Shown piece after piece: positions 1-64,000 of a stretch of DNA of 64,000 nucleotides. The translations under genes were made by a program, and so were the position numbers. The notes beneath the pieces were generated by a model. It worked only from the letters and a program-made list of their open reading frames with translations. It had not been told where the DNA came from and did no database searches. Positions within the stretch are counted from its first letter, which is position 1. Each line of letters opens with the position of its first letter. The stretch lies in contig NZ_CP035914.1 in NCBI RefSeq assembly GCF_004209775.1, forward strand, positions 2,480,001-2,544,000, read 5' to 3'. This DNA is from Synechococcus sp. WH 8101. GTDB lineage: Bacteria > Cyanobacteriota > Cyanobacteriia > PCC-6307 > Cyanobiaceae.

Positions 1-168
1 CCAGCGTCTTCTCCTGGACCCACTTGCCTTCGGATGGTCTCGCCACGACAGGCGTAACAAAGATTTCGTGTGTAGCATTATCACACTATTGTCACAGGTC
101 AGCAAGGTATGTAGTCAGCAGGCAGGCAAAATGCTTGGCATGACTAGAGAGTCTACTTATCACAATAC
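1..168. other. intergenic region at left edge
   Basis: This stretch is visibly more A+T-rich than the coding DNA beside it. I see no credible reading frame and no tRNA. It lies downstream of argJ and presumably carries the promoter or 3' end of a gene beyond the left edge. It contains an inverted repeat, GTGTG at 68-72 and CACAC at 82-86, with a 9-base spacer. That repeat could be a regulator site or a weak hairpin. Confidence 0.5.
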
Positions 169-1419
169 CTATGTTGTGTAGTCGGCGTTGATACGGACAT
201 ACTGATCGGAGAGATCGCAACCCCAGGCCTGGCCCTGACCGGGGCCATCACCGACCCGCAACCGGATCCTCACACTGTCGTCCTGCAAGTAGGCACCCGC
301 CGCTCGCTCGCGCAGGTATCGGGACGCTGCAGGACGATCAAAAGGCAGGGGCTGTCCAGCGGCCATTAATTGATGCTCGCCAAGCCAGAGCGCCACGGTC
401 TCGGGGTCAAAGTGCACCCCGGCGCGGCCAGCGGCGGCAATGATCCGGCCCCAGTTGGGATCGCGACCATGAATGGCGGTTTTCACCAACGACGACCCAC
501 ACACGGTGCGAGCGATCCGCTGCGCCTCCGCTTCCGAGGCGGCACCGTCCACCCGCACATCCATCAGACAGGTGGCCCCTTCACCGTCACGGGCAATGGC
601 GCGGGCCAGATGCTGAGCCACCTGGGTCACACCCTCTTCCAAGGCCGCCAGCTGATCCGGCGGCAAGGGGGCTCCGGCGGCAAACGCCAGAAACGAATCA
701 TTGGTGCTCGTGTCACCGTCCACGGTGATGGCGTTGAACGACCGCTGCACCGCCCGCTGCACCAGCGCCTGCCACTGATCCGCGGGCACCGCAGCATCAC
801 AGGTGAGGTAGCCGAGCATCGTGGCCATATCGGGATGAATCATTCCCGACCCCTTGGCCATGCCACCGATGCGCACGCGCCGGCCGCCGAGATTGGCCTC
901 CAGGGCGATCTGCTTGTCGATCAGATCGGTGGTGAGAATCGCTGTGGCAGCTGCCGCGCCACCATCGCCGCTCAAGGCCGACGCCAGAGGATCGATCCCC
1001 GCCAACAAAATATCCATCGGGATCGGCACCCCGATCACACCGGTGGAGCAGATCAGCACCTCCTCTGCCGTCAGCCCCAGCCGATCCGCCAGCGCCTGGG
1101 TGGCCCGCTGGCTATCGATCAAGCCGCGATCCCCCGTGCAGGCATTGGCCTGACCGGAATTGGTGAGCACCGCCCGCACCTGGCCACCACGGCGCTGCAA
1201 CCGTTCGATGCAAAGATCCACGCAGGCCGCCCGCACCACCGATGTGGTGAAGGTGCCGGCACACACCGCTCCCTCCGGCGCCAACAGCAGAGCGAGATCT
1301 GGTTTCCCGGAAGCCTTCAGCCCGGCGGTGAAGCCTGAGGCCTGAAACCCATCCGGAGCCGTGAGGCCTCCCGGCACGGCAACCCAAGTGGGCGAGAGGG
1401 ATCCGCTGTTGGCCACCAT
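169..1419 (-). CDS. argJ: bifunctional glutamate N-acetyltransferase / N-acetylglutamate synthase ArgJ
   Basis: ArgJ transfers the acetyl group from N-acetylornithine to glutamate (the cyclic arginine pathway) and can also use acetyl-CoA. The frame gives 416 residues from the ATG at 1419, close to the usual length. The family's self-cleavage site is visible as MATMLG, with the nucleophile Thr near residue 200; the GMAKGSGMIHPDM stretch precedes it. The frame stays open upstream to 1512, but the family N-terminus (P-x-G-x-T-A-P-x-G-F) begins about ten residues after the chosen start, and a longer form would run into coaE. It is divergent from coaE with about 43 bases between the start codons. 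Confidence 0.95.
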   Translation of the reverse strand: MVANSGSLSPTWVAVPGGLTAPDGFQASGFTAGLKASGKPDLALLLAPEGAVCAGTFTTSVVRAACVDLCIERLQRRGGQVRAVLTNSGQANACTGDRGLIDSQRATQALADRLGLTAEEVLICSTGVIGVPIPMDILLAGIDPLASALSGDGGAAAATAILTTDLIDKQIALEANLGGRRVRIGGMAKGSGMIHPDMATMLGYLTCDAAVPADQWQALVQRAVQRSFNAITVDGDTSTNDSFLAFAAGAPLPPDQLAALEEGVTQVAQHLARAIARDGEGATCLMDVRVDGAASEAEAQRIARTVCGSSLVKTAIHGRDPNWGRIIAAAGRAGVHFDPETVALWLGEHQLMAAGQPLPFDRPAASRYLRERAAGAYLQDDSVRIRLRVGDGPGQGQAWGCDLSDQYVRINADYTT

Positions 1420-1462
1420 CACGCCTGCAGGGGAGACACTGGATCCATCCTCACCCCGCGCC

Positions 1463-2059
1463 ATGCCCAGCCAACGCCGGATTGGCCTCACCGGAGGGAT
1501 TGCCAGCGGCAAGAGCAGCGTCGGTCGCTGGCTGGCGCAACGGGGTATTCCCGTGCTCGATGCCGATCAGGTCGCGCGGGAGGTTTTGGCTTCAGGCAGC
1601 GAAGCCACCCGGCAAGTGATCGCCCATTTCGGCGATCGGGTGCGCGCCAAGGGCGCCACAGGGGAGGAGGCTTGTCTCGATCGCGCGGCCCTGGGCCGGA
1701 TCGTGTTCAGCGACCCAGACGAGCGACGCTGGCTGGAGCAGCTGGTGCACCCTCGCGTGCGTGATCACTTCGATGTGGAGCTGCTGAGGCTCCAGCAGGA
1801 GCCAATCGTGGTGCTGATGATTCCGCTGCTGTTTGAAGCAGGCCTGGAGAGCCTCTGCACAGAAATCTGGGTCGTGACCTGCTCAGAACAGCAGCAACAA
1901 GAACGACTCATGGCCCGAGACGGCCTGACGGTCGAAGAAGCCCGGCTCAGGATCGCCGCCCAGATGCCCCTCGCCAGCAAATGCGCCAGAGCAGACCTGG
2001 TGATTGACAACGGTGAACGGCCAGAAGCGTGGAGCGCCCTGATCGATTCAAAGCTCTGA
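1463..2059 (+). CDS. coaE: dephospho-CoA kinase
   Basis: CoaE phosphorylates the 3'-hydroxyl of dephospho-CoA, the last step of coenzyme A synthesis. The 198-residue product has the P-loop GLTGGIASGKSS at residues 7-18, followed by a DADQVAREVL segment and HP-x-VR in the middle, as in the family. An open frame extends upstream to 1361 but lies over the argJ start. The ATG at 1463 places the P-loop at its usual position. It is divergent from argJ, so both promoters must sit in or overlap the short shared region. Confidence 0.95.
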   Translation: MPSQRRIGLTGGIASGKSSVGRWLAQRGIPVLDADQVAREVLASGSEATRQVIAHFGDRVRAKGATGEEACLDRAALGRIVFSDPDERRWLEQLVHPRVRDHFDVELLRLQQEPIVVLMIPLLFEAGLESLCTEIWVVTCSEQQQQERLMARDGLTVEEARLRIAAQMPLASKCARADLVIDNGERPEAWSALIDSKL

Positions 2060-2120
2060 GACCCGGTCCTGATCGGGAGAAGCAAGAAGAACATCGACCG
2101 GGGTGCAGACGATCTCAGCT

Positions 2121-2140
2121 CCTGTGATCAAGCTCACAGG
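2121..2140. promoter_or_regulatory. perfect CRP-type palindrome
   Basis: The core is TGTGA, six bases, then TCACA (2123-2138), inside a 7-base inverted repeat CCTGTGA/TCACAGG. This is the textbook cAMP-CRP target, also described for cyanobacterial SyCRP1. It lies about 110 bases before the ATG at 2248 and 60 bases after coaE. The same repeat could form a 7-bp hairpin with a 6-base loop, so a coaE terminator is the alternative, although no T-run follows. The regulator encoded at 11038-11724 is a candidate binder. Confidence 0.55.
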
Positions 2141-2247
2141 CCAAGGAGACCGACATCAACAAGCGGCACCGCAATCGCAGAGATCTTGGGTTCATCGGCA
2201 GCAGATGGCTCTGCTTCATCGCACCTCACTCCCCAGCACTCACTCCC

Positions 2248-2667
2248 ATGCACCGCTCCCTCTCCCTCCTCTCTGCCCTCGCTCTCGGTTCCACCGCTCT
2301 GGTGATCGCCCACGGCCCCAAAGCCGATGCCATGGCCATCGCCTTCGACTGCTTCGATCGCACCACCAGTCAGCTCGTTGCCCGCAGCGCCGTCGACATG
2401 ACCAGCCCCATCGTGAGCTGCCTGCCCGTTCCCGGCACCAGCACCACACCCGCCCAAACTTCACCTTCACCAACCAGCCCAGATCCCGTGATTGAGATCG
2501 GCACAAGCGAGGCGGATTTCACGGGAGGCGGAGCTGTTGAGCCAGATTTCAGCGATCCAGCAGTACCCCCTGCACCCGAGATGAGCACCGGCGATCAACT
2601 CGGCTCTGCCGTTGGCCAACACCTCGGCAAATTACTTGGACAAGGCATCGCCGATCTTTTCCGCTAA
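2248..2667 (+). CDS. small secreted Cys-domain protein (paralogue of the 4547 gene)
   Basis: I do not recognise a named family. The 139-residue product begins with a signal peptide (basic start, hydrophobic stretch to about residue 21, A-D-A before residue 29). A compact domain then runs from C35 to C58 with the pattern C-x-D-R, LVA, D-x-T-x-P and VSC. A Pro/Thr/Ser-rich linker follows, and then a C-terminus with GSAVGQHLGKLLGQGIADLF, which looks like a small amphipathic helix. The C-to-C domain is clearly shared with the product of 4547-5104. It is likely exported to the periplasm or outside, with the two cysteines forming a disulfide (inference). Confidence 0.7.
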   Translation: MHRSLSLLSALALGSTALVIAHGPKADAMAIAFDCFDRTTSQLVARSAVDMTSPIVSCLPVPGTSTTPAQTSPSPTSPDPVIEIGTSEADFTGGGAVEPDFSDPAVPPAPEMSTGDQLGSAVGQHLGKLLGQGIADLFR

Positions 2668-2758
2668 GCCGAACGTCGCTTCACAACAAACATTTTTCAA
2701 TCATCCGTCAAAACCAACACACTCACTACCTTTCAAACACCAACCAAAAGCAAACGAC

Positions 2759-4468
2759 ATGCCTCTCCTCAAGCAGGCCCGCACAGCAACCAGCACCCTC
2801 ACGGCCTCCGCACTGATGGCCGCCGCAAGCTTGCAAGCCCCCTCAGCCTCCGCCAACAACGGTGTGAACTGCGAAAACGGACGCTCCCTCGGCCAGTTTG
2901 TGATCAAGTCAAAGTTGAATGACCGCTATGTGAGCGGCGGCCATCACAACGATGCTCTGAAAGCCAAACTCCGTAACCAACCAGCCCCCGGCAGTGAAGG
3001 CGTCTTCGAACTCTTTGATGTCAGCAACCTGCCTGGCGCCTCCAGAAACACATTTGCCCTGCGCAGCGTGAAAAACCCCAATAAGTGGTGGCGCGTAAAA
3101 AACAACAATGAAACCGTGCTGCTCGACTCCTACCAATGCAAGTCAAACCGGGAAAGCACCACTTTCATCGCAACGGGACTAGGCGGGCAGATGGCGTTGC
3201 AATCCCGCAAAAACGACAAGTGGCTCAAAGTCAATAATGACGAAAGGCTGAAGGCCTCCGTCGACAATCCCAACAGACGCGACAAAACCATCTTTCTGTT
3301 CAGCCAACTCAATCAACCTGCACCTCCCAACCCTCAGCCACAACCTGACCCCCAACCCGAACAGCCCATCAACCTCAACGGCTGGTGGCGCGGTGATCGC
3401 AGCGGCTACTACTCCATTCAAACCAGTGGTTCCAACTTCCAGATGAAGGGTTTCTCCAACAATGGCGCCGCCCTGAACTTGTTCACCGGCACCATCACTG
3501 GCAACCGCATCACTGGCTCCTGGAAGAACTTCTGTGATAACCGCACCGGCAATGCCGTGCTCGAGTTCAGCAACGGCCAGCTCCGCCGGATGAGTGGCTC
3601 CACCGCCAACAGCCAATGGTCTCGTTCTGCACGTCCGAGCAACGTTCAGGCCAACCCCACCTGCAGCACACCCCAACCACCTCAAGACCAGACGCCTAAG
3701 AACCTGAATGGCTGGTGGAAAGGCAATAACAATGGTTTTTACGACATCCTGCAAACCCAGGAAATCCCGGGCCAGAACAACTTTCGAATGCGCGGCTACT
3801 CGAATTCCGGACAACTTCTGAACACCTTGATTGGACGGACCAGTGGCAACAGAATCACCGGCCGATGGACCAACGCTTGTGACCAGCGAACCGGCAACAT
3901 CACACTGGAAGTCCGAAACGGGAAACTGGTGAAGCTCAGTGGATCACCCACCATCAACACGAGCTGGTCAACGACCAACAATCCGCCCCGCGCTCTCAAG
4001 GACAGCTGCAATCAAGGAAATCCTGACCCCAGCAATCGGGCGATCAAACAGGTGCTCAGACTCACAAAAACCGTTTACATTGTTGATCACGATAGCCTCT
4101 CAAGAAACGAAACCGGACAACGCACCTTCTCCAAAACGCTGCAACTTCAGCGACCAGAAAACAACGGAGAACGTTTCAGCGCCTTTTTCCCATCCTCCAA
4201 CAAAACCCGCTTCTGTGTTGACAGAGAGGTGAGATCCGACGACTGGGACAAGGTTTGGATTGACCGCAATGGCAATGCCAACCTTGGTGTCGAAGTGAAG
4301 CTCTACGAGGGAACGAGCTGCAGAGGTCGATTGATCGGCACTTATATGTACCGCAAGATCCTGACCGTAGCCCCGGGGCAGACCGGTCGGTATGAAGTTC
4401 CCCTCCCCACCAATGAGGGCAGCTCGGTGCGGGTGACCTACACCCTCTCCAACCGCACCGCACGCTGA
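2759..4468 (+). CDS. secreted multidomain protein: fascin-like beta-trefoil, two NLNGWW repeats, C-terminal domain
   Basis: The 569-residue product is probably exported: a signal peptide occupies residues 1-32, ending A-S-A. Residues about 45-185 look like a fascin/actin-crosslinking-type beta-trefoil (FALRSVKN-x-KWWRV, MALQSRKNDKWLKVNN). A Pro-rich linker leads to two tandem repeats, about 205-302 and 315-418. Each opens with NLNGWW and carries a GNRITG-x-W motif and two cysteines (C259/C301 and C374/C417). Residues about 428-569 form another domain with C486 and C521. The start at 2759 was chosen because the signal peptide begins there; the frame is open upstream to 2612. G+C is lower than in the neighbours (29 of 60 bases at 4081-4140). 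Carbohydrate or surface binding is a guess from the fold. Confidence 0.7.
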   Translation: MPLLKQARTATSTLTASALMAAASLQAPSASANNGVNCENGRSLGQFVIKSKLNDRYVSGGHHNDALKAKLRNQPAPGSEGVFELFDVSNLPGASRNTFALRSVKNPNKWWRVKNNNETVLLDSYQCKSNRESTTFIATGLGGQMALQSRKNDKWLKVNNDERLKASVDNPNRRDKTIFLFSQLNQPAPPNPQPQPDPQPEQPINLNGWWRGDRSGYYSIQTSGSNFQMKGFSNNGAALNLFTGTITGNRITGSWKNFCDNRTGNAVLEFSNGQLRRMSGSTANSQWSRSARPSNVQANPTCSTPQPPQDQTPKNLNGWWKGNNNGFYDILQTQEIPGQNNFRMRGYSNSGQLLNTLIGRTSGNRITGRWTNACDQRTGNITLEVRNGKLVKLSGSPTINTSWSTTNNPPRALKDSCNQGNPDPSNRAIKQVLRLTKTVYIVDHDSLSRNETGQRTFSKTLQLQRPENNGERFSAFFPSSNKTRFCVDREVRSDDWDKVWIDRNGNANLGVEVKLYEGTSCRGRLIGTYMYRKILTVAPGQTGRYEVPLPTNEGSSVRVTYTLSNRTAR

Positions 4469-4490
4469 CAACACCAACCACCGAACCTGT

Positions 4491-4508
4491 GCCCCGCCAT
4501 GGCGGGGC
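4491..4508. terminator. perfect 18-bp palindrome after the 2759 gene
   Basis: GCCCCGCC and GGCGGGGC meet with a two-base centre, 23 bases after the stop codon at 4468 and 39 bases before the ATG at 4547. Such a GC-rich stem could terminate or attenuate transcription between the two secreted-protein genes. The T-rich tail is poor (TTATCC), so intrinsic termination is uncertain. Confidence 0.5.
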
Positions 4509-4546
4509 TTATCCAACGCTTTGGGTTTGTCCATCAGAATTCAGGA

Positions 4547-5104
4547 ATGAACTACCTGCTCCATCTGAGTGCCGTGGGCTTGAGCGCCTGCAGCCTTGCC
4601 GCCGCCAGCATCAGTTTCGGCAACGCTGCCCAAGCACAGGCAATCACGTTCCGCTGTTATGACCGTGCATCGGGAGCCCTTGTCGCTGTCAGCACAATCG
4701 ACCTGACCACACCACAAGTGAGCTGCACGTCGAGCACCGAACCGGAGAGTTCATCGGCACCAGATCCAGGTGAAGCTCCAGCACCGGGCAACGCTGCAAT
4801 CCCTGGCAGCAGCGCAAACGATCCCCTCGCCGCACGACGCAGCATCAACCTGGCTCGCGACACAGCAATCCGGCTCAACGGTGGGCTCAGCGTCTACAGA
4901 CCCGCCAGTTGCATGTTCGCCGGCGCTACGGGCAATCCCTGCCTCAGCCGTGAGAATGACGACTTCGTGTTCAACATCCCTGGGGGGCCACCGGGTTGGG
5001 AGCAGAGCGGTGACGCCCCCAGCATTCAGACAATTCTCAAAATCGCTGCCGATGGCCGCTCGGTGCTGAACGAGCTGTACAACGGCCCTCCGCAAACCAA
5101 CTGA
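4547..5104 (+). CDS. small secreted Cys-domain protein (paralogue of the 2248 gene)
   Basis: The product has 185 residues. A signal peptide spans residues 1-31 (A-Q-A before AITF). The domain from C37 to C60 repeats the pattern of the 2248 product: AI-x-F-x-C-x-DR, LVA-x-S, D-x-T-x-P-x-VSC, with the same 23-residue Cys spacing. After an acidic Pro/Ser linker there is a second region absent from the sister protein, containing C122 and C132 and the segments NDDFVFNIPGGPPGW and ILKIAADGRSVLNELYNGPP. The start is the ATG at 4547; an upstream ATG at 4499 lies inside the palindrome and would spoil the signal peptide. It converges on gatB with nine bases between the stop codons. Confidence 0.7.
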   Translation: MNYLLHLSAVGLSACSLAAASISFGNAAQAQAITFRCYDRASGALVAVSTIDLTTPQVSCTSSTEPESSSAPDPGEAPAPGNAAIPGSSANDPLAARRSINLARDTAIRLNGGLSVYRPASCMFAGATGNPCLSRENDDFVFNIPGGPPGWEQSGDAPSIQTILKIAADGRSVLNELYNGPPQTN

Positions 5105-5113
5105 GACGGAGCT

Positions 5114-6601
5114 TTAGCCCCCCTTCAGCTTCTGACTAAGGATCTGATTGGCCAGCTTCGGATCGGCCTTGCCGCCGGTCTTCTTCATCAGCTGACCCAC
5201 AAAGAAGCCCTGCAGCTTGTTCTTACCGCCCCGGAAGGCTTCCACCTCCTCAGGGTGAGCAGCCAGGAGCTCATCAACGATGGCACCAATCGCTGCAGGA
5301 TCACTGATCATGCCCAGGCCGCGCTCATCGACGATCTGGGCCGGTGAGCCACCCTTCTCGAGCAACTCAGGAAGAATTTCCTTGGCGATCTTGCCACTGA
5401 TCTTGCCGCCATCGATCAGCTTCACCATCTCCGCCAGCTGTTCGGGGCGGAAGGGCAGCGAGGCGTAGTTGATGCGGTTGCTGTTCACATAGGCGGCGAT
5501 ATCGCCCGTGATCCAGTTCGCCGCCAACTTGGCATCAGCGCCGGCTGCCACCACTGCTTCGAAGTAGTCGGCCATCGGCCGTTCGTCGGTGAGCACGCGG
5601 GCGTCGTACTGCGACAGCCCCAGGGTCTCTGCGTAGCGATGACGCTTGGCGGCGGGAAGCTCCGGCAATTCAGCACGCCAGGCTTCACGCTGGTCTGCAC
5701 TCACCTCGATCGGTCCCAGATCGGGATCGGGGAAGTAGCGGTAGTCGCTGGCTCCCTCCTTGCTACGCATGCTCTTGGTGAGCTGCTTGCCCTCATCCCA
5801 GAGGCGGGTTTCCTGAACGATCGTTTCGCCGCTCTCGTAGGCCTTGATCTGGCGCTGGATCTCGTAGTCGCAGGCCTTCTGAATCGCCGAAAAAGAGTTC
5901 ATGTTCTTGATCTCCACCTTCGTGCCGAAGGGCGCGTCAGGGCCGCGACGCACGGAGATGTTCACGTCACAACGCAGGGATCCCTCCTGCATGTTGCCGT
6001 CGCTCACGCCGAGATAACGCATGATGCGGCGAATCTCCGAGGCGTATTCAGCAGCTTCACGACCCGTGCGCAGATCCGGCTTGCTCACGATCTCCGCGAG
6101 GGCCACACCAGCGCGGTTGTAATCCACCAGCGAATGGGTGGAACCCGCCAGGCGATCGCTGCCGGCGTGCACCAACTTGCCGGCATCTTCCTCCATATGC
6201 AGACGCTCAATGCCGATGGTTTTCAGATAAGTCTCTTTGCCCTTCTCCGCCACCTCCACCTCGATCCAACCGTCTTCGGCGATCGGTTCGTCGTATTGGG
6301 AGATCTGGTAGTTCTTCGGCAGATCGGGATAGAAATACTGCTTGCGGTCGAATTTGCTGTGCTCAGCGATCTTGAGGTTGAGGGCCATCGCCGCCTTCAC
6401 CGCATACTCGAGCACCTTCTGATTCAGCACCGGCAGGGTGCCGGGCAAGCCGCACACCACCGGGTCGATGTGAGTGTTGGGGTCATCACCGAAGGCCGTG
6501 GAGGCACCCGTGAAGATCTTGCTCTCGGTGCCCAGCTGCACGTGGGTCTCCAGACCGATCACGGCTTCCCACTCGCCCGTTCCAGCCCCGTTGACAGCCA
6601 T
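5114..6601 (-). CDS. gatB: Asp-tRNA(Asn)/Glu-tRNA(Gln) amidotransferase subunit B
   Basis: GatB is the subunit of GatCAB that binds misacylated Glu-tRNA(Gln) and activates the glutamate, making Gln-tRNA(Gln) in organisms that lack a glutaminyl-tRNA synthetase. The 495-residue length is typical. The N-terminal GLETHVQL motif, the KYFYPDLPKNYQISQ-type segment (here QYFYPDLP), and the C-terminal tail domain (FFVGQLMKKTGGKADPKLAN) are all present. GatA and GatC are not in this window. It is divergent from thiO with a 75-base gap that must hold both promoters. Confidence 0.97.
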   Translation of the reverse strand: MAVNGAGTGEWEAVIGLETHVQLGTESKIFTGASTAFGDDPNTHIDPVVCGLPGTLPVLNQKVLEYAVKAAMALNLKIAEHSKFDRKQYFYPDLPKNYQISQYDEPIAEDGWIEVEVAEKGKETYLKTIGIERLHMEEDAGKLVHAGSDRLAGSTHSLVDYNRAGVALAEIVSKPDLRTGREAAEYASEIRRIMRYLGVSDGNMQEGSLRCDVNISVRRGPDAPFGTKVEIKNMNSFSAIQKACDYEIQRQIKAYESGETIVQETRLWDEGKQLTKSMRSKEGASDYRYFPDPDLGPIEVSADQREAWRAELPELPAAKRHRYAETLGLSQYDARVLTDERPMADYFEAVVAAGADAKLAANWITGDIAAYVNSNRINYASLPFRPEQLAEMVKLIDGGKISGKIAKEILPELLEKGGSPAQIVDERGLGMISDPAAIGAIVDELLAAHPEEVEAFRGGKNKLQGFFVGQLMKKTGGKADPKLANQILSQKLKGG

Positions 6602-6676
6602 CCGCCCAGAGTCTCGCTAGCCGATCAATCCTATGGAATGGTGCCGGTAGGGTCAGGGATGTGATCCACAGCAGCG

Positions 6677-7798
6677 ATGGCGGGCGAACCCGTTGTGATC
6701 CTCGGTGGCGGCCTGATCGGCCTGGCGGTGGCCCACCAGCTGGCCCGCCGCGGCCGCACCGTCACCGTGCTCAGTCGGCGCCGCAGTGAAGCAGCAGGCT
6801 TTGTGGCCGCCGGCATGCTCGCCCCCCACGCCGAAGGGCTCGTTGGCGATCAACTGACCTTGGGTCAACGCAGTCTGGACCGCATTCCCAGCTGGGTTGC
6901 CCAGATCGAAGCCGACAGTGGCCTCTCCTGCGGGCTCCGCACCAGCGGCATCATCGTGCCCTTCGAGGAGGCCGCCGCGCGAGACCGCTACCCCACCGCC
7001 ACCTGCGGACAAGCGCTGAATCGGCAACAACTGGAGCGCGAACTGCCCGGCCTGGGCGAGGCCTGGACCGCCGGGCTGCTGTTTGAGCAGGATGGTCAGA
7101 TCGACAACCGACGGCAGCTGATGCGGGCGCTGGAAAGTGCCTGTGCCGATCGGGGTGTGCGCTTCCTCGAGGGTGTGGATGTGCTGGCCCTCGAGCAGAG
7201 CGGCGGCGGCCTGCAGGGCGCACGGGTTCGCGATGCCGAAGGACACGACTACACGCTCGCCTGCACCGAAGCGGTGCTCTGCGCCGGCGCCTGGAGTGCT
7301 CGTTTGTTGCCGGAGCTGCAGATTGCGCCTGTGAAAGGACAGATGCTCTCGCTGCAGGCACCCCGTGGCGCCCTCAAGCGAGTGATCTTCGGCCCAGGCA
7401 CCTACCTGGTGCCCCGCGAGGACGGGCTGGTGGTGGTCGGTGCCACATCGGAGCCGGAGGCCGGCTTCAGCGAAGGCCTCACCCCCCAGGGCCAGCGCAC
7501 CCTGCAGGCGGGGATCGCCTCCCTGCTGCCGCAGGCGACGCACTGGCCACCGATGGAACGTTGGTGGGGCTTCCGTCCCTGCACCCCCGATGAGGGGCCG
7601 GTGCTAGGGGCGAGTTCGATCGAAGGGCTCTGGCTGGCCTGTGGCCATCACCGCAACGGCGTGCTGATGGCGGGCCTGACCGCAGAGCTGTTGGCCGGCG
7701 TCATCACCGGCCAACCACTGGATAACGACACCAAGACGCTGCTGCAGGCCTTTCGCTGGGATCGCTTTGAAAACTCAGCGAAGGCGTCAACGCTCTGA
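6677..7798 (+). CDS. thiO: glycine oxidase ThiO, FAD-dependent
   Basis: ThiO oxidises glycine to dehydroglycine (iminoacetate) for the thiazole half of thiamine. The 373-residue product starts with a Rossmann FAD-binding motif, VVILGGGLIGLAVAHQL, at residues 6-22. It ends with the typical D-amino-acid-oxidase segment (FRPCTPDEGPVLGAS, then LACGHHRNGVLMA). In many filamentous cyanobacteria thiO is fused to thiG; here it stands alone at single-domain length. Other DAO-family oxidases are possible, but the segments near the C-terminus fit ThiO best. Confidence 0.85.
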   Translation: MAGEPVVILGGGLIGLAVAHQLARRGRTVTVLSRRRSEAAGFVAAGMLAPHAEGLVGDQLTLGQRSLDRIPSWVAQIEADSGLSCGLRTSGIIVPFEEAAARDRYPTATCGQALNRQQLERELPGLGEAWTAGLLFEQDGQIDNRRQLMRALESACADRGVRFLEGVDVLALEQSGGGLQGARVRDAEGHDYTLACTEAVLCAGAWSARLLPELQIAPVKGQMLSLQAPRGALKRVIFGPGTYLVPREDGLVVVGATSEPEAGFSEGLTPQGQRTLQAGIASLLPQATHWPPMERWWGFRPCTPDEGPVLGASSIEGLWLACGHHRNGVLMAGLTAELLAGVITGQPLDNDTKTLLQAFRWDRFENSAKASTL

Positions 7799-7861
7799 AA
7801 TCGCCAAGAGATCGACTCCAGCCCAACGGAGCGCGTGAGCCTTGATGCCTGGGTGAAGCGA

Positions 7862-8317
7862 TCAGCCCTCGGTGCGCCAACCCTGATCCGACGGGGTCCA
7901 GTCGCTCAGCTCGGAGGGCTGGAACCACAGGCCGATCTCGAACTCGGCGGTTTCGGGAGCATCGGAGCCGTGGATCACATTGCGGCCGATGTTGATCGCC
8001 AGATCACCGCGGATCGTGCCGGGCTCGGCCTCGAGGGGCTTGGTGGCACCGATCAGCTTGCGGGCACTGGCGATGACGCCATCGCCCTCCCACACCATCG
8101 CCACCACAGGGCCGGAGGTGATGAAGTCGACCAAACCAGCAAAGAAAGGACGCTCCTTATGCACGCCGTAGTGCTGCTCTGCCAGTTCCCGGCTGGGGGT
8201 GAGCTGCTTGAGACCCACCAACTTGAATCCCTTGCGCTCGAAGCGACCAAGGATTTCGCCCACGAGACCACGCTGGACGCCATCGGGCTTGATGGCGATG
8301 AAAGTGCGTTCGGCCAT
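7862..8317 (-). CDS. ndk: nucleoside diphosphate kinase
   Basis: Ndk moves the gamma-phosphate of ATP to other NDPs through a phosphohistidine. The product has 151 residues, the usual bacterial length. The start motif [18 protein letters not shown] is intact, and the active-site histidine is H116 in NVIHGSD. It converges on thiO (63-base gap) and diverges from the toxin-antitoxin pair at 8430. That pair separates it from speA. Confidence 0.97.
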
Positions 8318-8429
8318 GGAAGGAAAGCGTCAGATCCGGGCCATCGTCCGTGGCGGGGCTGCCGGTTGGCAAGCACAACCCCCTAGCCAATAATGACCAT
8401 GGGCATGTGACTAGGCTCAAGACGATTCG

Positions 8430-8690
8430 ATGATGACCATGGCCATCGCACCCCGTCAGGTCTCCAAGTCGCAGTTCAAGGCCCAGGCTCTGGCCCTCTT
8501 CCGCGAGATCGAAACCAGCGGGGAACCGCTGGTGATCACGGATCACGGCCGACCGGCCCTGGAAGTTCGGCCCTATCGGCCCCTGCAGAACGATGCAGCC
8601 GATCCACTGGATGCACTGCGCGGGTCCGTCACCTACTTCGACCAACCGTTTGAACCCGTTTCTGAGGGTGACTGGGAGGCCCTGGCGTGA
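8430..8690 (+). CDS. type II antitoxin, Phd/YefM-like
   Basis: The 86-residue protein has the Phd/YefM N-terminal DNA-binding pattern: SKSQFKAQALALFREIE, then GEPLVITDHGRPALEVRPY at about residues 31-49. An acidic C-terminal tail would wrap the toxin. It should neutralise the PIN-domain protein encoded next and autorepress the pair. Several in-frame ATGs cluster at the start (8430, 8433, 8439), so the exact start is uncertain by a few residues. The stop codon overlaps the toxin start as GTGA, the usual translational coupling. Confidence 0.85.
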   Translation: MMTMAIAPRQVSKSQFKAQALALFREIETSGEPLVITDHGRPALEVRPYRPLQNDAADPLDALRGSVTYFDQPFEPVSEGDWEALA

Positions 8691-9079
8691 TCCTGCTCGA
8701 CACGCACGTGTTGATCTGGTGGGCCAACGGTGAGCACGAAAGACTCTCCTCTGCAGCGATCGCGGCGATCGAAGCGGAAGAACAGCAACGCCTGGTGTCG
8801 GCCATCAGCTGCTGGGAAGTGGCCATGCTGGTGGAACGGGGGCGACTCGGTCTGAGCGTCGACATGGAACGCTGGCTCAACCTGGTGGTATCAGTACCCA
8901 GGCTGCAGCTGCTGCCCCTTAGCCCGGCAGTCGCGGTGGCCTCCACCCGACTCCCGGGAACCTTTCATGCCGACCCCGCTGATCGGTTCCTCGTGGCCCA
9001 GGCCCGCCATCTGAACATCGCCTTGGTGACGGCAGACTCCAAAATCAGGACTTACCCGCACGTCCGCAGTCTGTGGTGA
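8687..9079 (+). CDS. PIN-domain toxin, VapC-like ribonuclease
   Basis: The 130-residue protein opens with MILLDTHVLIWW and carries the PIN acidic set: D5, E44 (CWEVAML), D96 or D99 (HADPADRF) and D117 (VTADSKI). These bind Mg2+ or Mn2+ for RNA cleavage in the family. It starts with GTG at 8687, overlapping the antitoxin stop. Its own stop at 9077-9079 overlaps the start of speA, so speA is physically joined to the toxin-antitoxin transcript. Which RNA it cuts cannot be told from sequence. Confidence 0.87.
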   Translation: MILLDTHVLIWWANGEHERLSSAAIAAIEAEEQQRLVSAISCWEVAMLVERGRLGLSVDMERWLNLVVSVPRLQLLPLSPAVAVASTRLPGTFHADPADRFLVAQARHLNIALVTADSKIRTYPHVRSLW

Positions 9080-11025
9080 TCGCCCCCTCCGCCAGCGCAG
9101 GCCAGCACCAGGGCTGGACCCCAGCCGACAGTGCCGAGCTCTATGGCTTGGAGCGTTGGGGCGAGCCCTACTTCTCAATCAATCCACGCGGCCATGTGAG
9201 CGTGCAACCACGCGGTGATCGCGGCGGCAGCCTCGATCTGATCGACCTGGTGGCAGGTCTGCAGGACCGCAATCTGGGCCTGCCGCTGCTAATCCGCTTC
9301 GACGACATTCTCGAAGACCGGCTGGAACGGCTGCATGGCGCTTTCGAACGGGCGATCACCCGGTATGGCTACGCCGGGCGTTACCAGGGCGTCTTCCCGG
9401 TGAAATGCAACCAGCAGCGCCACGTGGTGGAAGAGCTGGTGAGCTGCGGTAAACGCTGGCATTTCGGACTGGAAGCCGGCAGCAAGGCCGAGCTGCTGAT
9501 CGCCCTCTCCTTGATCGACGATCCGGAGGCCTTGCTGATCTGCAACGGCTACAAAGATCAGCGCTACATCGAAACGGCGATCCTGGCGCGCCGACTCGGA
9601 CGCCGTCCAGTGGTGGTGATCGAGCAGGCCGACGAGGTGCAGCGCATCATCGCGGCCAGCGAGGCGCTGGGGGCGGCACCGCTGATCGGCATCCGGGCCC
9701 GGCTCTCCAGTCGCAGCACAGGCCGCTGGGGCAGCTCCGTGGGCGAAAAAGCGAAATTCGGCCTGCCGGTGCCAGAGATTCTCGCCACCGTCGAAGCCCT
9801 GCGGGAAGCCAACCTCCTGGAGGAACTGCGGCTGCTGCATTTCCACGTGGGCAGTCAGATCAATGACATCGCCGTGGTGAAAGACGCCCTGCAGGAGGCC
9901 TCCAGGATTTATGTGGAACTGCATGCCCTGGGCGCACCGATGGGCTACCTGGACGTGGGCGGTGGCCTGGGGATCGACTACGACGGCAGCCGTACGGCCA
10001 CGGCGGCCTCCACCAACTACTCGCTGCAGAACTACGCCAATGACGTGGTGGCAACGGTGCAGGAAGGCTGCGCCCCCCACGGGGTGGCCGTGCCAACGCT
10101 GGTGAGCGAAAGCGGGCGGGCAATCGCGAGCCATTTCTCCGTACTCGTGTTCGATGTGCTCGGCAGTGGCGGCCTGCAGCAGAGCGCTCCCCCCGAGGCG
10201 GGTGAAGAACCGCTGATTGTGCGCAACCTGCGCGACACCCTGGCGGGCATCCACACCCTCCCCGCCGATGCAACCGCCGATGTCTCCCGGCTCCAGGAGG
10301 CCTGGAACGATGCACTCAAATTCAAAGCTGATGCCCTGGCTGCCTTCCGGCTCGGCTATCTGAGCCTGCAAGACCGCAGCCTGGCGGAACAACTCACCTG
10401 GGCCTGTGCCCGTGCCCTGTTGGATCGTTTACCGGAAGACGGCACTCTGCCTGAAGATCTCAAGGAACTGCCTGCTGTTTTGGCGGAGACCTACTACGCC
10501 AACCTGTCGATTTTTCGTTCCGCTCCCGACACCTGGGCGATCCAGCAGCTCTTCCCTGTGATGCCACTGCATCGCCTCGATGAGAAGCCAACACGCCTGG
10601 GGCATTTCGCCGATCTCACCTGCGATTCCGATGGACGGTTGAGCCGTTTCATCAGCGATGGCCGCAGCAAACCGCTGCTCGAGCTCCACTCCCTGGTGGC
10701 TGACCAGCCCTATCTGATCGGCCTGTTTCTCGGCGGCGCCTATCAGGAGGTGATGGGCAATCTGCACAATCTGTTCGGCAGCACCGATGCGGTACACATC
10801 CGCCTTGCACCCGGCGGCGACTACCAGGTGGACCATGTGGTGCGGGGCGACACCAACGCGGATGTGCTTCAGGCGATGGAGCATGTGCCGGATCTGTTGC
10901 TCGAACGGCTGCGCATCGCCAGCGAACAGGCGATCAGCCGCGGCGCTCTCCGCATCAGCGACGCCCGCCTGCTGATGGACCATCTGGAAAGCAGCCTGCG
11001 CCAGAGCACTTACCTGAAGAACTGA
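9073..11025 (+). CDS. speA: biosynthetic arginine decarboxylase
   Basis: SpeA is a PLP enzyme that converts arginine to agmatine, the first step of the plant-type polyamine route. The 650-residue product has the PLP lysine K111 in GVFPVKCNQQ, the glycine-rich phosphate loop LDVGGGLGIDYDGS, and the C-terminal catalytic segments CDSDG and FLGGAYQE. The start is GTG at 9073 or 9076; both overlap the toxin gene's end. SpeB and SpeE, the next enzymes, are encoded at 60.5-62.2 kb. It converges with the CRP-family gene with 12 bases between stops. Confidence 0.95.
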   Translation: MVIAPSASAGQHQGWTPADSAELYGLERWGEPYFSINPRGHVSVQPRGDRGGSLDLIDLVAGLQDRNLGLPLLIRFDDILEDRLERLHGAFERAITRYGYAGRYQGVFPVKCNQQRHVVEELVSCGKRWHFGLEAGSKAELLIALSLIDDPEALLICNGYKDQRYIETAILARRLGRRPVVVIEQADEVQRIIAASEALGAAPLIGIRARLSSRSTGRWGSSVGEKAKFGLPVPEILATVEALREANLLEELRLLHFHVGSQINDIAVVKDALQEASRIYVELHALGAPMGYLDVGGGLGIDYDGSRTATAASTNYSLQNYANDVVATVQEGCAPHGVAVPTLVSESGRAIASHFSVLVFDVLGSGGLQQSAPPEAGEEPLIVRNLRDTLAGIHTLPADATADVSRLQEAWNDALKFKADALAAFRLGYLSLQDRSLAEQLTWACARALLDRLPEDGTLPEDLKELPAVLAETYYANLSIFRSAPDTWAIQQLFPVMPLHRLDEKPTRLGHFADLTCDSDGRLSRFISDGRSKPLLELHSLVADQPYLIGLFLGGAYQEVMGNLHNLFGSTDAVHIRLAPGGDYQVDHVVRGDTNADVLQAMEHVPDLLLERLRIASEQAISRGALRISDARLLMDHLESSLRQSTYLKN

Positions 11026-11037
11026 TCCATCCCGCTG

Positions 11038-11724
11038 TCACACCAGCAGACCCCGCTTGCGCAGCGGTTCCAGGTCACTGAGTTGCAGGCCGCCGTTCGC
11101 CTCGCTCACCACGCCCCTGCTGCGTAACTTGCTGAGGGTGCGCGAGGCCGTTTCCCTGGCCAGGCCAGCCAGAAGCGCGATCTCCTTCTGGGCCAGGGGC
11201 GGAATCGGCGCTTCCACATCATCCTGGCCGGAACTCTTCCGGGCCAGGTAAGCGAGGGCATCGAGCAGGCGTGTTGTGGCGTCGGCGCTCTGCAGGGCGA
11301 AGCGTTGATTCAGATCACGCAGACGTCCCGCCTCGAGGCGGGCCAGGGCCAGAGCGAAGTCGGGCTGCTGCCGCAACAGCGCAGCGAAGGGAGCCGAGCG
11401 CAGCTTCACCAGACGCAGGGGAGTCAGGGCCACCACATCCGCCGAACGCGATGCGCCATCTAAAGCCGCCATCTCACCGAAAACATCCCCCGGGCCCAGG
11501 AGCGACATGATCGCCTCATCACCTTCGGCGGTGGTGGTGCGCACCTTGGCCAGACCGTCGCGAATCAGAAACAGCGACTCGCCCCAGTCCTGTTCCATCA
11601 CAATCACCTGATCGATCTGGTGATCGCTCTGGCGATGACGATCGAGCAGATGATCGAGATCGTCGCCGTTGAGATCTGCAAAGAGGGTGATCGCAGCGAG
11701 GGTCTCATGGGTGAGCGCAGACAT
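11038..11724 (-). CDS. CRP/FNR-family transcriptional regulator
   Basis: The 228-residue protein has an N-terminal cyclic-nucleotide-binding domain (about 10-125) and a C-terminal winged helix-turn-helix (about 150-225). The phosphate-binding cassette reads FGEMAALDGASRSAD, keeping the Glu and Arg-Ser-Ala that hold cAMP in CRP. The recognition helix reads ARETASRTLSKL, with Arg-Glu at the positions that read TGTGA in E. coli CRP and the Arg four residues later. That combination differs from NtcA and makes it a candidate for the palindrome at 2121. It sits four bases downstream of the DUF3307 gene, probably one transcript. Whether it binds cAMP is inferred. Confidence 0.88.
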   Translation of the reverse strand: MSALTHETLAAITLFADLNGDDLDHLLDRHRQSDHQIDQVIVMEQDWGESLFLIRDGLAKVRTTTAEGDEAIMSLLGPGDVFGEMAALDGASRSADVVALTPLRLVKLRSAPFAALLRQQPDFALALARLEAGRLRDLNQRFALQSADATTRLLDALAYLARKSSGQDDVEAPIPPLAQKEIALLAGLARETASRTLSKLRSRGVVSEANGGLQLSDLEPLRKRGLLV

Positions 11725-11728
11725 GAAC

Positions 11729-12022
11729 TCAGAAACGAACGATCAGACCCACCCAGATCAGTTTGCAAAGCAAATGCAATGCCTGATCGAGGCCAAGCGA
11801 AAAGCGCAGACGGCCCTTCAGCCAGTCAATGATCGCGTGCAGCAGCGTTTCAGCCAGACCCAGCAGCGGCACCTCGGTGATCAACGCCACGGCCAAACCA
11901 TGGGTGGCGGCATGGGCCACCAACCACCAGCGCCAATTGAGCGTGGCATCTGCCCCCGGCAGCTTCTCCTGCGCCATCCGATCGCTCTGGAGAACGAAGT
12001 CGCACACGAAATGAGCGCCCAC
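11729..12022 (-). CDS. small membrane protein, DUF3307-like
   Basis: The reading frame from GTG 12022 gives 97 residues with HFVCDFVLQSD near the start, HAATHGLAVALI in the middle and HAIIDWLK, the spaced His/Asp pattern of DUF3307 membrane proteins, whose function is unknown. The frame stays open back to a stop at 12080-12082 and reads a hydrophobic segment (INALNLLILLVGAHF) that looks like the real first membrane helix. No ATG, GTG or TTG precedes it, so the true start may be a rare codon. It lies just upstream of the CRP-type gene and probably shares its transcript. Confidence 0.6.
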   Translation of the reverse strand: MGAHFVCDFVLQSDRMAQEKLPGADATLNWRWWLVAHAATHGLAVALITEVPLLGLAETLLHAIIDWLKGRLRFSLGLDQALHLLCKLIWVGLIVRF

Positions 12023-12147
12023 CAGGAGGATCAGCAGATTGAGAGCGTTGATGACACCAGCAGCAGGACTGGGATGACGCTAAGAGACAACGCGAGGTCA
12101 ACCGCAGCAAACAGCGCCAACCTGGGGGATGACTCCGCCTGGTCACC

Positions 12148-12825
12148 ATGAAGCTCAACCTGAAGGAGCGGCTGCAGAGCCTGAAGATGGTGGCTGGCCT
12201 CGCCACCTTCCTCAAGAATCCCGGCTCGCTCGACAGCGTCTTCGCTGTGGCAGCCAGCTTCAAGGACAGCCCGCTGGGCGAGCAGATGGTGCAGCACCTG
12301 CTGGCTGACAACGAGTTCCGATCGCTGGTGGACGAGGGCTGGCGACCGGCGCCGATCAATCTCGACCAGCTGCAACAGCTGCCTGAGGGCAGCCTGGGTC
12401 GGGTGTATGCGGATCAACTGATCCGCCAAGGGATCACTCCTGACACCTTGATCGATCCCTCTCCGGTGACCAACGCCCAGGAGTTTGTGGTGCATCGGCT
12501 TAAGGAAACCCACGACATCGTGCACGTGCTGACGGGGTTCGGAATCGACGGAGTCAGTGAGCTCGGGCTCCAGGGGTTCAACCTGGCTCAGAACCGGTCG
12601 CCCCTGGCGGTGATGCTGATTTTCGGTGGTCTGCTCAGCGCCCTGCAGAACAACGAATCGCTCGCCCCACTTCTGCGCGCCCTGGCGCATGGGTTCCAGA
12701 TGGGCCTGGATGCGGATCTGGTGATCGCCCGCAAACTGGAAGACGGCTGGGAGCGTCCACTGCAGGAGTGGCGCCGGGACCTGAAGCTGCCCAGCGCCCC
12801 AGGCGAAGACTCACAGCAAAGCTGA
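12148..12825 (+). CDS. COQ4-family protein
   Basis: The 225-residue product contains ETHDIVH followed by a Glu eleven residues on ([10 protein letters not shown]), which is exactly the COQ4 metal motif HD-x2-H-x11-E, at about residues 120-136. In mitochondria and proteobacteria COQ4 acts in ubiquinone synthesis. Cyanobacteria make plastoquinone rather than ubiquinone, so the role here is unknown; a quinone-related or lipid-binding function is the reasonable guess. The last 15 bases overlap the end of alaS on the other strand. No quinone gene is adjacent. Confidence 0.82.
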
Positions 12826-15489
12826 ACCAAGCTGCTCACGCGCTGTGTCCAGTGCCTGATCCAGCGCGGCACCATCGCGCCCTCCGGCCTGGGCCAGGTT
12901 GGGGCGGCCGCCACCGCCACCGCCGCAGACCTTGGCGATTCCACCAATGAACTTGCCGGCCTGCTGCCCCCTGGCGATCACAGCCTTGCCGAAGGCCGCC
13001 ACCAGGATCACCTTGCCCAAATCGCCGGGATCGGGAAGACCGCCCAGCACCACCGCCGCGCCGTCGCCGAGCTGATCCGCCAGGCCCTGCGCGGCGCTCT
13101 GCAGGCCGCCGCCCTCCACACCATCGAGGCGCGCCACCAGCAGCTGGTGCGCACCCACCGCCACCGCCTGCCCCGCCAGCGCCGCTGACTTGGCCAGCGC
13201 CAACTCCTCCCGCGCCTCGGCCAAAGCCTTCTGGCTGGCCTTGAGCTCATCCGCCAACTGCACCACACGATCCACGATCTCGGCGGGCTGGGCCTTGAAG
13301 CGCTCACCCAGCTGTTTCACCACCGCATCGCGCTCGTTGAGATACGCCAGCACCGCCGGGCCGGCCACGGCCTCGATGCGGCGGATGCCGGCAGCCACGC
13401 CGCTCTCGCTCACGATCTTGAAGAGACCGATCTCAGCGGTGTTGGCCACGTGGGTACCGCCGCAGAGCTCCATCGACACGCCGGGCACATCCACCACCCG
13501 CACCACATCCGCGTATTTTTCGCCGAACATCGCCACGGCGCCGGCGGCCTTGGCTGTCTCGATCGCCATCTCCTGAACCTCGAGGCTGTGGGCCTCGCTG
13601 ATCCAGCCGTTGATCAGCGCTTCGATCTGCTCGAGCTCGGCGGCGGTGACGGCGCGGGGGCAGTGGAAGTCGAAGCGCAGGCGATCAAAATCCACCAGCG
13701 AACCGGCCTGGCCGATGCCCGGGTCCACCACCTGCTTCAGGGCCGCCTGCAGCAGGTGCGTGGCGGTGTGGTTCGCCTGGGCGCGGCGGCGGCAGGCCCG
13801 GTCCACCTGGCCATGCACCACATCACCCACGCTCAGCGTGCCCCGCTCGATGCGGCCGCTGTGCACAAACACGCTGCGGTTCCGGCTTACCGCCTCGATC
13901 GCCACGATCAGCCCATGGCCATCCGGCCCGTCGCCGCTGAGCACGCCCCGATCACCCACCTGGCCACCGCCTTCGCCATAGAAGGGCGTGGTGTCGAGCA
14001 CCACCTGCACGGCATCGCCAGCGACCGCCCGCTCAGCCGGATCACCGTTCACCACCAGGGCCAGCACCGAACTGCTGTGTTCGAGCAGCTCGTAGCCACG
14101 GAAGGCGGTGGCCTCCAGATCAGCCGCCACCTGATCGATGGCGTCCTGCAGGGTGAGATCGATGCTCACCGCCGCAGCCTTGGCCCGCTGGCGCTGGGCC
14201 TCCATCGCCGCCTCAAACCCGGCGAGATCCACCGTGAGGCCGTGCTCCTCGGCGATCTCCTCGGTGAGCTCCAGCGGGAAGCCATAGGTGTCGTAGAGCT
14301 CAAAGGCCTGCTCGCCGGAGATCTGCCTGGGCTTGGCGGCCAGCACATCGGCCAGAAGCTTCTCGCCCCGCTCCAGCGTTTCAAGGAAGCGGGCCTCCTC
14401 GCGCTGCAGCTCCGCCAGGATCACCTCCTTTCGCTCCACCAGCTGCGGATAGGCGCTCTGCATCAGCGCGATCGAGGCTTCACCCATCGCCGTGAGGAAC
14501 GGCTTGTCGATGCCGAGCAGGCGGCCGTGGCGCACCACGCGGCGCAGCAACCGGCGCAGGATGTAGCCGCGGCCGAGGTTGCTGGCGGTGACCCCATCGC
14601 AGATCAGCTGGGTGATGGCGCGGCTGTGGTCGCCGATCACCTTGAGCGAGGTTTTGCCCTTCTCATCGAGCCCGCGGTAATCAACCCCTGCCAACCCCGC
14701 CGCCGTCTCGATCAGCGGCACAATCAAGTCGGTTTCGTAGTTGTTGGGCACCCCCTGCAGGATCTGGGCCATCCGCTCCAGGCCCATGCCGGTGTCGATG
14801 TTGCGGTTCTCCAGCGGCGTGAGGTTGCCCTCGGCGTCGCGGTTGTACTGCATGAACACCAGGTTGTAGAACTCGATGAAGCGCGAGTCGTCCTCGAGGT
14901 CGATGCCGTCGTCGCCGATTTCGGGCTTGAAGTCGTAATAGATCTCCGAGCAGGGGCCGCAGGGGCCGGTGGGACCGGAGGCCCAGAAGTTGTCGGCCTC
15001 ATCCATACGGATGATCCGCGAGGGGTTCACCCCCACCACATCCCGCCAGATCGCCTCGGCTTCGTCATCCTCGCGAAACACGCTCACCACGAGATTGTTC
15101 GGCGAGAGGCCGAACACCTCGGTGCTCAGCTCCCAGGCCCACTGGATCGCCTGCTCCTTGAAGTAGTCGCCGAAGGAGAAGTTGCCGAGCATCTCGAAAA
15201 ACGTGTGATGCCGCGCCGTGCGGCCCACGTTTTCGATGTCGTTGGTGCGGATGCACTTCTGGGAACTGGTGGCACAGGGCGCCGGACGCTGTTGCTGCCC
15301 CAGGAACACCGGCTTGAAGGGGAGCATGCCGGCGATGGTGAGCAACACTGTGGGGTCGTCCGGCACCAAGGAGGCGCTGGCGATGCGCTGGTGGCCGCGC
15401 TGCTCATAAAAGGCCAGAAAGGCCTCGCGAATCTGCTCACCGCTGCGGGGACGTGGCTCCTGCGGACGCGACGATCGTGCAACAGCCAT
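12811..15489 (-). CDS. alaS: alanyl-tRNA synthetase
   Basis: AlaS charges tRNA-Ala and clears mischarged Ser and Gly. The 892-residue product has the class II catalytic core ([13 protein letters not shown], then [16 protein letters not shown]), the editing domain with [11 protein letters not shown] and CGGTHV metal ligands, and a C-Ala domain ending in a glycine run ([10 protein letters not shown]) near the C-terminus. The ATG at 15489 fits the family start. The frame is open for another kilobase upstream, but that part is antisense to the helicase gene. It diverges from the membrane-protein gene at 15525 with a 35-base gap. Confidence 0.97.
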
Positions 15490-15524
15490 GGCGGATTCGG
15501 GCGTGGGAGGCAGGTCCAGCAGCC

Positions 15525-15971
15525 ATGATCGCCCCTGAGCCGCCGCACACGTTGGCCGCCCCGCCTCCCGCCACCACCGCTCCCGCCGCCGCCGCGGCCC
15601 CAACGGAAAGTCGCGCCAGCCTGCGCCTGCGCTCCCTTGGCTGGGCTCTGCTGGCGGGCACCTGCGCCGGACTGATGAGCCTGCCTCTCGGCCCCGAGAT
15701 GGCGGTGCGGTCCACCGGCTGCGGACTCTTCTATGGCTTACTGGCCTTCCATCTCGAGCGGGTTGATCCGGAGGATTCCCACCTGCGGGCGGGTCTTGTG
15801 GGGGCAGTGTGCGGGATCCGCAGCCTGGGGATGCCCCTGCCCTCACCCCTGGGGGGGCCTGACGCCCTGGCATCATTGGTGCAGGAACTCCTCTTGGCGT
15901 GGTTGCCGTTGATCGGCAGCGCACTCCTGCTTCACGGAACCCACCGCATGTTGTCTGCGTCGCGGCCATGA
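15525..15971 (+). CDS. small membrane protein of unknown function
   Basis: The 148-residue product starts with an Ala/Pro-rich, probably disordered stretch (residues 1-30). Hydrophobic segments follow at about 38-58, 63-77, 92-105 and 120-140, so three or four membrane passes are likely. I recognise no family. The start is the ATG at 15525; the frame is open from 15453, but that would overlap alaS. Its stop codon overlaps the ATG of the SNF2 gene (ATGA), so it is translationally coupled to the helicase. Confidence 0.6.
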
Positions 15972-18900
15972 GCCTGCTGCACGCCACCTGGCTCCCGGCC
16001 ATCCGCACACCCACCAGTTCCGGGCGTCCCGCCCTGCTGGTGTGGGCGGACACCTGGCGTGTGGCGGAGCCGGCGGGCCCCGGCGTGACCCCGGCCACCC
16101 ATCCCTTCACCCTCAGCGCCGATGACCTGCGCGCCTGGTTGAGCGAACGGGACCTGCTGCCCGACGGCATCATCGATGCCACCGCTTGCCTCACCCTGCC
16201 CAGCCGCACGGTGAAGCCGAAACGGAAGCGTGGCGAGACCGCCCCTGTGGATGAGGGCTGGACGGGTCTACCCCTGCAGGCGGGGGAGCCGATTCCGAAG
16301 CAAACCGAATGGTGGCCCTGGCAAGTGCAGGGCCTGGCGGTCGAACCCGGTGCAGCCACCGCCTGGCTGGCCCGCTTGCCCCTCTCCGGCCGACACCCCG
16401 ACCTCGCCGATGAGCTGCGCTGGTGGAGCCACATGCAGCGCTGGGCCCTCAGCCTGATTGCTCGCAGTCGCTGGATTCCCCAGGTGGAGCTGAGCAAAGG
16501 GGAGGGCTACCCCCACCGCGCCCGTTGGGTGCCCCTGCTCAATCGCGAAGACGATCGCCGCCGCCTGGAAGACATGGCGGCCCGACTACCGCTGGTGGCC
16601 ACCTGCGCTCTTCCCTGGCGCGAACCCACCGGGAAGCGCAGCAACCGCACCACCCGGCTGCGGCCTGAGGCGATGCGGGCGGCCAATCCGGTGGCCTGTT
16701 GTCGCCCCCGCAGCGGTCGACTGCGCGTCGCCACCCTGCTCGAAGACCTGGTGGATGCCCAGCTGCGCACGGGCTTCACGGCCCAGACGGAAGGGCTCGA
16801 TCCCCTGCTTGCCGCCTGGGAAGAGGCCCTCGGCAGCGACACCGGCGTGATCCATCTGGGCGATGAAGACGCAGAGCGTCTGGCCACCGCCAGCCATCAC
16901 TGGCGCGAAGGTGTGGCCGGCACTGTGGCGGCGGCGCGAGCCTGCCTCGAACTGGAAACCCCCGACGACGGCGACGATCTCTGGACCCTGCGGTTCGCAC
17001 TGCAGGCCGAGGCGGATCCCACACTCAAGGTGCCGGCCGGCCTCGCCTGGGCGGCCGGACCGAAGGGACTCCAGCTCGGCGAAATCGCCGTGGAGCATCC
17101 GGGCGAACTGCTGCTGGAAGGCATGGGCCGGGCGCTCACCGTATTTCCACCGATCGAACGCGGTCTCGACAGCGCCACGCCCGAGGGGATGCAACTCACC
17201 CCCGCCGAAGCCTTCGTGCTGGTGCGCACCGCAGCCCGCGAACTCCGCGATGTGGGGGTGGGCGTGGAGCTTCCCGCCAGCCTCTCGGGGGGCCTGGCGA
17301 GCCGGCTCGGCCTGGCGATTCAGGCGGAGCTGCCGGAGAAATCCCGCGGTTTCACGCTGGGCGAAACCCTCGACTGGAGCTGGGAGCTGATGATCGGCGG
17401 CGTCACCCTGACGCTGCGGGAACTGGAGCGCCTCGCGGGCAAGCGCAGCCCCCTGGTGCGGCACAAAGGCGCCTGGATCGAGCTGCGCCCCAACGATCTC
17501 AAGAATGCCGAGCGGTTTTTCGCCGCCAAGCCCGATCTCAGCCTCGACGATGCCCTGCGCCTCACCGCCAGCGAAGGCGACACACTGATGCGCATGCCGG
17601 TGCACCGCCTGGAGGCGGGCCCACGGCTGCAGGCGGTGCTCGAGCAGTACCACCAACAGAAAGCCCCCGATCCCCTGCCGGCGCCGGAAGGCTTCTGCGG
17701 CCAGCTGCGGCCTTACCAGGAGCGGGGCCTCGGCTGGCTGGCCTTTCTGCACCGCTTTGATCAGGGCGCTTGCCTGGCCGACGACATGGGTCTGGGCAAA
17801 ACCATTCAGCTGCTCGCCTTTCTGCAGCACCTGAAGGCCGAGCAGGAGCTGAAGCGGCCGGTGTTGCTCGTGGCGCCCACCTCAGTGCTCACCAACTGGA
17901 AGCGGGAGGCCGCCGCCTTCACGCCGGAGCTCGAGGTGAAGGAGCACTACGGGCCACGACGCCCTTCCACCCCGGCAGCGCTCAAAAAGAGCCTCAAGGA
18001 TGTGGATCTGGTGCTCACCAGCTACGGCCTGCTCCAACGCGACAGCGAACTGCTGGAGAGTCTCGATTGGCAGGGGGTGGTGATCGACGAAGCGCAGGCG
18101 ATCAAGAACCCGAGCGCCAAACAGAGCATGGCGGCCCGGGACCTGGCCCGTCCAGGACGTAGCAGCCGCTTCCGCATTGCCCTCACCGGCACGCCGGTGG
18201 AGAACCGGGTGAGTGAGCTCTGGGCCTTGATGGATTTCCTCAACCCGCGTGTGCTCGGCGAAGAGGACTTCTTCCGGCAGCGCTACCGCATGCCGATTGA
18301 GCGCTACGGCGACATGTCGTCGCTGCGGGATCTGAAATCCCGCGTGGGACCTTTCATTCTTCGCCGGCTCAAAACCGACAAAGCGATCATTTCCGACCTG
18401 CCCGAAAAGGTCGAACTGAGCGAATGGGTGGGATTGAGCAAAGAGCAAAAAGCGCTGTATGCCAAAACCGTCGAAGACACCCTTGATGCGATCGCGCGGG
18501 CGCCCCGCGGACAACGGCATGGCCAGGTGCTGGGGTTGCTCACCAAGCTCAAGCAGATCTGCAACCACCCCGCCCTGGCCCTAAAAGAGGAGGCTGCCGG
18601 CGACGACTTCCTGCAGCGTTCCGTGAAACTGCAGCGCCTGGAAGAAATCCTCGAGGAAGTGATCGAAGCCGGCGACCGCGCCCTGCTCTTCACCCAGTTC
18701 GCTGAATGGGGCCATCTGCTGCAGGGTTACCTGCAACGGCGCTGGCGCAGCGAAGTGCCGTTTCTGAGCGGCAGCACCAGCAAGAGCGAACGCCAGGCGA
18801 TGGTCGATCGCTTCCAAGAGGACCCGCGTGGGCCTCAGCTGTTCCTGCTGTCACTGAAAGCCGGTGGCGTGGGCCTCAACCTCACCCGCGCCAGCCATGT

Positions 18901-19165
18901 GTTTCACATCGATCGCTGGTGGAATCCGGCGGTGGAAAACCAGGCCACCGACCGCGCCTACCGGATCGGCCAGACGAACCGGGTGATGGTGCACAAGTTC
19001 ATCACCAGTGGATCGGTCGAAGAAAAAATCGACCGGATGATCCGGGAGAAATCACGCCTCGCCGAAGACATCATCGGCTCAGGCGAAGATTGGCTCGGCG
19101 GGCTCGACATGGGCCAGCTGAAGGAACTGGTGAGCCTCGACGACAACGGATCACTATCAGCATGA
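15968..19165 (+). CDS. SNF2-family (SWI2/SNF2) helicase-like ATPase
   Basis: The 1065-residue product has an N-terminal bacterial SNF2-associated region (about 1-570), then the two RecA-like lobes. Motif I is DDMGLGKT near residue 605, motif II is DEAQ near 705, and the C-terminal motifs are [11 protein letters not shown] and [11 protein letters not shown] near 970-1000. These proteins translocate on double-stranded DNA; targets in bacteria are largely unknown. The ATG at 15968 overlaps the preceding stop, and the stop overlaps the next ATG at 19162. A SWIM protein following an SNF2 gene is a known bacterial pairing, so the two products probably act together. Confidence 0.93.
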
Positions 19166-20058
19166 CCCTCACCCCTCCCGGCAACGGCATCAACACCTCC
19201 CTCGGCGATGAGGGGCTGGGGCAGCAGCCCTGGTGGGTGGAGCAGTGGATGGAGCTGATCAACTCCTACCGCTTCAAAAAACGGTTGGAGCGCGCCTGGG
19301 CCTATGCCCGCGAAGGGCATGTGACCTCGATCCGCTTCGAAGGGCGGCGAGTGCACGCCCGCGTGCAGGGCACCGGCGAAGACCCCTACAAGGTGAAGCT
19401 CTGGCTCGATGTGCTCAGCGACGAAGACTGGGGCTATGTGCTCGAAGCCCTGACCCAGAAAGCGCGCTGGTCGGCGCAGTTGCTGGCGGGAATCATGCCG
19501 GCGGATATCGAACGGGCCTTCGCGGCCAGCGGCCGACGCCTCTTTCCCTTCAAGCTCCAGGAGGTGCGCAGCGAATGCAGCTGTCCCGATAAAGCCAACC
19601 CCTGCAAACACATCAGTGCCGTGTATTTCCTGATGGGGGAGCGGTTCAGCGAAGACCCGTTTGTGCTCTTCCAACTGCGCGGTCGCACCCGCGCCAAGCT
19701 GCTGGAAGATCTGGCCGAACACCGCCGGCAAGCCCTGGAGGCGCTCGCGGAGTCGTCGGAAGCGAATCAAAACGAAGGCCAGGGTGCCGACGACAGCCCG
19801 GCAACCCTGGCGCCACCCCATCCCGCCGTGCTCGACCCCACCCTCTGGTGGCGCTATGACGCCGCTCTCGACGGCGATCTGGTGGTGATCACCCCGGCCA
19901 TGGACGGCGACACAGGCCTGGATGCGGCCGGTGAGCTGCCCTTGGCGGAGGAACCACGCTTCCCTGAGGCCAAACAGCACTTCCTGACCCACCTGCGCGA
20001 GCAAGGCCAAACGCTCGCCCAACAAGCGATGCTCGCCGCCATGGCCGCCGGTGGCTGA
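19162..20058 (+). CDS. SWIM zinc-finger protein
   Basis: The 298-residue product has the SWIM motif CSCPDKANPCKH (C-x-C-x6-C-x-H) near residue 138, which binds zinc and usually nucleic acid or a protein partner. The N-terminus (WWVEQWMELINSYRFKKRLERAWAYAREG) is characteristic of the SWIM proteins encoded beside SNF2 helicases. A charged low-complexity linker follows the finger. The start is the ATG at 19162, overlapping the SNF2 stop (ATGA); the frame is open far upstream inside the helicase gene and those starts are rejected. The gene end overlaps the MEKHLA gene start. Confidence 0.9.
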   Translation: MTLTPPGNGINTSLGDEGLGQQPWWVEQWMELINSYRFKKRLERAWAYAREGHVTSIRFEGRRVHARVQGTGEDPYKVKLWLDVLSDEDWGYVLEALTQKARWSAQLLAGIMPADIERAFAASGRRLFPFKLQEVRSECSCPDKANPCKHISAVYFLMGERFSEDPFVLFQLRGRTRAKLLEDLAEHRRQALEALAESSEANQNEGQGADDSPATLAPPHPAVLDPTLWWRYDAALDGDLVVITPAMDGDTGLDAAGELPLAEEPRFPEAKQHFLTHLREQGQTLAQQAMLAAMAAGG

Positions 20059-20542
20059 AGCGCCCTGGCTGAGCTTGGCAACACAGGGCCTGGTGACGCT
20101 CCTGCTGGACTCCCACCAGCGCGCCTTCGGCCAACCCCTGCTGGCCTGCGACCGAAGCGGTAACGCACGCCGATTGATCTGCCAGGAAATCTTCGCTGCC
20201 GATATGGCCGTGCTCGCCCACGACAGCGCCGCTCTCGACGCAGGCGAAGGGCCCCGACTCACCTATGCCAATGCCGCCGCCCTGCGGTTGTGGCAACGGC
20301 CCTGGTCCGCCATGGTGGGCATGCCCTCCCGACGCACGGCACCGGAGAGCGAGCGGCGGGAACGGGCGCAGGCCCTCAACACCGCGCAACAGCGCGATGC
20401 CTTTCGCGGCTATCGGGGCATCCGCATCGACCGGAATGGGCGTCGTTTCGTGATCAATAACGCCCGCATCTGGACCCTCTGGGACGGGAACGGTCGCGCC
20501 TGCGGTCAGGCGGCCGCCTTCGCCGACTGGTGGCTGCTCTAA
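20051..20542 (+). CDS. MEKHLA-domain protein
   Basis: The 163-residue product is almost entirely a MEKHLA domain, a PAS-like fold also found at the C-terminus of plant HD-ZIP III proteins. Signature parts are LTYANAAALRLW (about residues 70-81), GYRGIRIDRNGRRFVINNARIWTLWD and the C-terminal GQAAAFADW. Bacterial members are usually stand-alone and of unknown function; ligand sensing is an inference. The GTG start at 20051 lies inside the last codons of the SWIM gene, so it ends a four-gene overlapping run beginning at 15525. Confidence 0.8.
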   Translation: MAEAPWLSLATQGLVTLLLDSHQRAFGQPLLACDRSGNARRLICQEIFAADMAVLAHDSAALDAGEGPRLTYANAAALRLWQRPWSAMVGMPSRRTAPESERRERAQALNTAQQRDAFRGYRGIRIDRNGRRFVINNARIWTLWDGNGRACGQAAAFADWWLL

Positions 20543-20563
20543 AGACAAACGGCTCTGAGGGCC

Positions 20564-20685
20564 GGTTGTCACGACACGGCAGTGGGGGCAACCGAAGCAG
20601 GTGGTCCAGACCGAACCTGAACGGCCGGTTCTCCTGCTGTTGGTGCCCAAGCACAGGGCGCAGATTGGCTGTGCGGGTGACAACC
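20564..20685 (+). repeat. 9-bp long-range inverted repeat in the hsp20 leader
   Basis: GGTTGTCAC at 20564-20572 is exactly complementary to GTGACAACC at 20677-20685, 37 bases before the hsp20 ATG. If the region is transcribed, the two arms could close a domain of about 120 nt. The hsp20 ribosome-binding site, GGAGG at 20709-20713, lies just outside it. A chance repeat in GC-rich DNA is possible. Confidence 0.3.
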
Positions 20686-20721
20686 AACACCCCCAACTTC
20701 CACCTTCTGGAGGACACAACC

Positions 20722-21117
20722 ATGATCACCCTTCGTCAATCTCCCTTCGATCTGTTTGAGCGCCTGGAACAGCAACTGTCCCAGGCCGAGCGGGTTCCTG
20801 CAGCGGAAATCCACGACACGGCCGAGGCCTATGTGATCAGCCTTGAGCTGCCCGGTGTCGACAAGAGCACGATCGACGTGCAGGCCACCGATCGCAGCAT
20901 CAGCGTGACCGCGGAACGTCGGCACCCCGACAACGCCGAGGAGGCTGACAACGCCCTGCTCAGCGAGTTCCGCTACGGCAGCTGGAGCCGCAGTTTCCGC
21001 TTCCCCCAGGGACTCAACCGTGAGCAACTCCAGGCCAGTTATCGCGATGGTGTGCTCACAATCCGTGCCGGAAAAGTGAACAGCCACACCGCGGTTGCTG
21101 TTCAGGTGGAGAGCTGA
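20722..21117 (+). CDS. small heat-shock protein, Hsp20/alpha-crystallin family
   Basis: The 131-residue product is an ATP-independent holdase. The alpha-crystallin domain spans about 27-125: HDTAEAYVISLELPGVDKSTIDVQ at the front and ASYRDGVLTI at the back, the G-V-L conserved motif. The short N-terminus (SPFDLFERLEQQL) is typical of cyanobacterial Hsp17-type proteins. The ATG at 20722 has GGAGG eight bases ahead; the frame is open upstream to 20530 but only through low-complexity sequence. The 180-base leader is long for this genome and contains a long-range inverted repeat. Confidence 0.92.
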   Translation: MITLRQSPFDLFERLEQQLSQAERVPAAEIHDTAEAYVISLELPGVDKSTIDVQATDRSISVTAERRHPDNAEEADNALLSEFRYGSWSRSFRFPQGLNREQLQASYRDGVLTIRAGKVNSHTAVAVQVES

Positions 21118-21144
21118 GCAGAAACCAGCGGCCCACGCTGATGT

Positions 21145-22458
21145 TCAGCGGCCAACACCGAGCAGGTCGTGGCCAATGAACACCAGCGTGAACAGCACAA
21201 AGAACACCAGCCCCAGCCAGCACAACCCCCGCATCCAGGGTCCGTAGCGGTGCTCCAGCGGCACCAGGGCACTGTTCATCGTGTCCATCGCCATCCAGGC
21301 GAACAGCGGGGCGGTGACAAAGCTGCCGGTCATCGCTCCGAACACAAAATCCGTGACCCCCACACCACCGCTGGATGCAAGCAACAGGGCCAGCACGGAG
21401 GCGAGGAAGTGGAGCACAACCCAGAGCGCCAGGCGGCGCCGCTGAGGACCCGGCGCCGAATCGCCCCGATCCTTGCCCTGGAGCAGGCCCTGAATCGCCG
21501 AAATGCTGCGCGGATAGGCATCCAGACAGGTGAGGGTGGTGCTGAACATGGCCGAGAACGCAGCCGGAATGATCACCCAGGCGGCCCAGCCGCCCATCGC
21601 TTCGGTGTAAAGCCGGATCAGCTTCTGCGCAAACGACACGCCACTGCCGGAGAGCATGCCGTCACCGGTGCCGTACATGGTGTAGGCACCAAGAATCACG
21701 AAGAACAGGGCCGTCGCCACCGTGACGGCGTAGCCCAGATTGAAGTCAAATTCCGCCTCCTGGCGGCTGGCGGTGTGATGACTGTCGCGGGCGCGCGAGA
21801 ACATCCACAGCGATGGCCACACACACATCTCCACCGGCCCCGGCATCCAACCCATCAGAGGGATCAGAAAACCGAGGTTGGCCCAGGTCCAGGGGCTGGG
21901 ATCGGCAGCGGTCCAGCTACTGGCCACATCCGCCACGGGCCCGCGGAGCAGCAGGGTGAAGGCCGCGACGCCGGTGAGCAGGGTGAGCAGCGCCACCAAC
22001 ACTTTCGAGATCCGGTCGAGGGCGCGGTAATGCCCCAGGAGGAGCAGGAGCGCACTGACCAGCAGCACGGCAATCGCCAGGCCATAGGGATCGAAGCCGG
22101 CAAGCACCGGAACATTCGTGAGCAGAAGCCCGGCCACGAAGCTCACCGCGGCGATGGTGAGCGTGCCCGTCACCAAGCTCACGATCAGATACAAAGGCAG
22201 ATAGGCGCGGCTGCGGGCCTGAAATCCCTCCAGCAGCGACTGCCCCGTGGCCGCCGTGAAGCGACTGCCCACCAGCAGAAACGGGTACTTGAGCAGGTTG
22301 GTGAGCAGGATCAGGCCCACCAGGGCAAAACCGAAACGGGCGCCGGCGGTGGTGGACGACATCAGATGGGAGCCGCCGATGCAGGCCCCTGCCAGCAGAA
22401 TTCCCGGCCCCAGGCTCTGACGCAATCCGCGCCAGCCCCGGTCAACGGTTGTGGTCAT
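21145..22458 (-). CDS. NRAMP-superfamily transporter, YcsG-like branch
   Basis: The 437-residue membrane protein has about eleven hydrophobic segments. The first reads GPGILLAGACIGGSHLM, where true NRAMP metal transporters have DPGN; the sixth reads PLMGWMPGP where they have MPH. This is the pattern of the divergent YcsG-type branch, whose substrate is not established. Mn2+/Fe2+ transport should therefore not be assumed. The ATG at 22458 is preferred because it sits 16 residues before GPG; the frame is open to 22503. It is divergent from flv3. Confidence 0.75.
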   Translation of the reverse strand: MTTTVDRGWRGLRQSLGPGILLAGACIGGSHLMSSTTAGARFGFALVGLILLTNLLKYPFLLVGSRFTAATGQSLLEGFQARSRAYLPLYLIVSLVTGTLTIAAVSFVAGLLLTNVPVLAGFDPYGLAIAVLLVSALLLLLGHYRALDRISKVLVALLTLLTGVAAFTLLLRGPVADVASSWTAADPSPWTWANLGFLIPLMGWMPGPVEMCVWPSLWMFSRARDSHHTASRQEAEFDFNLGYAVTVATALFFVILGAYTMYGTGDGMLSGSGVSFAQKLIRLYTEAMGGWAAWVIIPAAFSAMFSTTLTCLDAYPRSISAIQGLLQGKDRGDSAPGPQRRRLALWVVLHFLASVLALLLASSGGVGVTDFVFGAMTGSFVTAPLFAWMAMDTMNSALVPLEHRYGPWMRGLCWLGLVFFVLFTLVFIGHDLLGVGR

Positions 22459-22603
22459 GATCGCCAGCGCACGGACGGCCATCTTCCGTTGCCGCCCCAC
22501 CACTCGCCATCAGGCCGCCTGGGCGGCGATGTAACGCGCGAGCGTCGGCCAGGTCTGAAAACGGGAGCTGTTTCTACAGTCAACGTTCGCCGCACGCAAT
22601 GGG

Positions 22604-24346
22604 ATGGCAGCTGCCACCGGCCGACTCAGCCTGCAGTGCGAGGTGATCGGGGCCGACACCACCACGATCCGCTCGCTCGACTGGGACCGCAGTCGCTTCG
22701 ACATCGAATTCGGCCTGCGCAACGGCACCACCTACAACAGCTTCCTGGTGCGGGGTGAGCGCACCGCCCTGATCGACAGCAGCCACCTCAAGTTTGAGAG
22801 CACCTGGCTGCCGCTGGTGCAGGAGCAGATCGATCCGAAAGCGATCGATCACCTGATCGTGAGCCACACCGAGCCGGATCATTCGGGGCTGATCGGGCAT
22901 CTGATCGACCTCAACCCCGAGATCGAGATCGTGGCCTCGAAGGTGGCGATCCTGTTCCTGGAGAACCAGGTGCATCGCCCCTTCAAAAGCCGGGCGGTGA
23001 AGAGTGGCGAGGAGCTCGATCTAGGCACCAACCCGGCCAGCGGCGTGCAGCACCGCTTCGAGTTTTTGAGCGCCCCCAACCTGCACTGGCCCGACACGAT
23101 CTTTTCCTTCGATCACGGCACCGGCATCCTTTACACCTGCGACGCCTTCGGCCTGCACTACTGCTCCGACGAGGTGTTTGATCTGGACCCAGGCGCAATC
23201 GCACCGGACTTCCGCTTCTATTACGACTGTCTGATGGGCCCCAATGCCCGCAGCGTGTTGCAGGCGCTCAAGCGCATGGATGGCCTGCCGGAAATCCACA
23301 CCATCGCCGTGGGGCATGGCCCGCTGCTGCGCCACCATCTCAGCCACTGGATCAGCGATTACCGCGACTGGAGCAGTGTGCGCAGCCAGGGGGAGAGCTA
23401 CGCCGCCGTTTGCTATCTCAGCCAATACGGCTTCTGCGACCGGCTCAGCCAGGCGATCGCCCACGGCATCGGCAAGGCGGAAGCTCAGGTGCAGCTGGTG
23501 GACCTGCGCGCCACCGATGCCCAGGAACTCACGGCCCTGATCGGTGATGCCAAAGCGGTGGTGGTGCCCACCTGGCCGGCGGAAGCCGACAGCGACCTCC
23601 AGGCCTCCATCGGCACCCTGCTGGCGGCATTGCATCCCAAACAGCTGGTGGGCGTGTATGACGCCTTCGGCGGCAATGACGAACCAATCGATGCCGTGGC
23701 AAGCCAACTGCGCAGCCAAGGCCAGAAGGAAGCGTTCGCGCCGCTCCGCATCCGCCAGCTTCCCGATGGACAGGACTACCAGCGCTGCGAAGAGGCCGGC
23801 ACCGACCTGGGGCAGCTGCTGACGCGTGACAAGGCGATCGCAGCAATGAAAAGCCTCGATGGTGATCTCGACAAAGCCCTGGGGCGCCTCAGTGGTGGCC
23901 TCTACGTGGTGACGGCGAGCCAGGGGGAGAACGGCAGCCGCCGCCGCAGCGCCATGGTGGCCAGCTGGGTGAGCCAGGCCAGCTTCTCACCACCGGGTCT
24001 GACGATTGCTGTCGCCAAAGACCGGGCGATCGAAACCCTGATGCAGGTGGGCGATCGCTTCGTGCTGAATGTGCTGCGCGACGACAACCACCAACCGCTG
24101 CTGCGGCACTTTCTCAAGCGCTTTCCACCGGGTGCCGATCGCTTCGCCGGCGTCAACACCCTGGAAGGCGTGGCCGCCGGCGGCCCGGTGCTCGGCGATG
24201 CGCTCGCCTACCTGAGCTGCCGCGTTGACCAACGCATGGAGGGTCCTGACCACTGGATCATCTACGCCGTGGTGGAGCAGGGGAACGTGGCAGATGCCGA
24301 CGCCCGCACCGCCGTTCACCACCGCAAAGTGGGGAACCACTACTAA
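22604..24346 (+). CDS. flv3: flavodiiron protein Flv3
   Basis: With Flv1 it reduces O2 to water using photosynthetic electrons downstream of photosystem I. The 580-residue product has the cyanobacterial three-domain order: metallo-beta-lactamase diiron domain (about 25-260), flavodoxin domain (about 265-405) and flavin-reductase domain (about 425-575). The diiron motif H88-x-E90-x-D92-H93 (SHTEPDHSG) is intact, which separates Flv3 from Flv1. The stop overlaps the flv1 ATG as TAATG, ensuring paired synthesis. Confidence 0.92.
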   Translation: MAAATGRLSLQCEVIGADTTTIRSLDWDRSRFDIEFGLRNGTTYNSFLVRGERTALIDSSHLKFESTWLPLVQEQIDPKAIDHLIVSHTEPDHSGLIGHLIDLNPEIEIVASKVAILFLENQVHRPFKSRAVKSGEELDLGTNPASGVQHRFEFLSAPNLHWPDTIFSFDHGTGILYTCDAFGLHYCSDEVFDLDPGAIAPDFRFYYDCLMGPNARSVLQALKRMDGLPEIHTIAVGHGPLLRHHLSHWISDYRDWSSVRSQGESYAAVCYLSQYGFCDRLSQAIAHGIGKAEAQVQLVDLRATDAQELTALIGDAKAVVVPTWPAEADSDLQASIGTLLAALHPKQLVGVYDAFGGNDEPIDAVASQLRSQGQKEAFAPLRIRQLPDGQDYQRCEEAGTDLGQLLTRDKAIAAMKSLDGDLDKALGRLSGGLYVVTASQGENGSRRRSAMVASWVSQASFSPPGLTIAVAKDRAIETLMQVGDRFVLNVLRDDNHQPLLRHFLKRFPPGADRFAGVNTLEGVAAGGPVLGDALAYLSCRVDQRMEGPDHWIIYAVVEQGNVADADARTAVHHRKVGNHY

Positions 24347-26202
24347 TGACCACTGCCAGCGCCAGCCTTCAAGACAGTTCCGGCAGGGAGGTGATCGACC
24401 TGCCGCTCGACCGGGGCCTCGTCGCCCTGAGGGGATTGAGCCCCCAGCGCCTGCGCTTCGAGCTCGAATATTCCCTCGAGCGCGGCAGCACCGCCAATAG
24501 CTTTCTGTACGCCGCCGGCACAGACGCCGATGGGCAGCCCTGTACGGCCGTTCTGGTGCATCCACCCGGTGTCGCCTACGCCGAGGTGTTTCTGCCCGCC
24601 CTCGCCCGCCACCTCTCCACGACAACACTCCCTGCAGAGACCCAGGCGCTGCAGGTGGTAGTGGGCCATGTGAACCCCAACCGGGTGGCCCTGCTGCACA
24701 AGTTGGCGGAGCACTACCCCGGGTTGGAACTGATCAGTTCGAACCCGGGCGCCAAGCTGCTGGAGGAGCTCTGGCATCAACGCAAACCCCTGCCTCCAGG
24801 GGACGACGACCACCGCCCCCCCCTGCCGGCGCTGCCCACGCTGCGGGTGATCCGCCAGGAGACGACCCTGCCTTTGGCGGAGGGTCGCCGGCTGCTGCTG
24901 CTTCCCGCTCCCACCCCGCGCTGGCCGGGCGGCCTCCTGGCCTTCGAGGAATCGGACGGCCTGCTGATGAGCGACAAGTTCTTCGCCGCCCACCTCTGCA
25001 CCAGCACCTGGGCCGAAACCAGCCGCAACGACACTGAAGAAGAACGACGCCACTTCTACGACTGCCTGATGGCCTCGATGGCCACCCAGGTGGACAGCGT
25101 GGTGGAACGGCTCGAGGAACTCGACATCCGCACGATCGCGCCCGGCCACGGGCCGGCGATCGAAGCCAGCTGGCGCAGCCTGCTCAGCGACTACCGCCGC
25201 TGGGGTGAACGCCAGCACAAGGCAGCTCTCACGGTGGTGCTGCTGTTCGCCAGCGCCTACGGCAACACCGCCGCAATCGCCGATGCCCTCGCCCGCGGCG
25301 TCGGACGCACGGGCGTGCGCGTCACCAGCCTCAACTGCGAATTCACGCCCGCCGACGATCTGGTGCAGGCGATCCGCAAAGCCGACGCGATCCTGATCGG
25401 CTCACCAACCCTGGGGGGCCATGCGCCGACCCCGATCGTCTCCGCCCTGGGCACCGTGCTGGCGGAGGGGGATCGCAGCAAACCGGTAGGCGTGTTCGGC
25501 AGCTTCGGCTGGAGTGGCGAAGCCCTCGATCTGCTTGAGAGCAAGCTGCGCGATGGCGGCTTCAGCTTCGGCTTCGAACCGATCCGGATCAAATTCAGCC
25601 CCGATGCCGCCACCGTCCGCACCCTGGAGGAGACGGGCACGCGATTCGCCAGGCAACTGCAACAAGAGCGCCGCAAGCAACAGCGCCGCTCGGCCGGAGG
25701 CCTAAGCGAAAGCCGCAGCGACCCGGCCGTGCTGGCTCTGGGCCGGGTGGTGGGGTCGCTCTGTGTGCTCACCGCCCGTAAGGGGACAGCGGACACCAGC
25801 CAGACCGGCGCCATGGTGGCCAACTGGGTGAGCCAGGCCAGCTTCACCCCACCGGGCATCACGGTGGCCGTGGCCAAGGATCGGGCCGTGGAAGCGCTCC
25901 TGCACAAGGGCGATCGCTTCGCCCTCAACGTGCTGGCGGAGGGGCGCGAAAGCGCACCGATGAAGCAATTCCTGCGCCCCTTTGCGCCCGGAGACGATCG
26001 CTTCGCAGGGCTGGATTTGTCGAGCAGTCCGGCGGACCAGCCCCTGCTGCCGGACGCCCTGGCCTGGCTCGAAGCAGAGGTGAAACAACGGATGGAATGC
26101 GGCGATCACTGGCTGATCTATGCCGAAGTCCGAGAGGGCGGCGTGCTGGACAGCGACGGACAAACCGCCGTACACCATCGTCGCAGTGGCGCCAACTACT
26201 GA
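24346..26202 (+). CDS. flv1: flavodiiron protein Flv1
   Basis: This is the partner of Flv3 in O2 photoreduction. The 618-residue product keeps the same three domains, but the diiron motif reads GHVNPNR: H108 remains while the Glu, Asp and second His become N110, N112 and R113. Loss of these ligands is characteristic of Flv1-type subunits. The flavodoxin-like part begins near residue 290 (VVLLFASAYGNTAAIADAL) and the flavin reductase domain near 465. Its ATG overlaps the flv3 stop. About 100 bases separate it from rubrerythrin. Confidence 0.92.
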   Translation: MTTASASLQDSSGREVIDLPLDRGLVALRGLSPQRLRFELEYSLERGSTANSFLYAAGTDADGQPCTAVLVHPPGVAYAEVFLPALARHLSTTTLPAETQALQVVVGHVNPNRVALLHKLAEHYPGLELISSNPGAKLLEELWHQRKPLPPGDDDHRPPLPALPTLRVIRQETTLPLAEGRRLLLLPAPTPRWPGGLLAFEESDGLLMSDKFFAAHLCTSTWAETSRNDTEEERRHFYDCLMASMATQVDSVVERLEELDIRTIAPGHGPAIEASWRSLLSDYRRWGERQHKAALTVVLLFASAYGNTAAIADALARGVGRTGVRVTSLNCEFTPADDLVQAIRKADAILIGSPTLGGHAPTPIVSALGTVLAEGDRSKPVGVFGSFGWSGEALDLLESKLRDGGFSFGFEPIRIKFSPDAATVRTLEETGTRFARQLQQERRKQQRRSAGGLSESRSDPAVLALGRVVGSLCVLTARKGTADTSQTGAMVANWVSQASFTPPGITVAVAKDRAVEALLHKGDRFALNVLAEGRESAPMKQFLRPFAPGDDRFAGLDLSSSPADQPLLPDALAWLEAEVKQRMECGDHWLIYAEVREGGVLDSDGQTAVHHRRSGANY

Positions 26203-26250
26203 GCCGAGGGACGGCCTGGACCACACTCTCCACACCAGCCCCTGAAGGCC

Positions 26251-26271
26251 AACTCATACTCGTTATGAGTT
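26251..26271. promoter_or_regulatory. perfect 8-5-8 dyad before rubrerythrin
   Basis: AACTCATA and TATGAGTT are exact inverted copies with a 5-base spacer (CTCGT), 35 bases before the rubrerythrin ATG and 49 bases after the flv1 stop. It does not match the published Fur, PerR or Zur consensus closely, although A+T-rich dyads of this size before a peroxidase gene are often redox-regulator sites. No T-run follows, so a terminator is less likely. Confidence 0.45.
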
Positions 26272-26305
26272 CGGTTAAGCTGTTGCTGTTGCTTCCCACC
26301 CAGTC

Positions 26306-27019
26306 ATGGACCTGAACAACGCGGCCACCCACGCCAACCTCGAAGCCGCCTTCGGTGGCGAGAGCATGGCCAACCGCAAATATCTCTTCTTCGCCGATGT
26401 GGCCAAGAAGCTCGGCAACACCGAACTGGCCAAACTCTTCCGCGACACCGCCGCCCAGGAAACCGAGCACGCCTTCGCCCACTTCCGCCTGCTCCACCCC
26501 GAGCTGGTGATCGACGATCCGGCCAGCCTCAGCGACGAAGCCAAGCAGGCGATGCTGGCCCGCTGCCTGGAACTGGCCATCGAAGGTGAAACCTACGAGT
26601 ACACCACCATGTACCCCGAGTTCGCCGCCCAGGCCCGCAGCGATCGTGATAGCGGTGCCGAAGCTGAATTCAACGACCAGATCGACGAATCCAAGGAACA
26701 CGCCGGCATGTTCCGCACCGCCGCCAAAAATTTCGGCCTACTTGCACCGGTCGAGCAGCATCATGCTGAGCGCTACGGCGTCGCCCTCGAAGCGCTGCAA
26801 GGCAAGGGTGAGGCCGGAGAGGCCGATGAACCGGTGGCCGGCCTCTGGATCTGCAAGGTGTGCTCGATGATCTACGACCCCGCCCAGGGTGACCCCGACT
26901 CCGGCATTGCTCCAGGCACGCCCTTTGAAGCGATTCCCGACGACTGGACCTGCCCGATCTGCGGCGCCCGCAAGGCCAGCTTCGTTCCCTATCGGGAAGC
27001 CGAACTGAAAGTCGCCTGA
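26306..27019 (+). CDS. rubrerythrin
   Basis: Rubrerythrin reduces hydrogen peroxide using a diiron site fed through a rubredoxin domain. The 237-residue product has a ferritin-like part (about 1-165) with [26 protein letters not shown] and ESKEHAGMF supplying Glu and His iron ligands. A C-terminal rubredoxin domain follows, with C183-x2-C186 and C216-x2-C219. It lies between flv1 and a flavin-reductase-like gene, and a perfect dyad sits 35 bases before its ATG. The context supports an O2/peroxide detoxification role. Confidence 0.95.
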
Positions 27020-27068
27020 GTCCGCGCGGCAGCCCGGCCTATTTTCAGCCCCAGCACCCCTTCACGCG

Positions 27069-27593
27069 ATGTCTGCCACCAGCCCCGATCTCCTGGTGAT
27101 CACCGCCAGCAATGGTGAAAACCTCAAACTGGCGCAGCGCTTCGTGGAGCAGGCCCAACAGCTGGGGCAACAGGCCGAGCTGCTCGATCTCACCAGCCTC
27201 GATCTGCCCCTCTACACCCCCCGGGCCCAGGAGAAGGGAACGCCGGCAGCCGTCGCTCCCCTGCAGGAGCAATTGATGGCGGCGCCGCGCTGGGTGATCT
27301 GCGCCCCTGAATACAACGGATCCATCCCCCCCTCCCTCACCAACGCCATCGCCTGGTTGTCGGTGCAGGGGGATGACTTCCGCACCCTGTTCAACGGTCG
27401 GCCGATCGCCATGGCCACCTTCTCGGGAGGCGGGGGCATGGCCCTGCTCCATGCCCTGCGCATCCAGCTCACCCATCTCGGCGCCGAAGTGGTGGGACGC
27501 CAACTGCTGAGCAACTACGCCAAGCCGGCGAAGGACGACAGCCTCCAGGATCTGCTCCAACGCCTGATCCAGAAACAGCCTCTGCAAGTCTGA
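27069..27593 (+). CDS. NADPH-dependent FMN reductase-like flavoprotein
   Basis: The 174-residue product has a flavodoxin-like fold: LLVITASNGENLKLA at the FMN-phosphate loop (about 9-23), PLYTP, and the family hallmark APEYNGSIPPSLTNAIAWLS near 79-98. These enzymes use NAD(P)H to reduce FMN, azo dyes, quinones or chromate. The physiological substrate is unknown. It lies 50 bases after rubrerythrin and about 20 bases before the pirin gene, so electron supply to a neighbouring redox protein is possible. Confidence 0.87.
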   Translation: MSATSPDLLVITASNGENLKLAQRFVEQAQQLGQQAELLDLTSLDLPLYTPRAQEKGTPAAVAPLQEQLMAAPRWVICAPEYNGSIPPSLTNAIAWLSVQGDDFRTLFNGRPIAMATFSGGGGMALLHALRIQLTHLGAEVVGRQLLSNYAKPAKDDSLQDLLQRLIQKQPLQV

Positions 27594-27615
27594 GCCCCTC
27601 ACCCTGAACCCAGCC

Positions 27616-28350
27616 ATGGTGTCTGCGCTGCCCTCCCCACAACCGCTGTTCCGCCCAGCCGCTGAACGCTTCCACAGCAGCCTTGACTGGCTCGACTCCT
27701 GGCACAGTTTTTCCTTTGCAGGCCACCACCACCCCGACTGGATGGGCTACGGCCCACTGCGGGTGATCAACGACGACACCATCGCCGCCGGTCGGGGCTT
27801 CGGCATGCATCCCCACCGCGACATGGAGATCATCACCGTGATGGTGGAGGGGGAACTGACCCACACCGACTCCATGGGTCACAACGCCGTGCTGCGGGCA
27901 GGGGAAGTGCAGCGCATGAGTGCCGGCACCGGCATCGTGCACAGCGAAATCAACCAGAGCCCCGATCCCTGCAGGCTGCTGCAAATTTGGATTGAGCCGA
28001 CCCAGACCGGCCTCAGCCCCGCCTATGAGCAACAGCCGATGCCAACGGGATCGGGATGGACCCTTCTGCTGGACCCGGATCGCAAGGATGGTGCCCTAGC
28101 GATCGCTCGCCCTGTTCGGCTGTGGCGTGCTCAGGTGGAGGCGGGCGACAAGCTGGATTGGCCCATAGACCTGACAGGTTCGGGCTGGCTTCAGGTCATC
28201 GACGGTCAGCTCACGCTGAACGCAGCAGCAGCAACGCTGCCTGCCCAGCTGCGTCGCGGTGATGGCCTCGGCTTCACGAACGATTCGATTCCTGGAAGCG
28301 GCCTGGAAGCTCTGGAGGCCAGTGATCTGCTGCTGTTTGCACTGGCCTGA
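27616..28350 (+). CDS. pirin family protein
   Basis: The 244-residue bicupin has the pirin signature GFGMHPHRDMEIIT, with metal ligands H65 and H67, and the later pair H109 and E111 in GIVHSEIN. The spacing matches human pirin (H56, H58, H101, E103). Some bacterial pirins have quercetin 2,3-dioxygenase activity; others are redox sensors. The function here is open. It follows the flavin-reductase-like gene closely and may share its transcript. A 7-bp hairpin lies 57 bases after the stop. Confidence 0.9.
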   Translation: MVSALPSPQPLFRPAAERFHSSLDWLDSWHSFSFAGHHHPDWMGYGPLRVINDDTIAAGRGFGMHPHRDMEIITVMVEGELTHTDSMGHNAVLRAGEVQRMSAGTGIVHSEINQSPDPCRLLQIWIEPTQTGLSPAYEQQPMPTGSGWTLLLDPDRKDGALAIARPVRLWRAQVEAGDKLDWPIDLTGSGWLQVIDGQLTLNAAAATLPAQLRRGDGLGFTNDSIPGSGLEALEASDLLLFALA

Positions 28351-28406
28351 AGCCAACGGAACGCAACACCGCGTGAATGCGATCCCGAAGATTATCGAAA
28401 GTTCAG

Positions 28407-28425
28407 CACCACACCAGATGTGGTG
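28407..28425 (+). terminator. hairpin after the pirin gene
   Basis: CACCACA (28407-28413) and TGTGGTG (28419-28425) pair perfectly over a 5-base loop and are followed by GTTTG. This could end the rubrerythrin-reductase-pirin transcript. The tail has only three T residues, so it is a weak candidate. Confidence 0.35.
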
Positions 28426-28461
28426 GTTTGAAATGGCTTCGACACGATTTGTCCCGCTGCG

Positions 28462-28668
28462 ATGGGAACCGCCACAGAATCAAGACCCGCGGTGCGCTAC
28501 CGGGGCTTTCTTCTGTTGACACAAGCGAATGGAACCTGGCTGGTGAGGCCCGAACGCAGTCCGATGACACTGCTGCCTTTTCGCACACCCACCTGCTCGT
28601 TGGAGGATGTCAAGGCCCTAGTGGACTGGCGTTTATCTGAAAGCACCAGCCGGATCAGGTCGGCCTGA
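28462..28668 (+). CDS. small conserved-looking protein of unknown function
   Basis: The 68-residue product contains YRGFLLLTQANGTWLVRPER, then SPMTLLPFRTPTCSLEDVKALVDWRL. That balanced alternation of hydrophobic and charged residues, ending in a helix, looks like a genuine folded microprotein, and I have the impression of similar short proteins in marine Synechococcus. No function is known to me. The ATG at 28462 is the plausible start. The stop lies inside a perfect hairpin (28651-28672). Confidence 0.55.
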   Translation: MGTATESRPAVRYRGFLLLTQANGTWLVRPERSPMTLLPFRTPTCSLEDVKALVDWRLSESTSRIRSA

Positions 28669-28672
28669 TCCG
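28651..28672. terminator. perfect 9-bp hairpin between convergent genes
   Basis: CGGATCAGG and CCTGATCCG pair over a 4-base loop. The left arm lies inside the end of the 28462 gene and the right arm spans its stop codon. The next gene, 28697-28939, converges from the other strand, so the stem could end transcription in both directions. There is no T-run on either side. Confidence 0.45.
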
Positions 28673-28696
28673 AACGCGTCAGCGCAACGCGCTACC

Positions 28697-28939
28697 TCAG
28701 GCGGCCTGCGGCGGCGGGGTGGGCGAACCGAGAGGCTGAAATGGGAGCACCAGGGTGGCCCAACGCTCCGGACGGCCGGGGCGCTCACGGCGAGCCTGGC
28801 GCACCCCGAAAGGCACGCGCACGACGTTGGTGCCCTCCACTTGCAGGGTATGACCCCGCTGAAGAGCCGCTTCGAGACAATCCGGTAGCTCCGGAACTTT
28901 GGTCACTGGAGTGGTGGCTGGAGTGCGCTTGCTGGCCAT
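28697..28939 (-). CDS. small protein of unknown function
   Basis: The 80-residue product starts MASKRTPATTPVTKVPELPDCLEAAL and contains HTLQVEGTNVVRVPFGVRQARRER, a basic stretch, then a Pro-rich end. I recognise no family. The frame is open to 29008, but the ATG at 28939 gives the most protein-like start. It converges on the 28462 gene. About 95 bases separate its start from the end of gcvP on the same strand. Confidence 0.5.
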   Translation of the reverse strand: MASKRTPATTPVTKVPELPDCLEAALQRGHTLQVEGTNVVRVPFGVRQARRERPGRPERWATLVLPFQPLGSPTPPPQAA

Positions 28940-29034
28940 GTCCCCTCGACAAGGTTGCTGATGCCGCACAGTGTGGTGATGCACAAACACTGCGGCTGAA
29001 ATCGGCAATGATTATTTCCGATTTCGGTGAAAAT

Positions 29035-31998
29035 TTACCCTGCCGGTTGGACTGCCGCCAGCTCTTCAACAGACGGACAGGTGCAGATCAGATTGCGATC
29101 GCCGAAGGCATTGTCGATCCGGGCCACATGGGGCCAGAACTTGGCCTCCCGTTGATTGGGCATTGGATACGCCGCCTCAGTCCGCGTATAAGGACGATCC
29201 CAGTGGTCAGCGGTCACCGCAGCCAGGGTGTGTGGCGCACGCTTGAGAGGATTGTTCTGGGAATCCATCTGGCCGGATTCAATCGCAGCCGCCTCGGCAC
29301 GAATCGCGATCATGGCGTCGCAGAAGCGATCCAGTTCCGGCAGGCTTTCACTCTCTGTGGGCTCCACCATCACCGTTCCCGCCACCGGCCAGCTCACCGT
29401 GGGCGCATGGAAGCCGTAATCCATCAAGCGCTTGGCGATATCGTCCACATCCAGGCCAGCGGAACGCTTCAGATCACGCAGATCAAGAATGCACTCATGG
29501 GCCACGAGGCCAGCGTCACCGCGAAACAGCACCGGGTAGTGGTCGCCGAGCCGATGGGCGAGGTAATTGGCCGATAACAGTGCCACAGCTGACGCCCGCC
29601 GCAGACCACGGGGCCCCATCAAACGCAGATACATCCAGCTGATCGGCAGGATGCCCGCACTTCCCCAGGGTGCGGCGGACACGGGCGAAATCGCCTGGTT
29701 GCCGCCACAGGCCACCAGGGGGTGACCGGGCAGAAAGGGTTGGAGGTGAGCCGCCACGCCGATCGGACCGACCCCGGGACCTCCACCACCATGGGGAATG
29801 CAGAAGGTTTTATGCAGGTTTAGATGGCAGACATCAGCCCCATAGACACCGGGCCGGCAGAGACCCACCTGGGCGTTGAGGTTGGCGCCATCGAGATACA
29901 CCTGACCACCGTGCAGATGCACGAGATCGCAGATCTCGCGGATCCGAGTTTCGAACACCCCATGCGTTGAGGGATATGTGACCATCAGGGCCGCCAGGGA
30001 GGCACTGTGTTGCTCTGCCTTGGCCCGCAGATCTTCCACATCCACATTGCCCTGCGCATCACAGGCCACCGGCACGACGCGCAGGCCGGCCATCACCGCA
30101 CTGGCGGGATTGGTGCCATGGGCGCTGGTGGGAATCAAACAGACATCGCGATGGGCGTCCTGGCGGGAGCGATGCCAGGCCCGGATCACCAGCAAACCGG
30201 CATACTCCCCCTGGGAACCGGCGTTGGGCTGCAATGACACAGCGGCAAAGCCGGTGAGAGCAGCCAGCCAACCTTCCAGATCGTCGACCAGCTGCTGCAA
30301 ACCGCGACACTGCTCCGCTGGCGCAAATGGATGCAGGCCAGAGAATGAGCGCCAGCTCACCGGCACCAGTTCAGCCGCCGCATTGAGCTTCATGGTGCAG
30401 CTCCCCAGGGGGATCATGCTGTGCACCAGCGAAAGATCGCGGCTCACCAGCCGCTGGATGTAGCGCAGCAGCTCGGTTTCGCTGCGGTAGCGCTGGAACA
30501 CCGGCTGTTGGAGCCAGCGGCCGCGGCGCAGGGGAAGCTCGGGAAGAGCTTGTTCCAGATCGACACTCTCCGGTGTCGTTGCCAGAGAATCCAGTGCCGG
30601 TACGGGCTGATCGACCGCCTCCGCCAGCACGGTCAACAGCGCCTGCAGCTCGCCTGGTTCGGTGAGTTCATCGAGGCTGAGTCCAAAGCCCTCCGCCTGC
30701 TCCGGAGGAGCGCCATCGGGCAGCACGCGCAGATTGAAGCCGCGCTCGCTCGCCCGTTGATGCACGGCGGGGGCCAGGGGAGTGACCACATCGAAGCCAT
30801 CAAAGCGGGGGGCCTGAGGCAACGGATACCCGAGGGCCACCAGACCCCGCTCCAATGCGATGCGCTGCCCCACCAGGCGCCGGGCGATCGCCGCGAGGCC
30901 ATCCGGGCCGTGATGAATCGCATAAAACGACGCCATCACTGCCAGCAGCACCTGCGCAGTGCAGATGTTGCTGGTGGCCTTGTCGCGGCGGATGTGTTGT
31001 TCACGGGTCTGCAGAGCCAGGCGCAAGGCCGGGCGCCCTTCCGCATCCACCGACTGGCCGACGATCCGGCCGGGCACCTGACGCTTGTAGCTCTCACGGG
31101 TGGCAAAAAAGGCGGCATGGGGACCGCCGCCAGCCATGGGCACGCCGAAGCGCTGGGCGCTGCCCACGGCAATGTCAGCTCCGAGTGAGCCGACGGGAGC
31201 GAGCAGCACCTGGGCCAGGGGATCAATCGCCACGGTGGCCAGAGCACCGTGCGCATGGGCCGCCGTGATCAGCGCCGATGGATCCCAGAGATGGCCGTTG
31301 CGACCGGGCAGTTGCAGCAGCACCCCGAACACGTCCTCATCCCAGCGGAAGGCGTCAGGCTCACCAATCTCCAGGCTGATCCCCAGCGGCACGGCCCGGG
31401 TCTCAAGAACCGCCAAGGTCTGTGGCAGGGCGGCCGCATCCACCAGGAAGCGACGGGCCTGCGGGCGCTTGCACACAGCCAAACTGAGGCTCATCGCCTC
31501 AGCGCAGGCTGTGCTCTCATCGAGCAAGGACGCATTGGCGATCGGCAGCCCGGTGAGCTCGCTGATCAGGGTCTGAAAGTTGAGAAGAGCCTCCAACCGC
31601 CCCTGGGCAATCTCAGCCTGATACGGGGTGTAGGCCGTGTACCAGGCCGGATTCTCCAGCACATGACGCTGAATCAGAGCCGGCGTCGCTGTGTCGTGAT
31701 AGCCGAGTCCGATCAGAGAACGATGCAGACGATTCGCGGAAGCGATCTCGCGCAGCTCCGCCAGAGCCTGTGCTTCAACCACACCCTCGGGCATGGCCTG
31801 CAGCGGCGGCTCGGCATCGAGGATGTCGGCGGGCACCACCGCCCGCACAAAGGCGTCCAACGACTCAAAGCCGAGAACCTGGAGCATGCGCTGCTGTTGC
31901 TCCGGATCAGGGCCGAGATGCCGCTCCACAAAGGGCGACAGCCTGTGTTGCTCAATAGCTTCTGCAGACGCGGCGCAGCGCTGTTCCAGAAGGGTCAC
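29035..31998 (-). CDS. gcvP: glycine dehydrogenase (decarboxylating), P protein
   Basis: The P protein decarboxylates glycine with PLP and passes the aminomethyl group to the lipoyl arm of GcvH. It is central to photorespiratory glycine use. The 987-residue product has FVERHLGP at the front, the duplicated AAT-like halves, and the PLP lysine near residue 730 in [15 protein letters not shown]. The start is taken as GTG at 31998, since upstream codons read unrelated sequence. gcvH lies 55 bases upstream on the same strand. GcvT is encoded at the right edge of the window, not here. Confidence 0.96.
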
Positions 31999-32053
31999 GG
32001 CCTTTGAGCAGCAGGCGCGACTGTAGGGAACGGAACCGCAGACCGTCTGCCGT

Positions 32054-32443
32054 TCAGGAAGCGGCGATCTTGGTGGTGTAGGTGGCCGCATCCATCAATT
32101 CAGCCAGCTGCGATGTGTCAGCAGGGCGAATCACCAGCAACCACCCCTCCCCATGGGGGTCGTTCTGCAGTTCTTCCGGGCTCGCCAGCACCGCTTCATT
32201 GCGCTGCACCACTTCACCGCTAAGGGGGGCATACATGTCTTCCACCGCCTTCACCGACTCCACCGATCCGAACCCGGTGCCGCGATTCAGGCTGGCACCC
32301 ACATCAGGGAGATCGACAAAGACGATGTCGCCGAGCTGATCCACCGCAAAGGCACTGAGGCCCACCCGCACCAGATCGCCATCGAGGTAGGCATATTCAT
32401 GGCTGTCGGCGAAGCGGAACTGGTCAGGAAAATCGAAGGCCAT
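32054..32443 (-). CDS. gcvH: glycine cleavage system H protein
   Basis: GcvH is the lipoyl carrier that shuttles the aminomethyl group between P, T and L proteins. The 129-residue product has the lipoylation site K65 in [19 protein letters not shown], matching K64 of E. coli. The ATG at 32443 gives the family start ([13 protein letters not shown]); an upstream ATG at 32470 would overlap the preceding gene. It lies between a PLP lyase-like gene (23-base gap) and gcvP (55-base gap), all on the same strand, consistent with one operon. Confidence 0.97.
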
Positions 32444-32466
32444 CGGGCCAGAAGCGGGCAGACACT

Positions 32467-33768
32467 TCACCCAGTGTGGGGTAGATCCACCAGTCGTGCC
32501 TCCTCGAGCGCCACCAGCGCTCGGATCAGAGCCAGTTCGAGATGGCTGCGATGGGTGCCGCCCTGCACATACAAATTGAAGGGCTCCCGCAGAGGAGCAT
32601 CGGCGGAAAACTCACTGGTGCTGCCGTCGATGAAGGTGCCGCCGGCCATCACCAGATCACTGGCATAGCCGGGCATGGCCGCGGGCACCGGATCGAGATA
32701 GGCGCCCACCGGGGAGCAGGCCTGAAACGCTCGGCACACCACCTTGAGAGCTTCGGGATCACCGAGCTGCACCGCCTGAATCAGATCGCTGCGGTGTTCA
32801 CCCGGAGAGGGTTGCACCGGATAGCCCAGGGCCGCGAAGGTGCCAGCCACCAGCTCGGCGCCGATGAGCGCTTCCGCCACCATCTGCGGGGCGAGAAACA
32901 GCCCCTGCAGGATCAGTCGGTGCAGGTCAAATCCGGTGCCACCCTCACTGCCGATGCCAGGGGCGGTGAGCCGACAGCAGGCCCGTTCCACCAGATCGGC
33001 GCGACCGGCCACATAACCACCGGTGGGCGCCAGAGTGCCCCCCAGATTCTTGATCAGGGAGCCGGCGATCAGATCGGCACCGACAGCGGGCGGCTCCCGC
33101 TCCTCCACCAGCTCGCCATAACAGTTGTCGACGAAGCAGACACACTCCGGCTGGCGGGCATGAATGCGCTGGCACACCGTCTCGATCTGAGCGATCGAAA
33201 CAGACGGCCGCCAGCTGTAGCCGCAGCTGCGCTGAATCAGGATCAGGCGGATGGGCTGGTCCAGGGCCTGATCCAGCGCCTGCAGATCAAGCGAACCATC
33301 GGGGTTCAGATCGCATTCGGCGTAATCGACACCGAAATCGACCAGGGACCCCTGCCCCTCTCCGCGCAGGCCGATCACCTCCTCCAGGGTGTCGTAGGGC
33401 CGCCCAGTGATCGACAGCATCCGATCCCCGGGGCGCAGCACCCCGAACAGGGCGGCGGCGATGGCATGGGTGCCACTGACGAACTGCAGGCGCACCGCTG
33501 CTTGTTCCGCCCCCAACACCCGCGCGAAGACCCGATCGAGCACCTCACGCCCCTGATCACCATGGCCGTACCCGGTGAGGGAGGCGAAATGCTGGGTGCC
33601 AACCCGCTCCGCCGCGAAGGCCGCCAGGATCCGCTCCAGACGCAACCTCACCCCGGCCGTGCGGGCGGCGGCAGCGGGCGCCTGTTGCGCCACCACACGC
33701 TGCACCAATGCGCGGGCCCGCGCCTCGGGCGAACCAGAAGGCCAAGCATCGGAACTTGAAAGCATCAA
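32467..33768 (-). CDS. PLP-dependent lyase-like protein (methionine gamma-lyase / aluminium-resistance family)
   Basis: The 433-residue product belongs to the Cys/Met-metabolism-like PLP fold often labelled aluminium resistance protein or YnbB. The internal-aldimine lysine is in SLIKNLGGTLAPTGGYVAGR, and FVSGTHAIAAALFG and CFVDNCYGELVEE are the substrate and PLP-binding segments. The true reaction is not established for the family; C-S lyase activity is the usual guess. It is the first gene of the run leading into gcvH-gcvP. Its start region is divergent from a desaturase 100 bases away. Confidence 0.85.
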   Translation of the reverse strand: MMLSSSDAWPSGSPEARARALVQRVVAQQAPAAAARTAGVRLRLERILAAFAAERVGTQHFASLTGYGHGDQGREVLDRVFARVLGAEQAAVRLQFVSGTHAIAAALFGVLRPGDRMLSITGRPYDTLEEVIGLRGEGQGSLVDFGVDYAECDLNPDGSLDLQALDQALDQPIRLILIQRSCGYSWRPSVSIAQIETVCQRIHARQPECVCFVDNCYGELVEEREPPAVGADLIAGSLIKNLGGTLAPTGGYVAGRADLVERACCRLTAPGIGSEGGTGFDLHRLILQGLFLAPQMVAEALIGAELVAGTFAALGYPVQPSPGEHRSDLIQAVQLGDPEALKVVCRAFQACSPVGAYLDPVPAAMPGYASDLVMAGGTFIDGSTSEFSADAPLREPFNLYVQGGTHRSHLELALIRALVALEEARLVDLPHTG

Positions 33769-33870
33769 TCGCTGCGTCTCGCTGCTGCATCCGTTGCTCT
33801 TCTACATTCTCAGCTCCAACCCAACGCCTGATCGCCGCGGCATTCACCGCAGCGACCAACGATTCGGTTC

Positions 33871-34806
33871 GTGGAGTTTTCCTTGGTCACAACCCCTTTG
33901 GCGTCTGCCGCCACCGATCGCGAGCTGCGCATGCGTGCGGCGGTGATGGCACCCCGGGGCCCCTTGCCTCGCCGGCAGCGACGCATCAAATGGGGCACCA
34001 CCAGTTTCATGCTCACCATGCATGTGCTGGCCACCGTCGCCCTCCTGCCCCGGTTCTGGAGCTGGCAAGGCGTTGTGGCTCTGGCGGTGCTCTATTGGAT
34101 GACCGTGCTGGGGGTGACCCTCGGCCTGCACCGCCTGGTCGCCCACCGCAGCCTCAGCGTGCCCCGCTGGCTGGAGCGCACCCTGGTGATCATGGGAACC
34201 CTGGCCTGCCAGAGCGGACCGATCGAATGGGTGGGCCTGCATCGTCATCACCACCGCTTCTCCGACCAACCCAACGACCACCACGACGCCGCCCGCGGCC
34301 TCTGGTGGAGTCACAGCGAGTGGATGCTGCACGACATCCCCGCTCTGGAGCACATCGACCGCTATGCGGGCGACCTCCAGGCCGACCCCTTCTATCGCTG
34401 GCTCGATCGCTGGTTCCTGCTGCTGCAGATTCCCCTGGGCCTGGCCCTCTACGCCTACGGCCAGATGGCCGACGTGCATGGTGGCGGCCTGGGGTTGGTG
34501 CTCTGGGCGATTCCGCTGCGCCTGGTGATCGTCTATCACGTCACCTGGCTGGTGAACTCGGCCACCCACGCCTGTGGCTACCGCAATTTCGATTGCCCCG
34601 ACCTCTCCCGCAATTGCTGGTGGGTGGCCCTGCTCTCATTCGGCGAGGGCTGGCACAACAACCATCACGCCCATCCGGCCAGCGCCCGCCATGGTCTGCG
34701 CTGGTTTGAACTCGACATCACCTGGCTGCACATCCGCCTGCTGCGCCGACTGCGCCTGGCCCACCGCATCCGCCAGGCCCGTTATGCGCCCTCAGAGCTG
34801 CCCTGA
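33871..34806 (+). CDS. acyl-lipid delta-9 fatty acid desaturase (first copy)
   Basis: This is an integral membrane diiron desaturase introducing a double bond into membrane-lipid acyl chains. The 311-residue product has the three His boxes of the DesC class: HRLVAH (H87-H92), HRHHH (H124-H128) and HNNHH (H262-H266), with two pairs of membrane segments. The start is GTG at 33871. It resembles the second copy at 35596 closely through all boxes. The last 25 bases overlap the HTH-like gene on the other strand. Which carbon it acts on is inferred from class. Confidence 0.9.
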   Translation: MEFSLVTTPLASAATDRELRMRAAVMAPRGPLPRRQRRIKWGTTSFMLTMHVLATVALLPRFWSWQGVVALAVLYWMTVLGVTLGLHRLVAHRSLSVPRWLERTLVIMGTLACQSGPIEWVGLHRHHHRFSDQPNDHHDAARGLWWSHSEWMLHDIPALEHIDRYAGDLQADPFYRWLDRWFLLLQIPLGLALYAYGQMADVHGGGLGLVLWAIPLRLVIVYHVTWLVNSATHACGYRNFDCPDLSRNCWWVALLSFGEGWHNNHHAHPASARHGLRWFELDITWLHIRLLRRLRLAHRIRQARYAPSELP

Positions 34807-35543
34807 GCGTTGGCGTCCATCGCTGCAGCCCGCTCCCGCAGCTGGGCCAGAAACCCCTCGGCCCCTCGCTGACTGGATCCACCCAGCCTTTCATAGGTGG
34901 CATGCAGGTCGAGGAGTTCCCCGTCGAGCTCCTCAGCGGAGTAATCACGCAAACCGGCCATCACGGCCGCGAAACGCTCGCGCCGCTGCGTCTTGCTGGG
35001 GGGATAGGCCTGCATCACCTGATCGCGGCACTGGCGCCAGGACTGCCCGCTGCAGAGCAGATCGGCGAGGGCCGCACTGAGGGCCACGCCCTCCCGGGCA
35101 TCGATCCGCCAGTCGAACCCAGGAGGCAGCGGTGCCAGCCCCACGAAGATCTCCAGCAGATCGCCGGCACCGAGCGCCCGACCGGCGCTGTTGCGCATCG
35201 GTTCCCGCCCGGCTTCCAGCACCTGCAGCAATTCCGGGTGCACCTCCTGCAGATGCTCCCGAAGCGGCTCCAGGCCGGCCTCAAGCACCGCGTTGGCCTG
35301 GCCGAGGGCGAGGAACACTTCCGGGCCGGGCGACGCGAGCTTGCCGTTGCGGAGATTGGAGATCTGGGAGTTGTGCACCCGACCGAGATCCAGGGTTTCG
35401 GCCAGGGCAGGCAAGACCTTGTGCGACCAACCATTGCGTTCATGCCAGACGTGCACGAGGTGCGCCATCGCCCGGCGCCCCTGGGCCAAACGCTCTCGGT
35501 AACCATTGGTCACAGAGTCAGGATAAAGATCAGCTTCGACCAC
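34782..35543 (-). CDS. HTH-like (XRE-type?) protein between two desaturases
   Basis: The 253-residue product has a segment at about 40-85 (LPALAETLDLG, then HNSQISNLRNGKLASPGPEVFLALGQANAVL) that resembles an XRE-type helix-turn-helix followed by a conserved loop. The rest is helical and acidic. I recognise no named family. The gene lies exactly between two desaturases: its 3' end overlaps the first and its start is 52 bases from the second, divergently. That arrangement makes a regulator of membrane-lipid desaturation plausible, but this is inference. Confidence 0.6.
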   Translation of the reverse strand: MVEADLYPDSVTNGYRERLAQGRRAMAHLVHVWHERNGWSHKVLPALAETLDLGRVHNSQISNLRNGKLASPGPEVFLALGQANAVLEAGLEPLREHLQEVHPELLQVLEAGREPMRNSAGRALGAGDLLEIFVGLAPLPPGFDWRIDAREGVALSAALADLLCSGQSWRQCRDQVMQAYPPSKTQRRERFAAVMAGLRDYSAEELDGELLDLHATYERLGGSSQRGAEGFLAQLRERAAAMDANAQGSSEGA

Positions 35544-35595
35544 TTGATACGGATACTGATTGCCTGTAGCTTATCGGTAGTCAAAGGAACAAGCC

Positions 35596-36528
35596 ATGGT
35601 CTCCAGCGTGATTACAACGCCATCACCGCCGAGCCGACCAGCCGCGCCGGCCGTTGCCCTCAAGAAAGCGGCCGCCCTGCACCAACCTCGCAAAGGCGAA
35701 GCACCCGTCAGCCTTGATCTGGGCAAGCGCTGGGGAACCATGGGCTTCATGATCGCGATCCACGTGCTCGCCATCGTCGCCCTTCTGCCCGGATTCTGGA
35801 GCTGGCAAGCGGTCGCCACCCTGCTCGTTCTCTACTGGGTCACCGCCTGTCTGGGGGTGACGATCGGCTATCACCGCCTGCTCTCCCACCGCTCCTTCCG
35901 CGTACCTCACTGGCTGGAGCGCTTCTTCGCCACCTGTGGCGCCCTGAGCTGCCAGCACGGTCCAATCGACTGGGTGGGGCTGCACCGCCACCATCACAAG
36001 TTTTCGGATACGGATGCGGATCACCACAACAGCCATCGCGGCTTCTGGTGGAGCCACATGGGTTGGATGTTCGAGCCCATCCCGGCCATGCAGGCCGTGC
36101 CACGGATGACCGGTGATCTGGCTAGCGACCCCTACTACCGCTGGCTCAACAACAACTTCCTGTTGCTGCAACTGCCCCTGGCCGGCCTGCTCTTCTGGAT
36201 TGGCACGGTCACCGGTGCCGGCGGCTGGGCCCTGGTGCTGTGGGGCATCCCCCTCCGACTGGTGCTCGTGTATCACATCACCTGGTTGGTGAATTCCGCC
36301 ACCCACTGCTGGGGTGAGGTGGTGTACGAGAGCGGCGACGCCTCACGCAATAACAAGTGGGTGGCCGCGCTCACCTTTGGTGAGGGCTGGCACAACAACC
36401 ACCACGCCTTCCCCCATTCCGCACGCCACGGTCTCCAACCCGGACAGATCGACCTCACCTGGCAGCACATTCGCTTGATGCGGGCCCTTGGCCTCGCCAC
36501 CAAAATCCGCCTGCCGGTCGCGTCCTAA
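35596..36528 (+). CDS. desC: acyl-lipid delta-9 fatty acid desaturase (second copy)
   Basis: The 310-residue membrane desaturase has His boxes HRLLSH (H93-H98), HRHHH (H130-H134) and HNNHH near residue 275. Delta-9 desaturation of stearoyl chains is the first and obligatory desaturation in cyanobacteria. It carries a longer polar N-terminus (PPSRPAAPAVALKKAAALHQPRKGEA) than the first copy. The start is the ATG at 35596, in a 52-base region shared with the divergent HTH-like gene. Relative roles of the two copies, such as cold induction or sn position, cannot be read from the sequence. Confidence 0.92.
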   Translation: MVSSVITTPSPPSRPAAPAVALKKAAALHQPRKGEAPVSLDLGKRWGTMGFMIAIHVLAIVALLPGFWSWQAVATLLVLYWVTACLGVTIGYHRLLSHRSFRVPHWLERFFATCGALSCQHGPIDWVGLHRHHHKFSDTDADHHNSHRGFWWSHMGWMFEPIPAMQAVPRMTGDLASDPYYRWLNNNFLLLQLPLAGLLFWIGTVTGAGGWALVLWGIPLRLVLVYHITWLVNSATHCWGEVVYESGDASRNNKWVAALTFGEGWHNNHHAFPHSARHGLQPGQIDLTWQHIRLMRALGLATKIRLPVAS

Positions 36529-36570
36529 GCTGATCGATCGCTCATCTGTCCCCGTCCGCAACCGATAGCC

Positions 36571-37029
36571 ATGGCCAAGCGCGTTCAAGTCGTTCTGAAT
36601 GAGGACGTTCTCAGCCTCGGTCGGGATGGGGATCTGGTGGAAGTGGCCCCCGGCTACGCCCGCAACTTCCTGCTCCCCTTCGGCAAAGCGGTTCCCGTGA
36701 CGCCGGCCGTGATGAAGCAGGTGGAGCACCGCCGCGCCAAGGAAGCAGAACGTCAGGCCGCCCTCAAGCAGGAGGCCATGGCGTTCCGCACGGCACTCGA
36801 CACCATCGGTCGTTTCACCGTCAAGAAGCAGACCGGTGGAGACGATGTGCTGTTCGGCACCGTCACCAATGGCGATGTGGCCGAAGCGATCGAAGCCGCC
36901 ACCAAGAAAGAGGTGGATCGTCGTGACATCAGCGTGCCCGACATCCACCGCACCGGCTCCTACAAGGTGCAGGTGAAGCTCCACAGCGACGTCACCGCTG
37001 AAATCAACCTGGAAGTGGTCAGCTACTGA
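36571..37029 (+). CDS. rplI: ribosomal protein L9
   Basis: L9 binds 23S rRNA and bridges neighbouring ribosomes. The 152-residue product has the N-terminal signature [20 protein letters not shown] (about residues 11-30), a long central helix rich in Lys, Glu and Ala, and the C-terminal globular domain. It is followed 47 bases later by dnaB, the common bacterial order rplI-dnaB, with a 7-bp hairpin between them. Confidence 0.98.
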
Positions 37030-37046
37030 TCCGAGGGTGCGTCAGA

Positions 37047-37070
37047 GTGGGCTTTCGCTTTTGAGCCCAC
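37047..37070 (+). terminator. hairpin between rplI and dnaB
   Basis: GTGGGCT (37047-37053) and AGCCCAC (37064-37070) form a 7-bp stem with a 10-base loop containing TTCGCTTTT. The stem ends six bases before the dnaB start codon. It could be an attenuator that lowers dnaB output relative to rplI, or it could cover the dnaB ribosome-binding region. No T-run follows the stem. Confidence 0.4.
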
Positions 37071-37076
37071 AACGCC

Positions 37077-38495
37077 ATGGTGAGCGTTCCCCTCAACGAA
37101 CCAGGCGGCGAGTCCGCCGGAGGGGGGCGCCGTGGCTTCGGCCAGGGGCGAAGGAGGGATGAACCCAATTTCGAAGCGCTGCCCGACTCGATTCCACCCC
37201 AAAACCTGGAGGCGGAAGAGGCGGTTCTGGGCGGCATCCTGCTCGACCCCGATGCCATCGGTCGTGTGGCCGATGTGTTGCAGCCGGAAGCCTTTTATCT
37301 CGGTGCCCATCGGGAGATCTACCGCACAGCGGTGATGCTCCACAGCCAGGGCAAACCCACCGATCTCACTGCCATGACCGCCTGGCTCGCGGATACCGGC
37401 GCCTTGGAGAAAGTGGGCGGCAGCGGCCGGCTGGTGGAGTTGGTGGAACGGGTGGCCACCACAGCATCGATCGAGCAGGTGGCCCGTCTGGTGATGGACA
37501 AGTTCCTGCGCCGCCAGCTGATCCGATCAGGCAATGAGGTGATCCAGCTCGGCTTCGACCAGAGCCTGCCGATGGACCAGGTGCTTGACCAGGCCGAACA
37601 AACAATTTTTGCGATCAGCCAGGAGAAGCCATCCAAGGGGCTGACGCCCACGGCCGAGATCCTCACCAGCACGTTCAACGAGATCGAGAGCCGCTCCCTC
37701 GGCACCTCGGTGGCGGGCATCCCGGTGAACTTCTACGACCTGGATGCCATGACCCAGGGCCTGCAGCGCAGTGACCTCATCATCGTGGCGGGACGGCCGG
37801 CCATGGGCAAAACCTCGATCGTGCTCAACCTGGCCAAGAACGTGGCGCAGCTGCACAACCTGCCGGTGTGCGTGTTCTCCCTGGAGATGAGCAAAGAGCA
37901 GCTCACCTACCGGTTGCTCTCGATGGAAGTGGGCATCGAAGCCGGGCGCCTGCGCACCGGTCGTCTGCAACAGGAGGAGTGGCCCCTGCTGGGCCAGGGC
38001 ATCAACACCCTCGGCCAACTGCCGATCTACATCGACGACAAGCCCAACTCGGGCGTGCTCGAGATGCGGTCGCTCTGCCGCCGACTCATGGCGGAACAGG
38101 GCAGGGATCTGGGGCTGGTGGTGATCGATTACCTGCAGCTGATGGAGGGATCGACCCCAGACAACCGGGTGCAGGAGCTCTCGCGGATCACCCGGGGGCT
38201 GAAGGGGATGGCCCGGGAACTGAACGTGCCGGTGATCGCCCTCTCCCAGCTCAGCCGGGGCGTGGAGTCGCGCACCAACAAACGACCGATGCTCAGCGAC
38301 CTGCGCGAATCGGGCTCAATCGAGCAGGACGCCGACCTAGTGCTGATGATCTACCGCGACGAGTACTACAACCCGGAAACCCCCGACCGGGGCATCACCG
38401 AAGTGATCGTGACCAAGCACCGCAACGGCCCAGTCGGCACGGTGAAACTGCTGTTCGAGCCCCAGTTCACCCGCTTCCGCAACCTGGCGGCGTGA
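37077..38495 (+). CDS. dnaB: replicative DNA helicase DnaB
   Basis: DnaB unwinds the chromosome at the fork as a hexamer. The 472-residue product has the N-terminal scaffold domain (EAEEAVLGGILLDPDAI), a linker, and the RecA-like domain with Walker A GRPAMGKTS at 239-247. Later motifs include VVIDYLQLM and the arginine-finger region. The product has no intein, unlike some cyanobacterial DnaB proteins. A Gly/Arg-rich tail (about residues 10-28) precedes the domain. Confidence 0.97.
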   Translation: MVSVPLNEPGGESAGGGRRGFGQGRRRDEPNFEALPDSIPPQNLEAEEAVLGGILLDPDAIGRVADVLQPEAFYLGAHREIYRTAVMLHSQGKPTDLTAMTAWLADTGALEKVGGSGRLVELVERVATTASIEQVARLVMDKFLRRQLIRSGNEVIQLGFDQSLPMDQVLDQAEQTIFAISQEKPSKGLTPTAEILTSTFNEIESRSLGTSVAGIPVNFYDLDAMTQGLQRSDLIIVAGRPAMGKTSIVLNLAKNVAQLHNLPVCVFSLEMSKEQLTYRLLSMEVGIEAGRLRTGRLQQEEWPLLGQGINTLGQLPIYIDDKPNSGVLEMRSLCRRLMAEQGRDLGLVVIDYLQLMEGSTPDNRVQELSRITRGLKGMARELNVPVIALSQLSRGVESRTNKRPMLSDLRESGSIEQDADLVLMIYRDEYYNPETPDRGITEVIVTKHRNGPVGTVKLLFEPQFTRFRNLAA

Positions 38496-38516
38496 GTCGT
38501 TTCCGATACTGGTGGG

Positions 38517-40496
38517 ATGACGCCCAGCCCAGCCCCCACTGAAGTCTTCGACCTGATCGTCGTGGGGGGTGGCCATGCCGGCTGCGAAGCCGCCATCACC
38601 GCCGCTCGGCTGGGCTTGAACACGGCCCTGTTCAGCCTCAACCTCGACCGCATCGCCTGGCAGCCCTGCAATCCGGCCGTGGGCGGACCGGCCAAGAGCC
38701 AGCTGGTGCACGAAGTGGATGCCCTCGGTGGCGTCATCGGTCGTTTGGCCGATGCCACGGCGATTCAGAAACGCATCCTCAATGCCAGTCGCGGCCCGGC
38801 CGTCTGGGCCCTGCGCGCCCAGACCGACAAGCGCCAGTATTCCCGTCAGATGCTGCAACTGCTGCAGCACACCCCCAATCTGGCCCTGCGCGAAGCGATG
38901 GTGACGGGCCTGGAAATCGAAGGCGATCCCGCAGGCGGTGGCGACGACTGGGATCCGCGGCAAGGACCGGCCGCGCGCATCACCGGCGTGCGCACCTATT
39001 TCGGCAGCGTTTACGGCGCCAAGGCCGTCGTGCTCACGGCCGGCACCTTCTTAGGGGGGCGCATCTGGGTGGGCCATCAATCGATGGCGGCTGGCCGCGC
39101 CGGTGAGCAGGCCGCCGAAGGTCTCACCGAAGCGCTCCAGCAACTCGGCTTCCACACCGACCGCCTCAAGACCGGCACCCCCGCCCGCGTCGACCGGCGC
39201 AGCATTGCCCTCGATCAACTCGAAGAGCAACCCAGCGATGCCGCCGACCGTTTCTTTTCCTTTGACCCGGCGGCCTGGGTCAGCGGTGAACAGATGAGTT
39301 GCCACATCACCCGCACCACAGCCGCCACCCACCAGCTGATCAAAGACAATCTGCATCTCACCGCCATCTACGGCGGCGTGATCGACAGCAAAGGCCCGCG
39401 CTACTGCCCCTCAATCGAAGACAAGATCGTGCGCTTTGCCGATAAAGACAGCCACCAGATCTTCCTGGAGCCCGAGGGACGCGACACCCCGGAGATCTAC
39501 GTGCAGGGCTTCTCCACCGGCCTGCCCGAGCCGATCCAACTGCAACTGCTGCGCAGCCTGCCGGGGCTGGAACAGTGCGTGATGCTGCGGGCGGCCTATT
39601 CGGTGGATTACGACTACCTGCCGGCCACCCAGCTGCTGCCCTCGCTGGAAACCAAGCGGGTGGAGGGCCTCTTCAGCGCCGGCCAGCTCAATGGCACCAC
39701 CGGCTACGAGGAAGCCGCGGCCCAGGGCCTGGTGGCCGGTCTCAACGCCGCCCGCCGCATTCGCGGCCAGGAGCCGGTGCACTTCCCCAGGGAAGGCAGC
39801 TACATCGGCACGATGATCGATGACCTGGTGAGCAAAGATCTGCGCGAGCCCTACCGGGTGCTCACGAGCCGCAGTGAGTACCGGCTGGTGCTGCGCGGCG
39901 ATAACGCCGACCGCCGTCTCACACCTCTGGGCCGGGAGCTGGGGTTGATCGACGACCGCCGCTGGCACCTCTTCCAGGAGAAACTGGCGGCGCTCGAGGG
40001 CGAAACACAACGCCTGGAACGGCAGCGGCTCAAGGTGAGCGATCCGGTGGCGCCTGCGGTGGAAGCGGAAACCGGCGCACCGATCAAAGGATCGATCACC
40101 CTGGCGGATCTACTGCGTCGCCCGGGCATGCACAGCGCCGATCTGGTGCGCCACGGCCTGGCCGATGCCGGCCTCCCCCTGCCGGTGCGCGAAGGCGCCG
40201 AGATCGACATTAAATACAGCGGCTATCTGCAACGGCAACAACAGCAGATCGATCAGGTGAAGCGCCAAGGACAACGCCGCCTGCCGGCGGATCTGGACTA
40301 CACCAACATCGGCACCCTCTCGCGGGAGGCACGGGAAAAACTCGCGGCCGTGCGTCCGATCACCCTGGGGCAGGCCAGCCAGATCCCAGGCGTCAGCCAG
40401 GCCGACCTCACCGCTCTCCTGGTGTGGCTGGAACTGCAGCAACGCCGTCGCCAGCCTGGCGCGTCAGACCTCGCCTCCACGCCAGCCTCTCGATAG
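38517..40496 (+). CDS. mnmG: tRNA uridine 5-carboxymethylaminomethyl modification enzyme MnmG (GidA)
   Basis: MnmG, with MnmE, modifies the wobble uridine of several tRNAs using FAD and methylene-THF or glycine. The 659-residue product opens with the FAD motif [14 protein letters not shown] (about residues 12-25) and contains the FAD-interacting [21 protein letters not shown] segment and [16 protein letters not shown]. The length is typical. It lies 21 bases after dnaB on the same strand. MnmE is not in the window. Confidence 0.97.
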
Positions 40497-40503
40497 CGTT
40501 GCA

Positions 40504-40519
40504 GCAGACAATGGTCTGC
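40504..40519 (+). other. small hairpin at the start of the 40521 gene
   Basis: GCAGAC and GTCTGC pair over an AATG loop directly before the GTG start at 40521. It is too small and lacks a T-run for a terminator. It might reduce initiation at that GTG, or be chance. Confidence 0.25.
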
Positions 40520-40520
40520 G

Positions 40521-41270
40521 GTGCCACCACGCCTTTCCACCTCCAGGGCCTACTGGAACCTGCGTGCCGAGCAGGTGATGGATCGGGTGTTCAGCGATGG
40601 TGAGCGAACGCTCGAGGCGGTGCAGGTGCGGGTGGATCCTGCGCCCCTCAACGTTGAACCCACAGAACACACACCCCCTGAATCCAGAACAACGGGCTGG
40701 TGGCACCGACGGCTGCTACTGCTGCTTTTTGCCGTCCCCACGGTCACGAGTGTGGCCATCAGCCTCTGGCTGGCCCGGAATTGGCACACCACACAGGCAG
40801 CCCTGAATCGTGAACGGGATCTGCAGCTGATCGAACGGGTGCGCAACCTACCGCCCACCACGGCGGAGCCCCAACCTGCCACCGCGACCGCCGCGACCGC
40901 CGGCGACCCCATCCAGCTCCCCGCCAGCCTGGAGCCGGTGATGATTCCACTGCCGGCCGGTCCCCTTCCCAGCGACCAAGCCCCGGCGGCAGAAAGCCCG
41001 GTGACAGCCAGCCCGTCAGTCGCCACCACTCCGCGCACTGACACCGCTCCGCTACCGGCTGCTGCACCGGAACCGCTGCTGGTGGGGGTGGTGCATGCGG
41101 GAGGTGGCAAGGGCTCGGCGATTTTCCGGCTCGACCAGCTCTCCCTCTCGGCCACCCCCGGCGAGCTGATCGGCAACAGCGGCTGGCGCCTCCACTCCGT
41201 GCAGGCCAGTGGTGCGGTGATTGAACGCCAGGGCCAGCAGCGCAACCTCACGGTGGGAGGCGCCTTCTGA
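40521..41270 (+). CDS. single-pass membrane protein with GspC/PilP-like C-terminus
   Basis: The 249-residue product has a cytoplasmic N-terminus (1-58), one membrane helix at about 64-86, a Pro/Ala/Thr-rich flexible stretch (about 110-185), and a small C-terminal domain with LLVGVVHAGGGKGSAIFRLD, GELIGNSGW and the end RNLTVGGAF. The last part is reminiscent of the PDZ-less HR domain of GspC or the PilP fold of secretion and pilus systems. I cannot assign a function. The start is GTG at 40521, just after a small hairpin; the stop overlaps the likely start of the chorismate-lyase gene. Confidence 0.6.
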   Translation: MPPRLSTSRAYWNLRAEQVMDRVFSDGERTLEAVQVRVDPAPLNVEPTEHTPPESRTTGWWHRRLLLLLFAVPTVTSVAISLWLARNWHTTQAALNRERDLQLIERVRNLPPTTAEPQPATATAATAGDPIQLPASLEPVMIPLPAGPLPSDQAPAAESPVTASPSVATTPRTDTAPLPAAAPEPLLVGVVHAGGGKGSAIFRLDQLSLSATPGELIGNSGWRLHSVQASGAVIERQGQQRNLTVGGAF

Positions 41271-41329
41271 GCAACGCCTCAGCCCTGCTGCCCTCACCGG
41301 AACCACTCTGGGACGCTGCTACCGCGGCG

Positions 41330-41863
41330 GTGATCGGCGGCGACGGCCCCTGGGATCTACCCGGGCCCTGGCGCCTGCTGTTGCTAGGAGACGGCAGCCC
41401 CACCCGCCATCTACGCCTGCTCACAGGTCATCCGGTGGCCGTGCGCCTGATCGCCATGGAGGCCGATGTCACCATGGCAGGGGCCCCACGGGAAGTGCGG
41501 GAGCTGCGTCATCCCCTCCTGCGTCGCCAGGTGTGGCTCGCCTGCGGCGGTCAGACCCTGGCCTGGGCCGAGAGCTGGTGGAATCAGACCGAGGCCGACC
41601 AGCACCTGCAGGACCGCAATCTGCCGATCTGGCTGAGCCTCACCCAGGGGCGTTCGGAACTGTTCCGCGAGGTGGATGGGCTCGCCCTGGTGCAAAGCCC
41701 CTGGCTGGAGACGGGCTTCGCTGCAACCGGACCGTTCTGGAGCCGCCACTACCGCTTCTTTCGCCAGGGTCGGGAGCTGACGGTGATCCGGGAGGTGTTC
41801 AGCCCTGCTCTGGAACAGTGGCTGGGCCCAGCGCCACGGGACGCACTTCACCTGGCGTCATGA
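41330..41863 (+). CDS. chorismate lyase, cyanobacterial type
   Basis: It converts chorismate to 4-hydroxybenzoate and pyruvate, the entry to plastoquinone head-group synthesis in cyanobacteria. The 177-residue product has PWRLLLLGDGSPTRHLRLLTG (about 12-32), REVRELRHPLLRRQVWL and a later SLTQGRSELFREV segment that fit the family. The GTG at 41330 is the only standard start. In the same frame the sequence reads back without a stop through SNASALLPSPEPLWDAATAAV to a CTG at 41267 that overlaps the preceding TGA, and homologues seem to include such a segment. The true start may therefore be 41267. Confidence 0.78.
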   Translation: MIGGDGPWDLPGPWRLLLLGDGSPTRHLRLLTGHPVAVRLIAMEADVTMAGAPREVRELRHPLLRRQVWLACGGQTLAWAESWWNQTEADQHLQDRNLPIWLSLTQGRSELFREVDGLALVQSPWLETGFAATGPFWSRHYRFFRQGRELTVIREVFSPALEQWLGPAPRDALHLAS

Positions 41864-41953
41864 AGGAATGGGTCGGATTGTCCCGTTTTCCTCTTGACAA
41901 CTTGCGGGTAAATATGCTGCCCCCATCATGGTGGCAACCGCCCACCCGATCCG

Positions 41954-42382
41954 ATGGCACACCGCACCTGGCTGAGCCTCTCCGAACTGGGGCAGCTCTT
42001 CGGTATTTCCTCCCGTCACTGTGAACGAGCCCTCGACCAGGCGGGCTGGCTCGACCGCCATGGCCGGCCCACCCCAGCCGCCATCGAAGCCGGCGCCGCC
42101 TCGCTTCAGGGACCCCAATGTCATCCCCGCGGCTGTCGCTGGAATGGAGAGGTCTGCCGTGACCTGCTGATGACCCGGGGCTACAAGCCGGTCAGTCGTG
42201 ATCAACACGTGAAGCAGTGGGTGGCTCTTCTGGAGGCGATGAACGAGGGATCGGCCGCCATCAATGCCACCGCCGATCAGATGGCGGAGGATCTCCCCGC
42301 TGAGCTGGTCGACGACGTCAATGCCCAGCTCAGTCAGCGAGGCTGCACGTATCAGGCCAGGCGCAGGGCTTCCGCCTGCTGA
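41954..42382 (+). CDS. small protein with HTH-like N-terminus, unknown function
   Basis: The 142-residue product begins MAHRTWLSLSELGQLFGISSRHCERALDQAGWLD, which resembles a small winged or MerR-like helix-turn-helix. A Cys-containing middle follows (CHPRGCRWNGEVCRDLL, three Cys within 12 residues) and then a helical tail. The function is not known. The 3' end overlaps the DUF1269 gene on the other strand by 31 bases, so the last ten residues (ARRRASAC) are poorly constrained. Confidence 0.6.
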   Translation: MAHRTWLSLSELGQLFGISSRHCERALDQAGWLDRHGRPTPAAIEAGAASLQGPQCHPRGCRWNGEVCRDLLMTRGYKPVSRDQHVKQWVALLEAMNEGSAAINATADQMAEDLPAELVDDVNAQLSQRGCTYQARRRASAC

Positions 42383-42873
42383 CGGGCCTTCTCCAACTGC
42401 TCCCGCAGGCTCTCCTCATCGGCATGGCTCAGGCTCGTCTGAATCAGACGGGCGTGGGGAGCATGGCGACGCAACTTCTCGATCACCCGATCGGCCGTTG
42501 CCTCACGCACCAGCAGGGCCAGCGCCGCCGTTCCCTTCGGCAGGGTCTCACCGAGATCGCGCAAGAACTGATCATTGATGCCCATATCGCTGAGGGCTCC
42601 CGAGGCGGCACCAGCGCCGGCTCCCACCGCCAGACCAAGCAAGGGATTGGCGAAAAGCAGACCCACCAACATGCCCCAGAAGCTGCCGCCCACCGCACCG
42701 GCGGCCGCCAGGTTGATCGCCTGCCGCAGGTGGACATGACCATCCTCGGCATGCTCGAGCACCACCGCATCCTCCAGCGCAATCAGGTGCTCCTGCTGAA
42801 TGCCCACCAGCTCACGCCGGACGTCTTCGGCCTCCTCCACCTTGGGGAAGCCCACCACCACAAGATTGCTCAT
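42352..42873 (-). CDS. DUF1269-like membrane protein
   Basis: The 173-residue product starts MSNLVVVGFPKVEEAEDVRREL and has an Asp/Glu-rich pairing region, then a Gly/Ala-rich hydrophobic stretch at about 60-100 (GAVGGSFWGMLVGLLF, AGAGAASGAL) forming a membrane hairpin, followed by a charged coiled tail. This is the DUF1269 pattern; the function is unknown. The ATG at 42873 is preferred over 42906 because the family begins at MSN. It converges on and overlaps the 41954 gene. Confidence 0.75.
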   Translation of the reverse strand: MSNLVVVGFPKVEEAEDVRRELVGIQQEHLIALEDAVVLEHAEDGHVHLRQAINLAAAGAVGGSFWGMLVGLLFANPLLGLAVGAGAGAASGALSDMGINDQFLRDLGETLPKGTAALALLVREATADRVIEKLRRHAPHARLIQTSLSHADEESLREQLEKARQQAEALRLA

Positions 42874-42921
42874 CAGGCCCAACGCAGGTGCCCGAAGACT
42901 AAGCACACCAACAGAGACTGC

Positions 42922-43431
42922 TCAGTCGCGGCGGCGACTCGACCGGGGCAGGGAGCGACGACTGGCAGGCGCCGGCTCCACCGGAGCCCGTCGGGGTTGG
43001 GAACGCTCGACGGGCCGCTGCCAGCGATCCACCCGGAAGTCGCTCTCCTCGGGCCAGGCGTCATCCGGCCAAGCGTCATCCCGGGTCACAGCTGGCTGAA
43101 GCGACTGAGGCGTGGGGGGAATCCGGGCGGGTTGTCGCCTGGAAATCGCCTCCAGCGGACGTTTGGCTCTGGACGGCGAAGCCATCGATCGTTGCGGTGG
43201 CGTTGACGTCGGTAGAGAGGCATCGGACTGCCAGACGTCGCCGCCGTCATCCTCTTCATCGAGCAGCCAGTCGATCTTGTCGCCCACCCAGCGACCGACC
43301 GCATCGAGTCGGGCCGACGTCCCCCTGCCGGAGCGTCGACCGGGGCGTGTGCCAGCGACACCGTCCACGAACTGCCGTCCGGTTTCAAGCCACTGATCGA
43401 GGCGCTGCGCCTGTTGCCGTCTTGCATCCAT
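42922..43431 (-). CDS. basic, mostly disordered protein of unknown function
   Basis: The 169-residue product starts with a short folded part (RLDQWLETGRQFVDGVAGTRPG, then LDAVGRWVGDKIDWLLDEEDDGG), after which it is Pro/Arg/Ser-rich with no likely globular domain. The C-terminus is strongly basic, which suggests nucleic-acid or membrane-surface binding (inference). I have the impression of similar proteins in marine Synechococcus but cannot name a family. It runs on the same strand as, and 48 bases before, the DUF1269 gene. Confidence 0.6.
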   Translation of the reverse strand: MDARRQQAQRLDQWLETGRQFVDGVAGTRPGRRSGRGTSARLDAVGRWVGDKIDWLLDEEDDGGDVWQSDASLPTSTPPQRSMASPSRAKRPLEAISRRQPARIPPTPQSLQPAVTRDDAWPDDAWPEESDFRVDRWQRPVERSQPRRAPVEPAPASRRSLPRSSRRRD

Positions 43432-43440
43432 GCCCTGACG

Positions 43441-43545
43441 TTACCGACGCCGGCGACGCAACCAACACTCCCGTCGCCAACCCACCAGGGCGATGCTGAT
43501 TCCTCCGCACTGCAGCACCAGGAGAAACAGATCCATCTCAGCCAT
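43441..43545 (-). CDS. candidate 34-residue single-pass membrane peptide
   Basis: From ATG 43545 the frame reads MAEMDLFLLVLQCGG, then ISIALVGWRRECWLRRRRR: about 17 hydrophobic residues followed by a very basic tail, the positive-inside pattern of a small membrane protein. The start overlaps the end of the SprT-like gene by a few bases, so it could be translationally coupled. The stop lies nine bases before the 43431 start. Length is too short to be sure it is expressed. Confidence 0.4.
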   Translation of the reverse strand: MAEMDLFLLVLQCGGISIALVGWRRECWLRRRRR

Positions 43546-44137
43546 GCCGGCACTCGACGGCCTGGTCAGATGCTGGATCCCCACCCTCATAGGGCTCAAA
43601 GCGAAGCAGACAACTGGCATGCCAGCGGCCGCCATAGTGACGTTCACAACAGCGGCGACAAGCCGCCTGATGCAAACGACGCCGATAGGGCAGCTGATGA
43701 CCGCAGCGGGGACAGACCGCAAGCCAGCGGGGCGGCGTGACCGGCACGGGAAAACGATGGCGGATGCTCACCACGAAGCGATCCTGTGCAGCGTTGATCG
43801 CAGCCATCCGCGCCCGGAACTGGGGTCCGTGGCTCTCGCGTCGGCCCAACACCAGATCCACCCAGGCATGAATCATCTCGTGGCAAAGCGTGCTTTCCGT
43901 GGCCGCCCTCGGTAACGGCTCCAACAAGGGCCGAGACAGGACAATCTCGCGACCCAAGGGGGGTGCCACCGCAGGGCCGCGGCGATACAAGCCGGCGGTG
44001 CGGGTCATGCGTCCATCACTCCAGCGCACGGCCAACAGAGGGTGCGGCCCCCGCACCAGGCTCCCGTCGAAGTGCTCACGGTTCAGACGATGAAATAGGG
44101 GGAGCAGGGGCTCCAGGGACACAAGACAGGACGGCAC
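43538..44137 (-). CDS. SprT-like zinc metalloprotease family protein
   Basis: The 199-residue product has the zinc-protease motif HEMIH (H86, E87, H90), a candidate third ligand H103 (RRESHGPQF), and a C-terminal zinc-ribbon-like segment (CPRCGHQLP, then CRRCCERHYGG). That is the SprT/Spartan-like arrangement. Spartan proteins cut DNA-protein crosslinks in eukaryotes; bacterial roles are less clear. It is divergent from the 44191 gene with about 53 bases between starts. Confidence 0.82.
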   Translation of the reverse strand: MPSCLVSLEPLLPLFHRLNREHFDGSLVRGPHPLLAVRWSDGRMTRTAGLYRRGPAVAPPLGREIVLSRPLLEPLPRAATESTLCHEMIHAWVDLVLGRRESHGPQFRARMAAINAAQDRFVVSIRHRFPVPVTPPRWLAVCPRCGHQLPYRRRLHQAACRRCCERHYGGRWHASCLLRFEPYEGGDPASDQAVECRHG

Positions 44138-44190
44138 CGGTGGTCAGCAGTCAGTCAGACTCACTGCGCATCGTCAACTGCGTGCCGCGG

Positions 44191-46705
<2,515 letters not shown>

Positions 46706-46731
46706 AACTCAAGCCCTCAGCCCCTCGCGCC

Positions 46732-47007
46732 TCAGCGATAACCAGGGCGGTTCACCGGACCACCGGCATTCGGCCCCACTCCTGGGCCGGCAGCAGGACG
46801 CAATCCCGCTCCTGGCGCTCCGTAGCCCACACCAGGGGAAGGATTGACCACCGGTCCGCCCGGACGGGCGTCGACACCCACTGGCTCAACCTCCACACAA
46901 CCTGGGGGATATCCGGGGCCGGTGCACACCACCGCAGCCTTGAGCGGACTGGCGGCCAACACACTCAGGCCGGCCAATGCACCGGCGAACAACCCATACC
47001 AACCCAT
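46732..47007 (-). CDS. small secreted Gly/Pro-rich protein
   Basis: The 91-residue product begins MGWYGLFAGALAGLSVLAASPLKAA, a good signal peptide, then VVCTGPGYPPGC with two cysteines nine residues apart, and ends in a Gly/Pro/Val-rich tail (PGGPVVNPSPGVG, PGVGPNAGGPVNRPGYR). I know no function; it looks like a secreted or cell-surface microprotein. The frame is open to 47286, but the signal peptide fixes the start at 47007. It faces ligA tail to tail with a 26-base gap. Confidence 0.6.
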   Translation of the reverse strand: MGWYGLFAGALAGLSVLAASPLKAAVVCTGPGYPPGCVEVEPVGVDARPGGPVVNPSPGVGYGAPGAGLRPAAGPGVGPNAGGPVNRPGYR

Positions 47008-47072
47008 CCAGACCTCAACATCACAGCAATCTCCATCCTGGCCGCGGCAGGAACAACGCACCATCCATAACC

Positions 47073-47095
47073 TGGCGGGATGGAACAACCCGCCA
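47073..47095 (-). terminator. 7-bp hairpin between the DedA/TVP38-like gene and the small secreted gene
   Basis: TGGCGGG (47073-47079) and CCCGCCA (47089-47095) pair over a 9-base loop in the 221-base gap between the two minus-strand genes. On the minus strand it lies 134 bases after the DedA/TVP38-like stop. It is a weak candidate because no T-run follows. I see nothing else in this gap. Confidence 0.3.
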
Positions 47096-47228
47096 TCCAC
47101 CGCTGGATCAAAACCGAGTGTGGCCGAGCGAAGTACGCCGAACTGGCAGCCAGGCCGGGCCCCTTGGCACGCCTGCGCCTTGGCTGGTTTGTGCTGATCG
47201 CCGCGTTGCGCGACTGGCCTCTGAGCAA

Positions 47229-47855
47229 TCACCCCGGCGGCTCCGAATCCTGAAGGGCCTGCCGAGCCGCTCGCCCCACCAGCCACACCACTGCCACTGT
47301 GGCCAGGATGCCGATGAGGCGCAGCGCCCAGGTGGCGGGATCGGCCTCGCCGCTGAGCACCTCGCCGAAACGGGCCACATCCCCGGCGAGCGCTCCCAAC
47401 CCGCAGAACAGGATCGTGCCCGGCAAAATGCCGATGAGACCAAGCGTGTAATCGCGCAGGCTCACCTCACTGAGGCCATAGGCCAGGTTGAGCAGCGAGA
47501 AGGGGAAAGCGGGCGAGAGGCGGGTGAGCAGCACCAGCTTCAGGCCCTCACGGCTCACGGCCCGTTCCACCGCCTGCAGCTTCGGCAGGCCGGCGAGGCG
47601 GCGCTGCGCCCACGCCCGCAGCCAGGTGCGCCCCAGCAGAAACACCACCTGCGCTCCGAGGCAGGCGCCCACGAACACGATCAGGCTCCCCCACCAGGTG
47701 CCATACAGGGCACCCGCGAGCATCGACGCCCACACCCCCGGCAACAGCAGCGTCACCCAAAGGGCGTAGAGGGGCACGAACGCAACAGCACCGGCAGGAG
47801 ACTGCAAGGCCGGCAGCAGCGCCTGAAAGCTCTCGACCAAGGAGGCGGCTTGCAT
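47229..47855 (-). CDS. DedA/TVP38/TMEM64-family membrane protein
   Basis: The 208-residue product has about five hydrophobic segments and the family core: LLLPGVWASMLAGALYGTWWGS, then GACLGAQVVFLLGR, and GLKLVLLTRLSPAFPFSLLN with FGL-like elements. Members act in lipid flipping and envelope integrity; the exact role is not known here. The ATG at 47855 is preferred because the longer frame (to 47969) has no hydrophobic start. It runs in the opposite direction to the first MscS gene, with a 167-base gap that must hold both promoters. Confidence 0.85.
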   Translation of the reverse strand: MQAASLVESFQALLPALQSPAGAVAFVPLYALWVTLLLPGVWASMLAGALYGTWWGSLIVFVGACLGAQVVFLLGRTWLRAWAQRRLAGLPKLQAVERAVSREGLKLVLLTRLSPAFPFSLLNLAYGLSEVSLRDYTLGLIGILPGTILFCGLGALAGDVARFGEVLSGEADPATWALRLIGILATVAVVWLVGRAARQALQDSEPPG

Positions 47856-48022
47856 ACTCACTGGCTTTCCAAGCGGGGGAAACAAGCCACGGTGCGACAG
47901 GGAAACCCTCCCACGCTGCCAGGCCCGGAGCGATCCGTTGCCAGTGGCGTTGCTGACCGATAGGGTCACCCCTCAGTCGCAACCGTCTCATCACCGATCT
48001 ACAGACCGCCGCGATCCACAAC

Positions 48023-49093
48023 GTGGAGTTCCTGCAGACCACCTCAGGTCTGCTCACCGGCACGGCCCTGCTCGGCGGCCTGTGGTTGATGCTGCAGCTT
48101 CTCGGACGGCATGGCCGCAACCTCGGCAACAAACTCGCCCTGACCCTGCGCCGTCCAGTGCTGATCGGCCTGGGCATCACCCTCTACGCCACCTGGCTGA
48201 CCCAGCTCATCAACCGCGAAGTCGCCTTGGTGAGTCAACAGATGCTCAACCGCTTTTCACTCACATTGCTGATCAGCACGATCAGCTGGGCGAGCCTGAA
48301 CGCGGGCCATGCCTTCATCCGCTCGGGGCAAATGCGCCGCTGGCTGCAGATGAAAGACCCCAAGGATCAGGCCATGCTGATCAACTTAATGGGGAGGCTT
48401 TACACCATTCTAGTGCTGCTGTTCACCGCAGCGGCGCTGATGGTGAACTTCGGCATCCCCTCAGCTGCGATCGCCACCATGCTTGGCGGCGCTGGCATCG
48501 GCATCACCTTTGCCACCCAGCAGGTGAGTCAGAATTTCCTGTCTGGCTTCATGCTGTTCTTCAATCGCCCCTTCAAAGAAGGCGACTGGATCTGCGCCGA
48601 TTCGTTTCAGGGAACGGTTGAGACAATCGGCTGGTATTACACCAGGGTGCAAACTTTTGACCGCAGACCTCTCTTCATCCCCAACTCGGTGTTTGCAACA
48701 ACCCCGATCGAGAATCCGGGCCAGATGTACAACCGCAGAATCCTGGCCAATATCAGCCTGCGCTACGAAGACCTCGGCCGCATCGCCGGCATCACCACCG
48801 ACGTGCGCCAGCTTCTGGAACAGCATCCCGACATCGATCAGAGGCAGACCATTCTGGTGAACTTCAACGAATGGGATGCCTCGTCGATCAACATGATGGT
48901 GTATTGCTTCACCAAAACAACGGTGTGGCGAGAATGGCTCGACATTCAACAGTCCATCTTCCTGGAGATCGCTGCCATCGTGCAACGCTCCGGCGCTGAT
49001 TTTGCCTTCAACTGCACCACGCTGTATCCAGCGCCGGAATCGGATGGAGCCACACTGGCCAACCTGATCCCTCGCCGGAATCAGGCGGCCTGA
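48023..49093 (+). CDS. MscS-family mechanosensitive channel (first)
   Basis: The 356-residue product has four or so hydrophobic segments (about 5-25, 40-62, 80-100 and 122-150) and the MscS pore helix and beta domain: GGAGIGITFATQQVSQNFLSGFML (about 154-178), NRPFKEGDWI and IPNSVF, with the R-x3 pore-exit region. It releases solutes or ions under membrane tension. It starts with GTG at 48023. It converges on valS with 18 bases between stops. A second MscS-like gene starts at 53165. Confidence 0.88.
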   Translation: MEFLQTTSGLLTGTALLGGLWLMLQLLGRHGRNLGNKLALTLRRPVLIGLGITLYATWLTQLINREVALVSQQMLNRFSLTLLISTISWASLNAGHAFIRSGQMRRWLQMKDPKDQAMLINLMGRLYTILVLLFTAAALMVNFGIPSAAIATMLGGAGIGITFATQQVSQNFLSGFMLFFNRPFKEGDWICADSFQGTVETIGWYYTRVQTFDRRPLFIPNSVFATTPIENPGQMYNRRILANISLRYEDLGRIAGITTDVRQLLEQHPDIDQRQTILVNFNEWDASSINMMVYCFTKTTVWREWLDIQQSIFLEIAAIVQRSGADFAFNCTTLYPAPESDGATLANLIPRRNQAA

Positions 49094-49111
49094 CGTCAGG
49101 GCCAATCCGGC

Positions 49112-51856
49112 TCAACTGAGATCCAGCAGCCGCTTGCGCGCCAGCTCGGCCTGAGCTTCAGCTTCGGCCAGATTGGCTTTGCATTCCGCCACCACCTCTG
49201 CCGGTGCCTTATCGGTGAAGTTGGGATTCGCCAGGCGGCCGCTCAGTCCCTTGATCTCCTTGTCGGCCTTGGCGATGTCCTTCTCGAGGCGTCCGCGCAG
49301 GGCGTCGAGGTCGACGAGGCCCTCGATCGGCAACAACACTTGAAGTTCACCGCTCACACCCGCCAGCGCCTTGGCCACCGGGGCCGCATCCGCCTGCTCC
49401 GGCGTCATCACATCAACGCTCTCAGCGCGCGTGAGCGCAGTGATATCGGCCGTGGTCTCTCCCAGCACCGCCGCCAGATCACCGCGCCCCGTGATGAAGC
49501 GAACCGGAACGGATTGGGATGGCTTCAACCCCGCCACGGCCCGAAGGTTGCGCACCACCCGAATCGCCGCGATCAGCTCGGAGAACGCTGCTTCGAGCGC
49601 GTCATCCAATGCCACTGCATCCAGCACCGGCCAGGGCTGCAAGGCCAGGAAGGTGGTCTCCCCGGCCCCTGTGACGCTGTGCCAGAGCTCCTCGGTGAGA
49701 TGGGGCATCAAGGGGTGCAGCATCAGGTGCATCTCACTGATCACCTTGGCGAGAACCTGTCGGGCGGTGCGCTGATCGGCCAACACCTCAGGAGAAGGCG
49801 CCTCGCCTGGATTGAGCCGACGCTTGCTCAACTCCAGATACCAATCGCACACATCATTCCAGGCGAATTCATACAACCCCTTGGCCGCTTCACCGAGGCC
49901 ATAGCTGCCATAACGCTCTGCCGTTTCACGGTTCACCCGGGCCAGGCGCGAGAGAATCCAGCGATCCGCCAGCTGCAGGGCCGCAGGCTCAGGCTCGCCA
50001 AGGCTTGCGGGGGTCTCGCCGCCCAGATTCATCAACGCAAACCGGGTCGCATTCCAGAGCTTGTTGGCAAAGTTGCGCGCTGCCTCCACGGTGGCGGAAG
50101 TGTCGGTCTTGCGGTCGTAATCCAGGCGAATGTCCTGACCGGCGCCGGCCACCTCCCGCACGAGAGCAAAGCGGAGAGCATCCGTGCCATAGCGACCGAT
50201 CAGCAGCAGGGGATCGATGCCATTGCCCGCTGATTTACTCATCTTGCGGTTCTGCTCATCCCGCACCAGGCCGTGGATGTAGACGTCCTTGAAGGGCATC
50301 TCGCCGGTAAAGGCGCCGGCCATCATCGTCATCCGGGCCACCCAGAAGAAAATGATGTCGAAGCCGGTCACCAGGGTGCTGGTGGGATACCAGCGCTGCA
50401 GATCAGCGCTGGCTGTATCGGGCCACCCCAGGGTGGAGAAAGGCCACAGCCCGCTGGAGAACCAGGTGTCGAGCACGTCCTCGTCTTGCTCAATCACGGC
50501 ATCGGCACCGAAGCGCGCCTGGGCCTTCTCGAGGGCCTCGGCGTCATTGCGCGCCACCACATAAGGCGTGGTGTCGGTGTATTTGCCGCCGGTCTCGCTG
50601 ATCACAAACCAGGCGGGGATGCGATGGCCCCACCAAAGCTGGCGGCTGATGCACCAATCACGGATGTCGGTGAGCCAGTCGCGATACACCTTCTCCCAAC
50701 GCTCGGGGATGAAACGGGGATCCTGTTGCGCCAGGGCCTGCCGGCAGCGGGCAGCCAGGGGCTCGGTCTTCACGAACCACTGGGTGGAGAGCAGAGGCTC
50801 CACCGGCACTTTGCCCCGGTCGGAGTAGGGAACGCTGTGCCGGTGTTCCTCCACCTTCACGAGCAATCCCTCGGCCTCCAGCGCCGCCACCACTGCCTTG
50901 CGTGCCTCAAAGCGATCGAGTCCCTCGAAACGTCCGGCATGGGCATTCATGCTGCCGTTCTTGCGCATCACCGTGATCTGGGGCAGACCATGGCGCTGAC
51001 CGATCGCAAAGTCATTGGGGTCGTGGGCGGGCGTCACCTTGACGCAGCCGGTTCCAAACCCCTTCTCCACATGCTCATCAGCGATCACGGGGATCTCCCG
51101 CCCCACCAGCGGCAGGGTCAGGGTCTCACCGACCAGATGGACATAACGCTCGTCGGTGGGGTTCACGGCCACCGCCACATCACCGAGCATCGTTTCCGGC
51201 CGCGTGGTGGCCACCTCCAGATAGCCCTCACCGCTGCTGAGGGGATAGCGAAAATGCCAGAGGTGGCCATCCACCTCCTTCATCTCCACCTCCAGGTCAC
51301 TCACCGCTGAAGCGGAGGCGGGGCACCAGTTCACCAGGTATTCGCCGCGGTAGATCAGGCCCTGCTCATGCAGGCGCACGAAGGCTTCCTTCACGGCCTC
51401 GCTCAGCCCCTCATCGAGGGTGAAGCGCTGCCGCTGCCAATCCACCGAATAGCCGAGACGACGCAGCTGATCGACGATGCGGCCGCCGCTTTCGGCCTTC
51501 CATTGCCAGGCCCGCTCCAGGAACGCTTCGCGGCCGAGGTCGTGGCGAGTCTTGCCCTCCTCCTTGAGCTGCTTCTCCAGGATCGTCTGCACCGCGATCG
51601 AGGCGTGATCGGTACCGGGCAGACACAACACGTTGCGGCCCTGGAGGCGCTGGAAGCGCACGATCGTGTCGATCAGGGCTGTGTTGAAGGCATGGCCCAT
51701 GTGCAGGCTGCCGGTCACGTTCGGCGGCGGAATCACCACCGAGAAGGGATCCTCCGGCGCAGCCGGATCCGGGTGAAACGCCCCGTGGGTCTCCCAGGCC
51801 TGCTGCCAACGGGCTTCCGTACCCACCGGGTCATAGGTCTTGGCCAAGTCAGACAC
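49112..51856 (-). CDS. valS: valyl-tRNA synthetase
   Basis: ValS charges tRNA-Val and edits mis-added Thr. The 914-residue product has the class I motifs LHMGHAF (near residue 55) and [10 protein letters not shown] (near 540), the CP1 editing domain, the anticodon-binding helices and the C-terminal coiled coil ([25 protein letters not shown]). The start is a GTG at about 51856; the reading frame also opens at 51871. It diverges from the lipoprotein gene, whose start is 77 bases away. Confidence 0.97.
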
Positions 51857-51932
51857 GAAAGCCCTCCACACAGCGGCGCCATGCTCGCAAAACGCCGAAA
51901 AGCAGCGAGAATCCGCAGGATTGGATCTTCAC

Positions 51933-53168
51933 GTGTCCAGCTGTCGCCGCCTTGCCGCCATCACCGGATTCGCTCTGGCGTTAACGGGCTGCAGCCAGAT
52001 CAACAGCAACCTGCCGATCAACCTCTATCTGGCTATCGGCCTCGAAGACTCCTCGGTGATCAGCGAAAAAAGCCACCGCTTTTTCAGGGATCGCGTCTCA
52101 CTTGTGGTGAACGAATTCAGGAAGATCAACCCCAACATTCACGTGCAGGTGGCTCTCTATCCAGAAAGCTCGCTGCTGGACCGGATCCAAAAACGCAATC
52201 AGGCTGATCTTGGTCCAGACCTGATCCTCACCGATGCCTTCATCTCAAGGGAGCTTTTTGAGCGTCACCTGACCGTGGCGATCCCCGATGCAAAGGCGCT
52301 TCAGAAAAACATCTTCCCCAGCCTGCTGCAGCGGGTCACAACACCAAAACAAAACATTGCCGGACAACCATTTGTTGTCTACATGCAAATCGCATGCTTC
52401 AACCGCCGCAAGATTCCTCGCCCCCCTGAAACAACCCAGGAGCTTCTCGAAATCAGCGCCGCCGGCAAAAACTTCGGACTGTCTTACGACGCAGCACAAA
52501 TCTTTTGGTCGGCCGGCAGTCTCGGCGCCTTGCATTCCCTGAATCAGATCAGCAGCAAGAAGCTCATCAAGACAGACGATCGACGCGCCATCACCACTTG
52601 GCTGGCATGGCTTCAGCAAGCCGCAGCACAACAGCGCGTCGCCTTCTTCGCTCATCAAAATGAGCTCAAAACAGGTCTCTTGAAAGGAGAACTGGACTGG
52701 ATCACATGCGGCAGCTCCAATCTTGCCGAGCTACGCGCCAGCCTCGGCCAAGACCTCGGCGTGTCGTCACTGCCACGCGGCCCTCGCCATGCGGCAAGCC
52801 CATTCAACCGCTTACGAGTGATCAGCCTGGGAGAAAACTCAAGCGACCGCCAGCGAGAGGCAGCCATCAAACTCTTGAATTACATGCTTCAACCACAAAT
52901 ACAGCGCAACTTCACCCTTCAAACCCTGTCATTTCTACCCACGAACAAACACGTCAAGATACCCATCAAGAGCTCCTCAACGCTGCGAGCTATGGTGACA
53001 TCAAGGCAACAATCAGATGCCTCGTCAACCTTTCTCAACCATTTCAATCTGAACCAAAGCCTGAGGGATGGCATGACCGACATCCTGACCCCCCTGATCT
53101 TCGGCCTCAAAACGCCAGAAGAAAGCACGGATGAGCTGATTACATTTCTAAGGCAATCAAAATCATGA
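51933..53168 (+). CDS. solute-binding lipoprotein, ABC extracellular type
   Basis: The 411-residue product begins with a lipoprotein signal: basic CRR, a hydrophobic stretch, and the lipobox LTGC with the acylated C20. The mature part (NEFRKINPNIHVQVALYPESSLLDRI, DLILTDAFIS, then WLQQAAAQQRVAFFAHQNELKTGLLKGELDWI) fits the sugar-type (family 1) periplasmic-binding fold. No ABC permease or ATPase is encoded beside it. The start is GTG 51933; earlier codons overlap valS. The stop overlaps the next ATG. G+C is low here (27 of 60 bases at 52921-52980). Confidence 0.78.
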   Translation: MSSCRRLAAITGFALALTGCSQINSNLPINLYLAIGLEDSSVISEKSHRFFRDRVSLVVNEFRKINPNIHVQVALYPESSLLDRIQKRNQADLGPDLILTDAFISRELFERHLTVAIPDAKALQKNIFPSLLQRVTTPKQNIAGQPFVVYMQIACFNRRKIPRPPETTQELLEISAAGKNFGLSYDAAQIFWSAGSLGALHSLNQISSKKLIKTDDRRAITTWLAWLQQAAAQQRVAFFAHQNELKTGLLKGELDWITCGSSNLAELRASLGQDLGVSSLPRGPRHAASPFNRLRVISLGENSSDRQREAAIKLLNYMLQPQIQRNFTLQTLSFLPTNKHVKIPIKSSSTLRAMVTSRQQSDASSTFLNHFNLNQSLRDGMTDILTPLIFGLKTPEESTDELITFLRQSKS

Positions 53169-54439
53169 ATGAGCTGTTTCAGGAAGTGCTCGGCTGGCTG
53201 GGCTACCTCGAGAGACCAGAGGTCAGCGCCCAGATCATTCTGATCATCATCATCGCCATCGGCAGCCATTCTCTTCACAGACCAGCTCTGACCCGAAGGC
53301 TGCCGCGTCTACTCAGGGCCTTCATCGGACCAGCCGTCGCTGGCCTTGTGGTGCTGATTCTTCAACAACACCAGCACGCCAACGGCCTGATGTGGTTTCT
53401 CTCAGCGGCCTGGCTCGGCTGGGCACTCCTGCTCCTGCTGGAAAGAGGCCTGCTTCGGGTGCTGCCGGCCCAACGAGTGCATGAACTGCTAAGCCGTCTT
53501 TTGAGACCACTCTATTTGCTCCTCATCGTTCTGCTGTTGATCAACCGACTGGATAGTCTTCAGGATCTGGCTGTCATTGGCGTGGGCCAGTTCTTTGGCG
53601 CTGAGTTGACCCTTGGCAAACTCTTTGGCTCCTTGCTGATCAGCTATTTGCTGCTCATCGGTAGCGGCCCACCGGCAGCTGGTTTCGCCTGGGTGATGCA
53701 GAAACTGATCGGTTACAGCGACGGCAGCCGCAAGGCGCTGGAGCTGATCATTCGTTATGTCGTCGTGGGAATCGGCATTACCGCAGTTGGCATGCAAATT
53801 GGCCTCAATGCCACCGCCTTGGTGGCCATCGCCGGTGGCTTATCGGTGGGCCTGGGCTTTGGCGTCAAAGAAGTATTTTCCAACTTCATCAGCGGGATCT
53901 GGCTGTTGTTTGAAGGCTCGGTGCGACCCGGGGAAGTGTTGATGGTGGATGGGGATCCTTGTGAAGTGCGCCGACTCGGCCTGCGCGCCACCCTGCTCTG
54001 GCGCGACCGAGACAACGCCGAACTACTGATCCCCAATCAGATGTTCTTCACCGATCAGGCCACCACTTATACCGCCAGTGATCGGATGCGCCGGAGCGAA
54101 ATCCGCATTGGCGTTGCCTATCGCCATGATCCACGCACGGTGCTAGCTCTACTGGAACAGACTGCGCTCAGCGTTCCGCGCGTGCTGAATCAACCAGCAC
54201 CTCGTGCGCTTCAGGTGGCTTATGACGATTACGCCATCACCTATTCCCTGCGCTACTGGATCGCCAATCCGATGGACAACATCGGCATCATCAGCGAAGT
54301 GAATCAAGCGATCTGGATCGCCTTCAAACACGAAGGCATTGAAATCCCATTGCCACAACGCGTGAACACCATTCGTGACTGGCCCACGCTCACGCACGAG
54401 CCAGACGCTGAAGATAGCGATCTCTCGAGCCCGCATTGA
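53165..54439 (+). CDS. MscS-family mechanosensitive channel (second)
   Basis: The 424-residue product has many hydrophobic segments (about 20-40, 50-67, 75-90, 112-130 and 150-180) before the conserved MscS core: TALVAIAGGLSVGLGFGVKEVFSNFISGIWLLFE (about 218-251), RPGEVLMVDGD and LIPNQMFF. The extra membrane helices make it larger than E. coli MscS. Its ATG overlaps the lipoprotein stop (ATGA), so the two are translationally coupled. The last 50 bases overlap the oxygenase gene on the other strand. Confidence 0.9.
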   Translation: MNELFQEVLGWLGYLERPEVSAQIILIIIIAIGSHSLHRPALTRRLPRLLRAFIGPAVAGLVVLILQQHQHANGLMWFLSAAWLGWALLLLLERGLLRVLPAQRVHELLSRLLRPLYLLLIVLLLINRLDSLQDLAVIGVGQFFGAELTLGKLFGSLLISYLLLIGSGPPAAGFAWVMQKLIGYSDGSRKALELIIRYVVVGIGITAVGMQIGLNATALVAIAGGLSVGLGFGVKEVFSNFISGIWLLFEGSVRPGEVLMVDGDPCEVRRLGLRATLLWRDRDNAELLIPNQMFFTDQATTYTASDRMRRSEIRIGVAYRHDPRTVLALLEQTALSVPRVLNQPAPRALQVAYDDYAITYSLRYWIANPMDNIGIISEVNQAIWIAFKHEGIEIPLPQRVNTIRDWPTLTHEPDAEDSDLSSPH

Positions 54440-55016
54440 TCCAGCCGGTGGCAATCGTTTTGCTCTGCTCCTGAGTCACCCGACCACGGTGAATGTGACT
54501 CGGACCGGCAGGAAAAATCACGATCTTGCCCCGTTCCGCGTCTTCATGGTGCTGCTGCCAGTGGAATTCCGTGCCCGCCTCAGGCACGCTGTTGCAGTAG
54601 AGAATCCAGGCGAGCACCCGATGCACCGGCTCGGTGGCCTCATCACCAATCGTCCAGTCGCAGTGCCACTGCCGGAACCCTTCACCAGGCGCATATCGCT
54701 GCAGATTGAAAATCGGCAGCACAAACAACTCCTGATCGGGGCAAACCTGGCGGAACAACGGTCGCTCCTGCAAATAGCGATCCAGGGCGGCGCTGACGCC
54801 ACGAACGATCACCTCAGCTAAAGCGAAGGCTTCAGGATCGCTGCGATCGATCGCCACCAGGCTGATATCGGTGCTCACCTTGGCGGGTTCGGAGGCATCC
54901 GCCGGCCCAAACGCCACTCCAGGACGCTGCAGATCAGGGCGACGATCAAAGAACGCCATCACCCCATCGGCGACAGCGCCGTAACCGGCATTGCTGTAGC
55001 GGGCGATCAGGTCCAT
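54390..55016 (-). CDS. 2-oxoglutarate/Fe(II)-dependent oxygenase
   Basis: The 208-residue product has the cupin-type facial triad: H118-x-D120 (RQWHCDW) and a distal His near residue 175 (GPSHIHRG), followed by a basic segment (QSKTIATGW) that would hold 2-oxoglutarate. It resembles prolyl-4-hydroxylase-like enzymes; the substrate is unknown. The ATG at 55016 overlaps the stop of the upstream gene by ten bases. An upstream open frame to 55049 is overlapped by that gene and rejected. Confidence 0.78.
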   Translation of the reverse strand: MDLIARYSNAGYGAVADGVMAFFDRRPDLQRPGVAFGPADASEPAKVSTDISLVAIDRSDPEAFALAEVIVRGVSAALDRYLQERPLFRQVCPDQELFVLPIFNLQRYAPGEGFRQWHCDWTIGDEATEPVHRVLAWILYCNSVPEAGTEFHWQQHHEDAERGKIVIFPAGPSHIHRGRVTQEQSKTIATGWINAGSRDRYLQRLARA

Positions 55017-55495
55017 GGAATCGCCACCACCGCATCCAGCCGCTGCCAACGCTCCCGATCCGGCGTGACCTGATCCAACAGTCCGATCCGCTCCAAAGCC
55101 ACCACCAAACGCTCCTGCTCCAGAACCGAGGAATCCTGAGGTGCCAACGACAAGATCAGCACCTGCTGCTCCGCTGGATCCGCGAGCACCTGCAGCTCCA
55201 GATCGGTGAGGTCACGTTCGAAGAACACCCGCCGCAACCGACCGGTGAGCCGCGGCCCAAGGGCCGCCGCAAAGTCTTCCAGGGCATCCCGCTCTCCCGA
55301 CAGCCCGCAGTTCAGGGCCAGCCAGATCAGCAACTTGGCCCAGCTATCTGCGGTCCAGAGAGGCTCAAAGCTGTCCCGATTCCGGCGGATCAGCTCCAAA
55401 AGGGCGAAATCCACCAATGTGGCCTGCAGCTGAGCCTCTGTGGGCCGGGACTCGCCGGGCTGCTGTTGGCTGGAGCGCTGCGTCATGCCTGCCAT
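55007..55495 (-). CDS. protein of unknown function upstream of the oxygenase
   Basis: The 162-residue product is mostly helical: LVDFALLELIRRNRDSFEPLWTADSWAKLLIWLALNCGLSGERDALEDF, then LGPRLTGRLRRVFFERDLTDLELQVLAD and a C-terminal part with QRLDAVVAIPWT. I recognise no family. Its stop overlaps the oxygenase ATG, so the pair is probably made together and may act together. It starts at 55495 or 55486. The start is close to the divergent 55527 gene. Confidence 0.6.
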   Translation of the reverse strand: MAGMTQRSSQQQPGESRPTEAQLQATLVDFALLELIRRNRDSFEPLWTADSWAKLLIWLALNCGLSGERDALEDFAAALGPRLTGRLRRVFFERDLTDLELQVLADPAEQQVLILSLAPQDSSVLEQERLVVALERIGLLDQVTPDRERWQRLDAVVAIPWT

Positions 55496-55526
55496 CCTCC
55501 CCTCCAGAGGTCAGACTGTCGTCAAG

Positions 55527-55799
55527 ATGACCGCCAAGGCCATGACCCTGGATCTCAACGATCCCGAACTCGAGTTCTCCGACCTTGTTTACGCCTACCA
55601 AAGCTGGGTGATGGCGGTGATCAATGACGAAAAGCTGGACAGCGAGGACCAGCTGCTCACTGAAGAGATCACCGAGGATGCACTCAATGCGATGCGCTTC
55701 CTTCCCGGTGAAGTGACCAGCGCGATCGAAACCAGCCTCGCCCGCGTCTACGACGTGGATGCCGATGAGCTGGCCAGCCTGCTGTTCCCGGAAGACTGA
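55527..55799 (+). CDS. small acidic protein of unknown function
   Basis: The 90-residue product is strongly acidic and helical: DLNDPELEFSDLVYAYQSWVMAV, LLTEEITEDALNAMRFLPGEV, and a C-terminal DVDADELASLLFPED. I have the impression of similar short proteins in marine picocyanobacteria but no function is known to me. The ATG at 55527 or 55542 can start it; the frame reads further back but that part is low-complexity. It lies nine bases before the SDR gene. Confidence 0.65.
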   Translation: MTAKAMTLDLNDPELEFSDLVYAYQSWVMAVINDEKLDSEDQLLTEEITEDALNAMRFLPGEVTSAIETSLARVYDVDADELASLLFPED

Positions 55800-55807
55800 A
55801 TCCCTGC

Positions 55808-56737
55808 ATGGGCTGGTCCGCAGCCGACATCCCCGATCAACGGGGTCGCCTCGTCTTGGTGACCGGAGCCAACAGCGGCCTCGGCCTGGAAACCACCCGG
55901 GCCCTGCACGCCCACGGCGCCACCGTGCTGATGGCCTGCCGCAACCGCGAGCGGGGGGAAACGGCACGCCGGATCCTGACCGACCAAAGCGTCTCGATGG
56001 AAGGTGGCATCGAGCTGCTGGATCTCGATCTGGCCGATCTGGAGAGTGTGGATCGCTGCGCACAAACGATTCGCCAGCGCTTTGGCCGCCTTGATCTGCT
56101 GATCAACAACGCCGGAGTGATGGCTCCGCCCCGGCAGTGCAGCCGGCAGGGTCACGAGCTGCAGTTCGCCACCAACCATCTCGGCCACATGGCGCTCACC
56201 AGAGCGCTGCTGCCACTGATGGAGGGACAGCCGGATGCACGGGTGGTCACCGTCACCTCAGGAGCCCAGTATTTCGGCCGGATCGCCTGGGAGGATCCCA
56301 ATGGCGAGCAGCGTTACGACCGCTGGCAGGCCTACGGCCAGAGCAAACTGGCCAATGTGATGTTCGCACTTGAACTCGACCGGCAACTCCGTGATCGAGG
56401 CAGCAGCATCCGCTCCCTGGCGGCCCATCCCGGCTTGGCGCGCACCAACCTGCAACCAGCGTCGGTTTCGGCGAATGGCTCCCGGCTGGAAGCCCAGGCC
56501 TATCGCCTGATGGATCCCCTGTTCCAGACTGCCGCCATGGGAGCTCTCCCCCAGCTTCATGCCGCCACTGCCGGATCAGCCCAAAGCGGGCAGCACTACG
56601 GCCCAAGCCGCCTGGGGGGGTTGCGGGGCTACCCCAAACGCCAACGTGTGGCTCCCGCCGCCGAGGACCCCCAGCAACGAGAGCGGTTGTGGGACCTCAG
56701 CCTCAAGCTGATCGAAGCCGGCCCGGCACTCCGCTAG
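55808..56737 (+). CDS. short-chain dehydrogenase/reductase
   Basis: The 309-residue product has the classical SDR signatures TGANSGLG (19-26), NNAG (about 100) and the catalytic Tyr/Lys in YGQSK (about 177-181), with a Ser in VTSGA upstream. It resembles retinol dehydrogenase or protochlorophyllide-reductase-like SDRs; substrate and direction are unknown. The next gene downstream (Fur-family, 24 bases) is on the same strand, so the two may share a transcript. Confidence 0.87.
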   Translation: MGWSAADIPDQRGRLVLVTGANSGLGLETTRALHAHGATVLMACRNRERGETARRILTDQSVSMEGGIELLDLDLADLESVDRCAQTIRQRFGRLDLLINNAGVMAPPRQCSRQGHELQFATNHLGHMALTRALLPLMEGQPDARVVTVTSGAQYFGRIAWEDPNGEQRYDRWQAYGQSKLANVMFALELDRQLRDRGSSIRSLAAHPGLARTNLQPASVSANGSRLEAQAYRLMDPLFQTAAMGALPQLHAATAGSAQSGQHYGPSRLGGLRGYPKRQRVAPAAEDPQQRERLWDLSLKLIEAGPALR

Positions 56738-56761
56738 ACCACCTCCGGAGCGACACCACCG

Positions 56762-57169
56762 ATGGCTATCCGTCCCACCTCAGCCAATGCGCGACAACAG
56801 CGGCTGCTGGACGAACTCGAGCACTGCGGCGATGAGATGAGCGGCCAACAGCTGCATCGCGTGCTGCAGGACGGCAACCAACCGATGGGACTGGCCACGG
56901 TGTATCGCCACCTGCGCCTGCTGCAGCAACAGGGACTGGTGCGCTGTCGCCACCTGCCCAATGGCGAAGCGATGTATGCCCCACTCGGCCGCGATCGCCA
57001 TCACCTCACCTGCGTCAGCTGCGGCCAGACCCGCGTCTTACCGCAATGCCCGATTCACGATCTGACGGTGCCGAAGGAGCAGCGGCAGGATTTCGCGCTG
57101 CTCTTCCACACCCTCGAGTTCTTCGGACTCTGTTCGCACTGCCAGAGCCAGCAGGAGACCGCTGGATGA
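56762..57169 (+). CDS. Fur-family metalloregulator (Zur-like?)
   Basis: The 135-residue product has a winged helix (SGQQLHRVLQDGNQPMGLATVYRHLRLLQQQGLV, about 27-60) and a dimerisation/metal domain with HH at 80-81 and structural zinc cysteines C84-x2-C87 and C124-x2-C127. Fur, Zur and PerR cannot be told apart here. The Cys pairs and the DRHHLTC motif are common to all; a Zur role is a slight preference. The gene precedes tRNA-Val on the opposite strand and follows the SDR gene. Confidence 0.87.
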   Translation: MAIRPTSANARQQRLLDELEHCGDEMSGQQLHRVLQDGNQPMGLATVYRHLRLLQQQGLVRCRHLPNGEAMYAPLGRDRHHLTCVSCGQTRVLPQCPIHDLTVPKEQRQDFALLFHTLEFFGLCSHCQSQQETAG

Positions 57170-57175
57170 AGGGCA

Positions 57176-57247
57176 TGGGCGATGCCGGGATCGAACCAGC
57201 GACAATCTGCTTGTAAGGCAGGTGCTCTACCGCTGAGCTAATCGCCC
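57176..57247 (-). tRNA. tRNA-Val (anticodon UAC)
   Basis: The minus strand folds into a complete cloverleaf: acceptor arms GGGCGAT and ATCGCCC, a D-arm with GCTCAGCGGTAGAGC, an anticodon loop CTTACAA giving UAC, and a T-arm GCTGG/CCGGC around TTCGATC. Length is 72 nt with discriminator A and no encoded CCA. The first anticodon-stem pair (27-43) is a C-A mismatch. It lies between the Fur-family gene and the DUF2227 gene. Confidence 0.95.
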
Positions 57248-57301
57248 TTGCTGCCGATTGTGCCTGAGGGCGGCACGCTGGGTCCAACGCTTTCCCCTCT
57301 G

Positions 57302-57829
57302 ATGGCCTCCGGCAGGGACCATGACCGTGCCACGACGATCGCAAGCCTGCCGCTGGCACTCCTGCTGATGCCGATCTTCGGAAACGGAGCGGCTGCGCTG
57401 GGCGGCCTGACATTTCTGATCGGCGGCCTCTGGCTCTCTCCCGACCTCGACACCCACTCCCGCGCCTTCCAGCGCTGGGGACCGCTGCGCCCGCTCTGGT
57501 GGCCCTACCAACGGCTGTTGCGCCATCGCTCCCTGATCTCCCATTCCCCGGTGCTCGGTAGCGCCGGTCGGCTGCTGTATCTGGCCGGCCTGATCGCCGG
57601 GCTGGCCTGGCTGCTCCAACCCTGGGGGACCCCCAGCCCCGGGGAGCTGGGATCGGCACTGAGCAGGCTGTGGCAAGACCAGCGCGCCACGAGCCTGGCC
57701 ATGCTGTGTGGGTTGGAAGCCAGCGCCTGGCTGCATTTGATCCAGGACGGCGACCCGATGCCACACCTGCCTCGCTTACTGCGCCGCCAACGCCGCAAGT
57801 ACCACCACCGAACGAGGCCACGACGCTGA
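57302..57829 (+). CDS. DUF2227-like putative metal-binding membrane protein
   Basis: The 175-residue product begins MASGRDHDRATTIASLP, has several hydrophobic segments, and contains LWLSPDLDTHS and RHRSLISHSPVLGS, the Asp/His motifs of DUF2227, proposed to bind metal. The function is unknown. The frame opens at 57248 next to the tRNA, but the family start is the ATG at 57302. It lies 38 bases before mazG on the same strand. Confidence 0.75.
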   Translation: MASGRDHDRATTIASLPLALLLMPIFGNGAAALGGLTFLIGGLWLSPDLDTHSRAFQRWGPLRPLWWPYQRLLRHRSLISHSPVLGSAGRLLYLAGLIAGLAWLLQPWGTPSPGELGSALSRLWQDQRATSLAMLCGLEASAWLHLIQDGDPMPHLPRLLRRQRRKYHHRTRPRR

Positions 57830-57867
57830 GCGGTGCGAGGGTGGCGCCACCGCCTGAATGCCAGCCC

Positions 57868-58698
57868 ATGGCCGCCGATCCCGCCACCAGCACAGCCCTA
57901 AACGAGCTGATCGCCGTGGTGGCCCAGCTGCGCAACCCAGAAGGGGGCTGCCCCTGGGATCTGGAACAGACCCATGCCTCCCTGGTGCCCTATGTGCTGG
58001 AGGAAGCCCATGAAGTGGCCGATGCGATCCGTCACGGCGATGACGCCCACCTCAAAGAAGAGCTCGGTGATCTACTGCTGCAGGTGGTGCTCCATGCCCA
58101 GATCGCCCAGGAGGAGGGCCGATTCGGTCTGGCTCAGATCGCCTCAGGCATTAGCGAGAAGCTGATTCGCCGCCACCCCCATGTGTTTGCCGGTGCCGAA
58201 GCGGCCGACAGCGATGCCGTGAAGGCCAACTGGGAGGCAATCAAGGCAGCAGAGAAGGCAACGGAACCTTCATCCAGCCCACTCAGCGATCGCCTCGCGG
58301 GCAAGGTGCGCGGCCAACCCGCTCTGGCGGGGGCCATGACGATCTCCAAAAAGGCGGCCGCCGCCGGCTTTGAGTGGGACGCCATGGCCGGCGTGTGGGA
58401 CAAAGTGCACGAAGAACTCGATGAGCTCAAGGAGGCGGTGGCCAACGGCAACCAAGCCCACGCCCAGGAGGAACTCGGCGATGTGCTGTTCACCCTGGTG
58501 AATGTGGCCCGCTGGTGCGGCATCGACCCGGAAGCCGGCCTGGCCGGCACCAACCGCCGCTTCCTCGATCGCTTCTCTCGCGTGGAGGCCGCCCTCGACG
58601 GCGACCTGCAGGGCCGCAGAATCCAGGAACTGGAAGGCCTGTGGCAGCAGGCGAAGGCCGAGATCCGGGCCGAAGAGGCCTCCTTAGCAGCCGACTGA
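57868..58698 (+). CDS. mazG: nucleoside triphosphate pyrophosphohydrolase MazG
   Basis: MazG hydrolyses NTPs and ppGpp-related nucleotides to monophosphates. The 276-residue product has two MazG domains, each with the E-x2-E helix (VLEEAHEVADAI, then EELGDLLLQVV; and KVHEELDELKEAV, then EELGDVLFTLVN) and the family signature GGCPWDLEQTHASL. The start is the ATG at 57868. It overlaps the end of the dienelactone-hydrolase gene on the other strand by 15 bases. Confidence 0.95.
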   Translation: MAADPATSTALNELIAVVAQLRNPEGGCPWDLEQTHASLVPYVLEEAHEVADAIRHGDDAHLKEELGDLLLQVVLHAQIAQEEGRFGLAQIASGISEKLIRRHPHVFAGAEAADSDAVKANWEAIKAAEKATEPSSSPLSDRLAGKVRGQPALAGAMTISKKAAAAGFEWDAMAGVWDKVHEELDELKEAVANGNQAHAQEELGDVLFTLVNVARWCGIDPEAGLAGTNRRFLDRFSRVEAALDGDLQGRRIQELEGLWQQAKAEIRAEEASLAAD

Positions 58699-59439
58699 TC
58701 CGGCAAGTTCCTGATCAAGAAAACTGATCACCTCACCCCAAGCCTGATCAGCCAACTGAGGATCCCAACGGTCACCGTCATCGCGCAGAAATGTGTGATT
58801 GGCTTCATACAGAAGTGTCCGATGACAGAGATCGGGCAAGGCCTCGAGAGTCGAAAGAATTCCAGCCCGCGCGTCTGCCGGTACGTGGGGATCCAAGCTG
58901 CCAAAAATGGTGAGCAAGGCACCTTTGATCTCCCCTGCCCTCTGGATGCTGTCGGCGGGAGTCAAGCCCAACGTCCCGTCCTGCAAACCAGTGGGATATA
59001 CACAGACGCACGCTCGCACATCGGCTCTAAAAGCAGCCCGGAAGGCCAGGTGACCACCAATGCAAAAGCCGAGAGCCCCAAGCCGTCGAGCATCCACCAA
59101 TGGTTGAGCACCAAGCCAAGCCAGTGTGGCCACGGTATCGGCGTCATAGGCAGCAATCGGAGTGTTGCGAGCATTGTGATTTCCCCGCAACCGGCCGAGC
59201 GCATCGGGCTCGATCGTCGTTCCGATCGGTTCTCGACGATGGAAGATCTCTGGTGCTGCCACCACATAGCCATAACCAGCCAATCGATCCACCAGGCGGG
59301 TCATGGGGGCACCGAGCTGATAGATATCGGAGAAAAAAACAATCCCTGGCCAGCAACCCGACGTCACAGGCTGTGCCACATAAAGGCGCATCAGGCTGCC
59401 TTCAACCGTGAGCCCGACCGAATCACGAGAAATGCGCAT
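58684..59439 (-). CDS. dienelactone hydrolase family protein
   Basis: The 251-residue alpha/beta hydrolase has the nucleophile motif GFCIGGH (C126) and the acid and base D183 (GSLDPHVP) and H215 (EANHTFLRD), the DLH triad C-D-H. In bacteria DLH enzymes open cyclic esters; in cyanobacteria the substrate is not known. The start is the ATG at 59439. It lies 71 bases after the arfB gene on the same strand. Confidence 0.87.
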   Translation of the reverse strand: MRISRDSVGLTVEGSLMRLYVAQPVTSGCWPGIVFFSDIYQLGAPMTRLVDRLAGYGYVVAAPEIFHRREPIGTTIEPDALGRLRGNHNARNTPIAAYDADTVATLAWLGAQPLVDARRLGALGFCIGGHLAFRAAFRADVRACVCVYPTGLQDGTLGLTPADSIQRAGEIKGALLTIFGSLDPHVPADARAGILSTLEALPDLCHRTLLYEANHTFLRDDGDRWDPQLADQAWGEVISFLDQELAGSVGC

Positions 59440-59482
59440 GGGAGAAACCGCCCGATCGAATGACCGTAGGAAGACCGAGCGG

Positions 59483-59499
59483 CACTGTCAGCAACAGTG
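59483..59499 (-). terminator. small hairpin after arfB
   Basis: CACTGT (59483-59488) and ACAGTG (59494-59499) pair over a 5-base loop, twelve bases past the arfB stop on the minus strand. The stem is short and no T-run follows, so it is only a weak terminator candidate. Confidence 0.25.
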
Positions 59500-59510
59500 G
59501 AAAACCTCTG

Positions 59511-59984
59511 TCAATCCTCAAGCGAAGGCCTGCCCTGCCGACGCCGTTTGAGCTGGCTGCGCTGTGCCTTGGCCTCAAGGCGCCGTTGCACTGCCGCCCG
59601 TCCGGGACGGGTGGAACGACGCTGGGGAGGGGGTGGCCTGAGCCCTTCGCGCAGCAGAGCCGCAAGACGCCCCAGGGCTAATTGACGGTTCTGCCATTGT
59701 GAGCGTTCCTCAGCCGCTACAACACGCAGACAATCGCCCTCGAGGCGAGTTTTGAGGCGATCCTGAAGCCTGGCGCGACGGAAGGGCCCCAACACGCGGG
59801 ACTGCTTCAGGTCAAACACCAGCTCCACACGAGAATCCGTGGTATTCACTCCCTGACCACCGGGACCGGAAGCGCGAGAGAACCGCCACTGCAGCTCCGC
59901 CGCCGGGATAACCAACCGCTCGTTGACGATGCAGTTCAAGGGATCAGAACTGAGCTGGACCAAGACGACAGCATGACAACCCAA
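59511..59984 (-). CDS. arfB: alternative ribosome-rescue factor ArfB (peptidyl-tRNA hydrolase, YaeJ-like)
   Basis: ArfB rescues ribosomes stalled on messages lacking a stop codon. The 157-residue product has the GGQ motif at 42-44 (SGPGGQGVNTTDSRVEL) and a strongly basic C-terminal tail (RRSTRPGRAAVQRRLEAKAQRSQLKRRRQG) that enters the mRNA channel. The long front (MGCHAVVLVQLSSDPLNCIVNE) may be an over-extended start, since it overlaps the start of the divergent 59973 gene; a start nearer residue 20 is possible. Confidence 0.85.
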   Translation of the reverse strand: MGCHAVVLVQLSSDPLNCIVNERLVIPAAELQWRFSRASGPGGQGVNTTDSRVELVFDLKQSRVLGPFRRARLQDRLKTRLEGDCLRVVAAEERSQWQNRQLALGRLAALLREGLRPPPPQRRSTRPGRAAVQRRLEAKAQRSQLKRRRQGRPSLED

Positions 59985-60437
59985 CCTCCGGCGGGTGCAC
60001 TTAATCTAGAGAAGAGCCTGGCGGTGCGTTCGATGGCCTTTCAACTCAAGGAGTTCTTTGCGCCCTGGCTCAACAGCACAGCCGAGAAAAGAGCCTTTTT
60101 TCTTTCCCACCCAAGGGAAGCTATGGAGGAAATCGTTGGCGTTCCAAGCGACATCCAAATCACAATTACCCAGAACAATCAGCAGATTTGGTTTCGCGCT
60201 TCTATCCCCAAAATGACGAACAACACAGCAGGATCGCTTGGGCACATGCGCCAAAACAATCAGCGCATTCTCAAGTGCCCTGTCTTAAAAGTCTCGGGAA
60301 CTGAATTCATCCAGAATCACGAAAGTATTCTGATGGACTACGGCATTCGCGTGCCAGATGACGTCATCGTTTCAATAGACAACGATGCCCAGGGCATGAT
60401 TCATTTTGATGTGCGCCTGGACACCCTCTACTCCTGA
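59973..60437 (+). CDS. unusual NHLP-like protein with two half-repeats
   Basis: I do not recognise a close family. The 154-residue product contains two segments that resemble each other and the nitrile-hydratase leader/alpha-like (NHLP) fold: HPREAMEEIVGVPSD-x-Q-x-TI-x3-Q-x2-WF at about 46-80 and NHESILMDYGIRVPDD-x2-V-x-I-x3-Q-x2-HF at about 115-150. There is no Gly-Gly leader cut site and no Cys-rich core, so it is not a normal NHLP precursor. G+C is low: 27 of 60 bases at 60121-60180. The start may instead be the Met at residue 21. The gene diverges from arfB with overlapping starts and precedes speE. Confidence 0.6.
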   Translation: MTTQPPAGALNLEKSLAVRSMAFQLKEFFAPWLNSTAEKRAFFLSHPREAMEEIVGVPSDIQITITQNNQQIWFRASIPKMTNNTAGSLGHMRQNNQRILKCPVLKVSGTEFIQNHESILMDYGIRVPDDVIVSIDNDAQGMIHFDVRLDTLYS

Positions 60438-60507
60438 AGGCTGATCTCTGACCTGACAGGAGACCTCCTGACGGTTTTAGCTGGATGTGGACCCTGCCAC
60501 CCCCTGT

Positions 60508-61380
60508 ATGACCCACGATGCCGCGGCATCCAAATCCACCCCAGGCTGGATCGACGAGCACCACCTCGGCGTGCGTTACGGCCTGGAAGGCCGGGTGCTG
60601 GTGGAGGAACAGAGCCCCTTCCAGCGGATCACCGTGATCGACAGCCTGCGCTACGGCAAGGGCCTACTGCTCGACGGCTGCTGGATGACAGCGGAGCGCC
60701 AGGAACGGCACTACCACGAATCTCTGGTTCACCCCGCACTCTGCAGCGCCGCCCAGATCGAACGGGTGCTGGTGATCGGCGGCGGCGATGGCGGCACCGC
60801 CCGCGAGTGCCTGCGCCACCCGGGCGTTCAGCACCTCGACATGGTGGAAATCGATGGACGGGTGGTGGCACTGAGTCAGCAACACCTGCCCTCCATCGGT
60901 GGCGGTTGCTGGCAGGACCCCCGCTTTCACCTCACCGTGGGCGATGGCATCGCCTGGGCCGCCAACGCTTCAACCGCCAGCTATGACGTGGTGCTCGTGG
61001 ATGGCTCCGATCCCGCCGGTCCGGCCGAGGGCCTGTTCAACCGCGCCTTTTTCGAGCAATGCCGGCGCATCCTCAAACCCGGTGGCGTGTTTGCCACCCA
61101 GAGCGAGTCACCGGAAGCCTTCCGCCAAGTGCACATCGACACTGTGACGGTGATCCGCGACGTGTTCGGCCACGCCGATCCGATGTACGGCTGGGTACCG
61201 ATGTATCCGAGCGGCTGGTGGAGCTGGACCTTTGCCGCCACCGACAGTCGCCGCTACGTCAATCCGGATCCCTCCCGCGCCGCAGCCGTGGCCGAGGGTT
61301 GCGAGATCTGGAGCCCCCGCTGGCAACGCGGCGCATTTGATGCGATTCCCGCCGCGATCGAGCGGGCGCTCAACGCCTGA
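60508..61380 (+). CDS. speE: spermidine synthase
   Basis: SpeE adds aminopropyl from decarboxylated SAM to putrescine. The 290-residue product has the family front ([20 protein letters not shown]), the SAM-binding GGGDGG motif (91-96), and the Asp-rich catalytic part ([16 protein letters not shown]). The frame is open to 60487; the ATG at 60508 is preferred. It lies four bases before speB on the same strand. SpeA is encoded at 9073, 50 kb away. Confidence 0.95.
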
Positions 61381-61384
61381 CGCC

Positions 61385-62245
61385 ATGACCGACCACACAC
61401 GCTTCGACACCGACGGCGCCATCTACATGGGCTCCAGGCGCGACCCTGGCGGCTGCCGCGTCGGCCTGTTCGGTGTGCCCTACGACGGCACCACCTCCTT
61501 CCGCCCCGGCACCCGCTTCGGGCCGGCCGCCATTCGGGAGGTGAGTTCGGGCCTGGAAACCTATTGCCCCCAACTGGATCTGGACCTGGAGGCCATGGCC
61601 TTCGCCGATCTGGGTGCTGTCGAGATTCCCGTCGGCGATCCGGAACCGGTGGTGGAGGCGGTCAAGCAGGCCACCGACACCGTGCTCGCCCTAGGGCTCA
61701 AACCGCTGATGCTCGGCGGTGAGCACTCGATCAGTTCCGGCGCCGTGGCGGCGGTGGCGGACAAGCATCCCGATCTGGCACTGGTGCAGCTCGATGCCCA
61801 CGCCGATCTGCGCCACGACTGGCTGGGTGCCCACCACAGCCATGCCTGCGCCATGCGCCGCTGCCTCGAGGTGCTGCCGAGTCAGCAGCTGCTGCAGATG
61901 GCCATCCGCAGTGGCACCCGTGAGGAGTTCCTGGAGCTCCGTCAGACCGGCCGACTGATCGCCCGCGAGCGGATGCTCGAGGCCCTACAACCGCTGCGGG
62001 GGATTCCCCTCTATCTCACTGTCGATCTCGACTGGTTTGATCCAGCGGTGATGGCCGGCACCGGAACCCCTGAACCCGGCGGCTTCCTCTGGAGCGACTT
62101 CGCCGAGCTGGTGGCGGAACTGCGTCACCACAACCTGGTGGCCGCCGATGTGGTGGAACTGGCTCCCCAGCTGGATCCCTCGGGCGTGAGCAGCGTGCTG
62201 GCGAGCAAAGTGGTGCGCAGCTTGCTCATGCTGCTGCATCAGTAG
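61385..62245 (+). CDS. speB: agmatinase
   Basis: SpeB hydrolyses agmatine to putrescine and urea with two Mn2+. The 286-residue product has the ureohydrolase motifs GGEHSISSG, QLDAHADLRHDW and TVDLDWFDPAVMAGTGTPEPGG, which supply the Asp and His ligands. The frame is open to 61232 but that part is antisense-like; the ATG at 61385 fits. It lies directly after speE. Its stop overlaps the cNMP-domain gene on the other strand by seven bases. Confidence 0.95.
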   Translation: MTDHTRFDTDGAIYMGSRRDPGGCRVGLFGVPYDGTTSFRPGTRFGPAAIREVSSGLETYCPQLDLDLEAMAFADLGAVEIPVGDPEPVVEAVKQATDTVLALGLKPLMLGGEHSISSGAVAAVADKHPDLALVQLDAHADLRHDWLGAHHSHACAMRRCLEVLPSQQLLQMAIRSGTREEFLELRQTGRLIARERMLEALQPLRGIPLYLTVDLDWFDPAVMAGTGTPEPGGFLWSDFAELVAELRHHNLVAADVVELAPQLDPSGVSSVLASKVVRSLLMLLHQ

Positions 62246-62652
62246 TAGTGGCAGGCATCGAGCCGCTGCTCCCGCAAGCGGGCGTGCTGCCGCTCCAGCA
62301 GGCTGATCACCATGGTGGGGTGGCGGTGAATCAGCTCCAGAAAGGTGTTGCGAGGAAGACGCACCACTGAAATGGGAGTCAGCGCCCTGGCCTCGCGGCT
62401 GTGATGCAGCCGCTGGCGAGCCAGATCCTCGAAAAAGAACATCTCGCCGCGGCTGTAACGAAGCCGCCCATCGAGCGGTGCGGACAACTCCACCAGGCCC
62501 TGCTCGAGGGCATACACGGACTTGACCATCTCGCCACGACGGAAAAGTACGCCGCCGGTGGGAAAGGTGAGCCGATCGGCGTGATCGTGTTCGGCGATCA
62601 ACTCCACCGGCGATGGCAGGGTGCTGGTGGCGATCAACGCGTCAGGGTTCAC
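62239..62652 (-). CDS. cyclic-nucleotide-binding-domain protein lacking a DNA-binding domain
   Basis: The 137-residue product is a single CRP-like beta-barrel domain: LTFPTGGVLFRRGEMVKSVYALEQGLVELS, a middle part, and RLPRNTFLELIHRHPTMVISLLERQHARLREQRL as the C-terminal helix. There is no helix-turn-helix. The phosphate-binding cassette reads FFFEDLARQRLHHSREARAL, so the usual GE-x-n-RSA motif is weakened. The start is GTG at 62652. It may sense a nucleotide, or act as a partner of another CRP-like protein. Confidence 0.75.
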   Translation of the reverse strand: MNPDALIATSTLPSPVELIAEHDHADRLTFPTGGVLFRRGEMVKSVYALEQGLVELSAPLDGRLRYSRGEMFFFEDLARQRLHHSREARALTPISVVRLPRNTFLELIHRHPTMVISLLERQHARLREQRLDACHYY

Positions 62653-62754
62653 GGGCGAACCCCTATCCTCACGAACGCGCCGACTGGGCGGGGTCGCATG
62701 GAGCACAGAGCCCCACGGTCCATCAATTTTTTTGCTTTTCTTCAGAATTCCGAC
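62653..62754. other. intergenic region between the cNMP gene and the Cys-rich gene
   Basis: This 102-base gap contains a T-rich tract (62727-62744: TTTTTTT, then GCTTTTCTTC) on the plus strand. It could be the 3' tail of the Cys-rich gene transcript read on the other strand, or part of the cNMP promoter. I see no hairpin strong enough to call. Confidence 0.35.
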
Positions 62755-63123
62755 TCATCCATCCAATCCAGCCGCCACCGGCATGGGGCGTTGGTCGAGT
62801 TCCAGCTGCACATCAGCCCGAACACCTGGTGGCTCCAACGCCTGCAACCGGGGCAATTCAGGGGGCCTGGCCGTCCAGTGATGACACCAGGCCACGCGAG
62901 CCAATTCCGCATGCACCGGCAACCGCCGCAAGCGACACCAGCCCCCCTCCGCCGCCGCAGCCAACCCGCTGGCGGCGCAATGGAGACAGCTGTGGCAGCA
63001 GACGTCAGCCAAACAGAAGGCTCGGGAGCACCCAGGGTAAGGACGGTCAAAAAAGCGAACCAGCTGAAGCCACAAATCTGCGCCTTTGCTTCCACTTTCA
63101 GTCGCCAGCTTGCGGCGATCCAT
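62755..63123 (-). CDS. Cys-rich protein of unknown function, divergent from gcvT
   Basis: The 122-residue product opens MDRRKLATESGSKGADLWLQLVRFFDRPYPG, then has five Cys in about 17 residues (CSRAFCLADVCCHSCLHC, six with the last), and a basic, Trp-containing tail. I have the impression that a similar protein exists in marine Synechococcus but can name no family. The frame is open to 63381 but that lies over gcvT. The ATG at 63123 is divergent from the gcvT ATG at 63154 with a 30-base gap. Confidence 0.5.
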   Translation of the reverse strand: MDRRKLATESGSKGADLWLQLVRFFDRPYPGCSRAFCLADVCCHSCLHCAASGLAAAAEGGWCRLRRLPVHAELARVAWCHHWTARPPELPRLQALEPPGVRADVQLELDQRPMPVAAGLDG

Positions 63124-63153
63124 AGGATCGCCGCACACCGCATCTACGGCTGC

Positions 63154-64000
63154 ATGGACCTGAAGCGCACGCCCCTGCACGACCTCTGTCTGGCGGCCGG
63201 GGCTCGCATGGTTCCCTTCGCGGGCTGGGAGATGCCTCTGCAATTCTCCGGTCTGCTGGCGGAGCACCGGGCTGTCCGCGAGGCGGCGGGCCTCTTCGAC
63301 ATCTCCCATATGGGCGTGGTGCGTCTGGACGGGGCCAACCCCAAAGATGCGCTTCAAGGGCTGGTGCCAAGCGACCTGCATCGGATCGGACCCGGCCAGG
63401 CCTGCTACACCGTGCTGCTGAACGCCAACGGCGGCATTCTCGACGATCTGATTGTGTACGACCTCGAGGATGGCGCCCTTCTCCTGGTAATCAATGCGGC
63501 CTGCGCAGCCAGTGACACCGCCTGGCTACGCGAACACCTAGAACCGGCCGGGATCCACCTCAGCGATGCCAAAGGGGAGGGCCTCCTGCTCGCCCTGCAG
63601 GGACCGGAAGCCCGGGAACATCTCGAAGCACTTTCCGGCAACGATCTGCAGGAACTGCCGCGCTTCGGCCACCGCTGGCTACAGATCAACGGCCTGACAC
63701 CCGAGCCCACCCGGGTGCTGGCAGCGCGCACGGGTTACACCGGTGAAGACGGTTTTGAACTGCTGTTGCCGCGCGAAGCAGGCCGGGCCCTCTGGTCACA
63801 GCTCCTAGAGCGCGGTGTGCGCCCCTGCGGGCTGGGTGCACGCGACAGCCTGCGCCTGGAAGCGGCGATGCATCTCTATGGACAGGACATGGATCAGACC
63901 ACCAGCCCCCTGGAAGCGGGGCTCGGCTGGTTGGTGCACCTGGAGAACCCGGTGCCGTTCATCGGCCGCGATGCCTTGGAGCGAGAGGTTGAACAGGGCA
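63154..64000 (+). CDS. gcvT: aminomethyltransferase, glycine cleavage T protein (5' part, truncated by window edge)
   Basis: GcvT takes the aminomethyl group from GcvH and makes methylene-THF plus ammonia. The open frame from ATG 63154 runs off the right edge, giving the first 282 or so residues. Visible family parts are LKRTPLHDLCLAAGARMVPFAGWEMP at the start, HMGVVRLDG, RTGYTGEDGFELLLP and CGLGARDSLRLEAAMHLYGQD. It is separate from gcvH-gcvP at 29-32 kb. It is divergent from the Cys-rich gene. Confidence 0.95.
   Translation, partial: MDLKRTPLHDLCLAAGARMVPFAGWEMPLQFSGLLAEHRAVREAAGLFDISHMGVVRLDGANPKDALQGLVPSDLHRIGPGQACYTVLLNANGGILDDLIVYDLEDGALLLVINAACAASDTAWLREHLEPAGIHLSDAKGEGLLLALQGPEAREHLEALSGNDLQELPRFGHRWLQINGLTPEPTRVLAARTGYTGEDGFELLLPREAGRALWSQLLERGVRPCGLGARDSLRLEAAMHLYGQDMDQTTSPLEAGLGWLVHLENPVPFIGRDALEREVEQG

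Follow-up and report, generated by a model that had tools for sequence, protein, structure and literature searches.

Two adjoining plus-strand genes of Synechococcus sp. WH 8101 encode a solute-binding lipoprotein and, directly downstream, an MscS-family channel (Table 1). Positions are those of the window, which is the whole 64,000-nucleotide stretch of DNA analysed. The lipoprotein stop had been described in the initial annotation as overlapping the channel ATG, and the reading frames confirm it. The same -4 spacing is kept in 73 of 129 lipoprotein-channel pairs, with channel starts inferred as the nearest start codon. These 129 pairs exclude five lipoprotein ORFs, three beside a channel frame that was probably called too far upstream and two at contig ends. 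The absence of an ABC permease alongside was also described correctly: the neighbours are a gene that we take, by sequence recognition, to be valS and a 2OG-Fe(II) oxygenase gene, both on the minus strand, and neither the permease nor the ATPase of an ABC importer adjoins the pair in the window.

Table 1. Features of the lipoprotein-channel locus (window positions).
Feature	Position	Strand	Details
Solute-binding lipoprotein, MalE fold, SBP_bac_8	51933..53168	+	GTG start 51933, stop TGA 53166-53168; 411 aa
Signal peptide and lipobox, residues 1-20	51933..51992	+	From sequence; Cys20 kept in family alignment
ATGA overlap, lipoprotein stop and channel start, 4 bases	53165..53168	+	From reading frames
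MscS-family channel, 424 aa	53165..54439	+	ATG 53165, stop ends 54439
Channel N-terminal domain, residues 1-128	53165..53548	+	GWLGYLxR motif helix and four helices; candidate docking domain
MscS core of channel	53549..54439	+	Hairpin 139-149, pore helix 216-250, beta domain, C-terminal domain

Neighbourhoods were compared across 70 loci, which were chosen for holding the pair or the channel and include some duplicate genomes, so that their pairing count is not independent. The sole widely kept neighbour is the channel, which occupies position +1 in 67 of 68 loci with a called lipoprotein ORF; in the other two (L078 and L096) that ORF was removed by overlap filtering. Among the mechanically called ORFs of these loci no third conserved gene was found. 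Frames of valS type occur in 23 loci, an overlapping antisense frame in 22, and another frame in 21, all at scattered offsets, and every remaining neighbour frame is present in 10 or fewer.

The G+C content is 0.539 for the lipoprotein gene, 0.573 for the channel gene, and 0.641 for the window. The low value reported for the lipoprotein is therefore real, but it is not peculiar to that gene, as the channel is low too. Of the 34 pairs that remained after duplicate removal, all at loci no shorter than 9 kb, 28 have a lipoprotein gene with lower G+C than its flanks, and for the channel gene the number is likewise 28 of 34. The valS and 2OG oxygenase genes also flank the pair in L069, L070 (two pairs between them), and L074. 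Because low G+C is common to most pairs checked, and relatives share the flanks, recent horizontal transfer is unnecessary as an explanation, and the hint of it is unsupported.

The lipoprotein signal peptide ends in LALTGC, and the lipobox LTGC with Cys20 marks a bacterial lipoprotein. Cysteine is kept at this position in 93 of the 97 aligned family members with a letter there. By a strict rule the lipobox occurs in 102 of 129 pairs; the scan scored 18 members as having none, although most of these have one by eye and four are fragments. In eight paired members a plain membrane helix stands where the lipobox would be, which suggests that tethering to the cytoplasmic membrane is what matters. 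The protein matches SBP_bac_8 at 70.7 bits (cut-off 27, 2.3e-19); 74 of 106 family members match it at E 0.001. Its AlphaFold2 model (pLDDT 94.3) predicts an intact two-lobed fold, for which the best match among MalE-type binding proteins is GacH (Z 35.9, rmsd 3.1, 357 aligned). The periplasmic binding fold initially assigned is thus upheld by both the Pfam match and the structural match of the model.

The proposed sugar ligand did not fare as well. When the profile was aligned with the MalE portion of a fusion chain, an alignment that leaves Trp340 outside, small polar residues of the lipoprotein fell opposite MalE Trp62 and Trp230, which we take to be sugar-contact positions of the E. coli protein. 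Since these stacking tryptophans are not kept, the pocket may be empty or bind some other ligand, and a sugar is unproven. The suggestion that the lipoprotein feeds the channel is also unlikely, because a passive channel would not be able to concentrate a solute by means of a high-affinity binding protein. Between close relatives the lipoprotein is 66% identical, the channel 81%, and valS 96%; this fast divergence of the two proteins could reflect ligand diversification or just relaxed constraint.

The channel belongs to the MscS superfamily by its beta domain (PF00924, 35.5 bits, cut-off 20.2, 1.1e-8). It also matches the MscS C-terminal domain PF21082 (48.3 bits, cut-off 21, 1.4e-12), and it falls slightly below the cut-off of PF21088 (22.6 of 23.1). 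The earlier description of a large MscS-like channel holds for the family, whereas "large" is loose for a protein that is mid-sized among MscS members. Its mechanosensitivity is assumed from family membership. Seven membrane helices are predicted at 18-36, 48-68, 74-99, 102-129, 150-182 (broken), 186-212, and 216-250, assigned from the helices of the structure model, with a sidedness that we presume from MscS topology. By sequence, the nearest solved channels are MscK (4.7e-31) and MscM of E. coli, which likewise have extra membrane helices before the MscS core; by fold, MscK takes ranks 1 and 2. The channel reaches only 145.1 bits against the 991 of the MscK equivalog cut-off (NCBIfam PRK11281), matching profile positions 870-1083 only. 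It differs from MscK and MscM in having no large built-in periplasmic domain and a separate binding lipoprotein instead.

That comparison bears on a structural reading, in which the lipoprotein no longer binds a ligand and serves as an immobile cap or tether on the periplasmic side, coupling force and setting the tension sensitivity of the channel, much as a built-in periplasmic domain would. MscK has a large periplasmic region of its own. The five invariant lipoprotein positions in the family alignment (P146, C155, W192, C259, and P281) resemble fold residues and not ligand contacts, and the MalE sugar-stacking positions, which are not kept, point the same way. A pure spacer, however, needs neither hinge nor cleft, and the two-lobed fold is predicted intact. 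This structural role is considered unlikely.

Channel residues 1-128 match no convincing Pfam family. The domain gave 54 matches in 46 of 386 genomes, and all 54 are the channel of a lipoprotein pair. Among 80 named MscS loci, 37 have both the domain and the lipoprotein, and 43 have neither. The other six MscS-domain loci in this genome lack the domain, and the lipoprotein search gives a single match in the genome. Eight next-tier cyanobacterial channels, taken from 53 rows and not the strict top eight (G239 and G385 were passed over), lack the domain, and their 14-kb loci contain no match to the lipoprotein. Because it is limited to paired channels, we read this region as a candidate docking domain reserved for a sensor subunit in the periplasm.

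The lipoprotein could also be a dedicated assembly or targeting factor, which places the channel, for example at a cell-envelope site, and is not a sensor. Being encoded upstream, in a gene that overlaps that of the channel, would suit a helper produced immediately ahead of its client. Against this, keeping a whole two-lobed fold for chaperoning alone would be unusual, and the six other MscS-domain loci manage without such a partner in a genome with one lipoprotein match. The chance of such a role is slim.

The pairing is not unique to this genome; had it been so, the proposal of the initial annotation would by its own terms have been refuted. Across 201 genomes sampled from the family of this strain, the channel lies directly downstream on the same strand for 115 of 117 lipoprotein match rows, and the two unpaired rows run off contig ends. 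Five other cyanobacterial families show the pairing at 20 of 20 loci (17 of 17 retrieved loci, and the other 3 by coordinates). The arrangement is far beyond chance. The count covers the 117 lipoprotein rows and the best 118 channel rows, channel rows with E >5.7e-30 being left out. Lipoproteins adjoin 112 of these channel rows; the six others are two short fragments (G076 C19 and G124 C16) and four distant homologues (E 6e-33 to 6e-30). Rows are not genes, since several are pieces of a single broken gene (as in G162 and in G158 C17) or contig fragments (G080). In both G162 and G158 C17 the channel has a disrupted lipoprotein frame next to it. The channel of G162 nonetheless carries the N-terminal domain.

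Outside the class Cyanobacteriia, three binding proteins match the profile (L215-L217), with no channel match. A contig scan with the lipoprotein alone as query gave no match. In the scan with the channel alignment, the best 80 loci were examined, and the module occurs in many Synechococcus, Cyanobium, and relatives; judged by these 80 loci alone, it would appear restricted to cyanobacteria. Unsystematic inspection of the matches turned up no in-frame fusion of lipoprotein and channel. Long open frames at some matches (781 aa at G030, where the frames differ by coordinates) are not joined to a binding protein. The portions consulted of PMC9948718, PMC7771541, PMC9361551, PMC13099474, PMC8670252, PMC12903740, and PMC3170327 do not mention a binding protein paired with MscS, and open-access literature searches, with partly very narrow terms, returned no published account of the pair.

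Partners were permuted within genomes for the 129 pairs minus four fragments or duplicates. The observed agreement between the lipoprotein and channel trees (r 0.88) was reached by none of 500 shuffles (mean 0.72, maximum 0.81), and in 773 of 780 cases with a clear margin the best match came from the same operon. The lipoprotein and channel are a conserved, co-inherited two-gene unit. Between paralogous pairs within one genome, distances showed no significant correlation (rho 0.27, p 0.15, 30 comparisons). Mutual information was calculated for 125 pairs (effective 81, 20 shuffles). Of the top 200 position pairs, a somewhat larger share than in the comparison fell in predicted periplasmic stretches (0.215 versus 0.134, sd 0.027); in the top 50, cytoplasmic positions were also high (0.60 versus a background of 0.43), with clade signal dominant, and the best score was within the range of the shuffles.

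An ABC importer offers a different use for the lipoprotein, as the subunit of a UgpA/UgpE-like permease encoded elsewhere, with the channel co-expressed to balance uptake and release. The initial annotation named use of the lipoprotein by an orphan permease as a refuting outcome, and orphan permease genes of this kind do exist: the UgpA-like (L230) and UgpE-like (L229) genes lie apart in this genome, and the 3.5-kb UgpA-like locus has no adjacent binding-protein gene. Matches to GgtC, at least one per genome, occur in all 46 pair-bearing genomes, 35 close (E 1e-102 or better) and 11 only distant. The UgpA-like permease nevertheless follows another binding protein in its distribution. It was found in 6 of 20 pair-less genomes, which were chosen from the listed part of the no-match lists and not at random, and exactly those six hold a different orphan binding protein beside mreBCD. 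The remaining 14, mostly small, have neither. Since the permease occurs without the pair in six genomes, it does not need the lipoprotein, and the mreBCD-operon binding protein is, on this distribution, a better candidate partner. The pair-bearing genome G150 has a close GgtC match only and no UgpA-like match, and an importer role leaves the strict pairing with one channel type and its private domain unexplained. It is a quite improbable function for the lipoprotein.

Solute recapture would use the lipoprotein to catch an osmolyte leaving through the channel in downshock and hold it or hand it to an uptake system, with gating unaffected. For making and taking up glucosylglycerol, this genome has a cluster that we take, by sequence recognition of its genes, to be ggpS-ggtBCDA-like. 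In Synechocystis, hypo-osmotic shock leads to the release of glucosylglycerol, according to the portion consulted of PMC9948718, which fits such a role. Capture by a lipoprotein would, however, be negligible against downshock efflux, and GgtB, whose locus has no match to the channel-paired lipoprotein profile at E 0.01, already serves the glucosylglycerol transporter. The 11 genomes with only distant GgtC matches also count against recapture, as does the pairing-specific channel domain, which it does not explain. Recapture is regarded as improbable.

The preferred reading is that both genes would form one channel system. The lipoprotein, anchored to the cytoplasmic membrane, would be the channel's dedicated subunit in the periplasm and would dock on the private N-terminal membrane domain of the MscS-family channel. 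Its two lobes would open or close on a solute and so shift the tension threshold for channel opening or closing. The result would be a mechanosensitive valve whose setting depends on a solute in the periplasm or outside the cell, perhaps on an osmolyte released by the valve itself. Taken whole, with a docked lipoprotein subunit and a solute that tunes the gating tension, this proposal could equally prove right or wrong. Physical docking on the channel is probable. Ligand-dependent tuning of gating is the likeliest mechanism, held with slightly less than even confidence, and an osmolyte as the ligand is doubtful. A two-gene ligand-tuned mechanosensitive channel, in which a MalE-type sensor would act through the four-helix docking domain and the surrounding chemistry would set the release threshold, is suggested only tentatively.

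Known systems resemble the pair in part. The bCNG channels have an MscS-type core and a cyclic-nucleotide-binding domain; they likewise join an MscS-type pore to a ligand-binding module, but theirs is cytoplasmic and fused, whereas here it is a separate periplasmic protein. The ABC binding proteins of MalE/GacH/UgpB type have the two-lobed fold and SBP_bac_8 in common with the lipoprotein, while the pair locus has a channel following in place of permease and ATPase, and the lipoprotein does not keep the sugar-stacking MalE tryptophans and has two invariant cysteines. GgtB, also encoded in this genome, belongs with the lipoprotein to one broad class of binding proteins, although it is encoded with its own GgtC, GgtD, and GgtA, as part of the cyanobacterial glucosylglycerol importer. 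GluR0 of Synechocystis, as described in the consulted portion of PMC13099474, is a glutamate-receptor-type K+ channel that is tied to cell volume control and senses the extracellular environment via a binding-protein-type domain. It is one polypeptide with a K+ pore, whereas here a separate MalE-type lipoprotein accompanies an MscS pore and would gate it by ligand. With separate genes and an MscS pore, the pair does not have the single chain and K+-channel pore of ionotropic glutamate receptors and GluR0.

MscS-family channels have mostly been studied as responders to membrane tension. If the proposal is true, a binding-protein partner would give such a channel an outside chemical input and a testable accessory subunit, and it would represent, beside GluR0, a second cyanobacterial route by which binding proteins became channel sensors. 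The N-terminal domain is a direct handle, as its presence predicts the partner in the loci examined. The module occurs in many members of the Synechococcus/Cyanobium group, whose mechanosensitive channel content differs among marine, brackish, and freshwater strains, according to the consulted portion of PMC9361551.

The lipoprotein gene and the MscS-family channel gene (Table) belong to a genome of 2.63 Mb on one contig. Two points of the initial annotation are confirmed: the lipoprotein stop overlaps the channel ATG, and no ABC permease lies beside the lipoprotein. The 5′ neighbour of the pair is valS, named by sequence recognition, and the 3′ neighbour is a 2OG-Fe(II) oxygenase gene, both on the opposite strand; no ABC gene adjoins the pair at the window locus. 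A third conserved gene was not found at the pair loci. Among the matches listed, the closest channels come from named genomes of Cyanobium, Synechococcus, and Vulcanococcus, which points to a picocyanobacterium. Beyond valS, on the side away from the pair, is a second MscS gene; in two relatives (L071 and L082) its homologue is directly 3′ of a lipoprotein-channel pair, so several mechanosensitive channel genes cluster at this site.

Table. Locations of the pair and of other genes in the same genome (window positions unless a fetched locus, L, is named; G000:C1, own genome, contig 1)
Feature	Location	Strand	Remarks
Lipoprotein	51933-53168	+	GTG start; 411 aa; signal peptide with LALTGC end
Channel, MscS-family	53165-54439	+	ATG start; 424 aa
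ATGA overlap	53165-53168	+	lipoprotein stop TGA and channel ATG; 4 bases common
Second MscS gene	48023-49093		
ggpS-ggtBCDA-like cluster	L223:4783-10261		ggpS-like, then directly ggtB-, ggtC-, ggtD-, and ggtA-like (sequence recognition)
UgpA/MalF-like permease	L230:1330-2415		alone between purK-like and aroB-like genes (sequence recognition)
UgpE/MalG-like permease	L229:1408-2244		alone, distant from the UgpA/MalF-like gene
Second orphan binding protein, MalE-type	L222:6666-7973 (G000:C1:140665-141972)		directly preceded by mreB, mreC, and mreD (sequence recognition)

The initial annotation had proposed a search for this adjacency in other genomes, and a pairing unique to this one would have refuted its reading. 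Instead, the pairing is a conserved module that recurs in other families of the class. When 201 genomes of the family were searched at the protein level, 88 had a lipoprotein match and 89 a channel match (E 1e-20 or better). The channel follows directly downstream on the same strand at 115 of 117 lipoprotein matches, and the other two stop at contig ends, 147 and 25 bases past the match. In a 292-genome sample of the phylum, the lipoprotein profile matched 35 genomes, comprising 32 in the class and three outside it, the latter with no channel match at the lipoprotein matches. Twenty loci represent other families of the class; the channel is right behind the lipoprotein in all 17 that were fetched, from five families, and the remaining three show adjacency by coordinates. 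The strongest 39 channel matches in the 292 genomes (E 2.8e-86 or better) are all at lipoprotein loci. The next match is at 2.8e-56, and none of the 14-kb loci fetched for eight of 53 such weaker channels contains a lipoprotein match. A contig filed under Rhodopirellula (UBA8648; locus L090) also has the pair, with a channel 62% identical to that of the window, and is probably a misbinned cyanobacterial contig.

The inferred channel start overlaps the lipoprotein stop in 84 of 129 pairs, and in 73 it is exactly at -4. Lipoprotein and channel distances correlate with r 0.88 (125 pairs, 99 genomes). Shuffling partners within genomes, which retains the species tree, gave a mean of 0.72 and a maximum of 0.81, and none of 500 shuffles attained the observed value. 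Two or three pairs occur in each of 22 genomes. In multi-pair genomes, the best lipoprotein match and the best channel match share an operon in 773 of the 780 cases with a clear margin, and overall in 2132 of 2702 cases versus 1270 expected by chance. The distances of paralogous pairs inside a genome run counter to these results, as they show no significant correlation (rho 0.27, p 0.15, 30 comparisons). Duplication seems to involve the entire lipoprotein-channel unit. Five loci (L070, L071, L081, L082, and L266) have two pairs in tandem or within ~10 kb, the duplicate lipoproteins being ~30-40% identical to the window protein. In L304 and L305 (G162 and G158 C17), the lipoprotein gene is in several open pieces beside the channel, which may represent lipoprotein decay with the channel frame still open, or assembly errors.

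The lipoprotein scores above the Pfam cut-off for SBP_bac_8. Its AlphaFold2 model (mean pLDDT 94.3, input alignment of 106 sequences) resembles MalE-type binding proteins, including GacH (Z 35.9, rmsd 3.1, 357 residues, 14% identity). A strict lipobox rule is passed by 102 of 129 lipoproteins. Nine were set aside with a hydrophobic segment and no lipobox by the rule; one of these has a lipobox by eye, and in the other eight, all paired, a plain N-terminal hydrophobic helix replaces it. Such a helix would anchor the protein to the cytoplasmic membrane, which also contains the channel, and would support action beside the channel. P146, C155, W192, C259, and P281 are invariant across 106 lipoproteins, and a disulfide between the two cysteines is possible. 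The sugar-stacking Trp62 and Trp230 of E. coli MalE correspond to small polar residues in the family (profile alignment to MalE within a fusion chain). This suggests that the ligand may be other than a sugar. A degenerate pocket is also possible. The main rival to the mechanism proposed below is a structural subunit without ligand.

The channel core matches the MscS beta-domain and C-terminal domain of Pfam. Among solved structures, the channel is nearest to MscK and MscM by sequence, and to two MscK structures by fold. In its model, which has a mean pLDDT of 89.0, long helices span residues 18-36, 48-68, 74-99, 102-129, 150-182 (one break), and 186-212, and the pore helix spans 216-250. With a pore orientation like that of MscS, the N-terminus (1-17), 68-74, and 130-149 would face the periplasm. 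Residues 1-128 carry the motif GWLGYLxR, form four long helices, and have no convincing Pfam family (one weak match, 0.0086, in one of 37 members). Across 386 genomes, a profile of this domain matched 54 sites in 46 genomes, all of them channels of the pair; two genomes outside the preceding searches were fetched and both are paired. In G162, the broken lipoprotein lies beside a channel with the domain. Among the best 80 named channel loci, 37 have both domain and lipoprotein, and 43 have neither. The domain is absent from the six other MscS-domain loci of this genome and from the eight fetched weaker channels. The domain thus predicts the lipoprotein in everything examined, as expected of a docking surface.

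In the favoured reading, lipoprotein and channel would work as a single channel system. The tethered binding protein would be its periplasmic subunit and would dock on the private domain of the channel, and the open-closed motion of this subunit would tune the tension threshold. Docking on the N-terminal domain is fairly likely. Ligand-dependent tuning is a tentative proposal with somewhat less than even chances, and an osmolyte as the ligand is unlikely.

The initial annotation also considered that an orphan ABC permease elsewhere might use the lipoprotein. Lone permease genes do exist in this genome, but the UgpA-like one, the only one of the two traced across other genomes, co-occurs with a different binding protein. 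Among 20 chosen genomes without the pair, six have this permease and the same six have the mreBCD-side binding protein; the permease therefore tracks the latter and is not dependent on the window lipoprotein. The mreBCD-side protein was also found in all 10 pair-bearing genomes in which it was sought. This suggests a split ABC sugar importer of the mreBCD-side protein and the UgpA-like permease, with both lone permeases as candidate partners, and lowers the likelihood of an ABC-subunit role for the window lipoprotein. The ggpS-ggtBCDA-like cluster has a binding protein of its own, and its contiguity places glucosylglycerol synthesis and uptake in one apparent operon. GgtC, the permease of that importer, has a match at E 1e-5 in all 46 pair-bearing genomes, and none without any GgtC-type match was found among them; 35 genomes have a close match and 11 have distant ones only, so a close GgtC is not a requirement for the presence of the pair.

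The low G+C of the lipoprotein gene, read initially as a hint of transfer, is real (0.539, versus 0.641), but the channel gene is also low (0.573), and each falls below its own flanks in 28 of 34 pairs checked. The valS-pair-oxygenase order is common to L069, L070, and L074, and recent transfer is an unnecessary explanation. Identity to the L069 relative is 66% for the lipoprotein, 81% for the channel, and 96% for valS; the lipoprotein is fast-diverging.

In the open-access literature searched, no mention of a binding protein paired with MscS was found. GluR0 of Synechocystis is a cyanobacterial precedent for binding-protein-like domains on channels (PMC13099474). Mechanosensitive channels have been linked to salinity tolerance in this cyanobacterial group (PMC9948718, PMC9361551), and variation among 24 MscS channels is reported (PMC9361551). 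The pairing is real, and wider and stronger than a reading of the sequence alone could tell. With its putative sensor function, it represents a known kind of channel in changed form.
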